64,000 nt of DNA from Psychromonas sp. B3M02 (GTDB taxonomy: Bacteria > Pseudomonadota > Gammaproteobacteria > Enterobacterales > Psychromonadaceae): assembly GCF_003318165.1 (NCBI RefSeq), contig NZ_QOCB01000100.1:1-64000 (forward strand), in the 5' to 3' direction. The position numbers and the translations under genes were made by a program. How positions within the stretch are numbered: the stretch's first letter is position 1; each line of letters begins with the position of its first letter. The notes beneath the pieces are model-generated. The model searched no databases and had not been told where the DNA came from. It was given only the letters and a program-made list of their open reading frames with translations. Positions 1-64,000 of the stretch are shown here, one piece after another.

Positions 1-50
1 TTAATATATTGAGAGTTAATGATATGAAGCAATAACTAAACCTATAAAAA

Positions 51-78
51 AATGCCTTTCACGAAAATGAAAGGCATT
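51..78 (-). terminator. Rho-independent terminator of the alginate lyase gene
   Basis: The arms AATGCCTTTC and GAAAGGCATT form a perfect 10-bp stem. On the minus strand the hairpin is followed by a T-rich run (the A-run at about 44-50 on the plus strand). It lies 34 bases past the stop codon of the alginate lyase gene. Confidence 0.85.
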
Positions 79-111
79 AATAGTTAAAACACTTAGTTTT
101 CCAATCTAATA

Positions 112-1191
112 TTATTGATCTAAAGTTAACTCATAAAAACTAACCTTGGCATAGTCACCAGCATCAATACCATTGTTTGTGCATTCCGATGAACCAACAT
201 TACACTGATTATAATTACCTGCTTTAAAATACATCCAAGAGTTTGCATAACCTTCGTCATACTCCTCTCCCTGATAGTGAGGTTTAGATAAATCAATAGA
301 GAATGTTTTTACGACCTCATCTGCTTCACCAATATTTTTAATAAAGGTAAGGTTCATCATATTGCCTTCTACATTAACGTCGTAGGAGAATACTTCCCCT
401 AATTTTATACCATCAATTGGGTCAACTGATCCTGCTCTTAAATTATATTGTCCAAACACATTATGATAGATATCTTTTCGTTTACTATAGTTATCACCAG
501 TCGCGTTGATTTCATAACGCCAATATAACGAACCATGCTCATGTCCTGGTAATTTACGATAAGCAATTTTTAACGGCTCATTTTTCTGAGCATGAATTTG
601 ACCGATAACAGACGAGAAAGCACCATTCTTTTCAGCGTTACCGCTAGTGCTTACCCAATCTACAGATAAGGTTGCAGATAATTCACCACCTATAGAGCCA
701 TAATCTGCTGCATCAAGATTAGCAGCTATTGCAAAATTGTTTTTGGGATCTTTATAAGATTTAGCCAGCATTGCGCGTAATTCACTTCTGGCATTTTTGC
801 TATTAGGCGTTGTCATTGCTTTATTTGGTGTAGCAAAAACCATTGCACCTGTTCTTGCATCTGTATAAAACCAATCGGGATGTGTATATGGATTAGTGGT
901 ACTACCCAATGTTTGAGCTGAAATTTCCATCACTTTACCTGCTCGGTTAGGCTTATCATCTTCCATTGGAATATTGATTTTCCATTTAGTCAGATCGAAA
1001 TTTTGTGATGGTGCTTTATTTGGATCTAAATTAGCAATTAATGTCGCTGTATGTGCAGTCGCTGGTAAAGGTGTCGTCGAATTAGCTACTTTGCCTGTTT
1101 CATATGTGACTTGGTTATTCGACGTTGATTCGGTATTTGCACAGCCCACCAGCAAAGTGGCAACGATCGCACTTAAATATACTTTTTTCAT
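112..1191 (-). CDS. PL7-family alginate lyase, predicted lipoprotein
   Basis: This is a 359-residue secreted polysaccharide lyase that should cut alginate by beta-elimination. The N-terminus is a lipoprotein signal peptide with lipobox LVGC and Cys17 as the lipidated residue, so the enzyme is probably anchored to the outer membrane. A linker of about 45 residues precedes the catalytic jelly-roll domain. The three PL7 signature motifs are visible: RSELR (135-139), QIH (198-200) and YFKAGNYNQ (321-329). His200 and Tyr327 sit in the positions of the catalytic His and Tyr. Family membership is very secure; specificity for mannuronate or guluronate blocks is not determined, although an Ile in QIH is usually associated with activity on G-containing regions. 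No other alginate-utilisation gene lies nearby, so it is a solitary gene here with its own terminator. Confidence 0.93.
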   Translation of the reverse strand: MKKVYLSAIVATLLVGCANTESTSNNQVTYETGKVANSTTPLPATAHTATLIANLDPNKAPSQNFDLTKWKINIPMEDDKPNRAGKVMEISAQTLGSTTNPYTHPDWFYTDARTGAMVFATPNKAMTTPNSKNARSELRAMLAKSYKDPKNNFAIAANLDAADYGSIGGELSATLSVDWVSTSGNAEKNGAFSSVIGQIHAQKNEPLKIAYRKLPGHEHGSLYWRYEINATGDNYSKRKDIYHNVFGQYNLRAGSVDPIDGIKLGEVFSYDVNVEGNMMNLTFIKNIGEADEVVKTFSIDLSKPHYQGEEYDEGYANSWMYFKAGNYNQCNVGSSECTNNGIDAGDYAKVSFYELTLDQ

Positions 1192-1496
1192 TAGAGTACC
1201 CGCTTATCTTCATTGATCATTTTCATGGATAATACTAATCATAATAAGTCACTGATTATTGTCTTAATATGATTGGTAGATAGTTAACGGACGCCAATTT
1301 ATAATAATATTGTATGATTAATTGTGATCTTCTTGGAATTAATAGAGTTAAGTTGTTAAGTATGAAATGATTTTGTTAACTAAATAACATTTGTGGCGAA
1401 TACTGAAAACTAGCTATCAGCTTACGATTTTTGATCGGTATTAAAAAAGGAGCCTAAGCTCCTTACTCTATTATTGCTCGTTTACCTTAGTAAACT
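1192..1496. other. Intergenic region between alginate lyase and ppnP
   Basis: About 305 AT-rich bases. The stretch must hold the alginate lyase promoter (minus strand), but no convincing -35/-10 pair or operator stands out. The right end holds the ppnP terminator at 1443-1464. No ORF or RNA gene was recognised. Confidence 0.6.
1443..1464 (-). terminator. Rho-independent terminator of ppnP
   Basis: The arms AAGGAGC and GCTCCTT surround a 4-base loop, followed on the minus strand by a run of T (plus-strand A-run 1443-1448). It lies about 30 bases downstream of the ppnP stop codon. Confidence 0.85.
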
Positions 1497-1784
1497 TTAT
1501 GCTTTGTATAAACAAAGGTAAGCAGTTTGTACAACGACTTTCACATCGAAGCTTGAGTTTGCTTCGACTTCAAATGTTTCACCTGCTTTGTAGGTTTTCC
1601 ATTCAGTTGTATCTACAAGACGCACTGTTAGGCTGCCACTTACTACTGTCATGTATTCGTAAGCACTAGTACCAAATGTGTACTCACCAACTTCCATTAC
1701 ACCTACTGTTGCAGGTAATGTTTCACTTTGGAATGCGATTGATTTAACGTTACCATCGAAATATTCATTTGCTTCAAAACTCAT
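1497..1784 (-). CDS. ppnP: Pyrimidine/purine nucleoside phosphorylase PpnP
   Basis: A 95-residue single-domain cupin of the PpnP (YaiE, DUF1255) family, which phosphorolyses a broad range of nucleosides to the free base and ribose 1-phosphate in the cytoplasm. Length and sequence match the family along the whole chain: the N-terminal MSFEANEYFDGNVKS-type start, the central VGVMEVGEYTFGT segment and the cupin strand around residues 65-80 (YKAGETFEV). The ATG is preceded by an AAGGGA ribosome-binding site. It is transcribed alone, with its own terminator. Function is inferred from family membership. Confidence 0.9.
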   Translation of the reverse strand: MSFEANEYFDGNVKSIAFQSETLPATVGVMEVGEYTFGTSAYEYMTVVSGSLTVRLVDTTEWKTYKAGETFEVEANSSFDVKVVVQTAYLCLYKA

Positions 1785-1854
1785 TTTAATCCCTTTTTAT
1801 TTCATGTATTGGTGAATCATTGCGCACAGAGTATGGCGAAGCTGCACCTAAAAC

Positions 1855-3765
1855 TCAACCCTCGAATTCAGATTGCAGCGTTTCTATTTGCTCCTGTGCA
1901 TCCATCCAGAGCATCTCATTTTCCTCTAAAAGGTCTTTTACTTCGCCTTGTTCCTTTAACAAATCAGTTAGTTTCTTTTTGTTTTCTTGCTCATAGAGCT
2001 CGCTTTCGCTCAACTGTTGTTCTATTTCAGTTAAACGTTCAGAAGCAGTGTCCATGGCTTTTTCCGCTGTGCTTAATTGCTTTTTGAACGGCGTTAGTTT
2101 TTTACGAAACTCAGCTTCTAATCTTTTTTGATCTTTTCGGTTGGCACTCGCTGATACAACTTTTTCTTCTCCTTGCTCAGCTTGTTTTTCTATACGCTGT
2201 TGATCCGATAACCATTGATGATAATCATCTAGATCACCCGAAAACGGTTGTACTTTTTTATCATGCACCAAGTAAAGGTCATCAATCGTAGTGCGTAATA
2301 AATGTCTATCGTGTGATACAACCACCATTGCACCTTCGAATGCTTGTAGCGCAACCGTTAGAGCGTGACGCATCTCTAAATCTAAATGGTTAGTTGGTTC
2401 ATCGAGTAACAGTAAATTAGGTTTTTGCCATACGAGTAAGGCTAAGACTAAACGCGCTTTTTCTCCACCTGAAAAGGGGCCAACAAGATCAAAGGCTTTA
2501 TCACCTTGGAAACCAAAGCTACCTAAAAAGTTACGTAAAGGTAATTCTTTTTCATCTGGTGCTAGACGAGCCAAGTGTTGCATTGGACTTTCATCTAGAT
2601 TTAGAAACTCTAATTGGTGCTGCGCAAAGTAACCTACTTTTGCATTAGTGTTGACCTCTAGCTTGCCTGATTTAGGTTTCATTTGATCAGAGAGCAATTT
2701 AATTAAGGTTGATTTACCTGCGCCATTACGTCCAAGTAAACCAATACGGCTACCAGGTACTAGATTTAGCTCGATTTTGTCTAGGATTAGTAAGTCATCA
2801 TAACCAGCACTCACTTGGTCTAATGTTAACAACGGCATGGGTAAGGCTTCAGGCTCTCTGAATGAAAAGCTAAATTGGTTATCCACGTGTGCAGGTAAGA
2901 TCTGCTCCATCTTCTCAAGAGCTTTAATACGACTTTGTGCTTGTTTGGCTTTATTCGCCTTATAACGGAAACGATCAATATAGCTCTGCATATGATCCAT
3001 TTGCGCCTGTTGCTTTTCATAGGAAGATTGTTGCTGTACTAATTTTTCAGCACGTTGGCGTTCAAAGCTAGTATAGTTACCTGTGTATTCGAATAATTTG
3101 TTTTGTTCAATGTGAATAATTTTATCCACAATGCTATCGATAAAATCACGGTCATGAGAGATTAATATCAATGTGCCTTGATATTGATGTAACCATTTTT
3201 CTAACCAAATCACCGCATCTAAGTCTAAGTGGTTGGTCGGTTCATCGAGTAATAATAGATCTGATGGACAAAGTAGTGCTTGTGCTAAGTTAAGGCGCAT
3301 ACGCCAGCCACCTGAAAAGTCGCTAACAGGACGTCCTTGTGCTTGCTCGGTAAACCCTAAACCCGCTAACAATTCTGCAGCACGGGATTCAATGGTATAA
3401 CCACCCGCATTATCTAAGAGAATATGCATCTCTGCGATTTTAGTCCCATCATCAGCCTCCTCAGCTTGCTTTAATCTAGCCTGTAACGCACGAAACTCAT
3501 GGTCTCCGTCAATCACATATTGCAACGCATTCATGTCTAACGCAGGGGTTTCCTGTGCAACACTAGCTAAACGCCAATGATGTGGAATGGTCAATTCACC
3601 GGCATCAACTTGATGCTGTTGTTTAAGTAGCGTGAAGAAACTAGATTTCCCACAACCATTAGCACCGACTAAGCCAACTTTCTGTTTTGGGTTAATTGTT
3701 GCACTGGCATTTTCCAGTAGAGGTTTTCCGCCGCGGATAAATTCGATATTAGAAGCAACAATCAT
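1855..3765 (-). CDS. yheS: ABC-F family ribosome-associated ATPase YheS
   Basis: A 636-residue soluble ABC-F protein with two ATP-binding cassettes and no membrane segments. Cassette 1 has Walker A GANGCGKSS (34-42), an SGGWRMR signature and the Walker B LLLLDEPTNHLD. Cassette 2 has GRNGAGKST, SGGEKAR and a second LLLLDEPTNHLD. The two are joined by the charged interdomain linker typical of ABC-F proteins, and a Lys/Glu-rich coiled coil occupies about the last 100 residues. ABC-F proteins act on the ribosome (E-site binding, rescue of stalled translation) rather than in transport. The length and the position next to yheV and slyD match E. coli YheS rather than Uup or EttA. It is divergent from yheV. 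Confidence 0.92.
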   Translation of the reverse strand: MIVASNIEFIRGGKPLLENASATINPKQKVGLVGANGCGKSSFFTLLKQQHQVDAGELTIPHHWRLASVAQETPALDMNALQYVIDGDHEFRALQARLKQAEEADDGTKIAEMHILLDNAGGYTIESRAAELLAGLGFTEQAQGRPVSDFSGGWRMRLNLAQALLCPSDLLLLDEPTNHLDLDAVIWLEKWLHQYQGTLILISHDRDFIDSIVDKIIHIEQNKLFEYTGNYTSFERQRAEKLVQQQSSYEKQQAQMDHMQSYIDRFRYKANKAKQAQSRIKALEKMEQILPAHVDNQFSFSFREPEALPMPLLTLDQVSAGYDDLLILDKIELNLVPGSRIGLLGRNGAGKSTLIKLLSDQMKPKSGKLEVNTNAKVGYFAQHQLEFLNLDESPMQHLARLAPDEKELPLRNFLGSFGFQGDKAFDLVGPFSGGEKARLVLALLVWQKPNLLLLDEPTNHLDLEMRHALTVALQAFEGAMVVVSHDRHLLRTTIDDLYLVHDKKVQPFSGDLDDYHQWLSDQQRIEKQAEQGEEKVVSASANRKDQKRLEAEFRKKLTPFKKQLSTAEKAMDTASERLTEIEQQLSESELYEQENKKKLTDLLKEQGEVKDLLEENEMLWMDAQEQIETLQSEFEG

Positions 3766-3949
3766 AAATTCAGAGTCTCAATGTCAATCAGATAAAATTA
3801 GAGCAAGATGATAACGAAATTTGTAATGTTCAGCCATCACTACTAGCCTTTACTTGATAATGCGTTACTTCAAGTTATTTTAGCAAGCTTTGCATCTGCA
3901 ACTATCATCAGTATATGATGTCGTACTTTTGGTTAATTGTGATTGGACT

Positions 3950-4174
3950 ATGTCAGTATCTAAAAATAAAAAACGCTTCATCGCCGGAGCAGAATGCCCA
4001 CAATGTAAGACGATTGATAGTATTGCGTTGACATTAGAAAACGCAGTTGAGACATTAACGTGTGTTAGCTGTGGGTACACACAAACACAAACGCCTAACC
4101 AGGCTAAATCAGCAACACGTCAATTTGAACAAATAATTGGTGTTTTTGATCCATCTGAACCCGATAAAGAATAA
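3950..4174 (+). CDS. yheV: YheV-family zinc-ribbon protein
   Basis: A small protein of 74 residues from the ATG at 3950; the longer open frame back to 3890 is not supported by family length, since E. coli YheV is about 66 residues. Two CxxC pairs, CPQC (16-19) and CVSC (38-41), form a likely zinc ribbon, separated by a segment typical of the family. The molecular function is unknown. It ends 12 bases before slyD and is probably co-transcribed with it. The same yheV-slyD order occurs in E. coli. No strong ribosome-binding site is visible before the chosen start. Confidence 0.85.
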   Translation: MSVSKNKKRFIAGAECPQCKTIDSIALTLENAVETLTCVSCGYTQTQTPNQAKSATRQFEQIIGVFDPSEPDKE

Positions 4175-4186
4175 AGAGAGAAAATA

Positions 4187-4735
4187 ATGAAAATTGAAAA
4201 GAACTCAGTAGTTGCCATCCACTTTGGTGTGGCTGAAGTTGACGGTAATGCACTAGATAGCACAGAAAACGGTAGTCCTCTTGAGTTTATTCAAGGTGCA
4301 CAATACTTAGTACCAGGTTTAGAAAAAGAGCTAGAAGGCAAAGAAGCCGGCTACAAGTTTGATGTAAAACTTGAAGCAGAAGATGCTTACGGTCCTTTCC
4401 AAGAAGCACTAGTACAAGAAGTACCTCGCTCTTTATTTGAAGGTGTTGATGAAATTGAAGTAGGCATGTCATTCCAAGCTGAAACAGATCAAGGCCCACG
4501 TACTGTTGAAGTAACTGCCGTTACTGCAGAAAATGTAAGTATTGATGCAAACCATCCTCTAGCAGGCATGGCTCTGCAATTTGTAGGTGAAGTAGTATCA
4601 GTTCGAGCTGCAACAGCTGAAGAGTTATCTCACGGCCATGTTCATGCTGCTGGCGGTTGTGGTTCAGAAGCACATAGCCATGATCATAAAGAAGAAAGTG
4701 ATTGTTGTAACAGTGGTAGCTGTCAAACTCACTAA
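4187..4735 (+). CDS. slyD: FKBP-type peptidyl-prolyl isomerase and metallochaperone SlyD
   Basis: A 182-residue cytoplasmic FKBP with an inserted chaperone flap. The FKBP fold starts at KIEKNSVVAIHFGV, and the inserted IF domain lies around residues 70-125. The C-terminal tail (about 150-182) is rich in His and Cys (SHGHVHAAGGCG, HSHDHKEESDCC), the metal-binding tail that lets SlyD hold nickel or zinc and assist hydrogenase maturation in enterobacteria. The protein catalyses cis/trans prolyl isomerisation and has holdase activity. The start is preceded by AGAGAG. It follows yheV at 12 bases and ends before a strong bidirectional terminator. Confidence 0.95.
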   Translation: MKIEKNSVVAIHFGVAEVDGNALDSTENGSPLEFIQGAQYLVPGLEKELEGKEAGYKFDVKLEAEDAYGPFQEALVQEVPRSLFEGVDEIEVGMSFQAETDQGPRTVEVTAVTAENVSIDANHPLAGMALQFVGEVVSVRAATAEELSHGHVHAAGGCGSEAHSHDHKEESDCCNSGSCQTH

Positions 4736-4783
4736 TTAAAAGATTGCTATAGCCAATATTCATATAATTGGTATTAGACTGAC

Positions 4784-4825
4784 AAAAAAACGCCGTAATC
4801 ATTGTAATGACTACGGCGTTTTTTT
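4784..4825. terminator. Bidirectional Rho-independent terminator between slyD and the 4837-5259 gene
   Basis: Perfect 9-bp arms AACGCCGTA and TACGGCGTT are flanked by an A-run on the left and a T-run on the right. The structure can therefore stop both slyD (plus) and the convergent gene ending at 4837 (minus). Confidence 0.9.
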
Positions 4826-4836
4826 ATTGATGGAGA

Positions 4837-5259
4837 CTACACATTGTAATTAACTGATGGCTGTGGATAAGGTGAAACCGCATCTTTGTATTTAGCCTGT
4901 ATCACTGAAATAACCTCATTAAAATCAGTAATCCCCTTCAGTTCAACATTCAACGCTTCTACTTCGTGCGGTAATAGCTTTAATTTTGCAGCAAAGAAAA
5001 AGTTACGTCTTTGTTGAGAGTGGGACGATTGTTCCTGCTGATGTGAACTCCCCTTCCCCTGCTCATTATTCTGAATAATCTCTCGTGATTGATAAGCTGT
5101 ATCTTCACGCTCTTGCTCACCACGTATTTTTGCGTAAGCATGTGCTTCTTCGGTTTTGGGAATAGCAGATTGCAGAAGATTTTCACGATGTAAGCCTTCT
5201 GCAGCCTGAGGGAAAGGGGCTGCAACAACAGGAGGAAGTTGAACATTTACATTAACCAT
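4837..5259 (-). CDS. Hypothetical Gln/Ser-rich protein
   Basis: A 140-residue protein that I do not recognise. The N-terminal third is Pro- and Ala-rich (QLPPVVAAPFPQAAEG). The middle (about 55-85) is low-complexity and polar, with many Gln, Ser and His residues. The C-terminal 50 residues look more ordered, with a conserved-looking LKLLPHEVEALNVELKGITD segment. There is no signal peptide, membrane segment or Cys motif. It starts 12 bases after the neighbouring 91-residue rod-like gene, so the two are probably one transcript. No good ribosome-binding site is visible. It is likely a real lineage-specific gene because frame, operon position and downstream terminator agree. Confidence 0.65.
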   Translation of the reverse strand: MVNVNVQLPPVVAAPFPQAAEGLHRENLLQSAIPKTEEAHAYAKIRGEQEREDTAYQSREIIQNNEQGKGSSHQQEQSSHSQQRRNFFFAAKLKLLPHEVEALNVELKGITDFNEVISVIQAKYKDAVSPYPQPSVNYNV

Positions 5260-5270
5260 AATGGTTAGGG

Positions 5271-5546
5271 TTAAACAGACACATCGATTAGTGAGCCAAC
5301 CATGTCGTCTGCCGTAGTGATCACCTTAGCAGCTGATTGAGCTTGAATTTCCGCTAACTTCATATTCACTAATTCAGTAGTTACCGGACCCGACACATAG
5401 CTATGAGGATTAACTCCTTCTGGGTTTTGCACACTATTTTGATTACTGGTTGTTTGCTTAGCAATACGATCGCTGGATTCAGTAATTTGTTGTGACGCTT
5501 TGTTTAAGCTATTCACACCTGAAGAAAATGCTGAATTTATTTCCAT
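5271..5546 (-). CDS. Small protein resembling the C-terminal tail of flagellar rod/hook proteins
   Basis: A 91-residue protein from the ATG at 5546, chosen because a strong GGGAGG site precedes it; the open frame extends 10 codons further upstream. The C-terminal 40 residues (TELVNMKLAEIQAQSAAKVITTADDMVGSLIDV) match the pattern of the conserved C-terminal helix of FlgC, FlgE, FlgF and FlgG, and the N-terminal INSAFSSGV resembles the start of the same proteins. The large middle domain of those proteins is absent. No flagellar gene lies in the window. Known: that helix packs into the rod and hook. Inferred: this is a short orphan relative whose role is unknown. It forms a two-gene unit with the 4837-5259 gene. 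Confidence 0.7.
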   Translation of the reverse strand: MEINSAFSSGVNSLNKASQQITESSDRIAKQTTSNQNSVQNPEGVNPHSYVSGPVTTELVNMKLAEIQAQSAAKVITTADDMVGSLIDVSV

Positions 5547-5623
5547 AGATCCTCCCAATAAAAATGTAATAACCACACCATTATGGTTAATTTTTAATCA
5601 AAAATAAAGTTTATTCACGATTT

Positions 5624-6415
5624 TTAAGCATCAATGAACGATATTAAGACCTGGTTAAATAAAATAGGTTCACTAATAAAGGGGGCATGAGATGACTGTT
5701 GCAAAATAACCTGTTGATTCATTGGAGACAACTCAGATAATTTTGTTTTATTCGCCACAGACACTAAATTATCGTGTTCGCCTAATAGGCTCAAGGATGG
5801 CATAGTCAATTGACTAAACTCATCACGTAAATCCACTTCATCGAGTAATATTAATCCACCTAACAAAGCAGATGGTTTAGCTTCTATCTGATCTGACATG
5901 AGCTGCTTTATTGTTGTTATATCCGTTTTAACTGTCTCGCTGCCCATGGCTAATAGAGACAAAAAGCGATTCAAGGTTTTCTGTGGTTGTTTAGTTACAC
6001 CCAATTTAAAGGCACTAAAAACCTCTTTTTTAACCCCTTGCCATGACGCCGCTTCTACAAATTTAAGTGCCGCACATACCTGTATTAACTTATCCACACG
6101 CTCTGGGTAATGATGAGCAATGTAAGTTGCAATTAATCCACCTAAAGACCAACCACACCAAACTGCTTTTTCGGGTAGATAAGCTAATAACGTTTCAGCA
6201 ACATTCTCTAAACTATAAGTCTCTAACTCTGGTTCTCCAGCAAAGCCAGGTAGATTCACTAAATGCACGCAATAATGTTCACTTAATTGCTTAACAACAG
6301 GCTCCCAAATAGCACTACTGACACCCCAACCATGAATTAATACCAGATCTTGGCCTGTGCCAATAGTTTGATAGGTCAGCGGACCTGTCATTGCAATATT
6401 TTGTTCTATACTCAC
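5624..6415 (-). CDS. bioH: Pimeloyl-ACP methyl ester carboxylesterase BioH
   Basis: A 263-residue alpha/beta hydrolase that removes the methyl ester from pimeloyl-ACP methyl ester, ending the pimelate stage of biotin synthesis in the cytoplasm. The oxyanion segment LIHGWG is at 27-31, the nucleophile is Ser90 in GWSLGG, and the acid and base are Asp215 (GEHD) and His243 (SSHAP). I chose the GTG start at 6415 because it has a GAGG site 6 bases upstream; the first internal ATG (codon 9) has none. It is divergent from gntX/comF with nfuA beyond, exactly as in E. coli, which strengthens the call over a generic hydrolase. Confidence 0.93.
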   Translation of the reverse strand: MSIEQNIAMTGPLTYQTIGTGQDLVLIHGWGVSSAIWEPVVKQLSEHYCVHLVNLPGFAGEPELETYSLENVAETLLAYLPEKAVWCGWSLGGLIATYIAHHYPERVDKLIQVCAALKFVEAASWQGVKKEVFSAFKLGVTKQPQKTLNRFLSLLAMGSETVKTDITTIKQLMSDQIEAKPSALLGGLILLDEVDLRDEFSQLTMPSLSLLGEHDNLVSVANKTKLSELSPMNQQVILQQSSHAPFISEPILFNQVLISFIDA

Positions 6416-6444
6416 TCTTACCTCGTTAATCTGTAGGGGCTTAT

Positions 6445-7200
6445 GTGCAATATTTTCTCGAGCGACTAATGCAACAAAGCCAAGCTTTATGTACAGCTTG
6501 TTTACCTAGCCATTGCCTTTTATGTGGGCTGCACAGTGCTAACCAATTAATCTGCCAATATTGTTATCAAGCAATATTAACAGAGCGTCCTTGTTGTTTA
6601 CATTGTGGTTATGGTTTACCACAAACACAAAATGTTTGCGGAGAATGTTTGAAGCACCCCTTCAAATTTGATCAGTTAGTGGCTGTTTCAGGTTATCAAG
6701 CGCCCTTTCCAAGTTTAATCAAAAAGCTCAAATATAATCATCAGCTGATCTATGCAGACCTGTTAGGGCAACTTCTCGCAACCAGAGTTAAACAAAGTTA
6801 CACAAACCAACAACTACAACAATTTGATTACCTAATCGCAGTGCCTTTACATAAAGCAAAACATCGAGCACGCGGTTTTAATCAAGCGCAGTTAATTGCA
6901 CAAGTACTATTACAATACTTACCGCTGAACGCTCAAGTAGTGATGCCAATAAACCGCATAAAAGTAACCACTGCACAGGAAGGTTTAACGCGTACACAAC
7001 GTAACTTAAACCTCAAGCAAGCGTTTTCCTTAGATAGTTCACAGCTTAATTTACAGGATAAACAGATTGTTTTAATTGATGATGTGGTAACAACTGGCGC
7101 AACTGTTAATAGCATTTGTGAATGTTTACTGAATGCAGGCGTTAGTAAAGTAGATGTGTGGTGCATTAGCAGAACTGAATTAGGAGACCGAGCTAACTAG
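6445..7200 (+). CDS. gntX: ComF/GntX-family phosphoribosyltransferase-like protein
   Basis: A 251-residue ComF-family protein. The N-terminus carries Cys pairs (C24/C27, C37/C40, C51/C54, C65/C68) that look like zinc-ribbon ligands. The C-terminal half is a phosphoribosyltransferase fold with the PRPP-loop motif LIDDVVTTGAT (210-220) and the HRARGFNQAQ segment typical of ComF. Relatives are linked to DNA uptake (ComF) or to gluconate-related growth in E. coli (GntX); the reaction is not known. Translation probably starts at GTG 6445 behind AGGGG. It is divergent from bioH and followed by nfuA. Confidence 0.88.
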   Translation: MQYFLERLMQQSQALCTACLPSHCLLCGLHSANQLICQYCYQAILTERPCCLHCGYGLPQTQNVCGECLKHPFKFDQLVAVSGYQAPFPSLIKKLKYNHQLIYADLLGQLLATRVKQSYTNQQLQQFDYLIAVPLHKAKHRARGFNQAQLIAQVLLQYLPLNAQVVMPINRIKVTTAQEGLTRTQRNLNLKQAFSLDSSQLNLQDKQIVLIDDVVTTGATVNSICECLLNAGVSKVDVWCISRTELGDRAN

Positions 7201-7347
7201 CTGTATTCATAGGTTATCTTCTCTAGTGAAAGTATAAGCAGTTCTATCATATGCTTATTATTTTTAGCAATTTTACTGTTTTCATTATTATTATAGGGAA
7301 TTGTCGTTATAATGCCCAAGTAAATTACTCAAGCATAAAGGTTTAAC

Positions 7348-7929
7348 ATGATCGAAATTACTCCAGTTGCACAAGCACACTTTGCAAAATTACTAGCGCC
7401 GCAAAAAGAAGGCACTAACATCCGAGTGTTTGTTATCAACCCGGGCACACCAAAAGCAGAATGTGGTGTATCTTACTGCCCACCAGAAGCAGTTGAAGAG
7501 AGCGATACACGTTTAAGCTTTGAAGGTTTTGATGCTTTAGTGGATGAAGTAAGCTTGCCTTTCTTAGAAGATGCATTTGTTGATCTAGTAGAAGAAGATA
7601 CTGGTACACAGTTAACGCTAAAAGCGCCAAACGCTAAAATGCGTAAAGTGAATGATGATGCACCACTTATTGAACGTGTTGAGTACGTTATTCAAGTACA
7701 AATCAACCCGCAGCTTGCGAGCCACGGTGGTTTTATCAAACTAATCGAAGTGACTGAAGATCAAGTGGCTATCATCGAATTTGGTGGTGGTTGTAACGGT
7801 TGTTCACAAGTAGATTTAACCTTGAAAGAAGGTATCGAGAAAGAGCTATTAGAAGAGTTCTCGGGTGAGCTAAACGCAGTACGTGATGTAACTGAACATG
7901 CTCAAGGCGATCACTCTTTCTATAAATAG
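7348..7929 (+). CDS. nfuA: Fe-S biogenesis protein NfuA
   Basis: A 193-residue two-domain iron-sulfur carrier. Residues 1-95 form a degenerate A-type scaffold domain in which the carrier cysteines are not in the usual A-type arrangement. Residues 110-193 form the Nfu domain with CNGC (Cys149, Cys152), which holds a [4Fe-4S] cluster at a dimer interface for delivery to targets such as aconitase and lipoyl synthase. Length equals E. coli NfuA (191), and the bioH-gntX-nfuA order is conserved. It ends 5 bases from the convergent transporter gene, with no hairpin between. Confidence 0.95.
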
Positions 7930-7934
7930 TCTGA

Positions 7935-9206
7935 TTAGCTAATCTTAATACGGTTATCTGCAGAGTAGATAGCCGTATAATAAACACTTAAAACAGCCAC
8001 TAAACACAACGCAAATAACATCTCTTTCCCCAAGGCAATAAACAACACTAAACAGGTTACACTAGCAATCATAGCTAAATACTTTCCTTTACCTGTTAAT
8101 AACTTCACGCCTGCAATACCCGCCGCTAAGTAAATTAAGATAAATAAACCATTCGCATAAGCGATCAGATTATCTATTGCTAACTGCATTGAGTCTGCAA
8201 CCAACAACATACTTAAACATAACACGACAGCAAAGCTTAATCCCCAGTAAGCAACCTTGTGTGAGTTAATAGATTGGAATGAACTGTGGATCTGTTGTTG
8301 TTTTGCCATACTTTGTAATAAACGAGAAAATCCTACAAAATATAAACTGACAGAGATAAAGCAGGTACAAAACCCTACTAGGTTCACTAATAGATAACCT
8401 TTACTGCCTAAGCTTGCTTCAACAAGGTGTACTACAGAGTTTAAGTTCTTCTCTTGATCACCATAAAACCCCATCTTCAATAAACTAATACTAATCAAGG
8501 CGTACACCACAAGCGCAATAGTGATACCGATAAAAATAGTTAATGGGAAATCACGTTCAGGATGCCTAAAGTCATCAGCAATATGGGTGATTGCTTCTAT
8601 ACCTAAAAAGCACCACAGAATAAAGGTAGCTGTTAATGCGACTTTACTTACACTAAATTCAGAAGTAGGTAAGGGTAAGTTTTGTTGTAACTGCACATCT
8701 ACCGATGCAAATAATAAAGTACTAACAATCACCACACTTAATACGGATTGAATAATCGCAGCGGTCTTTAAGCCTAATAAATTAATTACAAATACTAAGC
8801 ATAAAATACCAATCGCAATCATTAAGCGGTAATCAACAACCTCACTCAGTAATTTCATTTCAACTAACGCATTTTGTAAAAAGTTGGCTGCTGTAATAGT
8901 GATCACTGGAGTGCCCAATGCCACCACCCAAATAAATAACCAACTCACTAACCGCCCACTTCGTTCTCCAAATGCTTGCTGTACATAATAAGCAGTACCA
9001 CCGGCATGAGGGTAAAACTTACCAAGCTGTGCAAAGGTGAAAACAATTGGGGCAATTAATACCCCCATAATCGCCCACGCTAATAATGACCAACTACCAG
9101 ATACTTGTGAGGCAATAGCAGGAATAATAAAGACACCAGACCCCAATAAAGCAGACACCAAGATAGCAACGCCTTGCATTACCGATAATTTTTCTGATTT
9201 TGCCAT
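7935..9206 (-). CDS. yjeH: APC-superfamily amino-acid transporter, YjeH-like
   Basis: A 423-residue inner-membrane protein with about 12 hydrophobic segments. The first segment carries the APC-type substrate and cation site (LLGSGVFIIPA, about 20-30), and HAGGTAYYVQQAFG (66-79) matches the loop after TM2 in YjeH. E. coli YjeH (418 residues) exports methionine and branched-chain amino acids, and this protein aligns with it in length and motif order. The exact substrate is inferred only, and other APC exporters are possible. The start follows an AGGATGAG site. It converges with nfuA. Confidence 0.72.
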   Translation of the reverse strand: MAKSEKLSVMQGVAILVSALLGSGVFIIPAIASQVSGSWSLLAWAIMGVLIAPIVFTFAQLGKFYPHAGGTAYYVQQAFGERSGRLVSWLFIWVVALGTPVITITAANFLQNALVEMKLLSEVVDYRLMIAIGILCLVFVINLLGLKTAAIIQSVLSVVIVSTLLFASVDVQLQQNLPLPTSEFSVSKVALTATFILWCFLGIEAITHIADDFRHPERDFPLTIFIGITIALVVYALISISLLKMGFYGDQEKNLNSVVHLVEASLGSKGYLLVNLVGFCTCFISVSLYFVGFSRLLQSMAKQQQIHSSFQSINSHKVAYWGLSFAVVLCLSMLLVADSMQLAIDNLIAYANGLFILIYLAAGIAGVKLLTGKGKYLAMIASVTCLVLFIALGKEMLFALCLVAVLSVYYTAIYSADNRIKIS

Positions 9207-9612
9207 TATTTACTCATCCTAGTTACACATTACATCTTGCGCACCGTTATAACCTAAGTAATAGAAAAGTTAAATAAAATAAAAATCAAAAGCTAAATCA
9301 CTTAATATTTAAGATAACAAGAGAATCTTCTATATTTCTTACGCTCAGCATAATAAATTTGTAAAAAACGTGCTGTTTGTCAAAATAACGCGAGCATTTT
9401 ATACACAAATACAGTAGAATGCGCCTCCCTCGCAAAATGATCCATCTAAAGCGAAGCAAAATATTCAGAGTAACACCTACTACGCGATTGATATCGCGAA
9501 AAGTTAATGGACCACGTTTAACAATTTTAGTTGTTAGGCTGATGTAGGTATAGGCTGAATTTAACGCACATTCGAGTAATGTGCAGCATTTTATAAACTC
9601 AAGAGGCCACTT
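9207..9612 (+). promoter_or_regulatory. Long leader and promoter region of deaD
   Basis: A 406-base region between divergent genes. A plausible sigma70-type pair is TTGTCA (9377-9382) and TATACA (9400-9405) with 17 bases between, which would give a leader of roughly 200 nucleotides. The leader can fold locally: CGCGA/TCGCG at 9483-9498, an AACAA/TTGTT hairpin near 9520-9537, and ACCTAC (9475-9480) complementary to GTAGGT (9544-9549). Long structured leaders are known for deaD/csdA in E. coli, where they take part in cold induction and autoregulation. Whether that holds here is inference. Confidence 0.45.
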
Positions 9613-11325
9613 ATGTCAGAGTCAGAAAACCAAGTAGCAGGACCAACTTTCCAAGATTTAAACTTACCAGAGTCAATCGTAAAAGTTGTTACTGAAATGG
9701 GTTACGAATCACCATCTCCAATTCAAGCACAAACTATCCCGCACCTATTAAACGGTGAAGACGTATTAGGTCTTGCACAAACAGGTACAGGTAAAACAGC
9801 GGCATTCGCATTACCATTATTAGCTAATATCGATGTATCTAAAAACCATCCACAAGTATTGGTTTTAGCACCAACACGTGAATTAGCAATCCAAGTAGCA
9901 GAAGCATTCCAATCGTACTCACGTCATCTACGTGGTTTCCACGTTATGCCTATCTACGGTGGTCAAAGCTACAACATTCAGTTCAAACAATTAGCTCGTG
10001 GACCACAAGTTGTTGTTGGTACACCTGGTCGTATAATGGACCACCTGAAACGTAAAACGTTAGACCTTTCAAACCTGCAAGCATTAGTATTAGATGAAGC
10101 AGATGAAATGTTACGTATGGGTTTCATTGATGATGTAGAAACGATCATGAAAGAGATGCCAGAAAAGCGCCAAACAGCGCTTTTCTCAGCAACAATGCCT
10201 GATCAAATTAAACGCATTACTAAGCGTTACATGAACAACCCAACAGAAGTTAAGATCAAAGCAAAAACATCAACGGTTTCAAACATTGAACAAAAATGTT
10301 GGATCGTACGTGGTGTAAACAAGCTAGATGCATTAACACGTATGTTAGAAACTGAAGAGTTTGATGGTGTCATCATCTTTGCTCGTACTAAAACAGCAAC
10401 AGTTGAATTAGCTGAACGTTTAGAAGCACGCGGTTACCGCAGTGCTGCACTAAACGGTGATATGAACCAACAAACACGTGAACGCGCAATTGCACGTCTT
10501 AAATCAGGTAGCCTAGACATTCTAGTAGCAACTGATGTTGCAGCACGTGGTCTAGACGTTGAGCGTATCAGCCTAGTAGTAAACTACGATATCCCAACAG
10601 ATACTGAATCTTACGTTCACCGTATCGGTCGTACTGGTCGTGCTGGCCGTACTGGTAAAGCAATCTTATTTGCTGCACCACGTGAGCGTCGTTTATTACA
10701 AGCAATTGAACGTGCAACTCGCCAACCAATTACTATTATGGACTTACCAACACGTGATGAAGTAACACAAACACGTATTGATAACTTCCAAAAGCAATTG
10801 TTCTCTGTATGTGAAAGTGAAGACTTAACGTTCTTCCGTACATTGTTCGAACAAATTCAAAATAACACTGATCTTGATGATTTAGATCTTGCTGCTGCAT
10901 TATTACTAATGGCGCAAAAAGAGAAACCATTGCAACCAGTAGAAGAAAAATTTGTTGAGCCACGTAGCAATGACCGTGAATTCTCTCGTGGTGATCGCCC
11001 TCGTCGTGACCGTAATGATCGTTCTCGTGGTGACCGTCCAGATCGTTCACGTAGCGAAGACAAACCACGTGGTCGTGGCCGCCCTACTGACGTTGAACTA
11101 GAAATGTTCCGTTTAGATGTAGGTCGTGAGCACGGTGTACAAGTTAAAAACATCGTAGGTGCAATCGCAAACGAAGCAAACATCAATAGTCGCTTCATTG
11201 GTGATATTCGTCTAAACAACGATCACTCAACGATTGAATTACCAAAAGGTATGCCAGCTGAAACACTAACGCATTTAAAAAATGTACAAGTGTGTAAACG
11301 CCCACTAAACCTTAAAAAATGCTAA
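9613..11325 (+). CDS. deaD: DEAD-box ATP-dependent RNA helicase DeaD (CsdA)
   Basis: A 570-residue cold-shock type RNA helicase that unwinds structured RNA during ribosome assembly and mRNA turnover. Motifs in order: Q motif around 12-40, motif I AQTGTGKT (55-62), PTREL (87-91), DEAD (161-164), SAT (192-194) and HRIGRTGRAGR near 335. A basic Arg/Asp-rich linker (about 450-490, repeats of GDRPRRDR type) precedes a DbpA-type RNA-binding domain (about 495-565), and the protein ends with a short tail after it. This architecture separates DeaD from RhlB, RhlE and SrmB. The protein is somewhat shorter than E. coli DeaD (629), mainly in the C-terminal tail. A strong terminator follows at 11344. Confidence 0.95.
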   Translation: MSESENQVAGPTFQDLNLPESIVKVVTEMGYESPSPIQAQTIPHLLNGEDVLGLAQTGTGKTAAFALPLLANIDVSKNHPQVLVLAPTRELAIQVAEAFQSYSRHLRGFHVMPIYGGQSYNIQFKQLARGPQVVVGTPGRIMDHLKRKTLDLSNLQALVLDEADEMLRMGFIDDVETIMKEMPEKRQTALFSATMPDQIKRITKRYMNNPTEVKIKAKTSTVSNIEQKCWIVRGVNKLDALTRMLETEEFDGVIIFARTKTATVELAERLEARGYRSAALNGDMNQQTRERAIARLKSGSLDILVATDVAARGLDVERISLVVNYDIPTDTESYVHRIGRTGRAGRTGKAILFAAPRERRLLQAIERATRQPITIMDLPTRDEVTQTRIDNFQKQLFSVCESEDLTFFRTLFEQIQNNTDLDDLDLAAALLLMAQKEKPLQPVEEKFVEPRSNDREFSRGDRPRRDRNDRSRGDRPDRSRSEDKPRGRGRPTDVELEMFRLDVGREHGVQVKNIVGAIANEANINSRFIGDIRLNNDHSTIELPKGMPAETLTHLKNVQVCKRPLNLKKC

Positions 11326-11343
11326 TCCATTAGGCATTAACGG

Positions 11344-11368
11344 AAAGGAGGCTTAGGCCTCCTTTTTT
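11344..11368 (+). terminator. Rho-independent terminator of deaD
   Basis: Arms AAAGGAGGC and GCCTCCTTT (9 bp) with loop TTAG, followed by a T-run to 11368. It lies 19 bases past the deaD stop codon. Confidence 0.92.
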
Positions 11369-11416
11369 GTATCTGAAATTTGACCCGTCCTAAATAAGAC
11401 TATCGCCTTAAGACAA

Positions 11417-11450
11417 TAAAAAAGGCCGGGAACCTGAGTAACCGACCTTT
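11417..11450 (-). terminator. Rho-independent terminator of glmU
   Basis: On the minus strand, arms AAAGGTCGG and CCGGCCTTT pair with one G-U wobble, followed by a T-run (plus-strand A-run 11418-11423). It lies 24 bases beyond the glmU stop codon. Confidence 0.82.
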
Positions 11451-11473
11451 CTAGACCATCATTAAGATGAGAT

Positions 11474-12835
11474 TTATTTTTTCTTAACTGGGCGTTTCCA
11501 ACCGTCGATATTTCGTTGCTTAGTACGTGAAATACATAATGCATTATCAGGTACATCATTAACCACTGTCGTTCCTGCACCTGTTGTCGCACCATGACCA
11601 ATTGTCACTGGAGCAACAATTTGGCAATCACTTCCCACAAATACATCATTGCCAATGATAGTTTGATGCTTATTCGCACCATCATAATTACAAGTGATCA
11701 CACCAGCACCCACATTAACACCACTACCTACTTGGCTATCACCAATGTAGCTTAGATGTCCGCACTTAGTGCCTTCGCCTAATGACGACTTCTTCACTTC
11801 AACAAAGTTACCAATATGTACTTCGTTTGCTATCTCTGTATCAGGGCGAATTCGAGCAAATGGACCAATTGATGCGTTTTCGCCAATGTTTGCACCTTCA
11901 ATGATAGAGTTAGCTTTGATTTCTGTATTATCAGCAATAGTACAATTAGTTAAGATACAACCTGCGCCAATTTTAACGCCATAACCTAGACTGACTTTAC
12001 CTTCGATAATAACGTTGATATCAATATCTACATCTTGACCGCAGGTTAACTCACCACGTAGGTCAAAACGGCTTGGGTCACGCAACATCACACCACTTAA
12101 CAGTAGTTGATTTGCTTTATCAGCTTGATATGCACGCTCTAGGTTAGCCAGTTGCAAACGGTTATTTACCCCTTCCACTTCAAATGCATTTTCTGGTTGA
12201 ACCGTTTCAATGGATAACCCTTCTTGATAAGCCATCTGGATAATATCCGTTAAGTAAAATTCACCCGCAGCATTGTTATTAGATAACGCTGGCAACCAAC
12301 GATTTAACGCATCGGCATCAGCCACTAAAATACCCGTATTAACTTCATTAATGGCTAATTGCTCCGGGTTAGCATCTTTTTGCTCTACAATCCCAACTAC
12401 TTGGCCATTAGCACGTTCGATACGACCGTAACCTGTTGGGTCATCTAATTTAATGGTTAATAAACCAATACCGCCAGCAGGTTGAATATCCACTAATTTG
12501 GCTAACGTTGTTTCAGATAATAAAGGCACATCACCGTAAACGATTAAAATTTTCTCGCCTGAGTTGAAGTGCGGTTGTGCCATTTGCATTGCATGGCCAG
12601 TTCCCAACTGCTCAGTTTGCTCAATCCAATTTAAACGAGCATCTTGAATATTTTGTTTCATGATGTCTCCACCATGACCATATATTAAGTGAATGTTATC
12701 AGCACCAATTCCTTTAACCGTATCAATAACATGTTGCACCATTGGCTTATCTGCAATTTTATGAAGTACTTTAGGTAGGAGAGAGCACATGCGTGTGCCT
12801 TTGCCAGCAGCAAGAATAACAACACTTAACGACAT
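11474..12835 (-). CDS. glmU: Bifunctional GlcNAc-1-P uridyltransferase/glucosamine-1-P acetyltransferase GlmU
   Basis: A 453-residue cytoplasmic enzyme making UDP-GlcNAc for peptidoglycan and LPS. The N-terminal pyrophosphorylase domain opens with LAAGKGTRM (8-16), the nucleotide-binding loop. The C-terminal domain (about 250-430) is a left-handed beta-helix built from hexapeptide repeats that carries acetyl-CoA transfer to glucosamine-1-P. The start at 12835 was preferred over the frame's first ATG 33 bases upstream because it matches GlmU length (E. coli 456), gives the canonical start and has an AAGG site. Here it stands alone and is not next to the atp operon or glmS within this window. 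Confidence 0.96.
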
Positions 12836-12921
12836 AATAGAAACCTTAATATCTGAAGAATAAAACATTATTTTAACGGAGTTTTAGATAAGAACGTATA
12901 AGAAAAGTAGTTGTTTAAGAG

Positions 12922-12944
12922 ATTAGCCTCAGATAGAGGCTAAT
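12922..12944. other. Stem-loop downstream of the arginine-module operon
   Basis: Perfect 9-bp arms ATTAGCCTC and GAGGCTAAT with a 5-base loop, 23 bases past the stop codon at 12967. No T-run follows on the minus strand, so it may be a weak terminator or a 3'-end stabiliser. Confidence 0.5.
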
Positions 12945-12966
12945 TTAAAGTAATCAACAAGAAAAA

Positions 12967-13818
12967 TTAAGTACGTCTAACAGGAAAGGTCATACAGTGT
13001 GGTCCGCCGCCGGTTTTTAAAATTTCAGTGGAATTTAATTCAAATACAGTGAAACCTCTGTCTCTCAGTGCTTGATTCACCTTGATATTAGTGGCTAATG
13101 AAATCACCTTTTTATTACCTAATGCCTGCAGGTTACAAAAGTGCTTAAATACGCCGGCTTCTTCAATCTTAATTAAATCGTAACCTGCTTTATCCAAATA
13201 CTCCTGAAAGGCTGTTGGCAAACCTTCGTAATAAGTGACTGCGGTTTTTTCACCAATAATATTAAAGATCATATCTAAATGCAGATACTCAGGTTTTGAT
13301 TGCACCGATAGCACTTGATAACCCAGTGGAGCTAATTGTGCTCTAATGCTCTCAATACCTTGTTCGTTAGAACGTTGTAGCACGCCTATGGCTAAGGTTT
13401 TATCGTCTAATTGCCAAAAATCACCGCCTTCAACTACACCTTCCTCACAAGTTGCAATCAAAGGTACACCTAACTCTCTCATTTTGGCGGCGTATTTTTG
13501 TGACTCTTCCTGCCTTACTTTTTCTTTAAAGCGACCTAGGACATAACCTTCTTTTAAGTTAAAGCCAAAATCACGTGCAAACACTTGACTGTCTAAGGCT
13601 TTAGTTGCTTCTAGTAACTCTACTTTGACACCATTGCTTTCATAAATAGAGATAAGCTGCTGATGTTCTGCAGCACATTTTTCAAGGTCAATTTTTTGCC
13701 CTTGGTCTAGCCAGTCTTCGGCTATTTTATTAATAGGGTTCAGGTCAAGATGGGTAGGCGGGCATAGTAAAACTTGCTGCAATACACCAGTTGCCGATCT
13801 AACATAACATTGAGTCAT
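12967..13818 (-). CDS. Arginine deiminase/dimethylargininase-family hydrolase
   Basis: A 283-residue guanidine-modifying enzyme with the pentein fold, which hydrolyses the guanidino group of arginine or methylarginines to citrulline. The visible catalytic set is EGGDF (130-134), His180 in YLHLD and nucleophile Cys275 in GGGPHCM near the C-terminus; ARDF (81-84) fits the substrate-binding Asp region. At 283 residues it is much shorter than ArcA (about 410) and nearer to DDAH (about 255), so the substrate could be arginine or dimethylarginine. It is the last gene of a minus-strand operon behind ctlX (10-base gap) and an amino-acid ABC transporter. That context favours use of imported arginine-type substrates for nitrogen or carbon. 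Confidence 0.8.
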   Translation of the reverse strand: MTQCYVRSATGVLQQVLLCPPTHLDLNPINKIAEDWLDQGQKIDLEKCAAEHQQLISIYESNGVKVELLEATKALDSQVFARDFGFNLKEGYVLGRFKEKVRQEESQKYAAKMRELGVPLIATCEEGVVEGGDFWQLDDKTLAIGVLQRSNEQGIESIRAQLAPLGYQVLSVQSKPEYLHLDMIFNIIGEKTAVTYYEGLPTAFQEYLDKAGYDLIKIEEAGVFKHFCNLQALGNKKVISLATNIKVNQALRDRGFTVFELNSTEILKTGGGPHCMTFPVRRT

Positions 13819-13828
13819 AACACTCCCT

Positions 13829-14758
13829 TTATTTTGTACGTCGTTTCAGATGAACTCCTGCTAACATACAACGTACTGAACCACCTGCTAATTCAATGGT
13901 TGGAATTGAGATTGGCAGTAACATGGCTGATTTTTCAATGGTCGTAATTTGTGCTGCTTTTAATACGTCATAAGCTTTCTGCGATAAAGCCAAAACAGAC
14001 TTACCATCAGCATTAGTTAGCTCTAGCGCATTACCTGCAAATTGATCAATTTGTTCAAAGCTTAAATCAATCACCTCTCGGCCACTCTCTTCAAGGCGTA
14101 ACTTAATTTCAGCTCGGCGCTCATGGTCAACAATCATATCCAAACAAACCATCGCATAATCAGTACCAATCGCCATCATGACGTTGGTGTGGTAAATCGG
14201 CGTACCATTTTTATCTGCACTTTCAAAAGCCATCGGCTCATAACCAAACATGGTACAAAACCTTTCTAAACAAATGTCATTAGCACGGTTAGATTTAGCC
14301 GTATAAGCAACACGCTCAATATGGTCTAATACCATCGCACCAGTTCCTTCGAGGAAGATATCATCCCATTCAAGACCTGAAAAATCGACCACTGACTGAA
14401 CACGATATTCACGCTTCAATAGTTCAATCACATCACTGCGGCGCTCTCTTCGTCTACTTGGTGAATACATAGAGTGAATCGCAATATTTCCACCTGAATG
14501 AGTTGAAAACCAATTATTGGGAAAAACACTATCTGGTGTTTCATTCTCTCCATAATCATTAAAGACATGGACTATCACGCCATTCGACTCTAATTTATCG
14601 ACCATTAAGTCGAACTCTTTTTTAGCTAAACCGCTAATATCCTTATCATCATTGTTAGTGATATTTTGAAACGCATTATCACGCGATGTTTCAGGATTTG
14701 AATAGAAATTCCAAGGGCAGATCATCACTACCGCATTAGGAGATTGAACTAATGACAT
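13829..14758 (-). CDS. ctlX: CtlX-type citrulline ureidohydrolase (pentein family)
   Basis: A 309-residue pentein-family protein matching the citrulline-utilisation hydrolases named CtlX, which hydrolyse citrulline to ornithine, CO2 and ammonia. Visible features: the N-terminal MICPWNFYSNPET, PDSVFPNNWFSTH (75-87), FLEGTG (135-140, Glu137), His190 in YHTNVM, and nucleophile Cys297 in GGSVRCM. It lies between an amino-acid ABC transporter ATPase and a second pentein hydrolase in one operon. If the downstream enzyme makes citrulline, CtlX would turn it into ornithine for the cyclodeaminase encoded upstream. The family is secure; the citrulline substrate is inferred from named homologues. Confidence 0.82.
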   Translation of the reverse strand: MSLVQSPNAVVMICPWNFYSNPETSRDNAFQNITNNDDKDISGLAKKEFDLMVDKLESNGVIVHVFNDYGENETPDSVFPNNWFSTHSGGNIAIHSMYSPSRRRERRSDVIELLKREYRVQSVVDFSGLEWDDIFLEGTGAMVLDHIERVAYTAKSNRANDICLERFCTMFGYEPMAFESADKNGTPIYHTNVMMAIGTDYAMVCLDMIVDHERRAEIKLRLEESGREVIDLSFEQIDQFAGNALELTNADGKSVLALSQKAYDVLKAAQITTIEKSAMLLPISIPTIELAGGSVRCMLAGVHLKRRTK

Positions 14759-14793
14759 TAATTACCTCATAAAATACAACAACATCTACAGGG

Positions 14794-15549
14794 TTATAGA
14801 ATGTTGGATAAGAACTTTTGTAACCTAGGATGATTCGCCACTGTGCCAAAGATGTTTTCAGGAATGTCATCAACAAGCAATGAACCGTCCTCCATAAACA
14901 ACACACGATCCGCCACTTCGTTGGCAAAGCCCATTTCATGGGTTACTACGATCATGGTCATCCCTTCTGCTGCTAATGACTTCATTACATCTAACACTTC
15001 ACCTACCATTTCAGGATCCAGTGCAGACGTTGGTTCATCAAATAACATCATGTCTGGTTTCATCGCTAAGGCTCTAGCAATTGCAACACGCTGTTGTTGA
15101 CCGCCCGATAGTTGCGCAGGGTAAACATCCATTTTTTCGGCTAAGCCCACACGTTTTAATAATGTTTGAGCTTCAGCGTCCACTTCACTTTTAGGCAGTT
15201 TAGAGACCTTAAGTGGCGCTAACATGACATTTTCTTTAACCGTTAGATGTGGAAAAAGATTAAAAGATTGGAATACCATGCCGACATTTTCACGCAACTT
15301 ATTAATATTGGTGCGATCGTCATACATATTCACACCATCCACGATGATATCGCCATCGGTAATGGTTTCTAATTGGTTTAAGGTTCTTAAAAATGTTGAT
15401 TTACCTGAGCCAGATGGCCCGATAATCACCACTACTTCACCACGTTTAATATTAGTAGTGACCTTCTTTAAGGCATGACAATTATTCGGATAGATTTTAT
15501 CGACATTAGCAGTGACTACCATGTCATGACCTTTATATGTATTAACCAT
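14794..15549 (-). CDS. Polar amino-acid ABC transporter, ATP-binding subunit (GlnQ/HisP type)
   Basis: A 251-residue ATPase that drives uptake of polar or basic amino acids. Walker A is GPSGSGKST (44-52), the signature is LSGGQQQR and Walker B is [13 protein letters not shown], all canonical. The start overlaps the end of the permease gene (stop at 15542), suggesting translational coupling; an internal ATG nine codons later is an alternative start. ctlX follows after 35 bases. Substrate is inferred from the catabolic genes in the operon: arginine, citrulline or ornithine are the leading candidates. Confidence 0.92.
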
Positions 15550-16486
15550 TATTTGCTAACCTCTTTTCAATACGTTGAATTGCCCAAGATAAAGTTGATG
15601 TTAACAATAGGTATAAAGCAGCTACCGTAAACCACACCTCAAAAGTCGCAAAACTACCACTTACTACTTCACGCCCTGCTTTTGTTAAATCAGTAATAGA
15701 GATCACCGAGACCAATGAAGAGTCTTTTATTAAATTAATGAGCTGGCTAGCCATTGGTGGCAGTGTACGTTTAAAAGCTTGCGGTAAGATGACATACATC
15801 ATCGCCTTCGGATAAGTCATCCCCAAAGAGCGTGCAGCCTCCATTTGTCCAGGTGAAATTGATTGAATACCTGAGCGTAAAATCTCAGCGACATAAGCCC
15901 CTGTGAATACTGATAAGGCGACAATACCGGCAGTAAAACGTTCTAAATCAAAGACGGTACCGAGGAAGAAATAAACAATAAAAATCTGAACTAATAGCGG
16001 TGTGCCACGAATCACCTCCACATATAACAGAGATAAATTTTTGCTAAATGGATTATTAGAAATACGCATTAATGCCGCGACTAACCCAATAAATAGTGAG
16101 AAAAACAAAGAGATAACGGATATTTCAAGAGTGGTTAACAAACCTTCTATTAACACTCCCATTCTGACACTTTCTTGTCGAGCTAATAAGTCGCCTTCAA
16201 AAATAATATCACCATCGGACACTAAAAGCGTATCAGCATTGCTGATCACTCTATCTGGTTCGCCGTTATCATAGGTAATGGTTAAGCTGCTGTTATTAAT
16301 GCTAGCGCTACCATCTCCTTGGGCAATAATATCAACGGGAGAAGTATCAACAATATAGGGTAATACACGATGCCACTGCCAATTATAATTGATGGTTTGA
16401 GAAGCAGAATAAACTGCCGCAGCAAGTGCAAAAATAGTAATGACAAATAATATATGCCATTTAAGCCTGTGTGGTTGTTCTTTCAT
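15542..16486 (-). CDS. Polar amino-acid ABC transporter, permease subunit (HisM/GlnP type)
   Basis: A 314-residue inner-membrane permease. The first transmembrane segment (about 11-30) is followed by a periplasmic insert of about 75 residues, before the MetI-type core (about 105-310) with the EAA loop [13 protein letters not shown]. The single-permease arrangement implies a homodimeric channel, or two passes through one gene product, rather than a HisQ/HisM pair. The periplasmic insert is longer than in GlnP and resembles other larger amino-acid permeases. It sits between the binding protein and the ATPase in one operon. Confidence 0.9.
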
Positions 16487-16566
16487 AATTTCACCTGGAA
16501 AAGGGGAAGGAAAATCAACGCTATAACGCTAATTTTTTTAAATAATTACAGATTAATTGTGTTAAC

Positions 16567-16604
16567 GATGAGATCGCCCTTGATTTACAAAGGTAGATCT
16601 CATC
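16567..16604. other. Intercistronic stem-loop after the binding-protein gene
   Basis: Perfect 9-bp arms GATGAGATC and GATCTCATC enclose a 20-base loop, between the binding-protein stop (16620) and the permease start (16486). No T-run follows. Such stems after binding-protein genes often protect the upstream message and lower downstream expression; that role is inferred. Confidence 0.6.
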
Positions 16605-16619
16605 ATGAGGCAGTGATAC

Positions 16620-17417
16620 TTATTTAATTTGGCTTAACCAAGCGTCACTGTTAAACCACTTGTCATAAATGCGTTGGTAAGAACCATCACCTTTAGATTG
16701 TTTTAAGAAGTTATTTAAGAAGTTCAGCATATCTGGATCACCCTGTCTTACTGCCCAACCCAATGGCTCATAAGTAAACGGTTCAAGAATTGCTGAGGTT
16801 TTGCCTTTAGTTTGTGCAGCGTAAATAGAGATGAAAGGCATGTCATAAACCATTGCATCCGCTTTACCATTAACAACTTCTAAAGCTGCATCCGTTTCTG
16901 TTTCAAAAGCATTATATTGTGCATTGCGTAACATCTTTTTCACTGACTCTTCACCAGAAGTACCTAACTTACTTGCAACAATGTAATCAGCGCTATTTAA
17001 GTCTTTATAACTCAGGATTTTGCCTTTATGTTTTGGATTTAATAGAATCGCTTGGCCAACAGTAATGTAAGGGTCAGCAAAATTAACACGCATATTGCGT
17101 TTAGCGGTAATTGTCATCCCCGCCATAATCACATGACACTTATTGGTTAATAGAGCAGGGATAATACCGTCCCATGCTGTATTTACTGGTACATACTTAA
17201 CGCCCATTTGTTTGGCCATTAACTTACCAAGGTCAACATCAAAACCGATGTAATTACCATTTTTTGCTTTCATTTCAAATGGCATATAACCGGCATCAAA
17301 ACAGGCTCTTAATTCCCCAGACTCGCTAATATCGTCTAATGTATTAGCATTTGCTGCACCGATAGATAAGGCTAAGAATGATGTTGCAGAAGCTAACTTG
17401 ATCAGTTTGTTTTTCAT
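16620..17417 (-). CDS. Periplasmic amino-acid-binding protein (family 3)
   Basis: A 265-residue solute-binding protein with an N-terminal Sec signal peptide (hydrophobic LASATSFLALSIGAANA, cleavage near residue 24). The mature part starts with the family-3 pattern LDDISESGELRACFDAGYMPFEM and contains GFDVDLGKLMAKQMG and the GTSGEESVKK hinge region. It delivers substrate to the permease and ATPase encoded downstream. Substrate is inferred as arginine, citrulline or a related amino acid from the hydrolases in the operon. It is the first gene of the operon, so the promoter should lie in the 375-base region to its right. Confidence 0.9.
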   Translation of the reverse strand: MKNKLIKLASATSFLALSIGAANANTLDDISESGELRACFDAGYMPFEMKAKNGNYIGFDVDLGKLMAKQMGVKYVPVNTAWDGIIPALLTNKCHVIMAGMTITAKRNMRVNFADPYITVGQAILLNPKHKGKILSYKDLNSADYIVASKLGTSGEESVKKMLRNAQYNAFETETDAALEVVNGKADAMVYDMPFISIYAAQTKGKTSAILEPFTYEPLGWAVRQGDPDMLNFLNNFLKQSKGDGSYQRIYDKWFNSDAWLSQIK

Positions 17418-17792
17418 GCTTGTAATTCCCTCTATTATTTCAACATGGATAAGTAAAATAGGCTGAATGCCATTGTGGTCTTGCTAAACAGATACTAAAT
17501 AAGAGCAACAACCGCGCCAAAAAACAAAAACGACCTAATAATCAATAAAAACAGCCAAAAGAGACTTCACACCATTAAATATTACGACTAACGGTTAATA
17601 AAAAAACGACTTAACATAAAAATAATCACAGTAAATAAAATGCTTTTATTTTTATTATTTTACCATTGCTCAATAATGTAGCGGTCGCACCTTTAAAGTG
17701 CGTTTTTTATTCTTAACAATCGCTGTATTTGAATGTATGAATGGCAGAAACGTCATGCCTAATCCAACTATCGCCTAATCTCTCTGCTACTA
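17418..17792. other. Intergenic region between the amino-acid transporter operon and ornithine cyclodeaminase
   Basis: A 375-base, very AT-rich region. It should contain the promoter of the minus-strand transporter operon. The right half contains a plus-strand terminator-like hairpin (17686-17709) that serves no annotated plus-strand gene. No ORF of note was seen. Confidence 0.55.
17686..17709 (+). terminator. Orphan plus-strand terminator-like hairpin
   Basis: CGCAC and GTGCG arms around CTTTAAA, followed by TTTTTTAT. The T-run is on the plus strand only, yet both flanking genes are on the minus strand. It could end a short unannotated plus-strand RNA or be fortuitous. Confidence 0.45.
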
Positions 17793-18827
17793 TTAGCTTA
17801 ACGCCTGACTGCGCGCCAACATTAAACCAAACAAATCTTTAGGATTTTCCATCTCGGGTACTAAATCGATTTTTTCGCCTATGTTATGCTTTACCGCTTG
17901 CTCAAAGAGATAACGCAAAACAGAAAGGTCTTCTAAAGCAAATCCCACTGAATCAAAAATAGTGATTTGTTGTGGTTCGTCGCGTCCTTGCTCTTCCCCT
18001 TTAATAACTTTCCATAAAGGATGAACAGGATAATCCGCTGGCAACTGTTGGATATCCCCTTCAATACGGGTTTGTGGCTCATGCTCAATAAATATTTTCC
18101 CAGCCTTTAACACATCAATATGTAATTCAGTTTTACCTGGGCAATCTCCACCAACACCATTTATATGCATACCTGGTTCAATCATATCCAGCGTTAAAAT
18201 AGTCGCATAGGCTTTATCTGCAGTCACCGTTGTCACGATATCAGCGCCTTTTACACACGCTTTCGCTGATGCTGCTTTAATCACAGTTAATGCTGGGTAA
18301 GCACTCAAATGCATAGCAACTTGATCAATGGCATCCGCATCGATATCAAATAACCTGACTTCTTGAATACCCACTAAACAATGTAAAGCAATCGCTTGAA
18401 AAGTACTTTGGGCACCACAACCAATCAACCCTAGGGTGCTCGAATCAGCTCTCGCTAACGCTTTTGTAGCCATCGCCGATGCTACTGCAGTGCGTAATCC
18501 AGTAGAGATAGTTAATTCACTTAATAAACGTGGAAAACCAGTGCTTACGTCCGATAAGGCACCAAATGCCATCACAGTAGATAAACCTTGTAACGGATTA
18601 GTTGGATGACCATTCACATACTTAAAACCATAATGAACTTGATCGGCAACGGGCATTAATTCAATAACACCAACGTCACTATGGGCAGCAGTTCTTGCTG
18701 ACTTATCAAATTCAGGCCAATGACAAAAATCATCTTCCATATATGCTAATAATCCAAACATAAACTCACTAACACCTAATCTAGACACTAACTTACTTGC
18801 TGCATTCACATCCAAAAATAACGTCAT
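17793..18827 (-). CDS. ocd: Ornithine cyclodeaminase
   Basis: A 344-residue NAD-dependent enzyme converting ornithine directly to proline and ammonia. It aligns along its full length with bacterial ornithine cyclodeaminases: DKSARTAAHSDVGVIELMPVAD, FKYVNGHPTNP (substrate-binding Lys region), the Rossmann motif GLIGCGAQS, and GGDCPGKTELH with the catalytic Asp. The start at 18827 is chosen because an AAGGGG site lies 8 bases upstream; the open frame runs 25 codons further. The gene is divergent from an Lrp/AsnC regulator, its likely regulator, and lies beside an operon with citrulline- and arginine-hydrolysing enzymes. A general OCD/mu-crystallin relative is less likely given the close match. 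Confidence 0.92.
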   Translation of the reverse strand: MTLFLDVNAASKLVSRLGVSEFMFGLLAYMEDDFCHWPEFDKSARTAAHSDVGVIELMPVADQVHYGFKYVNGHPTNPLQGLSTVMAFGALSDVSTGFPRLLSELTISTGLRTAVASAMATKALARADSSTLGLIGCGAQSTFQAIALHCLVGIQEVRLFDIDADAIDQVAMHLSAYPALTVIKAASAKACVKGADIVTTVTADKAYATILTLDMIEPGMHINGVGGDCPGKTELHIDVLKAGKIFIEHEPQTRIEGDIQQLPADYPVHPLWKVIKGEEQGRDEPQQITIFDSVGFALEDLSVLRYLFEQAVKHNIGEKIDLVPEMENPKDLFGLMLARSQALS

Positions 18828-18984
18828 GTTCATTTCCCCTTGTTTCACTACTGCTAACTGCATATTCAATGTAAAAATTTTAACAAGCCACTGAGCCAAC
18901 AAAAAGACATAAAAATGTATTAATTTGCATCATAAAATAGCATTATGTATATATAAAATGACAATATGTAAGGTTTTGAGCGTC
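18828..18984. promoter_or_regulatory. Divergent promoter region ocd / Lrp-type regulator
   Basis: 157 AT-rich bases shared by two divergent genes. Repeated CATAAAAT-like and ATGTATA-like tracts between about 18905 and 18970 are the kind of degenerate AT-rich sites Lrp-family proteins bind. No exact consensus is visible, so the operator is inferred from gene arrangement. Confidence 0.45.
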
Positions 18985-19413
18985 ATGAATAAACTAGATC
19001 ACACAGATAAGAAGTTACTGGCTCTGTTACGTAAAGATGCACGTATGCCGGTGGTTAATTTAAGTAAAGCGTTGGGTGTTTCTCGTGCAACGGTACAAAA
19101 CCGTTTAAATAAGCTAGAACGAGAAGGCGTTATTCTTGGGTACACGGTTAAATTAAAACAAGAAGCACAGCAAGATGCCGTCAGGGTATTAATGAGCCTA
19201 TTAGTAGAGGCAAAAGAGGAAGAAAAAATTATTGAGTCTTTGCGTGCTTTTCCAGAAATCGTATCGGTATACCACACTAATGGTCAATGGGATTTAATCG
19301 CAGATATTCAAGTTGATAGCATCTCTGTTTTGGGTGGGTTATTAGGCGAAATTCGTGCGGTGAAAGGTATCATACAAACTGAAACTAGCTTGCTGCTAGG
19401 TTTAGTCTTTTAA
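18985..19413 (+). CDS. Lrp/AsnC-family transcriptional regulator
   Basis: A 142-residue regulator from the ATG at 18985; the frame is open 20 codons further, but family alignment begins at NKLDHTDKKLL. Residues 5-60 form the winged HTH (LSKALGVSRATVQNRLNKLEREGVI), and residues 65-140 form the RAM ligand-binding domain. It is divergent from ocd and next to the arginine/citrulline operon, so it probably senses an amino acid such as ornithine or arginine and controls ocd. The ligand is inferred, not visible. Confidence 0.88.
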   Translation: MNKLDHTDKKLLALLRKDARMPVVNLSKALGVSRATVQNRLNKLEREGVILGYTVKLKQEAQQDAVRVLMSLLVEAKEEEKIIESLRAFPEIVSVYHTNGQWDLIADIQVDSISVLGGLLGEIRAVKGIIQTETSLLLGLVF

Positions 19414-19560
19414 TGAGCGCGATTTAATGGACTTTCACCAGCACATTTTGATATCAAATAAAGAAGCAACTATAAAAATAATTATTACTGTAAAAGACAC
19501 CTACTTTTTTGCATAATCATTGAGACTAATGCATTCACCTTCAAACTAATGGGCAACCTC

Positions 19561-20391
19561 ATGAAACAAACAATATTAAAAGAGATGTGTGTTGTAGCAG
19601 ACATCGATGTAGAAAATGAAATTGAACGTCGCGTTAACTTTATTAAAAACACCTTAAAAAAAGCCTATTGTAAAACGCTGGTATTAGGTATCAGTGGTGG
19701 TGTTGATTCAAGCACTGCAGGTCGCTTATGCCAGCTTTCTGTAGACCAGCTAAACCAAGAAGAAAACACCAGTGACTATCAGTTTGTTGCCGTGCGTTTA
19801 CCTTACGCAGTCCAAAAAGATGAAGATGAAGCGCAGCTTGCTGTGAGCTTTATTCAACCAACTAGTTGTGTCACAGTCAATGTTCAATCTGGTGCTGACG
19901 GCATTCATGAAACAACAGTCGCGGCACTACAGAACAGCCAAGTAAAACTCACTGACAATGCAAATTTCGACTTTGTGAAAGGCAATGTAAAAGCGCGTAT
20001 GCGTATGATTGCACAATATGAAATTGCAGGTTTAACCAATGGTTTAGTGGTTGGGACTGACCATAGCGCAGAGAACATTACCGGTTTCTACACCAAACAC
20101 GGTGATGGGGCTTGTGATTTAGCACCGCTATTTGGTTTAAGTAAACGTCAAGTTCGTGCTTTAGCAAGACACTTAGGTGCACCCAGTTTATTAGTGGAAA
20201 AAGCACCAACCGCTGACCTTGAAGAAAACCAACCACAACTTGAAGATGAAGTGGCGTTAGGGATGACTTACGATCAAATTGATGATTTCTTAGAAGGCAA
20301 AGACGTTGCCCCTGAAATCGAAGAGAAATTGATTGCGATTTACCTTCGTACACAGCATAAACGTCAACCAATCCCAACAATTTACGATTAA
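19561..20391 (+). CDS. nadE: Ammonia-dependent NAD+ synthetase NadE
   Basis: A 276-residue enzyme that amidates deamido-NAD+ to NAD+ with ATP and ammonia, the last step of NAD synthesis. The P-loop SGGVDSS (45-51) of the N-type ATP pyrophosphatase is clear, and [29 protein letters not shown] is the characteristic central segment. There is no glutaminase domain, so ammonia is the nitrogen donor. Length matches E. coli NadE (275). The ATG at 19561 was preferred over the one 12 bases upstream by family alignment. Confidence 0.94.
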
Positions 20392-20445
20392 GTCTTGTCC
20401 TTTTAGCCTCTCCCGCTAAAACGACGATTTCCAAGTAACAATGAC

Positions 20446-20485
20446 TTACCTTGATGGTTTAATAAAAATTAAGCAATCAAGGTAA
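20446..20485 (+). terminator. Inverted repeat, probable nadE terminator
   Basis: Perfect 10-bp arms TTACCTTGAT and ATCAAGGTAA flank a 20-base AT-rich loop, 54 bases past the nadE stop. A T-run follows 10 bases later rather than immediately, so an operator for asd is an alternative. Confidence 0.45.
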
Positions 20486-20614
20486 CTTTCTCGCTTTTTT
20501 TCCCTACAAACCATCAAATCACTAGCCTTGCTAATGCCTCTAATGATAGATTCTGTACTCGGTTAATGATTAATCGTTCTCTTTTAAACTATTAAATTTA
20601 AGGAAATATAGACC

Positions 20615-21727
20615 ATGAAAAAAGTGGGTTTAGTTGGTTGGCGCGGTATGGTTGGATCTGTTCTTATGCAAAGAATGCGTGAAGAAAATGATTTTGCAAC
20701 GATTGAGCCAGTATTTTTCACCACCTCACAAGTTGGTCTAGCATCTCCTGAAATTGGTAAACCAACCGACACATTAAAAGATGCGTCTTCAATTGAAGCG
20801 TTATCTGAAATGGATATTATTATTACCTGTCAAGGTGGGGATTACACTAACTCTGTTTACCCTGCACTACGTGACAGCGGTTGGGATGGTTACTGGATCG
20901 ACGCAGCATCTTCATTACGTATGAAAGATGACAGCATCATCGTATTAGACCCAGTTAACAAAGATGTCATTCAACAAGGTTTAACTGACGGTATTAAAAC
21001 TTACGTTGGTGGTAACTGTACAGTTTCTTTAATGCTATTAGCATTAGGTGGTTTATTTGAAGCTGACCTAATTGATTGGGTTGCTCCACAAACTTACCAA
21101 GCAGCCTCAGGTGCTGGTGCACGTAATATGCGTGAACTAATTAGCCAAATGGGTGCAATTGAAGCATCTGTTGCAGACAAACTAGCTGATCCAGCATCTG
21201 CTATTTTAGAAATTGACCAACAAGTGGCAGACTTCATCCGTAGTGATGCATTACCAACAGAACAGTTTGGTGCGCCGCTAGCTGGTAGCTTAATCCCATG
21301 GATTGACGTGCCTATGCCTTCTGGTCAATCTAAAGAAGAGTGGAAAGCACAAGTTGAAGCCAACAAAATTCTAGGCACTAGCGACAAGCAAACACCTATC
21401 GATGGTTTATGTGTACGTATCGGTGCGATGCGTTGTCACAGCCAAGCAATGACTATCAAACTGAAAAAAGATGTATCAGTAGAAGAGATTGAAAAAATCT
21501 TAGGTTCACACAACGAGTGGGTTAAAGTGGTACCTAACGAGCGTGAAGCAACGGTTTCTGAGCTATCTCCAGCTAAAGTAACAGGGACATTAAGCATTCC
21601 TGTAGGTCGTATCCGTAAACTCGCAATGGGTCCTGAATACATCAGTGCATTCACTGTTGGCGACCAACTACTATGGGGTGCTGCTGAGCCACTTCGTCGC
21701 ATGCTTAACATCTTACAAGAAGCTTAA
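20615..21727 (+). CDS. asd: Aspartate-semialdehyde dehydrogenase
   Basis: A 370-residue cytoplasmic enzyme that reduces aspartyl phosphate to aspartate semialdehyde with NADPH, supplying lysine, threonine, methionine and diaminopimelate. The N-terminal [11 protein letters not shown] (5-15) binds NADP, the nucleophile is Cys135 in GGNCTVS, and the acid/base is His275 in MRCHSQ, the same positions as the E. coli enzyme to within one residue. The ATG follows AAGGA. It is the gram-negative type, longer and distinct from the UsgE/archaeal type. A palindromic terminator at 21773 separates it from the convergent gpsA operon. Confidence 0.96.
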
Positions 21728-21772
21728 TCTAAGCTTTCTTAGCTCGTTTATTAAGCTAGTTAGTAAAGTAAT

Positions 21773-21800
21773 AAAAAAGGCCTCAATTGAGGCCTTTTTT
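21773..21800. terminator. Bidirectional terminator between asd and gpsA
   Basis: A fully palindromic run (AAAAAAGGCCTCAA / TTGAGGCCTTTTTT) gives a stem with T-runs on both strands. It lies between the convergent asd and gpsA stop codons. Confidence 0.93.
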
Positions 21801-21836
21801 GTGTCTGCTAAACAACTAGTTCAAATTAGCTTAAAA

Positions 21837-22841
21837 CTACTCACCTCGTTTAGTACGAGATAATAAGTCCATCGCAGCCACATTCACCGCTTTACCTTGA
21901 TATAAAACGTAATAGATTTGCTCACAAATTGGCATCTCTATACCAACACGTTTTGCCAAGTTATACACTTCTTCGGTATTACGATAACCTTCAACAACCT
22001 GACCGATCTCAACCTGCGCTTGATCGATCCCTTTGCCTTTGCCTAAGGCTAAACCAAAACGACGATTACGTGATTGATTATCGGTACAAGTAAGGACGAG
22101 ATCACCTAATCCGGCCATTCCCATAAAAGAAGACTCAGAAGCACCTAACGCCACACCTAAGCGAGTTAACTCGGCTAAACCACGAGTAATTAAGGCTGTA
22201 CGTGCATTAGCACCAAACCCTAAACCATCAGCTAAGCCGGCACCAATCGCAATCACATTCTTAACTGCGCCACCCAGTTGCACAGCAACAAAATCTGCAG
22301 AAACATAAGTTCTAAAGTTTTTGTTATTATGAAATAGATCAGCAATATCTTGTGTAAAGTCACGGTCAGATCCAGCAACAGCAATAGCGGTAGGTAAGCC
22401 TTTCGCTACTTCCATCGCAAAAGTAGGCCCTGAAATAACAGCCAGTGGATAATCATCACCGACAATATCACGAGCAACTTCTTGTAATAAACGCCCTGTT
22501 TCCGCTTCTAATCCCTTGGTGGCCCAAGCGATACGATGTTCAGGTCGAAGAAAAGGTTTAACCTGTGACAATACCGAGCCAAATACATGGCTAGGCACCA
22601 CTAATAAAATAGTATCTGTCGCAGCAATACATTTGGCTAAATCACCTTCAGGGTGAAGCTTACTAGGGAAGGTAACCTTAGGCAAAAACACCTTGTTTTC
22701 ACGATCTGACTGTAAACGTTCAATATGTTCACTGTTGTGACCCCAAATTAAAGTGTCATGCCCATTACGAGCCAGTGATAACGCCAGTGCAGTACCGTAA
22801 GATCCTGCACCTAATACCGAAATAGTCGCTTTCTCAGCCAT
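21837..22841 (-). CDS. gpsA: NAD(P)H-dependent glycerol-3-phosphate dehydrogenase GpsA
   Basis: A 334-residue soluble enzyme that reduces dihydroxyacetone phosphate to sn-glycerol-3-phosphate for phospholipid synthesis. The N-terminal Rossmann loop is [10 protein letters not shown] (11-20), the catalytic Lys lies in [13 protein letters not shown], and the conserved [15 protein letters not shown] segment is present. It is the last gene of the yibN-grxC-secB-gpsA cluster, with a 34-base gap after secB. The order is conserved with E. coli. Confidence 0.96.
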
Positions 22842-22875
22842 TCATTACCTACCTAGAATATGTCAGCAGTGTATA

Positions 22876-23337
22876 TTAAGAGTTTAGTTTTTCAGCTTCT
22901 GCTTGCTTACTTGCCATTGCTTGTTGAAACAAAGCATCAAAGTTAACCGGCGCTAAGTTTAACTGTGGGAAAGTACCACGCGTTACCATACTTGATACCG
23001 CTTCACGCGCATATGGGAATAAGATATTTGGGCAAAATGCATTTAGACAATGTGCTAATTGAGCACCTTCAAGGTCAGATACAGAGAAGATACCTGCTTG
23101 TTGTACTTCACATAAGAACGCTACATCTTCTTCAACTTTTGCAGTTGCAGTTAATGATAACGTTACTTCGTATACACCCTCTTCTAATTTCTGAGCTTGT
23201 GTATCGATATCCATTTTAACTTCTGGAGCCCACTCTTTTTTGAAAATTTCTGGTGAATTTGGGCATTCGAATGAGATGTCTTTTACGTAAACACGTTGGA
23301 TATTGAATTCTACTTGCTTGTCTTCTTGTTCTGGCAT
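22876..23337 (-). CDS. secB: Protein-export chaperone SecB
   Basis: A 153-residue acidic, tetrameric chaperone that keeps precursors unfolded and passes them to SecA. The sequence follows the SecB pattern from [19 protein letters not shown] near the start to [34 protein letters not shown] near the end. Length equals E. coli SecB (155). It lies between grxC and gpsA in the conserved cluster. Confidence 0.96.
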
Positions 23338-23377
23338 GATCTTCCCTTAATCTTTAATTAAATTATGTTGTTATTGT

Positions 23378-23626
23378 TTAAGCTAATAGTGCATCTAACT
23401 TTTCAGCACGTTCTAATGCGTATAATTCATCACAACCACCGATAGGATCACCATCAATAATGATTTGTGGCACAGTCGTCCCACCAGTGATTTTCGTCAT
23501 TTCCGGACGTAGTGAACGATCCGACACATCAATCTCTTGATATTCAGCCTGTTTACTATCCAATAATTGCTTTGCACGTTGGCAGTATGGGCAATAAGGC
23601 GTTGTGTACATTGTAATAGTAGCCAT
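23378..23626 (-). CDS. grxC: Glutaredoxin 3
   Basis: An 82-residue thioredoxin-fold protein with active site CPYC (12-15), TVPQI with the cis-Pro (about 51-55) and the GGCDEL glutathione-binding segment (63-68). It reduces disulfides using glutathione. Length matches E. coli Grx3 (83). Positioned between yibN (8-base gap) and secB. Confidence 0.95.
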   Translation of the reverse strand: MATITMYTTPYCPYCQRAKQLLDSKQAEYQEIDVSDRSLRPEMTKITGGTTVPQIIIDGDPIGGCDELYALERAEKLDALLA

Positions 23627-23634
23627 AATTTCTG

Positions 23635-24063
23635 TTACCTTTTAGTTGTTGGTAAATTTGCAGCTGTCCAGCCACTCATTCCTGAAAATAGGTTATTTAC
23701 TTGCTCAAAACCAGCTTTAGCTAGTTTGTCACCGGCACCAGAAGAACGTGTTCCCGTTGCACATACCACTATAATGGGGCTCTGTTTGTGATTTTCAATA
23801 GCAGCAAACTTTCCTTCATTAATTTGTGACACGGTAATGTTTTTAGCATTCACAATATGCCCTTTCTTAAACTCGTCTGCATTACGCACATCTACAACGA
23901 TTGCGTCTTGCTTATTAATTAATAAAGTAGCTTGTTGTGGATTAACATTGTTAATTTTACTTAATTTATTTTTGACTACGCTATGAATTAACATAACGGC
24001 AATAACTACCCATGCTGCAGATAACATAGGGTTATTACTAATAAAATCAATATACTCTTGCAT
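23635..24063 (-). CDS. yibN: Rhodanese-like membrane protein YibN
   Basis: A 142-residue protein with one N-terminal transmembrane segment (about 14-27, SAAWVVIAVMLIHS) and a single rhodanese domain (about 45-140). The active-site loop CATGTRS (Cys about 104) is intact, so sulfurtransferase chemistry is possible. It is the first gene of yibN-grxC-secB-gpsA and is divergent from gpmM, as in E. coli. The physiological substrate is unknown. Confidence 0.92.
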   Translation of the reverse strand: MQEYIDFISNNPMLSAAWVVIAVMLIHSVVKNKLSKINNVNPQQATLLINKQDAIVVDVRNADEFKKGHIVNAKNITVSQINEGKFAAIENHKQSPIIVVCATGTRSSGAGDKLAKAGFEQVNNLFSGMSGWTAANLPTTKR

Positions 24064-24290
24064 AAGTTGTTTCTTCTTCTCTGTGGATAAATTCGCATCT
24101 GAGTATACCCTGTGAAAAACAGAATATCAGCCTTGAGATTTAGAATAATAAATGAAAACGACTTTTTTACGGTTATTTTGACTTGCTTTGATCTCACGTC
24201 GGGCTTTTTCAGTGACAAGACGCACAAATGTTGTAAAATCAAAGTGGAGATAATTTGGACATTATGCCAGGACATTAAAAGAGGTTTAAA

Positions 24291-25820
24291 ATGACAATGA
24301 CTAAAAAACCACTAGTTTTATTAATTCTAGATGGCTGGGGAAATCGCCCAGACACACCTGATAACGCAGTATCTAATGCTAAAACACCTGTACTAGACCA
24401 ACTATGTAAAGACTACGCAAATGGTCTGATTTCTGCTTCAGGTATGGATGTAGGTTTACCAGAAGGTCAAATGGGTAACTCTGAAGTTGGCCATACTAAC
24501 ATCGGTGCAGGTCGTACTGTTTACCAAAACTTAACTAAAGTAACCAAAGCAATCCAAGATGGTGATTTCTTCGAAAATCCAGTATTTGCAGCAGCAGTTG
24601 ATAAAGCAGTAGCAGCTGACAAAGCAGTACACATCATGGGCCTAGCTTCTGCAGGTGGTGTTCACTCACACGATGCGCATATCCTAGCAGCAATCGAACT
24701 AGCCGCTAAACGTGGTGCAACTAAAATTTATGTACACGCATTTTTAGATGGACGTGATACGCCACCACGCAGTGCAGAAGATACACTGACTAAATACGAA
24801 GAAAAATACAAAGAGCTAGGTGTAGGCCGTACGGTTTCTTTAGTAGGTCGTTACTTTGCAATGGACCGTGACAATCGTTGGGATCGTGTAGAAGAAGCCT
24901 ACAACGTATTAACAGCAGCAAAAGGTGCATACACAGCAGATAGCGCACTAGCTGGTCTTGAAGCAGCTTACGCACGTGATGAAAACGATGAGTTCGTAAA
25001 AGCGACTGTGATCGGTGAAGCAGCACCAATGAACGAAGGTGATGCAGTATTATTCTTAAACTTCCGTGCTGACCGTGCACGTGAGCTAACTTACACATTC
25101 ACAGATGAAAACTTCAGTGGTTTTGAGCGCGCAGTTGTGCCAAACATCCACTTTGCAACATTGACTGAATACGCTGCAGATATCAAAGCGCCAGCCGCTT
25201 ACCCAAGTGAATCACTAACAAATACACTTGGTGAATGGTTAGCGAAGAAAGATAAAACACAACTGCGTATCTCTGAAACAGAAAAATACGCACACGTGAC
25301 TTTCTTCTTTAACGGCGGTGTTGAAGATGAGTTTGAAGGTGAAAAACGTTCACTAATCAGCTCTCCTGCTGTAGCAACTTATGATCTACAACCAGAAATG
25401 AGCTCAGCTGAACTAACTGAAAAACTAGTTGGTGCAATTAAGAGTAATGAATACGATGTCATCATTTGTAACTACCCGAATGGCGACATGGTAGGTCACA
25501 CTGGTGTATTTGAAGCAGCAGTTAAAGCATGTGAAGCAGTTGATAGCTGTATTGGTGAAGTAGTAAGCGCACTACAAGAAGTAGGCGGTGAATGTCTAAT
25601 CACAGCTGACCACGGTAATGCAGAGCAAATGGTTGACCCTGATACAGGCGGCATCCACACTGCTCATACTAACTTACCAGTGCCATTTATCTACATGGGC
25701 CGTGAAGCGACTATCGCTGAAGGCGGACGTCTATGTGATATCGCACCAACTATGTTATCGCTAATGGGAATGGAAATTCCTGCAGAGATGACAGGTCAAC
25801 CAATCATTACTGTTAAGTAA
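24291..25820 (+). CDS. gpmM: 2,3-bisphosphoglycerate-independent phosphoglycerate mutase GpmM
   Basis: A 509-residue Mn-dependent glycolytic enzyme interconverting 3- and 2-phosphoglycerate. It belongs to the alkaline-phosphatase superfamily: LLILDGWG binds metal, and the phosphorylated nucleophile is Ser64 in GNSEVGH. Metal ligands recur in the C-terminal ADHGNAEQM and GGIHTAHT segments. The ATG at 24291 has an AGAGG site; a second ATG lies two codons on. It heads the gpmM-envC-yibQ set and is divergent from yibN. Confidence 0.96.
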
Positions 25821-26045
25821 CCTTGGTTATTGGATACTCTGCCTTGGGGCAGGGTATCTAGTTTACCTTTCTCAGCATAACGACATTTAATTTCATCTAC
25901 CCCCTACACATTGATTTAGATTCGCATACAATAAGCGGCCATCTTAAATATTTTTATCTAACTTTATTAACATTTGTAAGTCGTATTCATAATTGATATT
26001 TTTAAGAAACTCCCTATTCACCCTATAAGGCCATAAATTACAGTG

Positions 26046-27299
26046 ATGTTTAACTTATCTAACGGCAGAAAACTAAGTTACCTAACTTTCATCGCTCTTT
26101 TTATCACTGTCCTATTTAGCCAGACGGTTACCGCCGCTAACTTAAATACCATTCAACGCCAAATTAAAGAAAATAAACAAACTAAAGCGCAGCAAGAAAA
26201 GCAACAAAAGCAGTTAGAAAATGAACTAGAAAAAAGTGAAAAAGCCGTTGCTAGCATCGCCTTAACCGCAAACCAAACTAAAACAGACATCGAGCAACAA
26301 CGCACTGTATTGGTGAACTTACAAAAAGAAACCAAACAGCTCAACGAAGAAAAATCCATTCAACAGTCATTATTACAACAGCAACTAGTCAGTGCTTATA
26401 TGACAGGTGAAAATGACTTGGTAAAATTGATTTTGAATCAAGAAGATTTAAGTAAAGTCGTCCGTGCTAGAAGCTACTACAAGTACTTAAATGACGCTCG
26501 CTTGGAAAGTATTGAATCACTGCATGAAACAGAGCAAAAACTCCTTAAAAACCAAGAGTCTCAAACCAAGACATTAGCCTCATTAGAAACGCTTTACGAG
26601 CAACAAAAACAAAGACAAGCGAACTTAACGGCAGAAAAAAGTAAGCGAGACAAAGCCTTACAAGCATTAAGAAAAGACATTAATTATCAAGCTAACAAAA
26701 TAGCAAAGCTCAATAATTCAGAAAAAGCACTCCGTGCGCGTATTAAAAAAGCCGCTGAAGAACGTAAAAGACAACAAGAAGCGGCAGCTAAATTAGCCGC
26801 TGCACAAGCCCTTAAAAATAAGAATATAGCAAAAGCCAAGGCACAAGCAGCAGCCAACGCAAAAGCCAAGGCCGCGGCAAACAAACAACAAAAAACCAAC
26901 TCAAAATTAGCCAACTTAAAAGGCAAATTAAAATGGCCAATTGAAGGTAAAGTACTGCATCGCTTTGGTAGCGCACGCAGCAGCCAAGTAAAATGGAAAG
27001 GCATTGCAATCGCTACCAATGAGGGTGAAAAAGTACGCGCGGTGGCAACAGGTCGTGTATTATTCGCCGGTTACTTTAAAGGTTACGGCATGGTGATCGC
27101 ACTTGACCATAGTGATAATTACATTACTTTATACGGCTACAACCAAACGCTTTTATATAAAGCAGGTGACGTCGTCTTAGAGGGTGATGCCATTGCATTA
27201 GCAGGCCACAGTGGTGGCCAAGAGAGAAATACTTTGTACTTTGAATTAAGCCATAAAGGCACCGCGGAAGACCCGTTACGTTGGTTATCGAGAAGATGA
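26046..27299 (+). CDS. envC: Murein hydrolase activator EnvC
   Basis: A 417-residue periplasmic protein that activates the amidases AmiA and AmiB at the septum. After a signal peptide (to about residue 31, ending TVTAA) a long coiled coil rich in Lys, Gln and Glu runs to about 260. An Ala/Lys-rich linker follows, then a C-terminal M23/LytM domain (about 300-417). The LytM domain lacks the zinc-binding His of active peptidases (the usual HxGxD position reads KWKGIAI, and HLH reads YGY), as expected for an activator. ATG 26046 is taken as the start; a GTG codon directly precedes it. The position between gpmM and yibQ is conserved. Confidence 0.94.
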   Translation: MFNLSNGRKLSYLTFIALFITVLFSQTVTAANLNTIQRQIKENKQTKAQQEKQQKQLENELEKSEKAVASIALTANQTKTDIEQQRTVLVNLQKETKQLNEEKSIQQSLLQQQLVSAYMTGENDLVKLILNQEDLSKVVRARSYYKYLNDARLESIESLHETEQKLLKNQESQTKTLASLETLYEQQKQRQANLTAEKSKRDKALQALRKDINYQANKIAKLNNSEKALRARIKKAAEERKRQQEAAAKLAAAQALKNKNIAKAKAQAAANAKAKAAANKQQKTNSKLANLKGKLKWPIEGKVLHRFGSARSSQVKWKGIAIATNEGEKVRAVATGRVLFAGYFKGYGMVIALDHSDNYITLYGYNQTLLYKAGDVVLEGDAIALAGHSGGQERNTLYFELSHKGTAEDPLRWLSRR

Positions 27300-27303
27300 T
27301 CAC

Positions 27304-28131
27304 GTGCTAATCCAACTAAAAAAACTGAGTAAGTTATTGTTGTGTATCGGATTAATGACCTGCTCAACAAACTCTTTCGCTAATAACATTGGTAAAATTG
27401 CGATCATCATCGATGACATTGGTTATAATCGTCATAATCAAGCCTTCTTGAAACTACCGAGTGCAATCACCTTTGCGATTCTCCCTTTTACCCCTTATTC
27501 CACTAAGATTGCTAAGTTAGCACATCAACAAAATCGAGAAGTACTGCTACATATTCCAATGCAAGCGCATAGCCACAACCACCTGTTAGGCAAAGGTGCA
27601 TTGATGGAGCAGATGACTAAACATGGCTTTCAACACACCTTAATTGATGCATTAAATGATATTCCCTATGCGATTGGGGTGAATAATCACATGGGCAGCA
27701 AGCTAACAGAAGAAGCAACGCCGATGCAGTGGACCATGGAATTATTATCACAACAGGGATTATTCTTTGTTGATAGCTTAACTAGTGCTAAAAGTGTTGC
27801 TGCTAAAACAGCTATTGCTGCGGGTTTACCTGCATTAAGAAGACACATCTTTTTAGATAACGTGCGCACCGCAGAAGCCATGGATAAACAGTTTGATCAA
27901 GCCGTTAAACATAGCTTAACAACACCTTATACCATCTTAATTGGTCACCCTTATCCAGAAACTCTAAGCTACTTATCACAACGTTTAGGTGCACCGAATA
28001 GAGACTTTCAACTGGTTAAACTCAGCCAACTGATACCTGAAAAACAGCGTATGATGTTAGACCAGAAAAAAGTACAATATGATCATCAACACTTGCTTTA
28101 CTCCGAAGTAAGCCCTCTCAAAATACAATAA
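27304..28131 (+). CDS. yibQ: Divergent polysaccharide deacetylase family protein YibQ
   Basis: A 275-residue exported protein with a signal peptide ending near NSFA (about residue 26) and a divergent polysaccharide deacetylase domain (DUF610 type) beginning at KIAIIIDDIGYN. The conserved Asp pair (IIIDDIG), the HIPMQAH segment and the MGSKLT region fit a deacetylase-like fold. Enzymatic activity of this family is not established. Translation appears to start at GTG 27304, four bases after the envC stop, with no in-frame ATG nearby, so coupling to envC is likely. Confidence 0.88.
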   Translation: MLIQLKKLSKLLLCIGLMTCSTNSFANNIGKIAIIIDDIGYNRHNQAFLKLPSAITFAILPFTPYSTKIAKLAHQQNREVLLHIPMQAHSHNHLLGKGALMEQMTKHGFQHTLIDALNDIPYAIGVNNHMGSKLTEEATPMQWTMELLSQQGLFFVDSLTSAKSVAAKTAIAAGLPALRRHIFLDNVRTAEAMDKQFDQAVKHSLTTPYTILIGHPYPETLSYLSQRLGAPNRDFQLVKLSQLIPEKQRMMLDQKKVQYDHQHLLYSEVSPLKIQ

Positions 28132-28150
28132 ATATAATAGCGAGCACTGT

Positions 28151-28576
28151 ATGCGATTATCCGTTTTTATTGCTGATACCTTATCAACACAACTTGTCAT
28201 CGATTTACAAAAAATTTACGGCGACTATCTGCCTGCCACCTCATTAACCACAGAAGCAATCACTGAGCAATTAAATGACTCAGGATCTCGCTTATTTATG
28301 ACTATGTTTAATGAGCGTCATATTGGTGCAGTTAAAGTACAAATATCAGACACAACGGCCACTCTATCCCAATTACAAATCAGAGACTTAACACGCCGTC
28401 GCGGTGTAGGTAAAAACCTATTAAGACAAGTTGAAAAACAACTAAAAACAGAAGGCGTAACACAGGTTGAATACGCGTTAACAGAAGTTGCCGAATCAGC
28501 ACAACTAGCAACTCAAGCCTTTTTAGTGAACAGTGATTACCAAGTAAATGATGAGATAGCAGTTAAAGCTATTTAA
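28151..28576 (+). CDS. panM: PanM/PanZ-type GNAT factor for aspartate decarboxylase maturation
   Basis: A 141-residue GNAT-fold protein. It follows E. coli PanM (PanZ) in order: IDLQKIYGDYLP near the N-terminus, FNERHIGAVKVQ (53-64) and LTRRRGVGKNLL with the acetyl-CoA loop RRRGVG (82-87). PanM binds PanD and promotes its self-cleavage, while CoA-dependent binding adjusts pantothenate synthesis. E. coli PanM is 127 residues, so this copy has a somewhat longer C-terminus. It follows yibQ after 19 bases. A generic GNAT acetyltransferase is the alternative. Confidence 0.75.
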   Translation: MRLSVFIADTLSTQLVIDLQKIYGDYLPATSLTTEAITEQLNDSGSRLFMTMFNERHIGAVKVQISDTTATLSQLQIRDLTRRRGVGKNLLRQVEKQLKTEGVTQVEYALTEVAESAQLATQAFLVNSDYQVNDEIAVKAI

Positions 28577-28604
28577 TATAATTGGTATAATTTCATATCA
28601 AAAA

Positions 28605-28632
28605 CAAAAAAACACACCTAGGTGTGTTTTTT
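28605..28632. terminator. Bidirectional terminator between panM and the DUF4136 lipoprotein gene
   Basis: AAAACACACC and GGTGTGTTTT arms form a near-perfect palindrome with A- and T-runs on either side, between two convergent genes. Confidence 0.88.
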
Positions 28633-28655
28633 ATAGCAAAATTAAGTAGTGTTAA

Positions 28656-29246
28656 TTAACGCCCTGCTTCAGGGAAATCACCTAATAACATACTTAAAAT
28701 ATACTGCATTTTACTGCCGTTTGTAGTGACTTTATCTCTCTCTAAATCAGAAAAACCCCTCACAGCAGAACGCCAATAGATTTTTGTCGTTCTATTATCC
28801 ATAGCACTTAATATTAATGAGCCTTTTTTATAACGCGGGTCAGCGCCTTTCTCACGAACGGTTCCAGGAATTAAACCAAAACGTTGCTCTACTTGGTTAT
28901 TAGCAATCACATCATCGGCCGCAAATAAAAAACCAATCACCATTTCAGCTTGATCAGGATTGCTAACCAACTTGTAACCTTTGCTACTCATATACTTAGC
29001 AACTTGCTGACGTATATAAGGTGTTAACACCAACATAGTAGCTTCTTCTTTGGCTAAGACAAAGTTGTAATCATCATTCCAACTGTAGGTTGTAAAAGAG
29101 GGAAGCACTTTGCTCGGTTTGCCACTACTTACTAAGGTTAGCGGCTCAGGTTCGATAATCGGCTCCTCTTTAACGACAGGTGTACTAGTACACCCCGCTA
29201 AAACTAATTGCACCGCTACTAGCAGAAATAATAAATGCTTCTTCAT
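28656..29246 (-). CDS. DUF4136 lipoprotein
   Basis: A 196-residue lipoprotein with lipobox LAGC (Cys19) after a short hydrophobic signal. The mature part contains the DUF4136 pattern: FTTYSWNDD, YIRQQVAKYMSSKGYKLV, DQAEMVIGFLFA and a C-terminal YKKGSLILSAMDNRTTKIYWRSAVRG. The function of the family is unknown; members are probably outer-membrane lipoproteins. It lies 9 bases after dusA on the same strand, so the two may be co-transcribed. Confidence 0.87.
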   Translation of the reverse strand: MKKHLLFLLVAVQLVLAGCTSTPVVKEEPIIEPEPLTLVSSGKPSKVLPSFTTYSWNDDYNFVLAKEEATMLVLTPYIRQQVAKYMSSKGYKLVSNPDQAEMVIGFLFAADDVIANNQVEQRFGLIPGTVREKGADPRYKKGSLILSAMDNRTTKIYWRSAVRGFSDLERDKVTTNGSKMQYILSMLLGDFPEAGR

Positions 29247-29255
29247 CTCACTTCC

Positions 29256-30230
29256 TTACTCTTCGTGAACAAATGATGCTGCTTTTTGCATCACTTCAAT
29301 ACCAGAACCAGGGATATGCCCATTTTCACTTAAATGACGTCGCCATGCGCGTGCACCCGGTAAGCCTTGAAATAACCCCAACATATGACGAGCAATACGA
29401 TTCAAATGTACACCTTGTGCTAACTGCCCTTCAATGTAGGGATACATTTTTTCTAATACCTCAAAACGAGTTAACGGTACTTTATCACAACCAAATAGTT
29501 GCTGATCAACCGTACTTAAAATATAAGGGTTAGCATAAACCTCACGCCCTAACATCACACCATCAAGGTGTTGCAGGTGAGTTTGACAGTCTTCTAAGGT
29601 TTTAATTCCACCATTGATTGCAATAGTTAGCTCAGGAAAATCACGCTTTAACTGATAAACTCGTTCATAATCTAACGGTGGAATGTCTCGATTTTGTTTT
29701 GGACTTAAACCGCTTAACCACGCTTTACGCGCATGCACAATAAACGTATCACACCCTTGCGCTTTGACATTTTCTACAAAATCACATAAAAATTCGTAAG
29801 AATCTAAATCATCAATACCAATACGAGTTTTCACTGTCACCGGTAAATCACAAGCATCACGCATCGCTTTAACCGCATCACCAACCAATGCGCCTTCGGC
29901 CATTAAACAAGCACCAAAACGACCGTTTTGCACACGATCAGAAGGGCAACCCACGTTTAAATTAATTTCATCAAACCCGCGCTCAGCCCCTGCTTTAGCA
30001 GCTTGCGCTAAATCTAAAGGTGCAGATCCACCTAATTGTAATGCCACTGGATGCTCCGCCGCATCTCTTTGTAAGTAATCGCCCTTACCGTAAAGGATCG
30101 CACCGGTGGTCACCATTTCAGTGTAAAGCAGTGTATTTTTACTCATTAAACGATGGAAGTAACGGCAGTATTGATCAGTCCAATCAAGCATCGGAGCAAT
30201 AGAGAAACGGTTTGAAGGGAAATTTTGCAT
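29256..30230 (-). CDS. dusA: tRNA-dihydrouridine(20/20a) synthase DusA
   Basis: A 324-residue FMN-dependent enzyme that reduces uridines in the tRNA D-loop. FMN-binding and catalytic features are visible: [18 protein letters not shown] (8-25), QLGG (65-68) and [21 protein letters not shown] (90-110) with catalytic Cys95, then INGGIKT near the second half. The [12 protein letters not shown] and YCRY-type start distinguishes DusA from DusB and DusC. Length matches E. coli DusA. Confidence 0.95.
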
Positions 30231-30953
30231 AAAACACCAAGATTAAAATGAAAGACGATCAATAAGCCAAATCAGAGTACTAACCCGTCCACATTAAAAA
30301 TGTGATTGCGACTAACCTTCAACTGGCATTTCAAAAGAAGAATTATAACAGAAAATCATTACTTAAAAATGCCATTTAACAACTGTTTAAAGCTATCAAA
30401 AGATGACCAACACAATCATTAATAAGGGAGGAGCAATGAGCAAAAGCCCATCTTGCAATAATAGCTAGACACATAATTAATAAACTAAAGGATTAAAAAC
30501 ACAGTTAAATAGACAGCCTTCAAAGACATAAAAACACTTTAATGCGCATAAAAATGTAATTACACAAATCACTTGGAGTGAGGTGTAAAGGTAAAATCTG
30601 ATAATCTTCCCTTTACTTGAAATAGTATAACCTTCATGCCAGAAGTAGTTTAGCTGCTTACTTGCCCGTCAAAGAAATAACCGAGATCTACAACGGAAAA
30701 ACGAGCAGTACTATGCTCGTTTAAAGCCGATATTTTTAGTATTCAACTCAATAGATATGACCTAAAAGTAGTTTTTATATACTCAGTACAGTTACACCAA
30801 TTGCATTAGTGATGCGCTCTTGCATTGCATAGGAAAAATTAACACTAGCAAGGTATGAGTTGCAGTAAGTAATTGTTCTACTTTCAAAAATCATCACGCA
30901 GATAAAGTTGATTTTAACCAGCAAAGCTGATCACTTATTTGATACATTTGGTA
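30231..30953. other. Long intergenic region (about 720 bases) between dusA and the aldo/keto reductase
   Basis: No gene of normal size was found on either strand. It contains a 10-codon ORF (30436-30468) behind a strong AAGGGAGGAG site, an inverted repeat GTAAAGG (585-591) / CCTTTAC (610-616), and the hairpin at 30695-30722. Otherwise AT-rich with many stops. It could hold a degraded gene or a regulatory RNA; nothing specific is recognised. Confidence 0.5.
30695..30722 (-). terminator. Terminator-like hairpin downstream of the aldo/keto reductase
   Basis: 9-bp arms AAACGAGCA and TGCTCGTTT with a 6-base loop, followed on the minus strand by TTCCG after GTTT (five T in total). It lies about 230 bases past the aldo/keto reductase stop. 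Confidence 0.55.
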
Positions 30954-31754
30954 TTAATCATCCCACTTAGGTGCAAGCCCATCAGGATCCACTTCTCTGC
31001 CGTTTCTTTCCATCTGATCAATTTTAGCGATATCTGCATCGCTTAGCACTAATTGCAATGCTTTTAGGTTACTCGCCAGATTATCTCGCTTGGTCGAAGA
31101 AGGGATCACTGCATAACCTTTAGATAACGCCCATGCTAGGGTAACTTGTGCGGGCGTGGCATTATAGTCATTCGCAATTTCTGAAATGACTGGATCTTTG
31201 AGCACCTTACCGTAAGCTAGAGTCATATACGAGGTCACCTGAATGTCGTTAGCCTGCATAAATGCAACAAGTTTACGGTTCTGAAGATATGGGCTTAATT
31301 CGATTTGATTAGTCGCAATCTTTTCTTTACCGACAACGTCCATAGCTTGTTGTAGCAAATCGATATTAAAGTTAGACACACCTATCGCTTTGGCTAGCCC
31401 TAATGTTTTGGCTTCCAGCAGTGCGGACATGTATTCTTTGAGGTTAGTGTCGCTACCGGGCCAATGGATCAGGGCCAAATCAACATAATCAGTATTCAGC
31501 TTTTTCAAGCTCTCTTTTAAGCTTGGAATGAGCCGCTCCGCGTTTATATTCTCAACCCAGACCTTGGTGGTAATGAATAATTCATCTCGAGATACCTCAG
31601 CTTGACTGATCACTTCTCCAATCTCAGCCTCGTTAGCATATATTTGTGCAGTATCAATAACTCGGTAGCCGACTTCTAATGCATTTCTGACCGAGTCTTT
31701 TACCACTTCACCTTCTAAACGGAATGTGCCGACACCAAATGAGGGTACTTTCAT
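30954..31754 (-). CDS. dkgB: Aldo/keto reductase, DkgB type
   Basis: A 266-residue cytoplasmic NADPH-dependent reductase of the AKR superfamily, close to DkgB (2,5-diketo-D-gluconate/methylglyoxal reductase, 267 residues). The catalytic tetrad is visible: Asp34 and Tyr39 ([13 protein letters not shown]), Lys64 (ITTKVW) and His97 (IHWPG). The coenzyme segment [13 protein letters not shown] is near residue 215. The start has a strong AGGAGAT site. It is divergent from a LysR gene whose product probably controls it. The natural substrate is unknown. Confidence 0.85.
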
Positions 31755-31797
31755 ATTATCTCCTAGCTGTTTTTATTTATCATATAAACGATGAGAC

Positions 31798-31830
31798 AAC
31801 TTTACGCTCCGTTCTTTTTTCCGTAAAGTT
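31798..31830. promoter_or_regulatory. Inverted repeat, candidate LysR operator
   Basis: Perfect 9-bp arms AACTTTACG and CGTAAAGTT separated by 15 bases, between the divergent aldo/keto reductase and LysR genes, 37 bases from the LysR start. LysR proteins usually bind such interrupted dyads in divergent promoters. Binding is inferred. Confidence 0.55.
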
Positions 31831-31866
31831 AACAAAAATCAATTATATTTTGAGTAATAATCAACA

Positions 31867-32772
31867 ATGAAAGCAACACTTGATGAGATGAAAACCTTCA
31901 TGTCTGTGATCGATAGCGGCTCAATAAGTGCGGCAGCAAAATTGTTATCGCTCACAGTCTCCGCAGTGAGCCGCTCTATTTCAAGGCTGGAATCAAAACT
32001 GGAAACCACCCTTATTAACCGTACCACTCGAAAACTTGATGTGACCAATGAGGGGGTGATTTACCTCGCCAAAGTTAGGCACATACTCGAAGCAGTAGAA
32101 AACGCTGAAGAGCAATTGCAATGTCAAAAGTACAAACCCTCTGGTTTACTGAGAATTAACGCTGCGACACCATTCTTACTGCACGTGCTTACTCCACATA
32201 TTGCTAAATATCAAAAACAGTATCCCGATGTTGAAATTATTCTCAATTCAAGTGAAGACAATATTGATCTTTTGGAAACAAAAACTGACATCGCATTTCG
32301 CATTGGCGAACTGCAAAGTTCGACATTACGTGCTACTTTTATCGGTCGCAGTAGGTTAAGAATTATAGCTAGTCCGATGTACCTTGCTGAGAATGGCACT
32401 CCTACTTCAATTGAACAATTACTTACCCACAAATTGCTGGGTTTTAATAATCACAACTCCCTTAAGGAGTGGCCTATTATGGATGCAAAAAATAAGCTAC
32501 TTCGAATAATGGGCAGTATCAGGTCAGACAATGGAGAAACCATCCGTTCTCTAGCGCTTCATGGAGCAGGAATCGCTTGTTTATCTGATTTCATGACTTA
32601 CTCCGACAGAAAACAAGGTCGTCTTATTGAGGTGATGAGCGATCATGTGCACGCTATTACACAACCGATTCATGCGGTTTATTACAAAAACGCTAGCACC
32701 TCAAGAAGAATCAGTTCATTTCTTGATTTTATAAAAAAAGAGGTGCGAACCAAAAATTTAGACTTTCTCTAA
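31867..32772 (+). CDS. LysR-family transcriptional regulator (CrgA-like)
   Basis: A 301-residue LysR regulator. Residues 5-64 form the winged HTH (SAAAKLLSLTVSAVSRSISRLESKL) followed by LINRTTRKLDVTNEG, and residues 90-295 form the effector domain. DLLETKTDIAFRIGEL and GAGIACLSDFM place it in the group of LysR proteins often found beside oxidoreductases. It is divergent from the aldo/keto reductase and upstream of a flavin-type oxidoreductase. It resembles the second LysR in this block (34974-35864) in many segments, so the two look like paralogues. Confidence 0.88.
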   Translation: MKATLDEMKTFMSVIDSGSISAAAKLLSLTVSAVSRSISRLESKLETTLINRTTRKLDVTNEGVIYLAKVRHILEAVENAEEQLQCQKYKPSGLLRINAATPFLLHVLTPHIAKYQKQYPDVEIILNSSEDNIDLLETKTDIAFRIGELQSSTLRATFIGRSRLRIIASPMYLAENGTPTSIEQLLTHKLLGFNNHNSLKEWPIMDAKNKLLRIMGSIRSDNGETIRSLALHGAGIACLSDFMTYSDRKQGRLIEVMSDHVHAITQPIHAVYYKNASTSRRISSFLDFIKKEVRTKNLDFL

Positions 32773-32896
32773 CTGCTTCAGCTATTTTGTACAAAACAGT
32801 TTTGTCGTTTTGACGCTTTTTCCTGCTTTTTAAATCTCATAGCATCCGCAGCACAGTATTAACAATACAGCCACTGCTGAAACATTAGGATTCACT

Positions 32897-33805
32897 ATGC
32901 ACAAAGATTTAAGCAAGACCTTTACCATTGGAGTTGAACTTCCTCTAGACAACGATTGGACACGAGAAGGCCAAGCAAAACGTTTACGCCAACACAAACC
33001 CTTTGGCGTACCGGATATGAGCAAACATAAAGAACGAATCATGCTTGCTGATCAGTTAGGCTTCAAAGTCGCATGGGTGCGAGACGTGCCGCTCTATGAT
33101 CCTGACTTTGGAGATGCCGCTCAAATTTATGAATCATTCTCTTATTTGGGGTATTTGTCAGCTTGTACAAACAATATTTTGCTGGGCACGGCGGCAATCG
33201 TTCTTCCCTTGAGGCAGCCCTGGATTGTCAAAAAGGCGGCCGCCACTATTAACGAGCTGAGTAATAACCGATTGATTTTAGGCGTTGCCAGTGGCGACAG
33301 ACCGATTGAGTATCCGCTGTTTAATGTTGATTTCGATAGCCGTTCAAAATTATTTCGAGACAGCCTAGATATCCTAAAAGATAAAGAAGATAGCAAACTG
33401 AATGAAGGACAACATCTTCTCCCTGAATTCAAGAATATTCCAATATATGTGGCAGGTTTGGCGCAGCAGACTCCTGACTGGGTTGGCGAACATATGGATG
33501 GATGGCTGGCTTATCCAGGCACCGCTGAAGATCACCAACATCGCGTTAATCTTTGGCGCTCTGTCGCAGGCAGCAAACCTTACGTAAGCTTTATTCATCT
33601 TGATTTAGTCGATGATCCAGATGCGCCAATCGTTCGCCATCATTTCGGCGTACAGACCGGAGTAAAGGGATTGGTAGCTGAATTACAACGGATGAAACAA
33701 GCAGGCGTTAATCATATCGGCTTGCACTTTCGAAGAAATACACAACCTATTGAAGACTCACTAAAACAAATTGCCCGTGATGTACTGCCTCATTTCCAGC
33801 AATAG
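32897..33805 (+). CDS. LLM-class (luciferase-like) flavin-dependent oxidoreductase
   Basis: A 302-residue bacterial luciferase-like monooxygenase-family protein, TIM-barrel type. Characteristic segments are ERIMLADQLGFKVAWVRDVPLYDP near residue 45, NILLGTAAIVLPLRQPWIVKKAAATINELSNNRLILGVASGDRP near residue 95 and LAQQTPDWVGEHMDGWLAYPG near residue 190. It uses FMN or F420 in known relatives; FMN is more likely in this lineage. Substrate is unknown. It follows the LysR gene by 124 bases with a TTAGGA site. It may be co-regulated with the neighbouring reductases. Confidence 0.86.
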   Translation: MHKDLSKTFTIGVELPLDNDWTREGQAKRLRQHKPFGVPDMSKHKERIMLADQLGFKVAWVRDVPLYDPDFGDAAQIYESFSYLGYLSACTNNILLGTAAIVLPLRQPWIVKKAAATINELSNNRLILGVASGDRPIEYPLFNVDFDSRSKLFRDSLDILKDKEDSKLNEGQHLLPEFKNIPIYVAGLAQQTPDWVGEHMDGWLAYPGTAEDHQHRVNLWRSVAGSKPYVSFIHLDLVDDPDAPIVRHHFGVQTGVKGLVAELQRMKQAGVNHIGLHFRRNTQPIEDSLKQIARDVLPHFQQ

Positions 33806-33809
33806 CAAT

Positions 33810-33845
33810 TGACAATGCCGCCATTAACAAGAGGTGGCATTGTCA
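33810..33845. terminator. Hairpin between convergent LLM and MDR genes
   Basis: Arms TGACAATGCCGCC and GGTGGCATTGTCA form a 13-bp stem with one G-U pair and a 10-base loop. There is no T-run, but the position between two convergent stops suggests a bidirectional terminator or 3'-end stem. Confidence 0.6.
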
Positions 33846-33876
33846 GTCATCGCCATGATAAAAAAGGCAGCGGTTC

Positions 33877-34824
33877 TTAATCAATTTTGACCACTGTCTT
33901 GCGTTTTGTTTTTTCACTGTGCTCCAGTGCTTGTGGTAGTTGATCAAAGGAGAAAACCACAGGTTCATCGATTATCAGTTGATTTGAGCTAATGAGTTCC
34001 ATCAGCTGTTCACCAGCTTTCATCAGTTCAGTCCAGTCTTCACTGTCTCCGTAATCATGTAATGCCCCCAATGCAATCTCATGATAAGAGATGCTTCGTG
34101 TAAAAGGAGGATCAAGCGGCTTATCGATACGATCTTGAATAGCAACGATATGACCATTTGCTTTTAAATGCTTAACGAAGCGACTCGCACTATCCTGACC
34201 GACAGCATCAAATATGGCATGATAGTTAAGGGTTATTTCTTCAGGTGCTCTCAATAGATTGATAACTCCCAGCGCTTTCGACATCTCAACTGAGAGGCTT
34301 TTGGAAAGAACATCAACATTAAAACCGGCTTTCGATAATAACTGAATGATAATTTTGCTGACTGCACCAACCCCAACGATCAGGACACTGCGCCCTGCCT
34401 TAACCGGTATTTTACTAAAAGCTTGCCAGGCTGTCAGCATAGGACAAGGTAATGCCCCCGCCAAAGCAGAAGACATGCTTTCCGGTACCTTCATCACTCG
34501 CCCAGCATTTAAAACGCTAAAACGAGCAAAACTGCCCTGCTTTTTTAATGATTGATGAAAGGCGACTCTCTGGCCAAGTAAAGTATCACTCACGTCTTTG
34601 CCGACTTTTACAACTCTACCAACCCCATCGACTCCCGGCGTGTGCCCGTCTTCCCAGTTAAGCGGATTTGAATGAATGAATTTCCAATCAACTGGATTGA
34701 TGCCTGCGATTTCATTTTCCAGCAAAATCTCGTTTGCATTAATCTCACAGTGACTGACACTTGATTGCTCAACTGAATGGAGAGAAGTGTTATAGGACCA
34801 AGCCGATATATGTTTGTTTTTCAT
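33877..34824 (-). CDS. MDR-family zinc-independent alcohol dehydrogenase/quinone-reductase-like protein
   Basis: A 315-residue medium-chain reductase. The GroES-like domain contains NEIAGINPVDWKFIHSNPL and TPGVDGVGRVVKVGKDV, and the Rossmann domain contains VLIVGVGAVSKIIIQLLSKAG near residues 148-168. The cysteines and glutamate of the catalytic and structural zinc sites are absent, so it is closer to quinone oxidoreductases than to alcohol dehydrogenases. Substrate is unknown. It has its own promoter region, as the next gene upstream (LysR, 34974-35864) is on the same strand 149 bases away. Confidence 0.82.
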   Translation of the reverse strand: MKNKHISAWSYNTSLHSVEQSSVSHCEINANEILLENEIAGINPVDWKFIHSNPLNWEDGHTPGVDGVGRVVKVGKDVSDTLLGQRVAFHQSLKKQGSFARFSVLNAGRVMKVPESMSSALAGALPCPMLTAWQAFSKIPVKAGRSVLIVGVGAVSKIIIQLLSKAGFNVDVLSKSLSVEMSKALGVINLLRAPEEITLNYHAIFDAVGQDSASRFVKHLKANGHIVAIQDRIDKPLDPPFTRSISYHEIALGALHDYGDSEDWTELMKAGEQLMELISSNQLIIDEPVVFSFDQLPQALEHSEKTKRKTVVKID

Positions 34825-34973
34825 AGTGATATATGCCTACCATAGGTGAATTGACGGTCATATTAGATGACCTTAAAAGCCCAATTGTAGGTGCGCTCTG
34901 AGTAAATAACAGTGCATCAATGACAAATAAATTTTGTAATATCTGCAAAAATCAAATACTTTTATATGGCAGA

Positions 34974-35864
34974 TTACAAAGACAGCCTTGGCTGAATAAA
35001 ATCAATAAATGCGGATATCCGTTTAGCAACGGAAGAAGACTTATAAAAGACCGCATTAATCTGTTCGCGATCGGTATTAAGCAGTTTTCCTTGCTCTAAT
35101 AACGGCACCAACCTGCCAGCCGCGATATCTTTATTGACCATAAAACCCGATAAGCAGGCAATGCCATTGCCTGCAAGGGCCAGTTGCCGCACAGTTTCAC
35201 CATTACTAGCGGTCAATGTTGGCTCAATATAATCACTTCCGGGTAATGGCCAGCGGTTTAATACTTTTGCGCCGGCAAAACCAAGCAGTTCATGACTCGA
35301 TAAATCACTGACTTGTTTAGGCACGCCTCTTTTAGCCAGATACTCTGGTGATGCCACTATATATAATAAACTTTTCCCTAACGGCCGCGCATGTAACGTA
35401 GAGTCGTTTAATTTACCGATACGGATCGCCAAATCGGTTCTTTTTTCCAATAGATCTACAAAACCTTCATTGGAAGTGATCTCTAATTCAATATCTGGAA
35501 AGGCTTGTTTAAAAGAGTGAATCAGTGGCACCAGCTGATGGAATACAAAAGGACTTGCCGCGTCGATCCGTAACCTGCCCGCGGGCAGCTCTCCGCGAGA
35601 GACAAGTTCTTCTTCTGCCTGCTGAATCTGTAACAACCCGACACGTACTGAGTCAACAAATTGCCGTCCTTCATCGGTCAGTTCTATCCGCCTTGTGGTG
35701 CGGTTTAAAATAGTGACACCCAATTGTTTTTCGACTTTGCTCACCGCGCGAGACACTCTAGCGACCTGAATATCTAAGCTGTCAGCAGCAGCAGAAAAAC
35801 CACCACTGTCGATCACTGTGAGTAAGATTGCTAAATCATCAGAACGTGTCAGCATGCCATTCAC
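34974..35864 (-). CDS. LysR-family transcriptional regulator (CrgA-like)
   Basis: A 296-residue LysR regulator with HTH FSAAADSLDIQVARVSRAVSK (about 19-39), RTTRRIELTDEG, and an effector domain with FVDLLEKRTDLAIRIGKLNDSTLHARPLG and GNGIACLSGFM. It is divergent from the MFS transporter, the likely target, and shares a dyad operator candidate at 35893-35917 with it. It is clearly related to the LysR at 31867-32772. Confidence 0.9.
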   Translation of the reverse strand: MNGMLTRSDDLAILLTVIDSGGFSAAADSLDIQVARVSRAVSKVEKQLGVTILNRTTRRIELTDEGRQFVDSVRVGLLQIQQAEEELVSRGELPAGRLRIDAASPFVFHQLVPLIHSFKQAFPDIELEITSNEGFVDLLEKRTDLAIRIGKLNDSTLHARPLGKSLLYIVASPEYLAKRGVPKQVSDLSSHELLGFAGAKVLNRWPLPGSDYIEPTLTASNGETVRQLALAGNGIACLSGFMVNKDIAAGRLVPLLEQGKLLNTDREQINAVFYKSSSVAKRISAFIDFIQPRLSL

Positions 35865-35892
35865 CTTTCATTATCAATAACTATATTTGCAA

Positions 35893-35917
35893 TATTAACA
35901 AAAGTAATTTGTTAATA
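35893..35917. promoter_or_regulatory. Inverted repeat, candidate LysR operator in front of the MFS gene
   Basis: Perfect 10-bp arms TATTAACAAA and TTTGTTAATA around AGTAA, 28 bases from the LysR start and about 100 bases from the MFS start. It fits the LysR-type dyad (T-N11-A core) in a divergent promoter. Binding is inferred. Confidence 0.55.
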
Positions 35918-36015
35918 ACACGATTTTTAACTACTTAAAAATCAATAATAATGCGCCCATCAAACGAAAACACAAATTGTGTTCCAATATCAAAATACAA
36001 AAAGAGGGAAAAAAT

Positions 36016-37206
36016 ATGCCTTTAGCATTATTTGCATTGACGCTCAGCGCCTTTGCGATCGGTACAACCGAATTTGTCATTGTGGGGTTAATCCCTACCA
36101 TGGCACAAGATTTAAATGTTTCATTACCTTCAGCTGGACTGCTGGTCAGCCTTTATGCAATGGGTGTTGCTATCGGTGCACCTGTTTTAACTGCGCTGAC
36201 TGGCAGCTGGAACCGTAAGCATGTATTGCTTTCAGTGATGGCACTGTTTGTCGCAGGCAACTTATTGGCATGGCAAGCTCCTGGATATGAAACCTTGATT
36301 ACTGCTCGTATCCTAACAGGGTTGGCGCATGGTGTGTTCTTTTCAATAGGCACGACTATTGCGACAGGTTTAGTTTCAAAAGAAAAAGCCGCGAGTGCGA
36401 TTGCGATCATGTTTACGGGTTTAACAGTCGCATTGGTGACGGGCGTTCCGCTGGGAACCTATATTGGCCAAACATTCGGCTGGCAGTCAACCTTTTTAGT
36501 CGTAGCACTACTCGGGTTAATTGCACTTATTGGCAGCGCGCTATTAGTACCAAATAACTTAAAGCAGGCAGCAGCAACTAAGATTTCAGCGCAATTGAAA
36601 GTACTCTCGGAACCTCGTTTATTATTGGTATACGCGATTACAGCTATTGGTTACGGTGGCTCCTTCATAGCATTTACTTACTTAGCACCTATTCTGGAAC
36701 AGGTTTCTGGTTTTGATTCCAGCGCTATCGGTCTGATCATGTTGGTTTATGGTGTGTCGGTTGCTATTGGTAATATCTGGGGCGGTAAAATGGCGGATAA
36801 ATTGGGTCCAATTAAAGCGCTAAGCGTTATTTTTACAGGTCTCGCTGCGGTGCTACTGGTGTTTAACTTCACTGCGGTTAACCCTATTGCAGCGGTAGCC
36901 ACTATTTTAGTTTGGGGCGCATTTGCCTTCGGTAATGTCCCTGGCCTGCAAGTTTACGTTGTAAAACTGGCGGAAAAACATACACCTAACGCTGTTGATG
37001 TTGCATCTGGCCTTAACATTGCCGCATTTAACGTGGGTATTGCGCTAGGTGCTTGGGGAGGCGGTTTAATCGTCGAAGAAGCGGGACTGATGAATACTCC
37101 TTGGATTGGTGCGATTGTGGTGTTATTCGCTCTGGTATTAACACGCTTTAGTGGTTCATTAGACAAGAAAGCACAACACAAGGCATCAGTGACACGAACT
37201 GCTTAA
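36016..37206 (+). CDS. MFS transporter (YdhP/AraJ-type efflux family)
   Basis: A 396-residue inner-membrane protein with about 12 transmembrane helices. The first segment contains FAIGTTEFVIVGLIPTMAQDLNVS, the hallmark of the DHA1 subfamily that includes YdhP and AraJ, and SLYAMGVAIGAPVLTAL follows in TM2. The ATG at 36016 has a GAGGG site; the open frame extends 13 codons upstream without one. It is divergent from a LysR gene. Such carriers export sugars, arabinose-type compounds or drugs; the substrate here is unknown. Confidence 0.86.
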   Translation: MPLALFALTLSAFAIGTTEFVIVGLIPTMAQDLNVSLPSAGLLVSLYAMGVAIGAPVLTALTGSWNRKHVLLSVMALFVAGNLLAWQAPGYETLITARILTGLAHGVFFSIGTTIATGLVSKEKAASAIAIMFTGLTVALVTGVPLGTYIGQTFGWQSTFLVVALLGLIALIGSALLVPNNLKQAAATKISAQLKVLSEPRLLLVYAITAIGYGGSFIAFTYLAPILEQVSGFDSSAIGLIMLVYGVSVAIGNIWGGKMADKLGPIKALSVIFTGLAAVLLVFNFTAVNPIAAVATILVWGAFAFGNVPGLQVYVVKLAEKHTPNAVDVASGLNIAAFNVGIALGAWGGGLIVEEAGLMNTPWIGAIVVLFALVLTRFSGSLDKKAQHKASVTRTA

Positions 37207-37234
37207 TGCTTAATGCTTAATGCTTAATGCTTAA
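37200..37234. repeat. Five tandem copies of a 7-bp unit TGCTTAA
   Basis: Five exact head-to-tail copies of TGCTTAA. The first copy contains the MFS stop codon (TAA at 37204-37206), so copy-number change would not alter the protein. It lies between the stop codon and the terminator. Confidence 0.95.
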
Positions 37235-37258
37235 TAGAGTCTAACCGCATTATCATTA

Positions 37259-37292
37259 GAAGCGATATTTATAAAAATATCGCTTCTTTTTT
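37259..37292 (+). terminator. Rho-independent terminator of the MFS gene
   Basis: 12-bp arms GAAGCGATATTT and AAATATCGCTTC with loop ATAA, followed by TTTTTT. Confidence 0.9.
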
Positions 37293-37326
37293 CGCGTTTT
37301 TTTCATGCTTCAATAGAGAGATAATA

Positions 37327-38019
37327 ATGGCAACTATTTTTATTACCGGTGCAAATCGTGGATTAGGTCTTGAATTCGTAAAGCAATATGCGCAACAAGG
37401 TCACCATGTCATTGCCTGTACTCGTCATTTTACGCAGGCAACAGAGCTATCTCAGTTAGCGACACTTCATTCCAATATTCAACTCCATGAACTGAATGTG
37501 ATGGATGAGGAGCAGATCTCTGAGTTAACAACAGTATTTAAAAACCAACCCATAGATGTACTTATTCATAACGCTGGCGTGGGTGGATTTCAGTGTGAGG
37601 CCTTAGGAGGTATGGACCAAAAAGGCTGGCTAGAAGTATTAACCGTCAATACCGTTTCCCCGATGCTAATCACTCAAGCGCTATTAGCAAACATTCTAGC
37701 GAGTAAAGCGAAAACTATTATTGGCCTTACGTCTATTCTCGCTAGTATTGATGATAATAATTCTGGTGGCCGCTATAGTTACCGCGCATCCAAAGCGGCG
37801 CTTAATCAAATCATCAAATCGCTTGCTTGCGAACTCTCAGATGATGGCGTAAAAGCGGCAGTTATCCACCCTGGTTGGGTAAAGACAGCAATGGGCGGAG
37901 CCGATGGTAAAATAACGCCAGCGCAAAGTATAACAGGTATGATGAATGTGATTGAAAACCTGCAAAGCAAACATTCTGGATCTTTCTTTGTCTACGATGG
38001 GACACAGTTGCCATGGTAA
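37327..38019 (+). CDS. Short-chain dehydrogenase/reductase (C-factor-like)
   Basis: A 230-residue SDR. The cofactor motif is TGANRGLG (7-14), HNAG is at 81-84 and the catalytic pair is Tyr152 and Lys156 (YRASK). The overall pattern, including the SSGGRYSYRASK-like and VIHPGWVKTAMGG segments, resembles the C-factor/carbonyl-reductase-like SDRs. Substrate is unknown. The start has a GAGAG site. It is separated from the MFS gene by a terminator, so it has its own promoter. Confidence 0.86.
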   Translation: MATIFITGANRGLGLEFVKQYAQQGHHVIACTRHFTQATELSQLATLHSNIQLHELNVMDEEQISELTTVFKNQPIDVLIHNAGVGGFQCEALGGMDQKGWLEVLTVNTVSPMLITQALLANILASKAKTIIGLTSILASIDDNNSGGRYSYRASKAALNQIIKSLACELSDDGVKAAVIHPGWVKTAMGGADGKITPAQSITGMMNVIENLQSKHSGSFFVYDGTQLPW

Positions 38020-38143
38020 GTGCAATTGCTAAATGATACAGGCTTGAAGTATTTAGGTTCATAGGGCATACCGACGCTAAAGGCAAAGAAATATTTACGC
38101 TGGTTATGGGATAAATAGAGTGTAAATTAAATTGTCTAGACAA

Positions 38144-38163
38144 AAAAATAGAGCAACGCTCTA
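38144..38163 (-). terminator. Orphan minus-strand terminator-like hairpin
   Basis: Arms TAGAGC and GCTCTA with loop AAC, followed on the minus strand by TTTTTTT (plus-strand A-run 38142-38148). No annotated minus-strand gene ends just to its right, because the BCCT gene already has its own terminator at 38390. Confidence 0.5.
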
Positions 38164-38389
38164 AGGCAGGTTGTTTAGTTTTTATTGTGACTCAGATAAG
38201 GGTAATGTTAATCGGTTTAATATTTATAAAGAGTCCATCGACCAGATGGCTTTTGAATACCACCAACAACAGGTTCAATCATCAGACTGGGGTAAAACGA
38301 CTCAAAGTGTCGACAGGTATTATCAAATCAGCAGTAAAAGCTATTCATTATGAGCAAAAATCAGGTTGCACTCACTCAGCAATTCCCAT

Positions 38390-38424
38390 AAAAAAACGCC
38401 CTTGTAATCGTTATAAGGGCGTTT
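38390..38424 (-). terminator. Rho-independent terminator of the BCCT gene
   Basis: 10-bp arms AAACGCCCTT and AAGGGCGTTT with an 11-base loop; on the minus strand a T-run follows (plus-strand A-run 38390-38396). It lies 55 bases past the BCCT stop. Confidence 0.88.
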
Positions 38425-38478
38425 CAATAAAAAGTGTATTTGCTACTCTTTAAATGAGTAGCGACACTTGTTATTTAA

Positions 38479-40059
38479 TTACTTTTTTTCAACTTCAGTT
38501 AACATGCCTTTCATTAAGCTCACACACCCAATCAGCAGAATCACTGTAAATGGAAGTGCTGCAATGATAGTAATCGATTGCAATGCTTGGATAGATTGCG
38601 TACCGCCAATCCATAACATCACCATTGCGATCAAACCTGAAATAATGGCCCAAACGATTTTTTGTTTCATCGGTACTTCTAACTTACCACCCGCTGTCAT
38701 GCTATCGATAACGATAGAACCAGAGTCGAGGGTTGTCACAAAAAACACAACAATCAGCACGACTGCGATAACAGATAGGATGTCACCAATCGGGTAAGCA
38801 TCTAACATGTAGAATAGGCTTAATGATACGTCAGTAATACCTTGCTCTGCGCCTAGTAAACCCACTTTATCGATGATTTGATCAATGGCAACACCACCAA
38901 ATACTGACATCCATAAAGTGGTCACTAACGTAGGGATCACAAGGACACAAACAAGGAATTCACGGATTGTACGACCTTTAGAGATGCGCGCTACGAACAT
39001 ACCAAAGAAAGGAGCATAAGCTACCCACCAGGCCCAGTAGAACACAGTCCAACCATGCAACCATGAAGTATCATCACGACCTGACGCTTGGCTTAATGGC
39101 ACGATGTTTTTCACATACCCCACCACGGCGGTTGCTATTGAATCAAGTACCGTAGTGAAGTTTAATACCGCAATTAACCCTAAGAAGACAAATGCGATTA
39201 TCATATTGATGTTACTTAACAGCTTAACACCACCATCCATCCCACGCGTTACCGATAAAATCGCTAAGCCCATGATCAATACAATAATAAACTGTTGTAG
39301 ATATAAGCTATTTTCAAAACCAAATACATGACTGATACCACTTGCTGCTTGTGAACCACCTAGGCCTAATGATGTTGCTAGACCAAACAAAGTCACAAGT
39401 ACGGTCAATACATCAATCACATCCCCCATTTTCCCCCATACTCTATCGCCTAAGATCGGGTAAAACACAGAACGCATCGATAACGGTAAGCCTTTGTTAT
39501 ACACAAAGTAAGCAAGGCATAACGCTGTCATACCGTAGATTGCCCAGGCATGTAATCCCCAGTGAAACGCCGTTGCGCCTAATGCTAACTCACGCCCTTC
39601 AGGTGTAAAAGGTGCTGCATTTAACGGTGTGCCGTACCAATCCGTGTAGAACGCTGTTGGTTCTGCTACCCCCCAAAAGATTAAGCCAATGCCCATACCA
39701 GCAGCAAATAACATGGCAATCCAAGAAGTGGTTGAATAGTCGGTTGTTGCTTTATCACCACCTAAGCGAATTTTACCTAAGGGAGAAAATGCAATCCCGA
39801 TAGCTAGCAACAGTAAAATATTCGCGCCCCACATAAATAGGTAGTCGAAATTAGATAAAACAGCGCCTTTAATTGAATCAATGGCTGCCTTTGCATCTGC
39901 TGGCTCAAGCATTAATAACGTGACGATAAAAAGAATTGATAACGCGACTGAAGCGGTGAAAACGGTGTTGTGGACATCAAAGCCCCACTTATTGATATTA
40001 TCTTGGCCTACTTGGTAATCAGTAGAATCGATACTGTATTTTTTAGATTTAAATTTCAT
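38479..40059 (-). CDS. BCCT-family betaine/choline/carnitine-type transporter
   Basis: A 526-residue inner-membrane secondary transporter with about 12 helices. The family motifs are visible: GMGIGLIFWGVAEP (TM3 region) and WTVFYWAWWVAYAPFFGMFVARISKGRTIREF (TM8 and following helix), the aromatic box that binds quaternary ammonium groups. The GMGIGL signature resembles sodium-coupled BetP-type members rather than the CaiT antiporter. Likely substrates are glycine betaine, choline, carnitine or DMSP. It lies next to the dimethylglycine catabolic cluster, which supports a methylated-amine substrate, but it has its own promoter and terminator and could also serve osmoprotection. Confidence 0.9.
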   Translation of the reverse strand: MKFKSKKYSIDSTDYQVGQDNINKWGFDVHNTVFTASVALSILFIVTLLMLEPADAKAAIDSIKGAVLSNFDYLFMWGANILLLLAIGIAFSPLGKIRLGGDKATTDYSTTSWIAMLFAAGMGIGLIFWGVAEPTAFYTDWYGTPLNAAPFTPEGRELALGATAFHWGLHAWAIYGMTALCLAYFVYNKGLPLSMRSVFYPILGDRVWGKMGDVIDVLTVLVTLFGLATSLGLGGSQAASGISHVFGFENSLYLQQFIIVLIMGLAILSVTRGMDGGVKLLSNINMIIAFVFLGLIAVLNFTTVLDSIATAVVGYVKNIVPLSQASGRDDTSWLHGWTVFYWAWWVAYAPFFGMFVARISKGRTIREFLVCVLVIPTLVTTLWMSVFGGVAIDQIIDKVGLLGAEQGITDVSLSLFYMLDAYPIGDILSVIAVVLIVVFFVTTLDSGSIVIDSMTAGGKLEVPMKQKIVWAIISGLIAMVMLWIGGTQSIQALQSITIIAALPFTVILLIGCVSLMKGMLTEVEKK

Positions 40060-40457
40060 AACTTCTGATATTTAACTACTCATATTAGTGAATAGAAACA
40101 CCAGCTCCGTATTAAATTAATATTTAATTAGTTATTCCGTACCATAAATACATGGTAACAAATGACTCTCGTTTTTTTATTTTTAGACTTTTATGCTTAA
40201 TAATAAGCGCGACATTCTAGCATAAAAACACTTTTACCCCCCTATTATCACAACCTACTGATTTAATAGAAAATAAGCTATTGACACTAGTGCAAACCCC
40301 GCCATTCTCGGTTTTACCCTGACTAAATACCACCGCTAAAACTCCCTTGATTGTTACATATAGGTAAAAATGAATTGCAAATGTATAGCATTATCTTTTT
40401 TTTAAAAAAACATATACTGATTTCAATTGATTATAAAACCAACAATAAGGGATAAAT
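40060..40457. other. Divergent intergenic region between BCCT and folD
   Basis: 398 AT-rich bases. A possible folD promoter is TTGACA (40281-40286) with CATTCT 16 bases later, giving a leader of about 145 nucleotides. The leader has no obvious riboswitch fold. The BCCT promoter must lie on the left side, with nothing clear visible. Confidence 0.4.
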
Positions 40458-41300
40458 ATGACAGCAAAGTATATTGATGGAAAACTTATTTCCAAAACCG
40501 TTCGTTCCGAAGTCGCAGCACTGGTCAAAACACGTGCTGAAAATGGTTTATCGATTCCTGGCTTAGCTGTTGTGTTAGTTGGACAAGACCCAGCCTCTCA
40601 AGTTTATGTGAACAGTAAACGTAAAGCTTGTGAGGAAGTTGGCTTTACCTCTAAATCATTTGATCTACCAGAAACCACCAATGAAGCAGATCTGTTATCG
40701 CTAGTTGATACGCTCAATGACGATCCACAGATCAATGGTATTTTAGTACAACTGCCTTTACCAGAAGGCATCGACACCACTAAAATAATTGAACGCATTA
40801 AACCGGAAAAAGATGTTGATGGTTTTCACCCTTACAATGTAGGTCGCCTTTGTCAGCGTATTCCAACACTACGGTCTTGCACACCTAAAGGAATCATGAC
40901 CTTATTTGAACGTTATAATATTCCACTCAAAGGTAAGCACGCAGTGATTGTAGGTGCTTCTAATATCGTAGGCCGCCCAATGAACATGGAGCTATTACTT
41001 GCGGGTTGTACCACCACAGTTTGCCATCGTTTCACACAAAACTTACAAGGTTTTGTAGAACAAGCTGATATTTTAGTGGTGGCCGTTGGCAAACCGGGCT
41101 TTATTCCAGGAGATTGGATAAAACCGGGTGCAGTCGTGATCGATGTAGGTATTAACCGCCTACCGACTGGTAAACTCGTCGGCGATGTGGAATTTGATAT
41201 TGCAGCACAGAAAGCAAGTTTTATCACGCCAGTACCCGGCGGAGTTGGCCCAATGACAGTAGCCACCTTAATTGAGAACACACTACTAGCTTGCCAATAG
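40458..41300 (+). CDS. folD: Bifunctional methylene-THF dehydrogenase/methenyl-THF cyclohydrolase FolD
   Basis: A 280-residue cytoplasmic enzyme interconverting 5,10-methylene-, methenyl- and 10-formyl-tetrahydrofolate with NADP. The catalytic motif [13 protein letters not shown] has Tyr50 and Lys54. [22 protein letters not shown] and the C-terminal [17 protein letters not shown] are canonical. It is not in an operon with the downstream genes, since the LacI gene on the other strand intervenes. Its closeness to dimethylglycine dehydrogenase and purU suggests a role in moving demethylation-derived C1 units, beyond its housekeeping role. Confidence 0.95.
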
Positions 41301-41316
41301 CACCTTTGCTCTTCAC

Positions 41317-41351
41317 ACCATCGAGCTCACGATTCTACTCGATGGTTTTAC
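41317..41351. terminator. Terminator between convergent folD and LacI genes
   Basis: 9-bp arms ACCATCGAG and CTCGATGGT with a 12-base loop, followed by TTTTA on the plus strand. It lies between the two stop codons. Confidence 0.68.
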
Positions 41352-41371
41352 TGCCTATCACAGCAATACCA

Positions 41372-42406
41372 TTAAGATTTGGGTGGCGGAGCACAAGATT
41401 CTCTCACCACCAGCTCAGTGGCTAAAGGTTGTGGTAATGGAATGTCTTCTCCATTCAACCTCGAGACTAAATACTTAGCAGCAAGCATCCCCATCTGTTC
41501 TTGTGGCGTTCTGATCGTGGTTAATCTAGGCGTAATATTAGAAGCTAAAGCCATATCATCAAAACCAACAATCGAGACTTCTTCTGGTATTTTAATGCCC
41601 ATATTTTTAGCTTCAAAAATGACCCCATAAGCGAATGGTTCAGAGCCACAAATAATGGCTGTCGGTTTATTTGCTCGCGACATCAATAAACGGAATGCTT
41701 CGCGCCCTTCTTCGATACCAAATTTAGATTGTAATAAGTTATCGTCAGATAAGCTCAAATTTTGCTTTTCTAACGCGGCTCTCACCCCTATCAAACGGTT
41801 TAATGCACGATCATTATTCTCAGTGAAGCCAGAGATCATCGCGAATTTAGTGTGCCCAAGATGTAATAGATAACGTGTAATGTCTCCAGCGGCGGCTTGA
41901 TTATCGAAACCAATACACGGATGTTCAAAATTATCATCCACAGCCCATGTTAATACATAGGGAATAGACTTAGCTTGGAGTAACTCATAAATGTGTTTAT
42001 CGCGAGATTGACCAACCAATATTAACGCATCCATCCCATGTGAGACCATTTGCGTAATATGTTCATACTCTTTTTCGATGTTGTAGTTATTGGACGCCAG
42101 CATCATATTATACCCTGCCGTCGAAATTTGATTTTGAAACACTTCAATGGTTCGCCCAAATAAACTACTATCCAAAGAGGGGATGACAGCTCCTATCATC
42201 CTCGAACGCTTTGAAGCTAATGTGCGAGCGGCGGCATGTGGAACATAATTTAACTGTTTGATCGCCGCATCTATTTTCTGCTTTGTTCTGTCACTCACAA
42301 CAGCGGGATCATTTAAATACCGTGAGACGGTAACTGACGCAACACCCGCCGCAATGGCAACGTCTTTCATGGTCGGATCAGCCGACAAATTGTTATGCGC
42401 TTTCAT
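41372..42406 (-). CDS. LacI-family transcriptional regulator
   Basis: A 344-residue LacI/GalR repressor. The HTH and hinge are visible: TMKDVAIAAGVASVTVSRYLNDPAVVSDRTKQKI (12-45) and NYVPHAAARTLASKRS. The periplasmic-binding-protein-like effector domain runs from about 66 (IGAVIPSLDSSLFGR) to the end. GAGG precedes the ATG. It is divergent from the dimethylglycine dehydrogenase cluster across a 502-base region that contains a LacI-type operator candidate, so control of that cluster is likely. The effector is unknown; most relatives sense sugars, so a non-sugar ligand here would be unusual. Confidence 0.9.
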   Translation of the reverse strand: MKAHNNLSADPTMKDVAIAAGVASVTVSRYLNDPAVVSDRTKQKIDAAIKQLNYVPHAAARTLASKRSRMIGAVIPSLDSSLFGRTIEVFQNQISTAGYNMMLASNNYNIEKEYEHITQMVSHGMDALILVGQSRDKHIYELLQAKSIPYVLTWAVDDNFEHPCIGFDNQAAAGDITRYLLHLGHTKFAMISGFTENNDRALNRLIGVRAALEKQNLSLSDDNLLQSKFGIEEGREAFRLLMSRANKPTAIICGSEPFAYGVIFEAKNMGIKIPEEVSIVGFDDMALASNITPRLTTIRTPQEQMGMLAAKYLVSRLNGEDIPLPQPLATELVVRESCAPPPKS

Positions 42407-42602
42407 ACTATCCTCAATGATTTAATATGACTTATTAACAATGAGTGATTACGTTTACCCTCATAAGCCACAACTTAACTCTTCCTGAACTAATACTCTG
42501 TTGTGCTTCAACAGCATAAATAGATTATAACACAAAAATAATAACCTCCATTTTAATCATATCCCCTTATGGAACGGTTCATATAGAGATGAAAAAGAGT
42601 TA

Positions 42603-42641
42603 GCACCATAATTGATCGTGGTCAATTATGGCGCGTTTTTT
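42603..42641 (+). terminator. Intrinsic terminator inside the intergenic region
   Basis: Perfect 10-bp arms CCATAATTGA and TCAATTATGG, loop TCGTGG, extendable by G-C pairs past one mismatch, followed by GTTTTTTG. It is on the plus strand 260 bases upstream of the dimethylglycine dehydrogenase start, where no plus-strand CDS precedes it. Confidence 0.78.
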
Positions 42642-42802
42642 GATTGAAACATCACCAAAATTGTGCGCGAAGAAATATTTTTATTAATTAGGATTTTATT
42701 TTTTAATCAGGTTTATCAGCTTAACGTCATATAAATCAGGCATTAAAAACATTTTTTTAATGATTTTAAAAAGTCGGCACCAAGCTTGCAAAACACTAAA
42801 AA

Positions 42803-42816
42803 TGGAAGCGCATTCA
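42803..42816. promoter_or_regulatory. LacI-type operator candidate
   Basis: TGGAAGC and the reverse complement of GCATTCA (TGAATGC) match at 5 of 7 positions around a central CG, the layout of LacI/GalR operators. It lies 93 bases before the start of the flavoprotein gene and next to a divergent LacI-family gene. Inferred site. Confidence 0.5.
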
Positions 42817-42908
42817 TTTTGATTTTAATTAAGCTGAATCATCATATTTGCCATGAACCTTACAAACATAATTAAGAAAATTGATACCCATACTTTAGGA
42901 GAGTGTTT

Positions 42909-45338
42909 ATGAAATCGCATTACAAAGTTATCGTTATTGGTGGTGGTATTGGGGGATGTAGTACGCTTTACCATCTAACCCAGGAAGGATGTACTGACGT
43001 AGCCTTAATCGAACGTAATGAATTAACTTCTGGGACCACGTGGCATTCAGCGGCACAAGTAACAAACTTTGGTGCAACACAAACGATGGTTGGTTTAAAA
43101 AGCCACAGTATTCAGCTTTATAAGAAATTAGCAGCAGACCCAGAGAATCCAATTAACTATCACCACGCCTCAGGTGGTATTCGCCTTGCTTCAACACAAG
43201 AGCACCTTGATGGTTATAATCACTTCATTTCATTAGCGAAAGGAATGGGGGTTAACTTTGAACTATTAGACCCTGCTGAATGTGCTAAACGTCACCCGTT
43301 AATTGAAACACATGAATTAGTTGGTGGGCTTTGGGATCCGCTAGATGGCGATATCGACCCGGCACAATTAACACAGGCATTAGCGCGTGAAGCACGTAAG
43401 GCAGGTGCTGAAATTTTCCGTCATAATCCAGTAGAAGATATTCACCAAAAAGAAGATGGTACTTGGGTACTGCAGACTAAAAATGGTGAAGTGAGCTGTG
43501 ACAAATTAGTTAATGCCGGTGGTTACCGTGTTAATGAGCTAGGCAAAATGCTGGGTATTGAATATCCGGTTATCTCAATGGAACACATGTACTTCTTAAC
43601 GGAAACTATTCCAGAAATTGAAGCGTTCGGTAAGCGTGTCCCACTATTACGTGATCCACTTGATGACTTCTACAGCCGCCAAGAAAAAAATGGTTTATTA
43701 GTCGGTATATATGAACAACGTTGTAAAACATGGGGTATGGATGGCATTGATCCTAACTTCGTGAATGCACTTTGTCCTGATGACCTTGACCGTTGTTTAG
43801 ATAACATGGAACGTGTATTTGAACGTATGCCATGCTTAGCAGAAACCGGTATTCACAGTATCGTAAACGGCCCGATCACTTACTCTGCAGATGGTAACCC
43901 GCTCGTTGGTAAAACCCCTGGTTTTGATAACTTATACTCAATCATCGGCTTACGCGCTGGTTTGGGTGAAGGTGGTGGTCACGGTAAGATCCTTGCTGAA
44001 ATTATCGTACACGGTGAATCAGAATGGGACACATGGTGTATTGACCCGGCTCGATTTACATCGCATGCCAACACAGAGTTTACAGCATTAAAATCCATTG
44101 AAGATTACCAAAACGAATTCCGCTTCCACATGCCGCATGAAGCACGCCCTGCTGGCCGTTTAGCTAAAACAACGCCTATTTACACTACGTTAAAAATGCA
44201 ACATGCAGAATTTGGTGTGGTCAATGGTTGGGAACGTGCAATGTTCTTCAAACCTGATGCTGATTACAAGTTTGAACATAGCTTCCGCTTCACTGACACT
44301 GACAAGAAAATCGTTGCTGCAGAAGTAAAAGGCGTCACTGAAAACGTCGGTATTATGGAAGTCAATGGCTTTAACCGTTTTGAAATTAAAGGGCCAAAAG
44401 CAGCAGAATGGCTAGACAGCTTAATGTGTTCAAATATTCCAAAGACAGTGGGCCGTATTGGTCTTTGTTACTTCCTAACTGAAAAAGGTAACGTATTAGG
44501 CGAAGCGACTATCGCTAAACTATCTGAAGATACATTCTGGTATGGCTCTGCTGCCGCAGCTGAATATAAAGATATGGATTGGTTACGTTCACACCTACCT
44601 AAAGAAGGTGTTGAAATTACTTCTCTAACAAATACTCACACAATTTTATCTGTAACCGGTCCTAAATCACGCGATTTAATCGCGAGCCTATCACCTCGTA
44701 CAGATTGGTCTAACGAAGCTTTCCCATGGTTAACCACTAAACCGGTATACATCGGTCATGCACAAGCACAAGCATTACGCGTGAGCTTCAGTGGTGAATT
44801 AGGTTGGGAGCTACATGTTCCAAATGAACAATTATTACTCGCACATACGCTATTAACTGAAGCAGGTGTTGATTACGGTCTTATCCCATTCGGTTCAATG
44901 GCACTAGAGTCGATGCGTCTTGAGAAAGGCTACCGCCATTGGAAAGCAGACCTTATCACTGAGTTTGACCCCTTTGAAAGTGCATTAGATCGCTTCACTA
45001 AGATTGATAAAGAAGCTGACTTCCCAGGTAAAGCGGCATTGCTTGCTAAGCAAGGTCAACCAATGCGCAGAAAATTTGTCACCATCACTGTCGATTGTGA
45101 TATTGCAGCAGCACATCCTGGCGACTCTATTTGTGTCGATGGAAAAGTAGTCGGCACGGTGACCTCTGCAGCTTATGGATACCGTGTAGAGAAGAACATT
45201 GTACTTGGCTTTATTGACCCAGAATACTCGGTCGAAGGAAGTGAAGTAGATGTAGAAATCATAGGGACAGCTTACCCAGCGATTGTTGTGAGTGATTGTC
45301 TTTACGATCCGAAGAACGAAAAAGTGAGAAGTAAGTAA
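42909..45338 (+). CDS. Dimethylglycine/sarcosine dehydrogenase-like flavoprotein (DAO plus GcvT domains)
   Basis: An 809-residue two-domain enzyme that should oxidatively demethylate dimethylglycine or sarcosine, passing the methyl carbon to tetrahydrofolate. The N-terminal DAO domain has the FAD loop GGGIGG (11-16) and the TTWHSAA segment, whose His46 aligns with the residue that holds FAD covalently in mammalian dimethylglycine dehydrogenase. NGPITYSADGNPLVGKTPG lies near 330. The C-terminal half (from about 430) is a GcvT/aminomethyltransferase fold, which binds folate. The ATG at 42909 has an AGGAGAG site; a GTG lies two codons upstream. The genes that follow (ETF, ETF-QO, purU) fit an ETF-linked dehydrogenase. 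Sarcosine oxidase is less likely because ETF genes are present. Confidence 0.85.
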   Translation: MKSHYKVIVIGGGIGGCSTLYHLTQEGCTDVALIERNELTSGTTWHSAAQVTNFGATQTMVGLKSHSIQLYKKLAADPENPINYHHASGGIRLASTQEHLDGYNHFISLAKGMGVNFELLDPAECAKRHPLIETHELVGGLWDPLDGDIDPAQLTQALAREARKAGAEIFRHNPVEDIHQKEDGTWVLQTKNGEVSCDKLVNAGGYRVNELGKMLGIEYPVISMEHMYFLTETIPEIEAFGKRVPLLRDPLDDFYSRQEKNGLLVGIYEQRCKTWGMDGIDPNFVNALCPDDLDRCLDNMERVFERMPCLAETGIHSIVNGPITYSADGNPLVGKTPGFDNLYSIIGLRAGLGEGGGHGKILAEIIVHGESEWDTWCIDPARFTSHANTEFTALKSIEDYQNEFRFHMPHEARPAGRLAKTTPIYTTLKMQHAEFGVVNGWERAMFFKPDADYKFEHSFRFTDTDKKIVAAEVKGVTENVGIMEVNGFNRFEIKGPKAAEWLDSLMCSNIPKTVGRIGLCYFLTEKGNVLGEATIAKLSEDTFWYGSAAAAEYKDMDWLRSHLPKEGVEITSLTNTHTILSVTGPKSRDLIASLSPRTDWSNEAFPWLTTKPVYIGHAQAQALRVSFSGELGWELHVPNEQLLLAHTLLTEAGVDYGLIPFGSMALESMRLEKGYRHWKADLITEFDPFESALDRFTKIDKEADFPGKAALLAKQGQPMRRKFVTITVDCDIAAAHPGDSICVDGKVVGTVTSAAYGYRVEKNIVLGFIDPEYSVEGSEVDVEIIGTAYPAIVVSDCLYDPKNEKVRSK

Positions 45339-45368
45339 ATAAATAAAACTATAACCATGGAGAGTAAT

Positions 45369-46322
45369 ATGAAAAGGGTAACAAAATTATGCTTAGCAAT
45401 ATCACTAGGTTTAACAGGCGTTTCAGCACAAGCAGCTGACCTTGTTTTAGGGGTGCCAAGTTGGCCATCAGCAGGAGTTACTTCGAATGTGATTAAAATC
45501 GTACTAGAAGAGAACTTAGGCTTAGATGTGGGCATGCAAAGCGGCACTAACCCAATTATTTGGGAAGCGATGGACCGAGGTTCAATGCAACTTCATCCTG
45601 AAGTTTGGTTACCCAATCAACAAAATCTCTACCAGAAGTATGTGGTTGAAAATGGCACGGTTGTGAAAAACCAACATAGTGTAGAAGCAAAACAAGGGCT
45701 GTGTATTACTAAGGAGATGTCAGATAAATACGATATTAAATCGATTTACGACCTGACCGATCCTGATAAATCAGCCCTATTAGATAGCGATGGTGATGGT
45801 GAAGGTGAAATTTGGGCTGGTGAACCTGGCGCTGCTTCAACGACTGTCGAAATCATCCGCGCTAAAAGCTATGGCTATGACCAAACCATGAAGTTAGTAC
45901 AAGTGGATATTCCAGTTAACTTTGCTTCTCTGGATGCTGCAGTACAAGCTAAGAAACCTTATGTTTTCTCTTGTTACACACCACATTATATCTTTGCTTT
46001 GTATGACATCGTGTTCTTAACAGAACCAAAACATAACGATGCAACATGGAAAACAGTCCAACCAACAGACGATCCGGATTGGTTAGCAAAATCTAATGCA
46101 GATTCAGGTTGGCCTGTTACTTATGTGCAAATGCACTATGCAAAATCATTGGAAAAAGATCAGCCAGAAGCAGCTGATATCCTGAAAAACTTCGCAATCA
46201 CCTCAGACATTATGAGCGAGTGGAGTTATTCAGTAGTGGTTGATAAGAAATCACCAGCCGATGTTGCAGCGGAATGGGTTAAGAATAATCAAGATATAGT
46301 CAACGCTTGGTTAGGTCTATAA
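45369..46322 (+). CDS. proX: Glycine-betaine-type ABC transporter, substrate-binding protein ProX
   Basis: A 317-residue periplasmic protein of the OpuAC/ProX family. The Sec signal ends near SAQA (about 22). Aromatic-rich segments such as GVPSWPSAG, NPIIWEAMDRGSMQLHPEVWLPN and YVFSCYTPHYIFALYD are typical of the Trp/Tyr cage that binds quaternary amines. The ATG at 45369 has GGAGAG just upstream; an earlier ATG at 45357 overlaps that site. It follows the flavoprotein by 30 bases. In this context the substrate may be dimethylglycine, sarcosine or glycine betaine. Confidence 0.85.
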   Translation: MKRVTKLCLAISLGLTGVSAQAADLVLGVPSWPSAGVTSNVIKIVLEENLGLDVGMQSGTNPIIWEAMDRGSMQLHPEVWLPNQQNLYQKYVVENGTVVKNQHSVEAKQGLCITKEMSDKYDIKSIYDLTDPDKSALLDSDGDGEGEIWAGEPGAASTTVEIIRAKSYGYDQTMKLVQVDIPVNFASLDAAVQAKKPYVFSCYTPHYIFALYDIVFLTEPKHNDATWKTVQPTDDPDWLAKSNADSGWPVTYVQMHYAKSLEKDQPEAADILKNFAITSDIMSEWSYSVVVDKKSPADVAAEWVKNNQDIVNAWLGL

Positions 46323-46343
46323 CACCGAGTTAAACAGTGAGCA

Positions 46344-46368
46344 GCCCTTCTTTGGACTAATGAAGGGC
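46344..46368 (+). other. Intercistronic stem-loop after proX
   Basis: 7-bp arms GCCCTTC and GAAGGGC with an 11-base loop, between proX and proV, with no T-run. It probably stabilises proX mRNA or partly terminates, to raise binding protein above the other subunits. Confidence 0.55.
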
Positions 46369-46420
46369 ATGCCCAAATGTTTCATATTTCTAAAAACCTT
46401 AACAACAGGTATGGCTTAGT

Positions 46421-47467
46421 ATGACGACAGATGTAATTCAATTAGAAAATGTATGGAAAATATTTGGCGATAGAGCCGAAGAAGCAATGCAAGCAGTTAA
46501 AAGCGAAGGCTTAGATAAGGCCACTGTACTCGAACGTTTTGGTTGTGTAGTTGGTATTGCAGATGTTTCATTCAAAGTAGCACGAAGTGAAATATTTTGT
46601 ATTATGGGCCTTTCGGGTAGCGGTAAGTCTACGCTTATTCGCCACCTTAACCGCTTAATTGAGCCTTCAGCAGGCTTGGTTAAAGTACTCGACCAAGATA
46701 TGTCTGCATTAACTCCTAATGCGCTTCGAGAAACGCGTGCCAAAGATATCGGCATGGTGTTTCAACACATGGCATTATTACCACATCGTACCGTTGCTGA
46801 TAATGTCGCTTTCCCATTGGAAGTACAAGGTTTACCTAAAGCAGAACGTTGGGAAACATCAATGCATGCTTTATCACTGGTTAATTTAACCGGTTATGAG
46901 TATCGACTGCCCCATCAACTATCAGGGGGGATGCAACAACGTGTGGGCTTAGCCAGAGCACTAGCCAGCGACCCTGAAGTATTATTAATGGATGAACCTT
47001 TTAGTGCACTCGATCCGTTAATCCGCCATGAACTACAAAACCAATTCGTACAACTAACTAAAAACTTACAAAAAACCACCGTATTCATTACCCATGACTT
47101 AGACGAAGCAATCCGCATCGGTGACCGTATTGCTATTATGAAAGATGGGTGTTTGATCCAAATAGGCACACCGGAAGAGATTGTGATGCAACCTGCTGAT
47201 GATTATGTTGCAGACTTTGTAAAAGGTATTTCTAACCTCAAGTTAATCAATGCCCACTCTATTATGCTAGCCATTAACGATACGACATTACCTATTTCCA
47301 TTGATAAAACAGCCGCACTGCGTGCAGATGAAAATACTAGCCTAGAAGCATTAATCGACCTCTCTGTCACCACTACATTACCTATCATAGTAACTAATGA
47401 TGCGGGCCAAGATATAGGTGTGATCAGTAAAGATACCCTGCTTAAAGGCATTAAGGGAGAAGAATAA
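46421..47467 (+). CDS. proV: Glycine-betaine-type ABC transporter, ATPase ProV
   Basis: A 348-residue ABC ATPase of the quaternary-amine uptake group. It starts with a ProV-type N-terminal helix extension (VWKIFGDRAEEAMQAVKSEGLDKATVLE), then Walker A GLSGSGKST (63-71), HQLSGGMQQRVGLARAL, and Walker B VLLMDEPFSALDP. A CBS-like C-terminal region (about 270-345) fits the osmosensing part of ProV/OpuAA, though somewhat shorter than in E. coli ProV (400). It ends 1 base before proW. Confidence 0.92.
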   Translation: MTTDVIQLENVWKIFGDRAEEAMQAVKSEGLDKATVLERFGCVVGIADVSFKVARSEIFCIMGLSGSGKSTLIRHLNRLIEPSAGLVKVLDQDMSALTPNALRETRAKDIGMVFQHMALLPHRTVADNVAFPLEVQGLPKAERWETSMHALSLVNLTGYEYRLPHQLSGGMQQRVGLARALASDPEVLLMDEPFSALDPLIRHELQNQFVQLTKNLQKTTVFITHDLDEAIRIGDRIAIMKDGCLIQIGTPEEIVMQPADDYVADFVKGISNLKLINAHSIMLAINDTTLPISIDKTAALRADENTSLEALIDLSVTTTLPIIVTNDAGQDIGVISKDTLLKGIKGEE

Positions 47468-47468
47468 G

Positions 47469-48998
47469 ATGAATACTCAACAAACAGCTTCGCTTAACCA
47501 AGTCGATTATACGCAACCCATTCAACACTTTACTCAACGTCAAAGTCGTTATTATCAAGGGCATTTTACTAAGATCCAAACGGACACTCGTTTGCATATC
47601 TCTTTTAACTTTTTTGCCGCTTTATTTGGCCCGCTATGGGCTGCTTCACGCAGTGTGTGGGGATTCTTTTGGGTGAGTGCTATTGCTATTTTAATCTCAT
47701 CCATTTTACTTGGGCAAGGCATCTGGGGTGAAGCAGGAGGCGGTAAACTTGCTCAAGCAGACCGTTTATTTGCTAAGTCTCAAGAGATGGCCACTAAAGG
47801 GCAAGCCGCACTAAACAATGGAGAAGCCAACGCTAAGGCTTTCTTTCGTAACTCCGATAATCTAAGAAGAGCTGCAGAAAAAGCAGTGCTCGCTGCCGAA
47901 GAGAATGCTAAAGGCGCTAGTCAAAACGCTATTTATGGGGGCTTACTATTATTTATTATCTTCCTTATTCAAGGTTTTACCGCCAATGCTGTTTACGAGA
48001 AACAATATTGTCGCTGGCGACAAGACCCGGAGGTCGGCAGCGGTTTCCATATTAAAGCACTGATCTGTGGCATCGCTATTCTGGCCTTTATTTATCCATT
48101 AACGCTATACCGTTTTATTTCCGCAGAACAAATCAGCTGGTTAGTGGAGTTTCCTTCGGATAAAACTATTTTTAACACCACTGCCAATTGGCTTAATTCA
48201 ATGTTCGACTTCCTGGCGCTTAATGGTGCGAACTTCTTTGATGCTATCACACAAGTAATTAACCTTTTCCTAGATGCAATTGAAACATTATTAGTAGGTA
48301 CACCTTGGCCTGTGATCATGATGTTAATCGTGTTTACATCATGGCGCATCTCAGGCTACAAAGCCGCTTTTTATACTGCAATTGCCCTTTCTTACCTGGC
48401 GTTTTTTGGTTACTGGGAAAAGAGTATGGCGACCATCTCTTTATTAGGCGCTGCTGCGGTAATTTGTGTTGTTGTGGGTGTACCGCTGGGAGTGTTATGT
48501 GCCAAAAACAAAACTATTGATTCAATTACTAAACCTGCGCTGGATTTCATGCAAACCATGCCCGCTTTTGTTTACTTAATTCCAATCATTGCATTCTTCG
48601 GCACAGGCAAACCACCAGGTGTGTTAGCGACTATTATTTTCGGTATGCCGCCGGTAGTACGCTTAACAACATTAGGCATTCAACAAGTGCCCGCATCGAT
48701 TGTAGAAGGTGCCCTAGCCTTTGGTTGTTCACGTAAAAAATTATTACTGGATGTGGAATTACCATTAGCAAAAGAGAGCATTTTGGCCGGTATTAACCAA
48801 ACTATTTTAATGTGTTTATCAATGGTGGTTATCGCGTCATTGATCGGTGCAGAAGGCTTAGGAACCGACGTACTGCAAGCACTGCAGTTTGCCGCAAAAG
48901 GACAAGGTTTATTAGCAGGTTTAGCGATTCTATTTTGCGCGATTATGATTGACCGCATCATTCAAGGCTTATTTAAACCCAAAGAAAAAACAGAATAA
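47469..48998 (+). CDS. proW: Glycine-betaine-type ABC permease ProW with an unusual N-terminal extension
   Basis: A 509-residue permease, much longer than E. coli ProW (354). The C-terminal MetI-type core spans about 300-505 with the EAA-loop segment EGALAFGCSRKKLLLDVELPLA. The N-terminal part is not typical. Residues 30-85 contain FNFFAALFGPLWAASRSVWGFFWVSAIAI, which resembles DUF2628/YigF-type membrane domains. Residues 95-150 form an Ala/Asn/Glu-rich segment likely to be a coiled coil (LAQADRLFAKSQEMATKGQAAL). Residues 155-175 and 195-215 are further hydrophobic segments. It is coupled to proV by a 1-base gap. The core call is secure; the role of the extension is unknown. Confidence 0.85.
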   Translation: MNTQQTASLNQVDYTQPIQHFTQRQSRYYQGHFTKIQTDTRLHISFNFFAALFGPLWAASRSVWGFFWVSAIAILISSILLGQGIWGEAGGGKLAQADRLFAKSQEMATKGQAALNNGEANAKAFFRNSDNLRRAAEKAVLAAEENAKGASQNAIYGGLLLFIIFLIQGFTANAVYEKQYCRWRQDPEVGSGFHIKALICGIAILAFIYPLTLYRFISAEQISWLVEFPSDKTIFNTTANWLNSMFDFLALNGANFFDAITQVINLFLDAIETLLVGTPWPVIMMLIVFTSWRISGYKAAFYTAIALSYLAFFGYWEKSMATISLLGAAAVICVVVGVPLGVLCAKNKTIDSITKPALDFMQTMPAFVYLIPIIAFFGTGKPPGVLATIIFGMPPVVRLTTLGIQQVPASIVEGALAFGCSRKKLLLDVELPLAKESILAGINQTILMCLSMVVIASLIGAEGLGTDVLQALQFAAKGQGLLAGLAILFCAIMIDRIIQGLFKPKEKTE

Positions 48999-49059
48999 CC
49001 AGTCACCAAGATGACTACATTTTAATTAGCATTTATGCACAACAGATAGAAGGTAAGTT

Positions 49060-49809
49060 ATGAAAATATTAATTATGGTAAAACGAGTAACCGATCCAAA
49101 TGTGACGATTAGACCTAACACGGACAGTAGTAATGTTGACCTGACTAATGTCAAAATGGCAATGAACCCTTTCTGTGAAATTGCCACCGAAGAGGCTGTT
49201 CGTTTAAAAGAAGCAGGTATCGCTTCTGAAATTATCGTTCTGTCTATCGGTGATAAACAATCTCAAGATCAAATCAGAACGTCACTTGCAATGGGCGCTG
49301 ACCGAGGTATTTTGATTGAAACAGACGCCACGTTAGAGCCACTTAATATCGCGAAGCTAGCCGCTAAAGTGATTGAAGAAGAAGAGATTGATCTCGTCTT
49401 ACTGGGTAAACAGTCTAGTGACAAAGATAACAACCAAACAGGACAAATGTTAGCGGCCATCAAAGATTGGGGACAAGCAACATTTGCCTCTAAATTAGAT
49501 ATTAATAATGAAAAAGCGACAGTAACACGTGAAGTTGATACTGGCTTGCAAACCATTGAACTGACTTTACCGGCAGTCGTTACCTGTGACTTACGTTTAA
49601 ACACTCCTCGTTTTGCTTCTTTACCTAATATTATGAAAGCAAAACGTAAACCGTTAGTGGTTAAGCCAATCGAAGAATTTGGTCTAGATTTAACACCTCG
49701 CTTTAAAATGTTAAATGTCGAGTCGCCACAAGTACGTGAAGCGGGTGATATTTTAGGCTCTGTTGATGAGCTACTTGAAAAACTAAAAACAACTGAAGGA
49801 GTACTGTAA
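49060..49809 (+). CDS. etfB: Electron transfer flavoprotein beta subunit
   Basis: A 249-residue ETF small subunit that binds AMP and passes electrons from dehydrogenases to ETF-QO. Family features include MKILIMVKRVTDPNVTIRP at the start, MNPFCEIATEEAVRLKEAG, VLLGKQSSDKDNNQTGQMLAAIKDW and the TVTREVDTGLQ segment. The stop overlaps the etfA start by one base (TAATG), so the two are translationally coupled. Its place here implies service to the dimethylglycine dehydrogenase. Confidence 0.93.
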   Translation: MKILIMVKRVTDPNVTIRPNTDSSNVDLTNVKMAMNPFCEIATEEAVRLKEAGIASEIIVLSIGDKQSQDQIRTSLAMGADRGILIETDATLEPLNIAKLAAKVIEEEEIDLVLLGKQSSDKDNNQTGQMLAAIKDWGQATFASKLDINNEKATVTREVDTGLQTIELTLPAVVTCDLRLNTPRFASLPNIMKAKRKPLVVKPIEEFGLDLTPRFKMLNVESPQVREAGDILGSVDELLEKLKTTEGVL

Positions 49810-50735
49810 TGACTATTTTAATTATCGCAGAGCACGATAACAGCAGCCTAAAAGAGATCACTCTGAATACAATTACAGCAGCAACAGAAATTGGCGGCGA
49901 TATCGATCTATTAATCGCAGGTGAAACATGTACTGCAGCAGCAGAGGCTGCAGCGAAAATCAGTGGCATCACACGTGTTTTAGTCGCTGATAAGCCTTGT
50001 TATAACGGACAACTAGCCGAAAATGTAGCAGCACTCATTATGTCGATAGCCAGTAACTATACCCATATACTTGCTCCATCAACAGCTAATGGCAAAAACG
50101 TATTGCCACGCGTCGCAGCAAAACTCGATGTGTCCCTTTTATCGGATGTTATTTCTGTCGAAAGTCCAGATACGTTCAAACGTTCTATTTATGCAGGTAA
50201 TATTATTGCTACTTTACAATCGCTTGACCCAATTAAACTACTCACGATTCGCGGTACATCTTTTTCTCCTTCAGAACAAAATGGAAGCGCAACCATAGAG
50301 GCAGTAGATGGCGCCTTTGATGAAGCATTATCTCAATTTATTAATAACGATACAGTCGTCAATGAACGCCCTGAGTTAACCTCTGCAAAAATCGTTATTT
50401 CGGGTGGTCGTGGAATGCAAAATGGGGAGAACTTCTCCATGCTAGAAAAAGTGGCGGATAAGATTGGAGCGGCGGTAGGTGCGACACGTGCGGCAGTAGA
50501 TGCAGGCTTTGTACCTAATGATATGCAAGTGGGTCAAACCGGTAAAATTGTTGCACCTGACTTATATATCGCAGTTGGTGTGTCTGGTGCCATCCAACAT
50601 TTAGCGGGGATGAAAGAATCAAAAGTGATTGTTGCTATCAATAAAGATCCTGAAGCTCCTATTTTCCAAGTCGCTGATTATGGAATTGTTTCGGATCTAT
50701 TCGATACACTACCTGAACTAGAAAATGCACTATAA
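49809..50735 (+). CDS. etfA: Electron transfer flavoprotein alpha subunit
   Basis: A 308-residue ETF large subunit with the FAD-binding C-terminal domain: [60 protein letters not shown] and the terminal [21 protein letters not shown] are all canonical. It pairs with EtfB. It is coupled to etfB by an overlapping stop and start and lies 40 bases before ETF-QO. Confidence 0.94.
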
Positions 50736-50774
50736 GCGTTAACTATATTTACTCATTAATAAAGGAGACCAGCA

Positions 50775-52427
50775 ATGCGTGAATCAATGGAATTTGATGT
50801 CGTTATCGTTGGTGCAGGACCGGCAGGTCTCTCTACGGCCTGTCGATTAATGCAACAATCACAGAAAGAAGAGCGAGAGCTGAGCGTTTGTGTCATAGAG
50901 AAAGGCTCAGAGGTAGGTGCTCATATTTTTTCTGGAGCAGTCTTTGAAACACGCGCATTAGACGAACTCTTTCCAGATTGGAAAGAGCGTGGCGCACCAC
51001 TCAATACGCCAGTGACTAGCGATGAAATTTACCTATTAAAGAATGCAGAAAAGGCACAAAAATTACCTAATAGCTTAGTCCCTAAAACCATGCACAATGA
51101 AGGTAACTACATCATCAGTGTAGGTAACCTATGTCGCTGGTTAGCAGAACAAGCAGAAGAATTGGGCGTGGAAATTTTCCCTGGCTTTCCCGCAGCAGAT
51201 ATTTTGTATGGCGATGATGGCGAAGTGAAAGGCGTGATCACTGGTGATATGGGAATCGATGCAAAAGGAGAGGAAAAAGCGGACTACATGCCAGGCATGG
51301 AGTTACATGGTAAATACACCATTTTCTCTGAAGGGTGCCGTGGCCACTTAGGCAAACAATTAATTAAGCAATATAACCTTGATAGTGAATCAGATACCCA
51401 ACATTACGGTATTGGACTTAAAGAGTTATGGGAAATCGATCCAAGTAAACATAAGCCAGGCTTAGTGGTACATGGTGCTGGCTGGCCATTAACGAAAGAA
51501 ACAAGCGGTGGGTCGTTCCTTTATCACGCTGAAAACAATCAAGTAATGGTAGGTATTGTCATTGATTTGAGTTATTCAAACCCTTACATCAGTCCATTTG
51601 ATGAACTGCAACGTATGAAGCACCACCCTATTTTTAAAGACACATTAGAAGGCGGCACGCGTATTTCCTACGGTGCACGTGCGATTGCTAAGGGTGGCTT
51701 GAACTCCTTACCTAAGATGCACTTCCCGGGAGGGTTATTAATTGGCTGTGATGCAGGGACATTAAACTTTGCCAAGATAAAAGGCACACATACGGCAATG
51801 AAAAGCGGCATATTAGCAGCAGAAAGTATTTTTGCAGCCCTGTCTAGTGAAACGCCTGTGAGCAATGAATTAAGTTCATTTACAGATGCCTTCAAAGCTT
51901 CTTGGTTGCATGAAGAGTTACATCAAACACGTAACTTTGGCCCCGCTATGCATAAGTTTGGTACTTACATGGGTGGTGCTTTCAACTACTTAGATCAAAA
52001 CTGGTTCAAGGGAAAACTGCCTTTTACCCTGCATGATACTAAGCCAGACCATGAACAGCTGAAACCAGCTGCACAGTGTACTGATATTACTTACCCTAAA
52101 CCTGATAATAAAATCAGCTTTGATAAGCTTTCTTCTGTGTTTATTTCTAATACAAACCACGAAGAAGATCAGCCTTGTCACCTTAAATTACAAAGCCAAA
52201 CTATCCCTATAGAAAAAAATCTCGCTTTATTTGCAGGTCCAGAAGCACGCTTTTGCCCTGCAGGGGTGTATGAATTTGTTGAAGAACCAGAAAGCAAAGC
52301 ACAACAACTGCAGATTAATGCGCAGAACTGTTTGCATTGTAAAACATGCGATATCAAAGACCCAACTCAAAATATTACTTGGCAAGTACCAGAGGGGTTA
52401 GGAGGGCCTAACTACCCGAATATGTAA
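50775..52427 (+). CDS. Electron transfer flavoprotein:ubiquinone oxidoreductase
   Basis: A 550-residue membrane-associated flavo-iron-sulfur protein that takes electrons from reduced ETF and gives them to ubiquinone. The N-terminal FAD loop is VGAGPAGLSTA, a membrane-binding middle domain follows, and the C-terminal [4Fe-4S] domain has CPAGVYEF and CLHCKTCDIKDPTQNITW with four cysteines. The ATG at 50775 has AAAGGAG. The presence of dedicated ETF and ETF-QO genes beside a DMGDH-like enzyme mirrors the route used for choline breakdown in mitochondria. Confidence 0.95.
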   Translation: MRESMEFDVVIVGAGPAGLSTACRLMQQSQKEERELSVCVIEKGSEVGAHIFSGAVFETRALDELFPDWKERGAPLNTPVTSDEIYLLKNAEKAQKLPNSLVPKTMHNEGNYIISVGNLCRWLAEQAEELGVEIFPGFPAADILYGDDGEVKGVITGDMGIDAKGEEKADYMPGMELHGKYTIFSEGCRGHLGKQLIKQYNLDSESDTQHYGIGLKELWEIDPSKHKPGLVVHGAGWPLTKETSGGSFLYHAENNQVMVGIVIDLSYSNPYISPFDELQRMKHHPIFKDTLEGGTRISYGARAIAKGGLNSLPKMHFPGGLLIGCDAGTLNFAKIKGTHTAMKSGILAAESIFAALSSETPVSNELSSFTDAFKASWLHEELHQTRNFGPAMHKFGTYMGGAFNYLDQNWFKGKLPFTLHDTKPDHEQLKPAAQCTDITYPKPDNKISFDKLSSVFISNTNHEEDQPCHLKLQSQTIPIEKNLALFAGPEARFCPAGVYEFVEEPESKAQQLQINAQNCLHCKTCDIKDPTQNITWQVPEGLGGPNYPNM

Positions 52428-52530
52428 TGAAACTTAAGCGATGGTGAATACATTTTCAAGCATGTTTCACCTTCATCAACTAACAGTGTAATGCTTCTAT
52501 TTGAAGCTAAAAATATATAAGGCATTAACA

Positions 52531-53397
52531 ATGGCAACTGAAAAACCTAAAGAATTTATTTTTACCGCAACATGCTCAGCAAGCAGTAACATAGTCGCTT
52601 CTGTTACTTCATTTTTATCAGGGCGAGGCTGTTATTTAAGTGAACTATCTCAATTTGATGACCCTACTACCAAACGCTTCTTCATGCGTGCCGTCGGTTA
52701 TATTGAATCGGGGGACCACACCTTTGAAGATCTCAGCAAAGAGTTTCCAGAAGTTGCCGAAAAATTCGATATGGATTGGAAATTAGAGCCCGCTGATAAA
52801 CCGTGTAAAGTACTATTAATGGTGAGTAAATTCGATCACTGTTTAGCCGATCTTTTATATCGCTTACACAAAGGTGAAATCAATATGGAAGTGACTGCGA
52901 TCGTCTCTAACCATAAAGACTTACGCCCTATGGCAGAGCGTGAAGGGATCCGTTTTATCTACTTACCTGTTACCAAAGAAAACAAACCAGAACAAGAAAA
53001 AGCGTTAATGGAAATTGTTGAAGAAACGGGCACAGAATTAGTCGTATTAGCACGTTATATGCAAATTTTATCTAATGAACTATGTGACAAATTAGCGGGT
53101 CGAGCGATTAATATTCATCACTCTTTCTTACCTGGTTTTAAAGGTGGAAAACCTTATCACCAAGCTCATGAACGTGGTGTGAAACTGATTGGAGCAACAG
53201 CTCACTATGTAACTTCAGACCTTGATGAAGGCCCTATCATCGAACAATCGGTGCAGAATGTTGATCACACCTTCTCACCAGAATCACTGGTTGCGGTTGG
53301 TCGTACAACAGAAACCGTGGCATTAGCAAAAGCGGTAAAACTACACACGCAAAGCCGTGCTTTTGTATACGGTAATAAAACGGTTATTTTCCGTTAA
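52531..53397 (+). CDS. purU: Formyltetrahydrofolate deformylase PurU
   Basis: A 288-residue enzyme that hydrolyses 10-formyl-THF to THF and formate, releasing folate for reuse. It has an N-terminal ACT-type regulatory domain (about 10-85), then a formyltransferase-like domain with NIHHSFLPGFKGGKPYHQAHERGVKLIGATAHYV and SDLDEGPIIEQ carrying the catalytic Asn, His and Asp. The ATG at 52531 has AAGG; the open frame runs 10 codons further. It is last in the dimethylglycine cluster, consistent with removing C1 units from demethylation as formate. Confidence 0.94.
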   Translation: MATEKPKEFIFTATCSASSNIVASVTSFLSGRGCYLSELSQFDDPTTKRFFMRAVGYIESGDHTFEDLSKEFPEVAEKFDMDWKLEPADKPCKVLLMVSKFDHCLADLLYRLHKGEINMEVTAIVSNHKDLRPMAEREGIRFIYLPVTKENKPEQEKALMEIVEETGTELVVLARYMQILSNELCDKLAGRAINIHHSFLPGFKGGKPYHQAHERGVKLIGATAHYVTSDLDEGPIIEQSVQNVDHTFSPESLVAVGRTTETVALAKAVKLHTQSRAFVYGNKTVIFR

Positions 53398-53410
53398 ATC
53401 TACATAACGG

Positions 53411-53450
53411 TTGGTGTTATTAATGGTGGTTTAGACCTTAATAACACCAA
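53411..53450. terminator. Long hairpin between convergent purU and the acetoacetate decarboxylase gene
   Basis: Perfect 13-bp arms TTGGTGTTATTAA and TTAATAACACCAA with a 14-base loop, between two convergent stop codons. Only a short T-run follows, so it may be a bidirectional terminator of moderate strength. Confidence 0.68.
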
Positions 53451-53490
53451 TTTATCGCTTCAAATAAACCTAGGTTTAACTCAGCAGCAG

Positions 53491-54234
53491 TTAATAATCG
53501 TTTTGATAATCAACCACGACTTCACCCCAGCTTAATGTTAGATCAGCAATGATATGCTGTGCGCTGAGCACCTTCTTTACGGGTAACTCTGCCATTGGTG
53601 CTAAGGCATGGTTAAACAACTCCAAGGCACCCGGTCCAGACCAAGCCTCCTTCACCACCACATCTTGCATATGATACTTAACTAGTTGTGTAATTAATGG
53701 TGTGTTATCCGCATTAGGAATGATTTTTAATAGGTAGCCTGGCTCACTTTCCATGCTCTGTTTTACTTGTTTAAGGTCCATAGCATGCCATTTGTAGGGC
53801 ATAGTTGCTCTAGCAATTTCACATTGACCAAAAAAGACTCGACCTAAAACACAGTCTGAATCGTACAATAATTCTGGTTGTGCATATTTTTTAGGGAAGC
53901 CCCAAATTTCACGACCCGCAGCGATAGCCGGAAAGTTATTTAAATACATTTGATGGACATACTTCCCTGCTTGACCATCTAAAGTCACAGGAATTACTTG
54001 CCCAGACTCAGTGAATGAACCAAATCCTCTAAAGTCCTCCATCTTAATCACTTCAAACTTAACAATCGGCTGGTCAAATTGTAATGGTTCAGGAACAACA
54101 GCTTGCAATGCTTCACTGTCTGTCTCATAAATCACAATAAAGAATTCTCTATTAATACATCGGACTTTATCTGGTCCTACAGTTGGAGCTGTAGCTGGCA
54201 TTGAGGTAAGTTTTTTGATCTGTTCAATATTCAT
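53491..54234 (-). CDS. adc: Acetoacetate decarboxylase
   Basis: A 247-residue enzyme that should decarboxylate acetoacetate to acetone and CO2. It aligns without gaps to the Clostridium acetobutylicum enzyme through the active-site region. Schiff-base Lys115 and Lys116 (GFPKK), Arg29 (NREFF), Glu61 and Glu76 (FTESGQ) all fall at the same residue numbers. The terminal SAQHIIADLTL segment is also shared. Two residues just before Lys115 differ (WG in place of SA or similar), which may affect the pocket. It has its own promoter between the TRAP gene terminator and 54235. The neighbouring BKACE enzyme releases acetoacetate-type products, which may connect the two. Confidence 0.85.
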   Translation of the reverse strand: MNIEQIKKLTSMPATAPTVGPDKVRCINREFFIVIYETDSEALQAVVPEPLQFDQPIVKFEVIKMEDFRGFGSFTESGQVIPVTLDGQAGKYVHQMYLNNFPAIAAGREIWGFPKKYAQPELLYDSDCVLGRVFFGQCEIARATMPYKWHAMDLKQVKQSMESEPGYLLKIIPNADNTPLITQLVKYHMQDVVVKEAWSGPGALELFNHALAPMAELPVKKVLSAQHIIADLTLSWGEVVVDYQNDY

Positions 54235-54337
54235 TGTTTATGGGTCTGTCTTAGTATCGAAAATAAAGATCTATTGTTATGTGTTTGCTCGAAGCTGACA
54301 AAGGAATAAAAAGACAGGGGTATAACTTTATGGAATG

Positions 54338-54374
54338 CAAAAAAATACCGCGCTTACAAGGTAAGCGCGGTATT
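54338..54374 (-). terminator. Rho-independent terminator of the TRAP permease gene
   Basis: Perfect 14-bp arms AATACCGCGCTTAC and GTAAGCGCGGTATT with loop AAG, followed on the minus strand by a T-run (plus A-run 54339-54345). It lies 29 bases past the TRAP gene stop. Confidence 0.93.
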
Positions 54375-54402
54375 AAATCAATAACAGTTTTAAGCTTAAA
54401 GG

Positions 54403-57240
54403 TTAAGCATTCACTGTTTGTGTGTTCTCTGAACGGGCTTCAGCTGCATCATTAAGGTCACGACGTTTACGTTGTAATCTAATGATAATAAACAGCAATA
54501 ATAGCGCTGGTATATAGAACCATTGTTTAGCAGGACGTACTACTGGCACACCGACATCAATAATGATTTGGTCAAAGTCGAAACCTACTTTTTCAGCAGT
54601 ACTATCAAAACCAATACCATCTACCATGATTGAACCATCTTCCTGTGGAAGTAGTTCTAAACCATAATTTTCAAGGCGCTCCTGACCTGTTTCACCTTCA
54701 CCAACCACCATTAACATGGTCAGTGTCACTGGGTCACCCACATCATTTTGGCCATTAACTAATACACGTAGCTCAGTACCTGGATCAACCTCCTCCATGA
54801 CATTTACTAACTCAGTACCAGCGCGCTCATCGTAAGGTGGGATAACATAATCCATCCAGAAACCTGGGCGGAACAATGTAAATGCAATCACTAATAATGC
54901 CAATGACTCCCAACGCTTAGATTTAGCAATGAAGTAACCTTGTGTGCCCGCGGTAAATATCAACATTGCCATGGTGGCGGTAATAAATATCGCTATCCCT
55001 TCTAAGAAGGTCACATCCATTAACAGTAAGTCAGTATTAAAGATGAATAGGAATGGTAATAAAGCAGTACGCAATGAATAGAAGAAGGCCACAAAACCAG
55101 TCTTAATTGGGTCGCCTCCCGATACTGCAGCGGCGGCAAAGGATGCTAAACCTACTGGAGGCGTTACATCCGCCATGATACCGAAGTAGAACACAAACAT
55201 GTGTACTGCAATCAGTGGCACGATTAATCCATTTTGTTGACCTAAGCTAACAATTACAGGCGCTAGTAAAGACGATACAACAATGTAGTTTGCAGTAGTT
55301 GGCAAGCCCATACCTAGAATAAGACTAAGGATACCTGTCCAAACCAAGATCAACATGATCTGTCCCATGGACAAGAACTCAACCAAGGCAGCCAGTTTTA
55401 AACCAATACCCGTTTGCGATACGGCACCAACGATAATACCTGCTGCCGCTGTTGCGATAGCAATACCGATCATGTTTCTTGCACCGGTGATCATGCCATC
55501 AACCAACTCATTAAAGCCTTGTTTGACCATGCCTGATGTTGATTTTTTACGGAACAAAGCAAATAGATGACGTTGCGTTAACAGGATCACAATCATCAAG
55601 GTTGTTGCATAGAATGCAGATAAACCCGGTGATTTACGTTCGATCATCAAGCACCAAATTAATACCACTACAGGTAGTAAGAAGTGTAATCCTGACTTCA
55701 CCGTTGGACCTGTTTCAGGCAAACTAAGTACAGGAGAATTTGGATCGTCCATCACTAAATCAGGGTAAGCAGAGCTTATTTTCACTAATACCACATAAGT
55801 GACCGCAACCAATGCAGCAACTACCCAGAATAGTAAATCAGGCGCAACAAATGATTTCAGCAAGCTAACCACGAAGAATAAACCAAAGGCAGCAATCACT
55901 AAATTACCTAATACAATCGCACCGGTAGAAATCGTTTTTGCCAACTTATCTTCGCTAGATTTAGCTTTAATCTTTTTAAAGACAAAATATTGAATCGCAA
56001 TCACCGCCAGTACTAAACCTAAACGAGCTTCTGTAGTTGCCAATGCAGCGTAAAGCTCAGATAAGTAAAATGCTCCGCCTGCTAACGCGATAATTGGTAA
56101 CAGTGTCATTGCCCAAGAGATTAATACATCTTTAGCCGTTTTCACTTCGCCTTCACGGGTTAACCCTTTCATATTTAATTTCATCGCTTCTAAATGCACA
56201 ATATAAACCAATGCAATGTAAGAGATGATAGCTGGTAAAAAGGCATGTTTAACCACGTCAAAGTAAGGAATATTCACATATTCAACCATTAAGAACGCCG
56301 CGGCACCCATTACTGGTGGCATGATTTGACCATTAACCGAAGAAGCCACTTCTACCGCACCCGCTTTTTCAGAAGAAAAACCAACACGCTTCATCATCGG
56401 AATAGTAAAAGTACCTGTAGTTACTACGTTAGCAATCGATGAACCAGAAATAAGCCCGGTCATACCTGAAGCAACCACCGCTGCTTTTGCTGGACCACCA
56501 CGTAAGTGCCCCATTAATGAGAAAGCAACTTTAATAAAGTAGTTCCCTGCACCCGCACGGTCTAGCAATGCGCCAAACAGAACAAATAGGAATACAAGGT
56601 CAGTTGATACACCTAAAGCAATACCAAATACACCTTCAGAAAATAGCCATTGATGGTCCATAACACCACCAAATGTCGATCCTTTCCAAGCGATTAACTC
56701 AGGCGCATAAGGCCCTAAGAAGGTATAACCTAAGAAGATCATAGCGACGACCATTAATGGTGGGCCTAAGGCACGTCTAGTCGCTTCTAGTAAGGTTAGC
56801 ATACCGACAATAGCAACACCGATATCCACTGGATTAGGTGCACTTGGGCGGTCACTTAGGCGAATACCAAAGATGCTATCCACTAACATAGAGTCAGCAA
56901 TAAATGGATACAAAGCACAGAGGCTGGCAATGATCGCTAACCCCCAATCGGCCATTGGCACTTTACTACGTGAAGATGCTTTAAAAGCGGGATATGCAAG
57001 AAAGGCTAAAAAAATAGCAAAGCCTAAATGAATTGATCTTGCTTCTCCACTTGAGAATACACCCCACCCGAATAAAAAAGGTAAGGGAGAGGCGATCCAA
57101 ACTTGGAATATAGACCAAGTTAACGCCACACCCGCCATCAACTTAACTATCTTTTGATTGGTTGGGTTTCTTCCTCCTGTATCGGTGGAAGCGACGAGAT
57201 TTTGTAATTCCTCATCATTCATTAGTGTTTTTTCAGTCAT
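54403..57240 (-). CDS. TRAP transporter fused permease (DctQM) with C-terminal DUF3394 domain
   Basis: A 945-residue inner-membrane protein with fused small and large TRAP permease subunits. The DctQ-like segments lie in the first 200 residues, the DctM part contains GLISGSSIANVVTTGTFTIPMMKRVGF and the second half contains GMGLPTTANYIVVSSLLAPVI. The C-terminal 170 residues hold an extramembrane acidic domain (GTELRVLVNGQNDVGDPVTL to GVPVVRPAKQWF) of DUF3394 type, then a final helix and a basic tail. The ATG at 57240 has AGGAA and is preferred over the one 24 bases upstream. It works with the TAXI binding protein upstream. Substrate is unknown; a carboxylic acid is expected from the family. 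Confidence 0.9.
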   Translation of the reverse strand: MTEKTLMNDEELQNLVASTDTGGRNPTNQKIVKLMAGVALTWSIFQVWIASPLPFLFGWGVFSSGEARSIHLGFAIFLAFLAYPAFKASSRSKVPMADWGLAIIASLCALYPFIADSMLVDSIFGIRLSDRPSAPNPVDIGVAIVGMLTLLEATRRALGPPLMVVAMIFLGYTFLGPYAPELIAWKGSTFGGVMDHQWLFSEGVFGIALGVSTDLVFLFVLFGALLDRAGAGNYFIKVAFSLMGHLRGGPAKAAVVASGMTGLISGSSIANVVTTGTFTIPMMKRVGFSSEKAGAVEVASSVNGQIMPPVMGAAAFLMVEYVNIPYFDVVKHAFLPAIISYIALVYIVHLEAMKLNMKGLTREGEVKTAKDVLISWAMTLLPIIALAGGAFYLSELYAALATTEARLGLVLAVIAIQYFVFKKIKAKSSEDKLAKTISTGAIVLGNLVIAAFGLFFVVSLLKSFVAPDLLFWVVAALVAVTYVVLVKISSAYPDLVMDDPNSPVLSLPETGPTVKSGLHFLLPVVVLIWCLMIERKSPGLSAFYATTLMIVILLTQRHLFALFRKKSTSGMVKQGFNELVDGMITGARNMIGIAIATAAAGIIVGAVSQTGIGLKLAALVEFLSMGQIMLILVWTGILSLILGMGLPTTANYIVVSSLLAPVIVSLGQQNGLIVPLIAVHMFVFYFGIMADVTPPVGLASFAAAAVSGGDPIKTGFVAFFYSLRTALLPFLFIFNTDLLLMDVTFLEGIAIFITATMAMLIFTAGTQGYFIAKSKRWESLALLVIAFTLFRPGFWMDYVIPPYDERAGTELVNVMEEVDPGTELRVLVNGQNDVGDPVTLTMLMVVGEGETGQERLENYGLELLPQEDGSIMVDGIGFDSTAEKVGFDFDQIIIDVGVPVVRPAKQWFYIPALLLLFIIIRLQRKRRDLNDAAEARSENTQTVNA

Positions 57241-57375
57241 CAGAAAATTCCTATTGGTACGCATGACAATGCGATCTGGTGTAACGAGAGATCTTTCTAA
57301 AAATGCGTAATTGATGCTTTAGATTATCTATATTGATATCCATCGTAATTGGCATTGGGTTGCCCTTTACAACTG

Positions 57376-57417
57376 AGATATACCAAAAACACTTAAATAA
57401 GTAGTTTTGGTATATCT
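57376..57417. other. Inverted repeat between the binding-protein and permease genes
   Basis: 13-bp arms AGATATACCAAAA and TTTTGGTATATCT with a 16-base loop, located downstream of the intercistronic terminator on the minus strand, 136 bases before the TRAP permease start. A T-run follows on the plus strand only. It may be an operator or a leader structure of the permease gene. Confidence 0.5.
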
Positions 57418-57431
57418 GCTTTTTTTAAAAC

Positions 57432-57460
57432 AAAAAAGCGGAAGTATAACTACTCCCGCT
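57432..57460 (-). terminator. Intercistronic terminator after the TAXI binding-protein gene
   Basis: On the minus strand, 9-bp arms AGCGGGAGT and ACTTCCGCT (one G-U pair) followed by TTTTTTG. It lies 21 bases past the TAXI gene stop and would make binding protein more abundant than permease. Confidence 0.8.
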
Positions 57461-57480
57461 CTATTTAACTAAGGGTTAGA

Positions 57481-58446
57481 TTACATCCAACCTTTTTCTT
57501 TGTAGTAACGAATCGCGCCTTCATGAAGTGGAGCAGATAGATTTTTAGTGATCATATCGCTTTCTTTCAGGTTAGCAAATGCAGGGTGCATCTTCTTGAA
57601 ACGTTTGAAGTTTTCAAATACAGCTTTTACCATTTGGTAAACTGTTTCTGAATCTGTTTTAGTTGAGCTAACAAACGTAGCCGCTACACCAAATGTTGCA
57701 GTATCAGTGTCAGTACCTTTGTACATGCCAGCTGGGATACTTGTCATTGCGTAGTATGGGTTATCAGATGCTAATTTTTGAGCAACGTCGTTATCAACAG
57801 GTACTAGTACTGCATCACAAGACGTTGTTGCTTCTTTGATTGAACCATTTGGATGGCCAGCAACGAATACGATTGCGTCTACTTTACCATCACATAGTGC
57901 AGCAGCTTGCTCTGAAGATTTAAGTTCAGACGCAACAGCGAAATCACTCATTTCCCAACCCATTTTGTCCATTAGTACTTCCATCGTACCGCGTTGGCCA
58001 GAACCAGGGTTACCTACGTTTACTTTTTTACCTTTTAAATCATCAAAGCTTTTAATACCTGCATCGGCACGTGCAACCACTGTGAACGGTTCTGCATATA
58101 CAGAGAATACAGAGCGTAATTCTTTAAATGCACCTGCAGGGAATTGCTCTGGAGCAGTACCGTTGTATGCATGGAACTGCCAATCTGATTGAGCAACACC
58201 CATATCAAGGTCGCCAGATTTTAGACCGTTAATGTTAGTTACTGAACCACCTGTTTTATGAGTACAGTTAATTTCGTGCTCAGCTGTACCACGGTTTACT
58301 AGACGACAAATAGCACCACCTACTTGATAATAAACACCCGTTTGACCACCAGTACCAATTACTACGTGTTTAGTTTCTGCGATTGCAGAACTTGCCATGA
58401 ATGTTGCGCCTACAGCCGCTGCCATTGCTAATTTTTTTAAAAACAT
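57481..58446 (-). CDS. TAXI-family TRAP transporter solute-binding protein
   Basis: A 321-residue periplasmic protein. The Sec signal peptide runs FLKKLAMAAAVGATFMASSAIAE with cleavage near 23. The mature start HVVIGTGGQTGVYYQVGGAICRLVN is the hallmark of TAXI proteins (GTGG..GVYY), and VGNPGSGQRGTMEVLMDKMGW is also typical. The ATG at 58446 has AAGGAAG; the open frame runs 18 codons upstream. It feeds the fused permease downstream. TAXI substrates are poorly known (glutamate, alpha-ketoglutarate and others), so the ligand is not assigned. Confidence 0.9.
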   Translation of the reverse strand: MFLKKLAMAAAVGATFMASSAIAETKHVVIGTGGQTGVYYQVGGAICRLVNRGTAEHEINCTHKTGGSVTNINGLKSGDLDMGVAQSDWQFHAYNGTAPEQFPAGAFKELRSVFSVYAEPFTVVARADAGIKSFDDLKGKKVNVGNPGSGQRGTMEVLMDKMGWEMSDFAVASELKSSEQAAALCDGKVDAIVFVAGHPNGSIKEATTSCDAVLVPVDNDVAQKLASDNPYYAMTSIPAGMYKGTDTDTATFGVAATFVSSTKTDSETVYQMVKAVFENFKRFKKMHPAFANLKESDMITKNLSAPLHEGAIRYYKEKGWM

Positions 58447-58837
58447 ATTTAACTTCCTTTTAGATTTATTTCGGTGGTACTTTCCTATATAGACAAGCAA
58501 GAATCAAGCCTATAGAGGAAAATATGTGGACTCTCAAGTCCTTACAGAAAGGGCTGTATTAAACTCAAACACATTGCTTATTAAACAATCACTTACATGT
58601 TCTTTTTTGGTGCATTACTTTTATTTTCGCACCATTTAAGGGCAGATTACCTGCCGTTTTTATTTCGGTTTTGCGATGCACCAATCAAGTTTATGGATAC
58701 TTACTTTATAATGGTGATGATTTATGGCCTTTATCGCTTGAAATTCATACAGATCATGTTGGCACAAATCATAAACGACTTGCTTAAATGGCGCTGAAAA
58801 GCTTAACTATAACCCCAGCTAATTTAGGAGAAACTCC
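58447..58837. other. Divergent regulatory region between the TAXI gene and a LysR gene
   Basis: 391 bases. TTGGTGCAT (58607-58615) recurs inverted as ATGCACCAA (58676-58684), and a third GCACCA lies at 58629-58634, which pairs with TGGTGC 58608-58613. This cluster is a candidate LysR binding region. A small GGCAG/CTGCC hairpin with T-run (58641-58661) also lies here. A 66-codon plus-strand frame (58597-58797) has no ribosome-binding site and is probably spurious. Confidence 0.45.
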
Positions 58838-59743
58838 GTGCTTAATGAAACCACTTTACCCTCAATCAAAGCATTACGTACTTTTGTGGCGGTGGCCGAT
58901 AACATGAGTTTTTCAAAAGCAGCACAAGCGATTTTTGTTAGCCAAGGCGCAGTGAGTAAAAATATCGCCTCCTTAGAAAAACAACTTGGGCAACCTCTAT
59001 TCAATCGACGTTTAAACGGTATTGAGTTAACCAGTGCAGGCGAGCAATATCTGCCTAAAATCATCGAAGCACTGGAAATTATTCAATATACGACTGAAAG
59101 CTTAGTGTTGATCGATCAAGTGGAAGAAGTTTTATCATTAAATGTGACGCCTTCTTTTGCTAGCTTATGGTTAATTCCACATATCCAACAATTTTATGAT
59201 CTCAATAAAAATATTCGCGTCAGAATAAAAACCGGTGATGGTATTATCAAAAAGACCAATGGAGAAAGTGATATCGCCATTCGTTGTTTATCTCTCTCAA
59301 CACATTATGAAAATGCCACGCTATTAAGAAAAGAAAAGTTAGTGTTAGTTGTCTCTCCTCAATTACTGGCTAATAAACCTATTAACACCATACAAGATGT
59401 ACAGCACTTTGATGCTATTTTTCATATAACGCGTCCGCGATTATGGGAGCAATTTAAAAAGCAAAACCAGTTAACCTTTAGCAGTAATTATAGTTGCACT
59501 GGTTTTGAACATTTCTACATGTCCTTAGAAGCGGCAAAAGGCGGATTAGGGTTAGCACTTTTGCCAGACTTTATGGTGCATAAATCTTTAGCCAGTGGCG
59601 AACTGGTTAATCCCCTTGATATTAGTATAAACACCGATTATGGCTATTATGCGTTTATACCAAGCTACCGACTTTCATCTCGAAAGATTTATGAATTTAA
59701 GCAATGGGTCACGGAAAATCTATCTGAAAACAACGACTTATAA
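58838..59743 (+). CDS. LysR-family transcriptional regulator (GcvA-like)
   Basis: A 301-residue LysR regulator starting at GTG 58838, supported by AGGAG seven bases upstream. The HTH MSFSKAAQAIFVSQGAVSKNIASLEKQLGQPLFNR and LTSAGEQYLPKI follow the GcvA/AmpR group. The effector domain has GEFVPSF-like and TRPRLWEQF segments. It is divergent from the TAXI-TRAP genes and convergent with the BKACE-aminotransferase pair, so it probably controls one or both in response to the transported substrate. Confidence 0.88.
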   Translation: MLNETTLPSIKALRTFVAVADNMSFSKAAQAIFVSQGAVSKNIASLEKQLGQPLFNRRLNGIELTSAGEQYLPKIIEALEIIQYTTESLVLIDQVEEVLSLNVTPSFASLWLIPHIQQFYDLNKNIRVRIKTGDGIIKKTNGESDIAIRCLSLSTHYENATLLRKEKLVLVVSPQLLANKPINTIQDVQHFDAIFHITRPRLWEQFKKQNQLTFSSNYSCTGFEHFYMSLEAAKGGLGLALLPDFMVHKSLASGELVNPLDISINTDYGYYAFIPSYRLSSRKIYEFKQWVTENLSENNDL

Positions 59744-59748
59744 TTTTA

Positions 59749-60594
59749 TTATTGAGAACACAAAGCACGACGAAAGCTATTAGCATCATGTAAGTCGATA
59801 TTTAATAAGCAACTCACCGCTTTAATATCGATAATTTGTTGTGCATTACTGTCGGCCACTCCTCCTTGACTATTAAAGTGATTGTTTTCAAAACCAACAC
59901 GCACATCGCCTCCCATCAACATAGCACTGATCAAACACTGATGCTCTTCAGGACCAAAGGCACAGGTTGCCCAACGCGTTTTTGCTGTTAACAACTGTTT
60001 ACTTAAAAAAGGTGCAAGGTCAGTGGCTGAAGAACGTAATTGTTGATGGTAACGTCCTAACACTAATAAAATATGGTGGTTTTTACTCGGTAAAATACCT
60101 TGTTTAATCAGCGAAAAGTAACGTTGTACATCTTCCACTGAATAGAGAATGTATTGAGCAATAATACCTCGATCTTCTACCCAATGAAAAAATTTTTCTG
60201 CCACTGCTAAATATGAGTCATCAGGAATTAACTCTTTCAAAGCAAAAGAAGCCGCTTCAGGTAGGGTTTCTTTGATCAGCTGCATCTGCTCTGGAGGTTG
60301 ATATTGTCCAACGGCTTCCGTAGTCAATTGCACTATAATTGAATCGCCCACTGCCTGCTTAACGGCTGTTAAAGTTTTGATATTATCGTCAATCGCTAAG
60401 GAGTGTAGGCCTTTTTTATCACGTGCATGGAGATGCACCATTGCCGCACCAGCATCACGGCAAGCAACAACATCATCAACAATTTGTTCAATAGTCACAG
60501 GTAAAGCGGGATGATCTTGTCGGGTTTTACGCGCACCATTGGGCGCAACAATAATCGTAGATTTATGTGTTTGTTCAGAGATCATCATTCCCAA
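59749..60594 (-). CDS. BKACE-family beta-keto acid cleavage enzyme
   Basis: A 281-residue TIM-barrel enzyme of the BKACE family (Kce, DUF849), which condenses a beta-keto acid with acetyl-CoA to give acetoacetate plus a new acyl-CoA. The zinc-binding HLH (His54, His56, in MVHLHARD) and the later Glu in VGFENNHF are intact; the N-terminal TIIVAPNGARKTRQDHPALP matches the family. The start overlaps the aminotransferase stop by 10 bases, so the two are translationally coupled. The family includes 3-keto-5-aminohexanoate, dehydrocarnitine and other activities; the substrate is not assignable from sequence. Confidence 0.87.
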   Translation of the reverse strand: MGMMISEQTHKSTIIVAPNGARKTRQDHPALPVTIEQIVDDVVACRDAGAAMVHLHARDKKGLHSLAIDDNIKTLTAVKQAVGDSIIVQLTTEAVGQYQPPEQMQLIKETLPEAASFALKELIPDDSYLAVAEKFFHWVEDRGIIAQYILYSVEDVQRYFSLIKQGILPSKNHHILLVLGRYHQQLRSSATDLAPFLSKQLLTAKTRWATCAFGPEEHQCLISAMLMGGDVRVGFENNHFNSQGGVADSNAQQIIDIKAVSCLLNIDLHDANSFRRALCSQ

Positions 60595-61916
60595 CCTTGT
60601 GCTGCTTCGATCAAGGCTGCTTTTAGTTTGCTCACCAACTCATCTAGTTGTTTATCATTAATTATAAATGGCGGAGCTAATAGAATATGATGCCCAGCAC
60701 GACCATTAATAGTACCCGCCATCGGGTAACACATTAACCCATGCTTCATGGCTAGCTGTTTAATCACTTTGTTTGCTTCGGTTGAAGTCGGTAATGGTGT
60801 TTTGCTTTGTTTATCAGCCACCAGCTCAACACCAATAAATAAACCACGCCCTCTAACATCTCCAACATAAGGTAACGGAGATAATGCTTCTCTTAACTTA
60901 GCGCGTAATTTTATACCTTGCTCGAGTACTTTATCTAACAAGTTCTCCGAGATAATAGTTTGTACCGTCGCTAATGCTGCGGCACAAGCAACGGGATGCG
61001 CCATAAACGTATGTCCATGCTGGAAAAATCCACTGCCATTGGCAATAGCATCGTAAATTTTGTCACTGATCACGACACCACCAATCGGTTGATACCCTGC
61101 ACCTAAACCTTTTGCGATAGTTACTAAATCAGGAACGATTTGATCTTGTTCAAAGGCATAAAAAGTACCTGTTCGCCCAATACCACACATCACTTCATCA
61201 AGAATAAGCAACACATCATATTTATCACAGATCTCGCGAATACGCTTAAAGTAACCTTGAGTTGCAGGTAAAGCACCTGCCGTTGCGCCTACTACAGGCT
61301 CAGCAACAAAGGCCATTACATTCTCAGCGCCTACAGCTAATATTTCAGTTTCTAATTCATTGGCAACACGCAATGAATAATCTAATTCTGATTCATTGTC
61401 TTGTTGATCACGATACGCATAACAAGGGGAGATATGTTTTACTTTAGAAAGTAATGGCATGAATTTTTCTCTTCGCCATTCATTTCCACCCACGGCTAAC
61501 GCGCCTAAGGTATTACCATGATAACTTTGGCGTCTAGCAATAAATTGTGTTTTACTCGGCTGTCCTATTTCCACAAAATACTGACGAGCCATTTTTAATG
61601 CTGACTCCACAGCTTCCGAGCCACCACTTACAAAGTAAACATGGTTTAACGGGTCTGGCGCTAAATCCGTTAACAGTGTTGCTAAGTCTTCACTTGGCTG
61701 GCTCGTAAAGAAACCAGTATGAGCAAAGGGAATCGATTCAATCTGCTCGATCATGGCTTTTTTTACTGCCGCATGGCTATGACCTAGATTGGAAACCGCA
61801 GCACCTCCACAACCATCTAAATACTGTTTGCCAGTTTGGTCGAATAAATAAATCCCCTCACCACCAGTAACGGTTGGTAGTTGAGAGTGGCAGTGGCGAT
61901 GCAGAATATGCGTCAT
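60585..61916 (-). CDS. Class III pyridoxal-phosphate aminotransferase
   Basis: A 443-residue fold-type I aminotransferase of the omega/beta-amino-acid group. The glycine-rich phosphate loop FVSGGSEAVESALKMARQ (about 94-111), SYHGNTLGAL, VMAFVAEPVVG, LILDEVMCGIGRTG and the PLP-binding Lys in TIAKGLGAGYQPIGG are all canonical. The coupled BKACE gene suggests the enzyme makes a beta-keto acid from a beta-amino acid for cleavage. That is inference. Family members also act on 4-aminobutyrate, beta-alanine, adenosylmethionine and putrescine. Confidence 0.88.
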   Translation of the reverse strand: MTHILHRHCHSQLPTVTGGEGIYLFDQTGKQYLDGCGGAAVSNLGHSHAAVKKAMIEQIESIPFAHTGFFTSQPSEDLATLLTDLAPDPLNHVYFVSGGSEAVESALKMARQYFVEIGQPSKTQFIARRQSYHGNTLGALAVGGNEWRREKFMPLLSKVKHISPCYAYRDQQDNESELDYSLRVANELETEILAVGAENVMAFVAEPVVGATAGALPATQGYFKRIREICDKYDVLLILDEVMCGIGRTGTFYAFEQDQIVPDLVTIAKGLGAGYQPIGGVVISDKIYDAIANGSGFFQHGHTFMAHPVACAAALATVQTIISENLLDKVLEQGIKLRAKLREALSPLPYVGDVRGRGLFIGVELVADKQSKTPLPTSTEANKVIKQLAMKHGLMCYPMAGTINGRAGHHILLAPPFIINDKQLDELVSKLKAALIEAAQGWE

Positions 61917-62434
61917 GTTGGTAACCCTTTGAAAAATATCTATTAAGAAAGTTTGATAATCATGTTTTTTTACGAGGTTTACAAAGGAATTAAAATAGAG
62001 GGGTATGAAAAAGAGGAATACAGGCTAAGCGAGCTGAACTGTGAACGGTATGTTAATCGTTAATATGTGTTTTACGTTTTAGACATAAAAATATGATAAA
62101 ACTGCAATAAAACTACAACAATCCCTTGTAATTATGCTTCTCAATATTTGTTGTCCACTAGGTCATAACGTTAAATAAATTCATTGGATAAAAGGATGAA
62201 GGCCATCACTGTTTTAAAAAAAACATTATGTGTAACGTTAATATTTGATTAACAATCCAGCCCCTGAAAGGGTCAAAAATTAATCATTTAGAGTTAAAAA
62301 CATACATTTTTTTAAAAAAAGTGATGCATCTTTCACAAAGTGAAGGTAATTTAAACAACAGGTTGACTGGATGGTCAACTAAATGGACTGAATATTAACA
62401 ATATACTTACATTAACATTACTAGGGAAAGAGCA
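61917..62434. other. Divergent intergenic region between aminotransferase and nucleotidase-like genes
   Basis: 518 AT-rich bases. The right end has the dyad GTTGAC (62362-62367) / GTCAAC (62374-62379) and a good -10 element TATACT (62402-62407) with no convincing -35, which fits an activator-dependent promoter for the nucleotidase gene. No ORF or RNA gene was recognised. Confidence 0.45.
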
Positions 62435-64000
62435 ATGCAACAGCCATATTTTAAGAAACGTTACCTCTCACAAATTGTCACCTCTGTTTTAATCGCCGCT
62501 TCACTTACCGCTTGTAACACCGATAGTGATGACGATGATACTACTGATACCTCAAATTATACGTTACAACTATTACACATGGCCGACATGGATGGCTCAA
62601 ATGCAACCGCACTAGATAATGCTGGTAACTTTGCAAGTAACGTTGATGCATTACGTGATCAATACCCAGATAACACACTATTCCTAAGCTCTGGTGATAA
62701 CTACATCCCAGGTGTACGTTATGTAGCAGGTAGTGATGAATCAATGAGCAATGTTGATGGTATCAACGTACCGGGCAATGGGCGTGCTGATATCGCCATG
62801 ATTAACGCAATGGGCTTACAAGCTTCTGCTGTGGGTAACCATGACCTTGATGGTGGTACTGAAGAATTTGCATCAATTATTGATGTTGATGGCACTTATC
62901 CAGGCGCACAATTCCCTTACCTAAGCTCAAACATGATTTTTGCTGATGACGAAAACACGGCAACATTAGTAGTTGAAGATGGTTTAATCGCTAGTGAGAT
63001 TCCGAACAGCTTAGCGTCATACACGATCATTGAAGTAGATGGTGAGCAAATCGGTATCGTAGGTGCAACAACACCAACCAATGAAATCATTACCGATACA
63101 GGGGATATTACGGTACTACCTGCAAGTGACGATACTGCAGACCTTGCAGTACTAATCCAAGAAAAAGTGGATGAACTAACAGCACTAGGTATCAATAAAG
63201 TCATTTTACTCGCACACATGCAAAGTATTTCTATCGAAGAAGAATTAGCAACGCTACTTACTGACGTCGATATCATTGTCGCAGGTGGCTCGAATACATT
63301 ACTTGCAGATAGCACAGACCGTTTATGGGATGGCGATGAAGCAGCTGGAGAGTACCCTGAGCTATTTGAAGATGCTGACGGTAATGATGTCGCACTGGTT
63401 AATGTTGATGGTGATTACAAATACTTAGGCCGTTTAGTCGTTGAATTTGATGATAACGGTAACATTATCGTTGATTCAATTGATGAGGATGTCAGCGGTT
63501 CATACATCAGTGATGAAACAATGGTAACGTCATTATCTGGTGAAGCTAATACCGATGTTGATAACATCGTTGATGCTGTGAACGACGTTATTATCGAGTC
63601 TGAAAGTAATATTGTGGGGCATACAGATGTATTCTTAAATGGTATTCGAGCTTCAGTACGCTCTGAAGAAACCAACCTAGGTAATCTAACTGCTGAAGCG
63701 AACCTTTGGTACGCAAACCTCATTGACGGTGTTGAGACACAAATCTCTATCAAAAATGGTGGTGGTATCCGTGCTGAGATTGGTTACGCTGCTTACCCAG
63801 CAGGTTCAACAAGTGCAGAAGATCTAGAGTACTACCCACCAGCAGCTTACCCAAATGCAGGTAAAGAAGAAGGTGATATCTCACAATACGATTTACAAAC
63901 TGCTTTATCATTCAACAATGAGTTAACAGTATTAGACCTAACGGCTGAACAGCTAAAAGAGATTGCAGAACATGCTGTATCAGATGTCACTGGTGGTCGT
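62435..64000 (+). CDS. 5'-nucleotidase/metallophosphoesterase-family lipoprotein (3' part outside the window)
   Basis: 522 codons are present, and the frame is open at the right edge. The signal ends with lipobox LTAC (Cys27), followed by an Asp/Thr-rich linker. The calcineurin-like phosphoesterase domain shows LLHMADMDG (His48, Asp51), SSGDNY (86-91), GNHDLDGG (134-141) and LLAHMQ (His261). The usual GGHSHT motif reads GGSNT (284-288), a variant that recurs in a marine subfamily I recall but cannot check here. The 5'-nucleotidase C-terminal domain begins near VGHTDVFLNG and includes the substrate loop IKNGGGIRAEIG. AGGGAAAG precedes the ATG. It should release phosphate from extracellular nucleotides or sugar nucleotides at the cell surface. 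Confidence 0.87.
   Translation, partial: MQQPYFKKRYLSQIVTSVLIAASLTACNTDSDDDDTTDTSNYTLQLLHMADMDGSNATALDNAGNFASNVDALRDQYPDNTLFLSSGDNYIPGVRYVAGSDESMSNVDGINVPGNGRADIAMINAMGLQASAVGNHDLDGGTEEFASIIDVDGTYPGAQFPYLSSNMIFADDENTATLVVEDGLIASEIPNSLASYTIIEVDGEQIGIVGATTPTNEIITDTGDITVLPASDDTADLAVLIQEKVDELTALGINKVILLAHMQSISIEEELATLLTDVDIIVAGGSNTLLADSTDRLWDGDEAAGEYPELFEDADGNDVALVNVDGDYKYLGRLVVEFDDNGNIIVDSIDEDVSGSYISDETMVTSLSGEANTDVDNIVDAVNDVIIESESNIVGHTDVFLNGIRASVRSEETNLGNLTAEANLWYANLIDGVETQISIKNGGGIRAEIGYAAYPAGSTSAEDLEYYPPAAYPNAGKEEGDISQYDLQTALSFNNELTVLDLTAEQLKEIAEHAVSDVTGGR

Follow-up and report, generated by a model that had tools for sequence, protein, structure and literature searches.

The 64,000-nucleotide stretch of Psychromonas sp. 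B3M02 analyzed here (the window) very probably encodes the permease of a ProU/OpuA-type ABC importer, from a subfamily whose members have a DUF2628 membrane domain fused in front of the permease core. The extension consists of the two helices of DUF2628, a helical hairpin inserted in the loop between them, and a third membrane helix; permeases carrying it, which occur in marine and other proteobacteria, are a distinct, long-established subfamily of ProU/OpuA-type importers rather than an oddity. The overall explanation that we favor, with moderate confidence, is a DUF2628-fused permease whose extension acts as a docking or packing platform in a nutrient importer, although the platform role on its own is put forward tentatively.

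The permease gene (47469-48998, + strand) is an intact open reading frame of 509 amino acids, as the original prediction had it, and no stop codon interrupts the frame. Its core, residues 238-503 (48180-48977, +), includes a BPD_transp_1 domain at residues 337-500 (87.5 bits against a Pfam cut-off of 26.4) and aligns with OpuA as well as with the models for ProW and ChoW, which agrees with the fusion to an ordinary ProW core that had been proposed; residues 1-225 have no counterpart in these models or in OpuA. Position 65 of the 356 positions of the NCBIfam ProW model aligns with permease residue 238. The best NCBIfam matches of the core were ChoW (TIGR03416, 278.1 bits, cut-off 363) and ProW (NF008196, 235.9 bits, cut-off 439), and the permease thus scores under both curated equivalog cut-offs. 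Foldseek placed OpuA (7ahh/7ahd) over the core, with an E value of 8.5e-15 for 7ahh_A, and the core is 43-44% identical over 265-268 columns to OpuA of Lactococcus lactis (7ahc, 7ahd, 7ahh). OpuABC has no DUF2628 part ahead of its core, as its residue 11 already aligns with residue 238 of the window permease. No solved structure resembled the extension at E<=0.001. PHROGs gave a strong match for the core only, and residues 64-96 gave E 0.0029 with phrog_21275, a family of unknown function. Phage records searched by tblastn gave 21 matching records, none over 80% of the protein, and the 10 rows listed all begin at residue 229 or later.

The notion that the additional residues are an artefact of a wrong start codon or of fused reading frames has negligible probability and is already refuted by conservation. 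The ATG lies 1 base after the stop codon of the ATPase gene and is preceded by 15 in-frame sense codons (frame 524, protein 509), and in relatives the permease gene overlaps or adjoins the ATPase stop, with the conserved extension beginning there. These features, together with the conservation among relatives, identify the extension as a genuine part of the gene and not an over-called start. It is common to 18 full-length aligned relatives from about residue 21 on, residues 1-20 being weakly conserved (mean pairwise identity 30%). The nearest named relative, also from Psychromonas, is 97% identical across the full permease.

DUF2628 (PF10947) is the best Pfam match of the N-terminal part, at residues 39-74 or 39-75. 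Against a gathering score of 23, the match reached 18.6 bits with the whole protein, 24.7 bits with residues 1-262, and 25.4 bits with residues 1-225, while a six-frame genome scan gave 21.4 bits, under the cut-off; judged from this single sequence, the match is borderline. Once families of sequences are compared, homology of the extension to DUF2628 is clear. Eighteen of 24 homologous extensions matched DUF2628 at E<=0.1 (best 1.1e-7) and six did not. An hhalign comparison of the extension family with 36 DUF2628 proteins from other genomes gave 97.0% and a score of 70.9 over 79 columns, covering the first helix only, when the hairpin columns were kept; with these columns removed, the alignment extended over 108 columns and both membrane helices, at 98.2% and a score of 86.7. 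Thirty column-shuffled decoys scored 16.5 or less against that 86.7, and the permease core scored 18.6. A fused relative without the hairpin (G104; such relatives are called coil-less below) matches DUF2628 positions 18-93 at 23.9 bits, over the cut-off, and the coil-less extensions (L135-L139) align with the hairpin-bearing ones at 99.8% in hhalign. DUF2628 scans also recover two long ProWs of the host's class, L064 and L068, independently of the extension profile. The DUF2628 proteins share with the extension a pair of membrane helices, an opening motif ..W.AF.FGP.W... and a closing motif G.(A)N; unlike the permease, the 36 compared have no permease core (none matches the core profile) and, by eye, no helical loop insert. 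The DUF2628 relationship claimed in the original prediction therefore stands. That prediction was to fail if the extension aligned as the ordinary N-terminus of a known long ProW subfamily with no match to DUF2628; the first half of this describes what was found, but the second does not. In the E. coli control genome there was no DUF2628 match over the cut-off. A second match in the genome of the host (L051, G000:C113; 13.5 bits, E 0.29) is at chance level and lies in an ABC permease that is PhnE-like by eye, and a DUF3413 match of the extension (E 0.0099) likewise looked like chance.

The extension starts with a predicted cytoplasmic N-terminal part and an amphipathic helix bearing the DUF2628 motif YY...F..I ... 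FN..AALFGPLW..R (residues 1-63; 47469-47657, +). The first membrane helix of the DUF2628 hairpin follows (residues 64-86; 47658-47726, +), and then an Ala/Glu/Lys-rich helical hairpin, probably periplasmic, that is missing from coil-less relatives (residues 87-149; 47727-47915, +). The second DUF2628 membrane helix ends in AN..YE..Y..WR (residues 150-185; 47916-48023, +) and leads into a cytoplasmic turn and the third extra membrane helix (residues 186-217; 48024-48119, +). An AlphaFold model of the extension alone (24 rows; pLDDT 82.2, pTM 0.67) has helices at residues 15-22, 26-38, 48-60, 64-85, 91-116, 122-185, and 195-217. In the full-length model the long helix is divided into 122-148 and 150-185; since this model is weak (pLDDT 70.7, pTM 0.43), no packing of the extension against the core was read from it. 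The Ala/Asn/Glu-rich, coiled-coil-like stretch noticed earlier accordingly corresponds to two helices, which the full-length model predicts at 91-116 and 122-148, and the further hydrophobic segments noticed ahead of the core correspond to helices at about 155-177 and 195-217.

Membrane proteins follow the positive-inside rule, and the core of E. coli ProW has its N-terminus outside. Over 24 rows, the turn at residues 178-194 averages 3.5 Lys+Arg against 1.1 Asp+Glu, and the hairpin averages 8.5 Lys+Arg against 10.9 Asp+Glu. Read in the light of both points, these charges place the hairpin in the periplasm. We infer a cytoplasmic N-terminus, a helix at 64-86 leading out, a periplasmic hairpin at 91-148, helices at 155-177 leading in and at 195-217 leading out, and then the core. 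In 78 of 89 rows the two DUF2628 motifs stand 112-115 residues apart; five coil-less rows are among the 11 unscored. Three coil-less rows, scored with a slightly altered pattern, have a spacing of 57. The hairpin insert is thus almost constant in length.

Permeases of this kind occur well beyond the host. A scan of 84,980 species with two short patterns returned 96 stretches, of which 19 were confirmed as extended loci, from Psychromonas, Zobellella, Granulosicoccaceae, Chromatiales, Roseovarius, Marivivens, and others. The extension continues into a permease core in all 19; the permease is complete in 18 and cut by a contig end in one (L032). Among the host genome and 23 others of its genus, three carry an extended permease, namely the host, G018, and G013, where it is split by contig ends. 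In profile surveys, one order had extended permeases in 40 of 148 genomes (a remnant in one case) and another in 23 of 61; as 60 of these 61 encode a permease core of any such kind, the extension marks a minority. In the host's class, 6 of 185 genomes gave a match, of which one is truncated at a contig end and another is a weak candidate. When 398 genomes of the phylum were surveyed with a profile built from three rows, 11 matched, and six of these matches were real, that of the host among them. The other five are not extended permeases: G131, G336, G425, and G211 encode other proteins, and G219 has a broken remnant (L060), in which a 196-aa frame covers part of the extension and the match contains a stop. 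A DUF2628 scan picked out 12 genomes, comprising the host, the two with complete extended permeases (L064, L068), one with a permease cut by a contig end (L071), six with different proteins (L065, L066, L067, L072, L073, L074), and two with unreadable loci (L069, L070), which were excluded from the profile comparison. Among 72,556 plasmid records, the extension alone matched 12 at E<=0.001 and at least 80% of the whole protein matched 15, the matches including the megaplasmid of Ruegeria pomeroyi DSS-3. The stretch from the FAD oxidoreductase gene through the ATPase and permease genes had no near match among plasmids by megablast. Near-full plasmid matches are annotated as "ABC transporter permease subunit" or "proline/glycine betaine ABC transporter permease", plain names that hide the additional domain in the records.

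The core table held 134 rows, of which five were removed before tree building (four with fewer than 220 aligned residues, one duplicate). In the resulting tree of 129 cores, a single branch with support 100/99 parts 86 extended cores (81 with the hairpin, 5 coil-less), most of them found through the extension, from 43 plain ones. The plain relatives on their separate branch lack such an extension, as do the ProW and ChoW models. A single fusion event is the simplest reading, though not a proven one. In a partial check on 20 loci from core-based matches, 20 of 21 frames were nearest plain cores and none had the extension; a tandem protein (L225, 713-aa frame) was slightly nearer extended cores (233 versus 226 bits). 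The 20 plain loci were hand-picked, 19 from core matches plus the second ProW of the host genome, and 16 of the 19 have frames too short to hold an extension, so that its absence there is expected.

Conservation is uneven along the protein. Mean pairwise identity is 56% for residues 21-63 (153 pairs, 18 rows), 44% for the hairpin, and 80% for the core, one near-copy (L031) being omitted from the count. Being more variable than the core and missing in five relatives, the hairpin cannot be essential to every member. A fused domain that is merely retained by descent, with no selected function, would also be expected to be less conserved than the core, as the extension is. We nevertheless regard such a neutral passenger as highly improbable, as 11 residues are invariant in 24 rows (F21, Y29, F33, I36, N47, A50, A51, G54, P55, W57, and R61) and the loop at 87-149 keeps a length of 61-64 residues in the same rows. 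No member of the branch without the extension was met either, a weak argument given that most rows were found through the extension.

The gene neighborhood suggests that an N-methyl compound, for instance dimethylglycine, sarcosine, or glycine betaine, is imported to be demethylated. First in the operon is an FAD oxidoreductase with folate-binding GcvT domains, putatively a dimethylglycine/sarcosine dehydrogenase-like enzyme (42903-45338, +; DAO, FAO_M, GCV_T, GCV_T_C). It is followed by a ProX-type periplasmic binding protein (OpuAC, 45357-46322, +; PF04069, 190 bits) and a ProV-type ATPase of 348 aa (46421-47467, +), which thus share the operon with the permease. Downstream of the extended ProW lie genes for ETF beta, ETF alpha, and ETF:quinone oxidoreductase, in that order (49060-52427, +; Pfam ETF, ETF_alpha, Fer4_ETF_QO; 53, 56, and 68% identity to annotated genes of L237), and for a PurU-like formyl-THF deformylase (52501-53397, +; Formyl_trans_N; 58% identity to the annotated purU of L237). 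A divergent LacI-family regulator precedes the operon (41372-42406, -; LacI and periplasmic-binding-protein-like domains; 60% identity to the LacI gene of L237). A plasmid of an Antarctic Pseudomonas carries the same gene set in its public annotation, plus FolD, and ten window genes, FolD and LacI to PurU, match that plasmid at 53-74% identity.

The ATPase partners of extended permeases are short. Counted from the start aligned to the window ATPase, they measure 344-352 aa in all 85 scored rows (the window locus being counted twice), and one annotated plasmid example is 375 aa; those beside plain permeases measure 391-420 aa in 46 of 55 rows and 339-373 aa in nine. CBS domains were matched at E<=0.1 in 7 of 37 extended-system ATPases scanned out of the 85 (best E 0.03), against 23 of 33 plain-system ATPases scanned out of the 55 (best 7.1e-11), the other ten of the 33 giving no match. 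Tandem CBS domains on the ATPase mark osmoregulated ProU/OpuA systems, but in the window ATPase none was matched at E<=0.1; by eye, the tail after its nucleotide-binding domain resembles half a CBS unit. The host genome also encodes an ordinary ProW without an extension, whose ATPase has two CBS stretches (35.6 bits). Short, CBS-poor ATPases speak against a salt sensor on this subunit like that of OpuA. Together with the folate-linked demethylation genes nearby, they make nutrient uptake likelier than osmoregulation. The osmolyte importer that the original prediction had in mind is consequently less likely, given the DAO/GcvT, ETF, ETF-QO, and PurU-like genes, the ATPase free of CBS matches, and the separate plain ProW with its CBS-bearing ATPase.

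The same data bear on a regulatory role, in which the extension would sense ionic strength, membrane state, or a ligand in place of the ATPase's tandem CBS domains. The short lengths and scarce CBS matches on the extended side are what such a sensor would entail, and they are compatible with, but do not show, that the extension took over control from CBS domains. As all extended systems fall on one branch, the link between extension and short ATPase is a single association, one event and not many. Moreover, nine of the 55 plain ATPases are short as well, ten of 33 lack a CBS match, one extended-system ATPase reaches 375 aa, and the operon appears catabolic. We consider a sensor quite improbable.

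The gene neighbors of other extended systems indicate that the domain is not tied to one substrate. The window DAO/GcvT neighbor scores 139 bits against the TMAO demethylase model (cut-off 1100), whereas other extended systems adjoin near full-length TMAO-demethylase-like proteins with 1024, 1030, and 1094 bits, each slightly short of that cut-off. A TMAO demethylase gene beside TmoXWV is the typical context of that importer; the window system adjoins none, unlike some extended pumps, which have a TMAO-demethylase-like gene next to them. Compared by component set, the window system is like TmoXWV and DmpXWV in combining an OpuAC binding protein, an ATPase, and a permease, the composition that passages of PMC10030565 and PMC9870897 give for these TMAO and DMSP importers of marine bacteria. 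The R. pomeroyi DSS-3 megaplasmid (SPO_RS20990-21000) has the same layout, with a permease of 524 aa that carries the whole extension (299.8 bits against the extension profile), but, unlike in the window, the neighbors are arginase-family and agmatinase genes. The substrate of this system (L236:5871-11563) may be a guanidino or arginine-derived compound. Its binding protein is equated here with SPOA0231, as this is the sole megaplasmid-tagged OpuAC in the relevant passage of PMC10030565 and its number fits the position. According to that passage, SPOA0231 bound no DMSP by calorimetry, and an excerpt of PMC9038784 lists it in the proline row with a noon/night transcript ratio of 43.3.

In OpuA the binding protein is fused to the permease, and the ATPase has CBS domains. 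The window importer most probably operates in the same way as OpuA, in that the binding protein delivers the substrate and two ATPases drive two permease cores, each carrying a three-helix module of which two helices are DUF2628, with two copies per pump. The hairpin and the three extra helices may flank the pore, the hairpin lying in the periplasm beside the ProX docking site, where the platform would serve both the periplasmic binding protein and the permease dimer. Such a pump would be a nutrient importer for an N-methyl compound rather than an osmosensing one. Besides the sensor, the main competitor, and a rather unlikely one, is that the extension aids assembly, helping to insert the core with its N-terminus outside, and has no role in transport. 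Three membrane helices, an odd number, do stand ahead of a core that begins outside in E. coli ProW, and DUF2628 domains also exist as separate, mostly small proteins; however, plain ProW cores, including that of the host genome, manage without an extension, and a loop of 61-64 residues would seem unnecessary for insertion.

Beyond the docking or packing platform, a bolder proposal is that DUF2628 and the periplasmic hairpin form a new control or docking module of type I ABC importers, replacing CBS gating or capture by a fused binding protein, that was fused once and then spread through proteobacterial importers of methylated amines and of other betaine-like or guanidino compounds. We think this unlikely, but if true it would give a DUF2628 domain its first function, as far as the literature searched shows. 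The literature searched gave no function for DUF2628, which is named in a kinase protein in part of PMC3355149 and is also mentioned in PMC8303149, and yielded nothing on a ProW with an N-terminal extension; the consulted sections of work on TMAO and choline systems (PMC9870897, PMC8918994, PMC13390433, PMC4744692) do not mention it. Since the domain is fused to a pump of known mechanism and occurs in the genetically workable marine bacterium R. pomeroyi DSS-3, its function is testable, and the extended pumps probably import compounds important to marine carbon and nitrogen cycling.

Some extended loci depart from the layout of the window. In L034 (6992-10104), tandem genes for two extended permeases follow one ATPase gene, an arrangement suggestive of a heterodimeric pump. 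The coil-less extended permease of L139 (6846-8645), of 600 aa, adjoins a TMAO-demethylase-like gene and has, by eye, about 100 or more extra residues between the DUF2628 part and the core. Seven loci (L034, L035, L039, L041, L044, L045, and L046) contain, within about 4 kb, a gene 26-28% identical to that at 12970-13818 of the window, and the window gene and its L045 counterpart both match the arginine deiminase and DDAH families.
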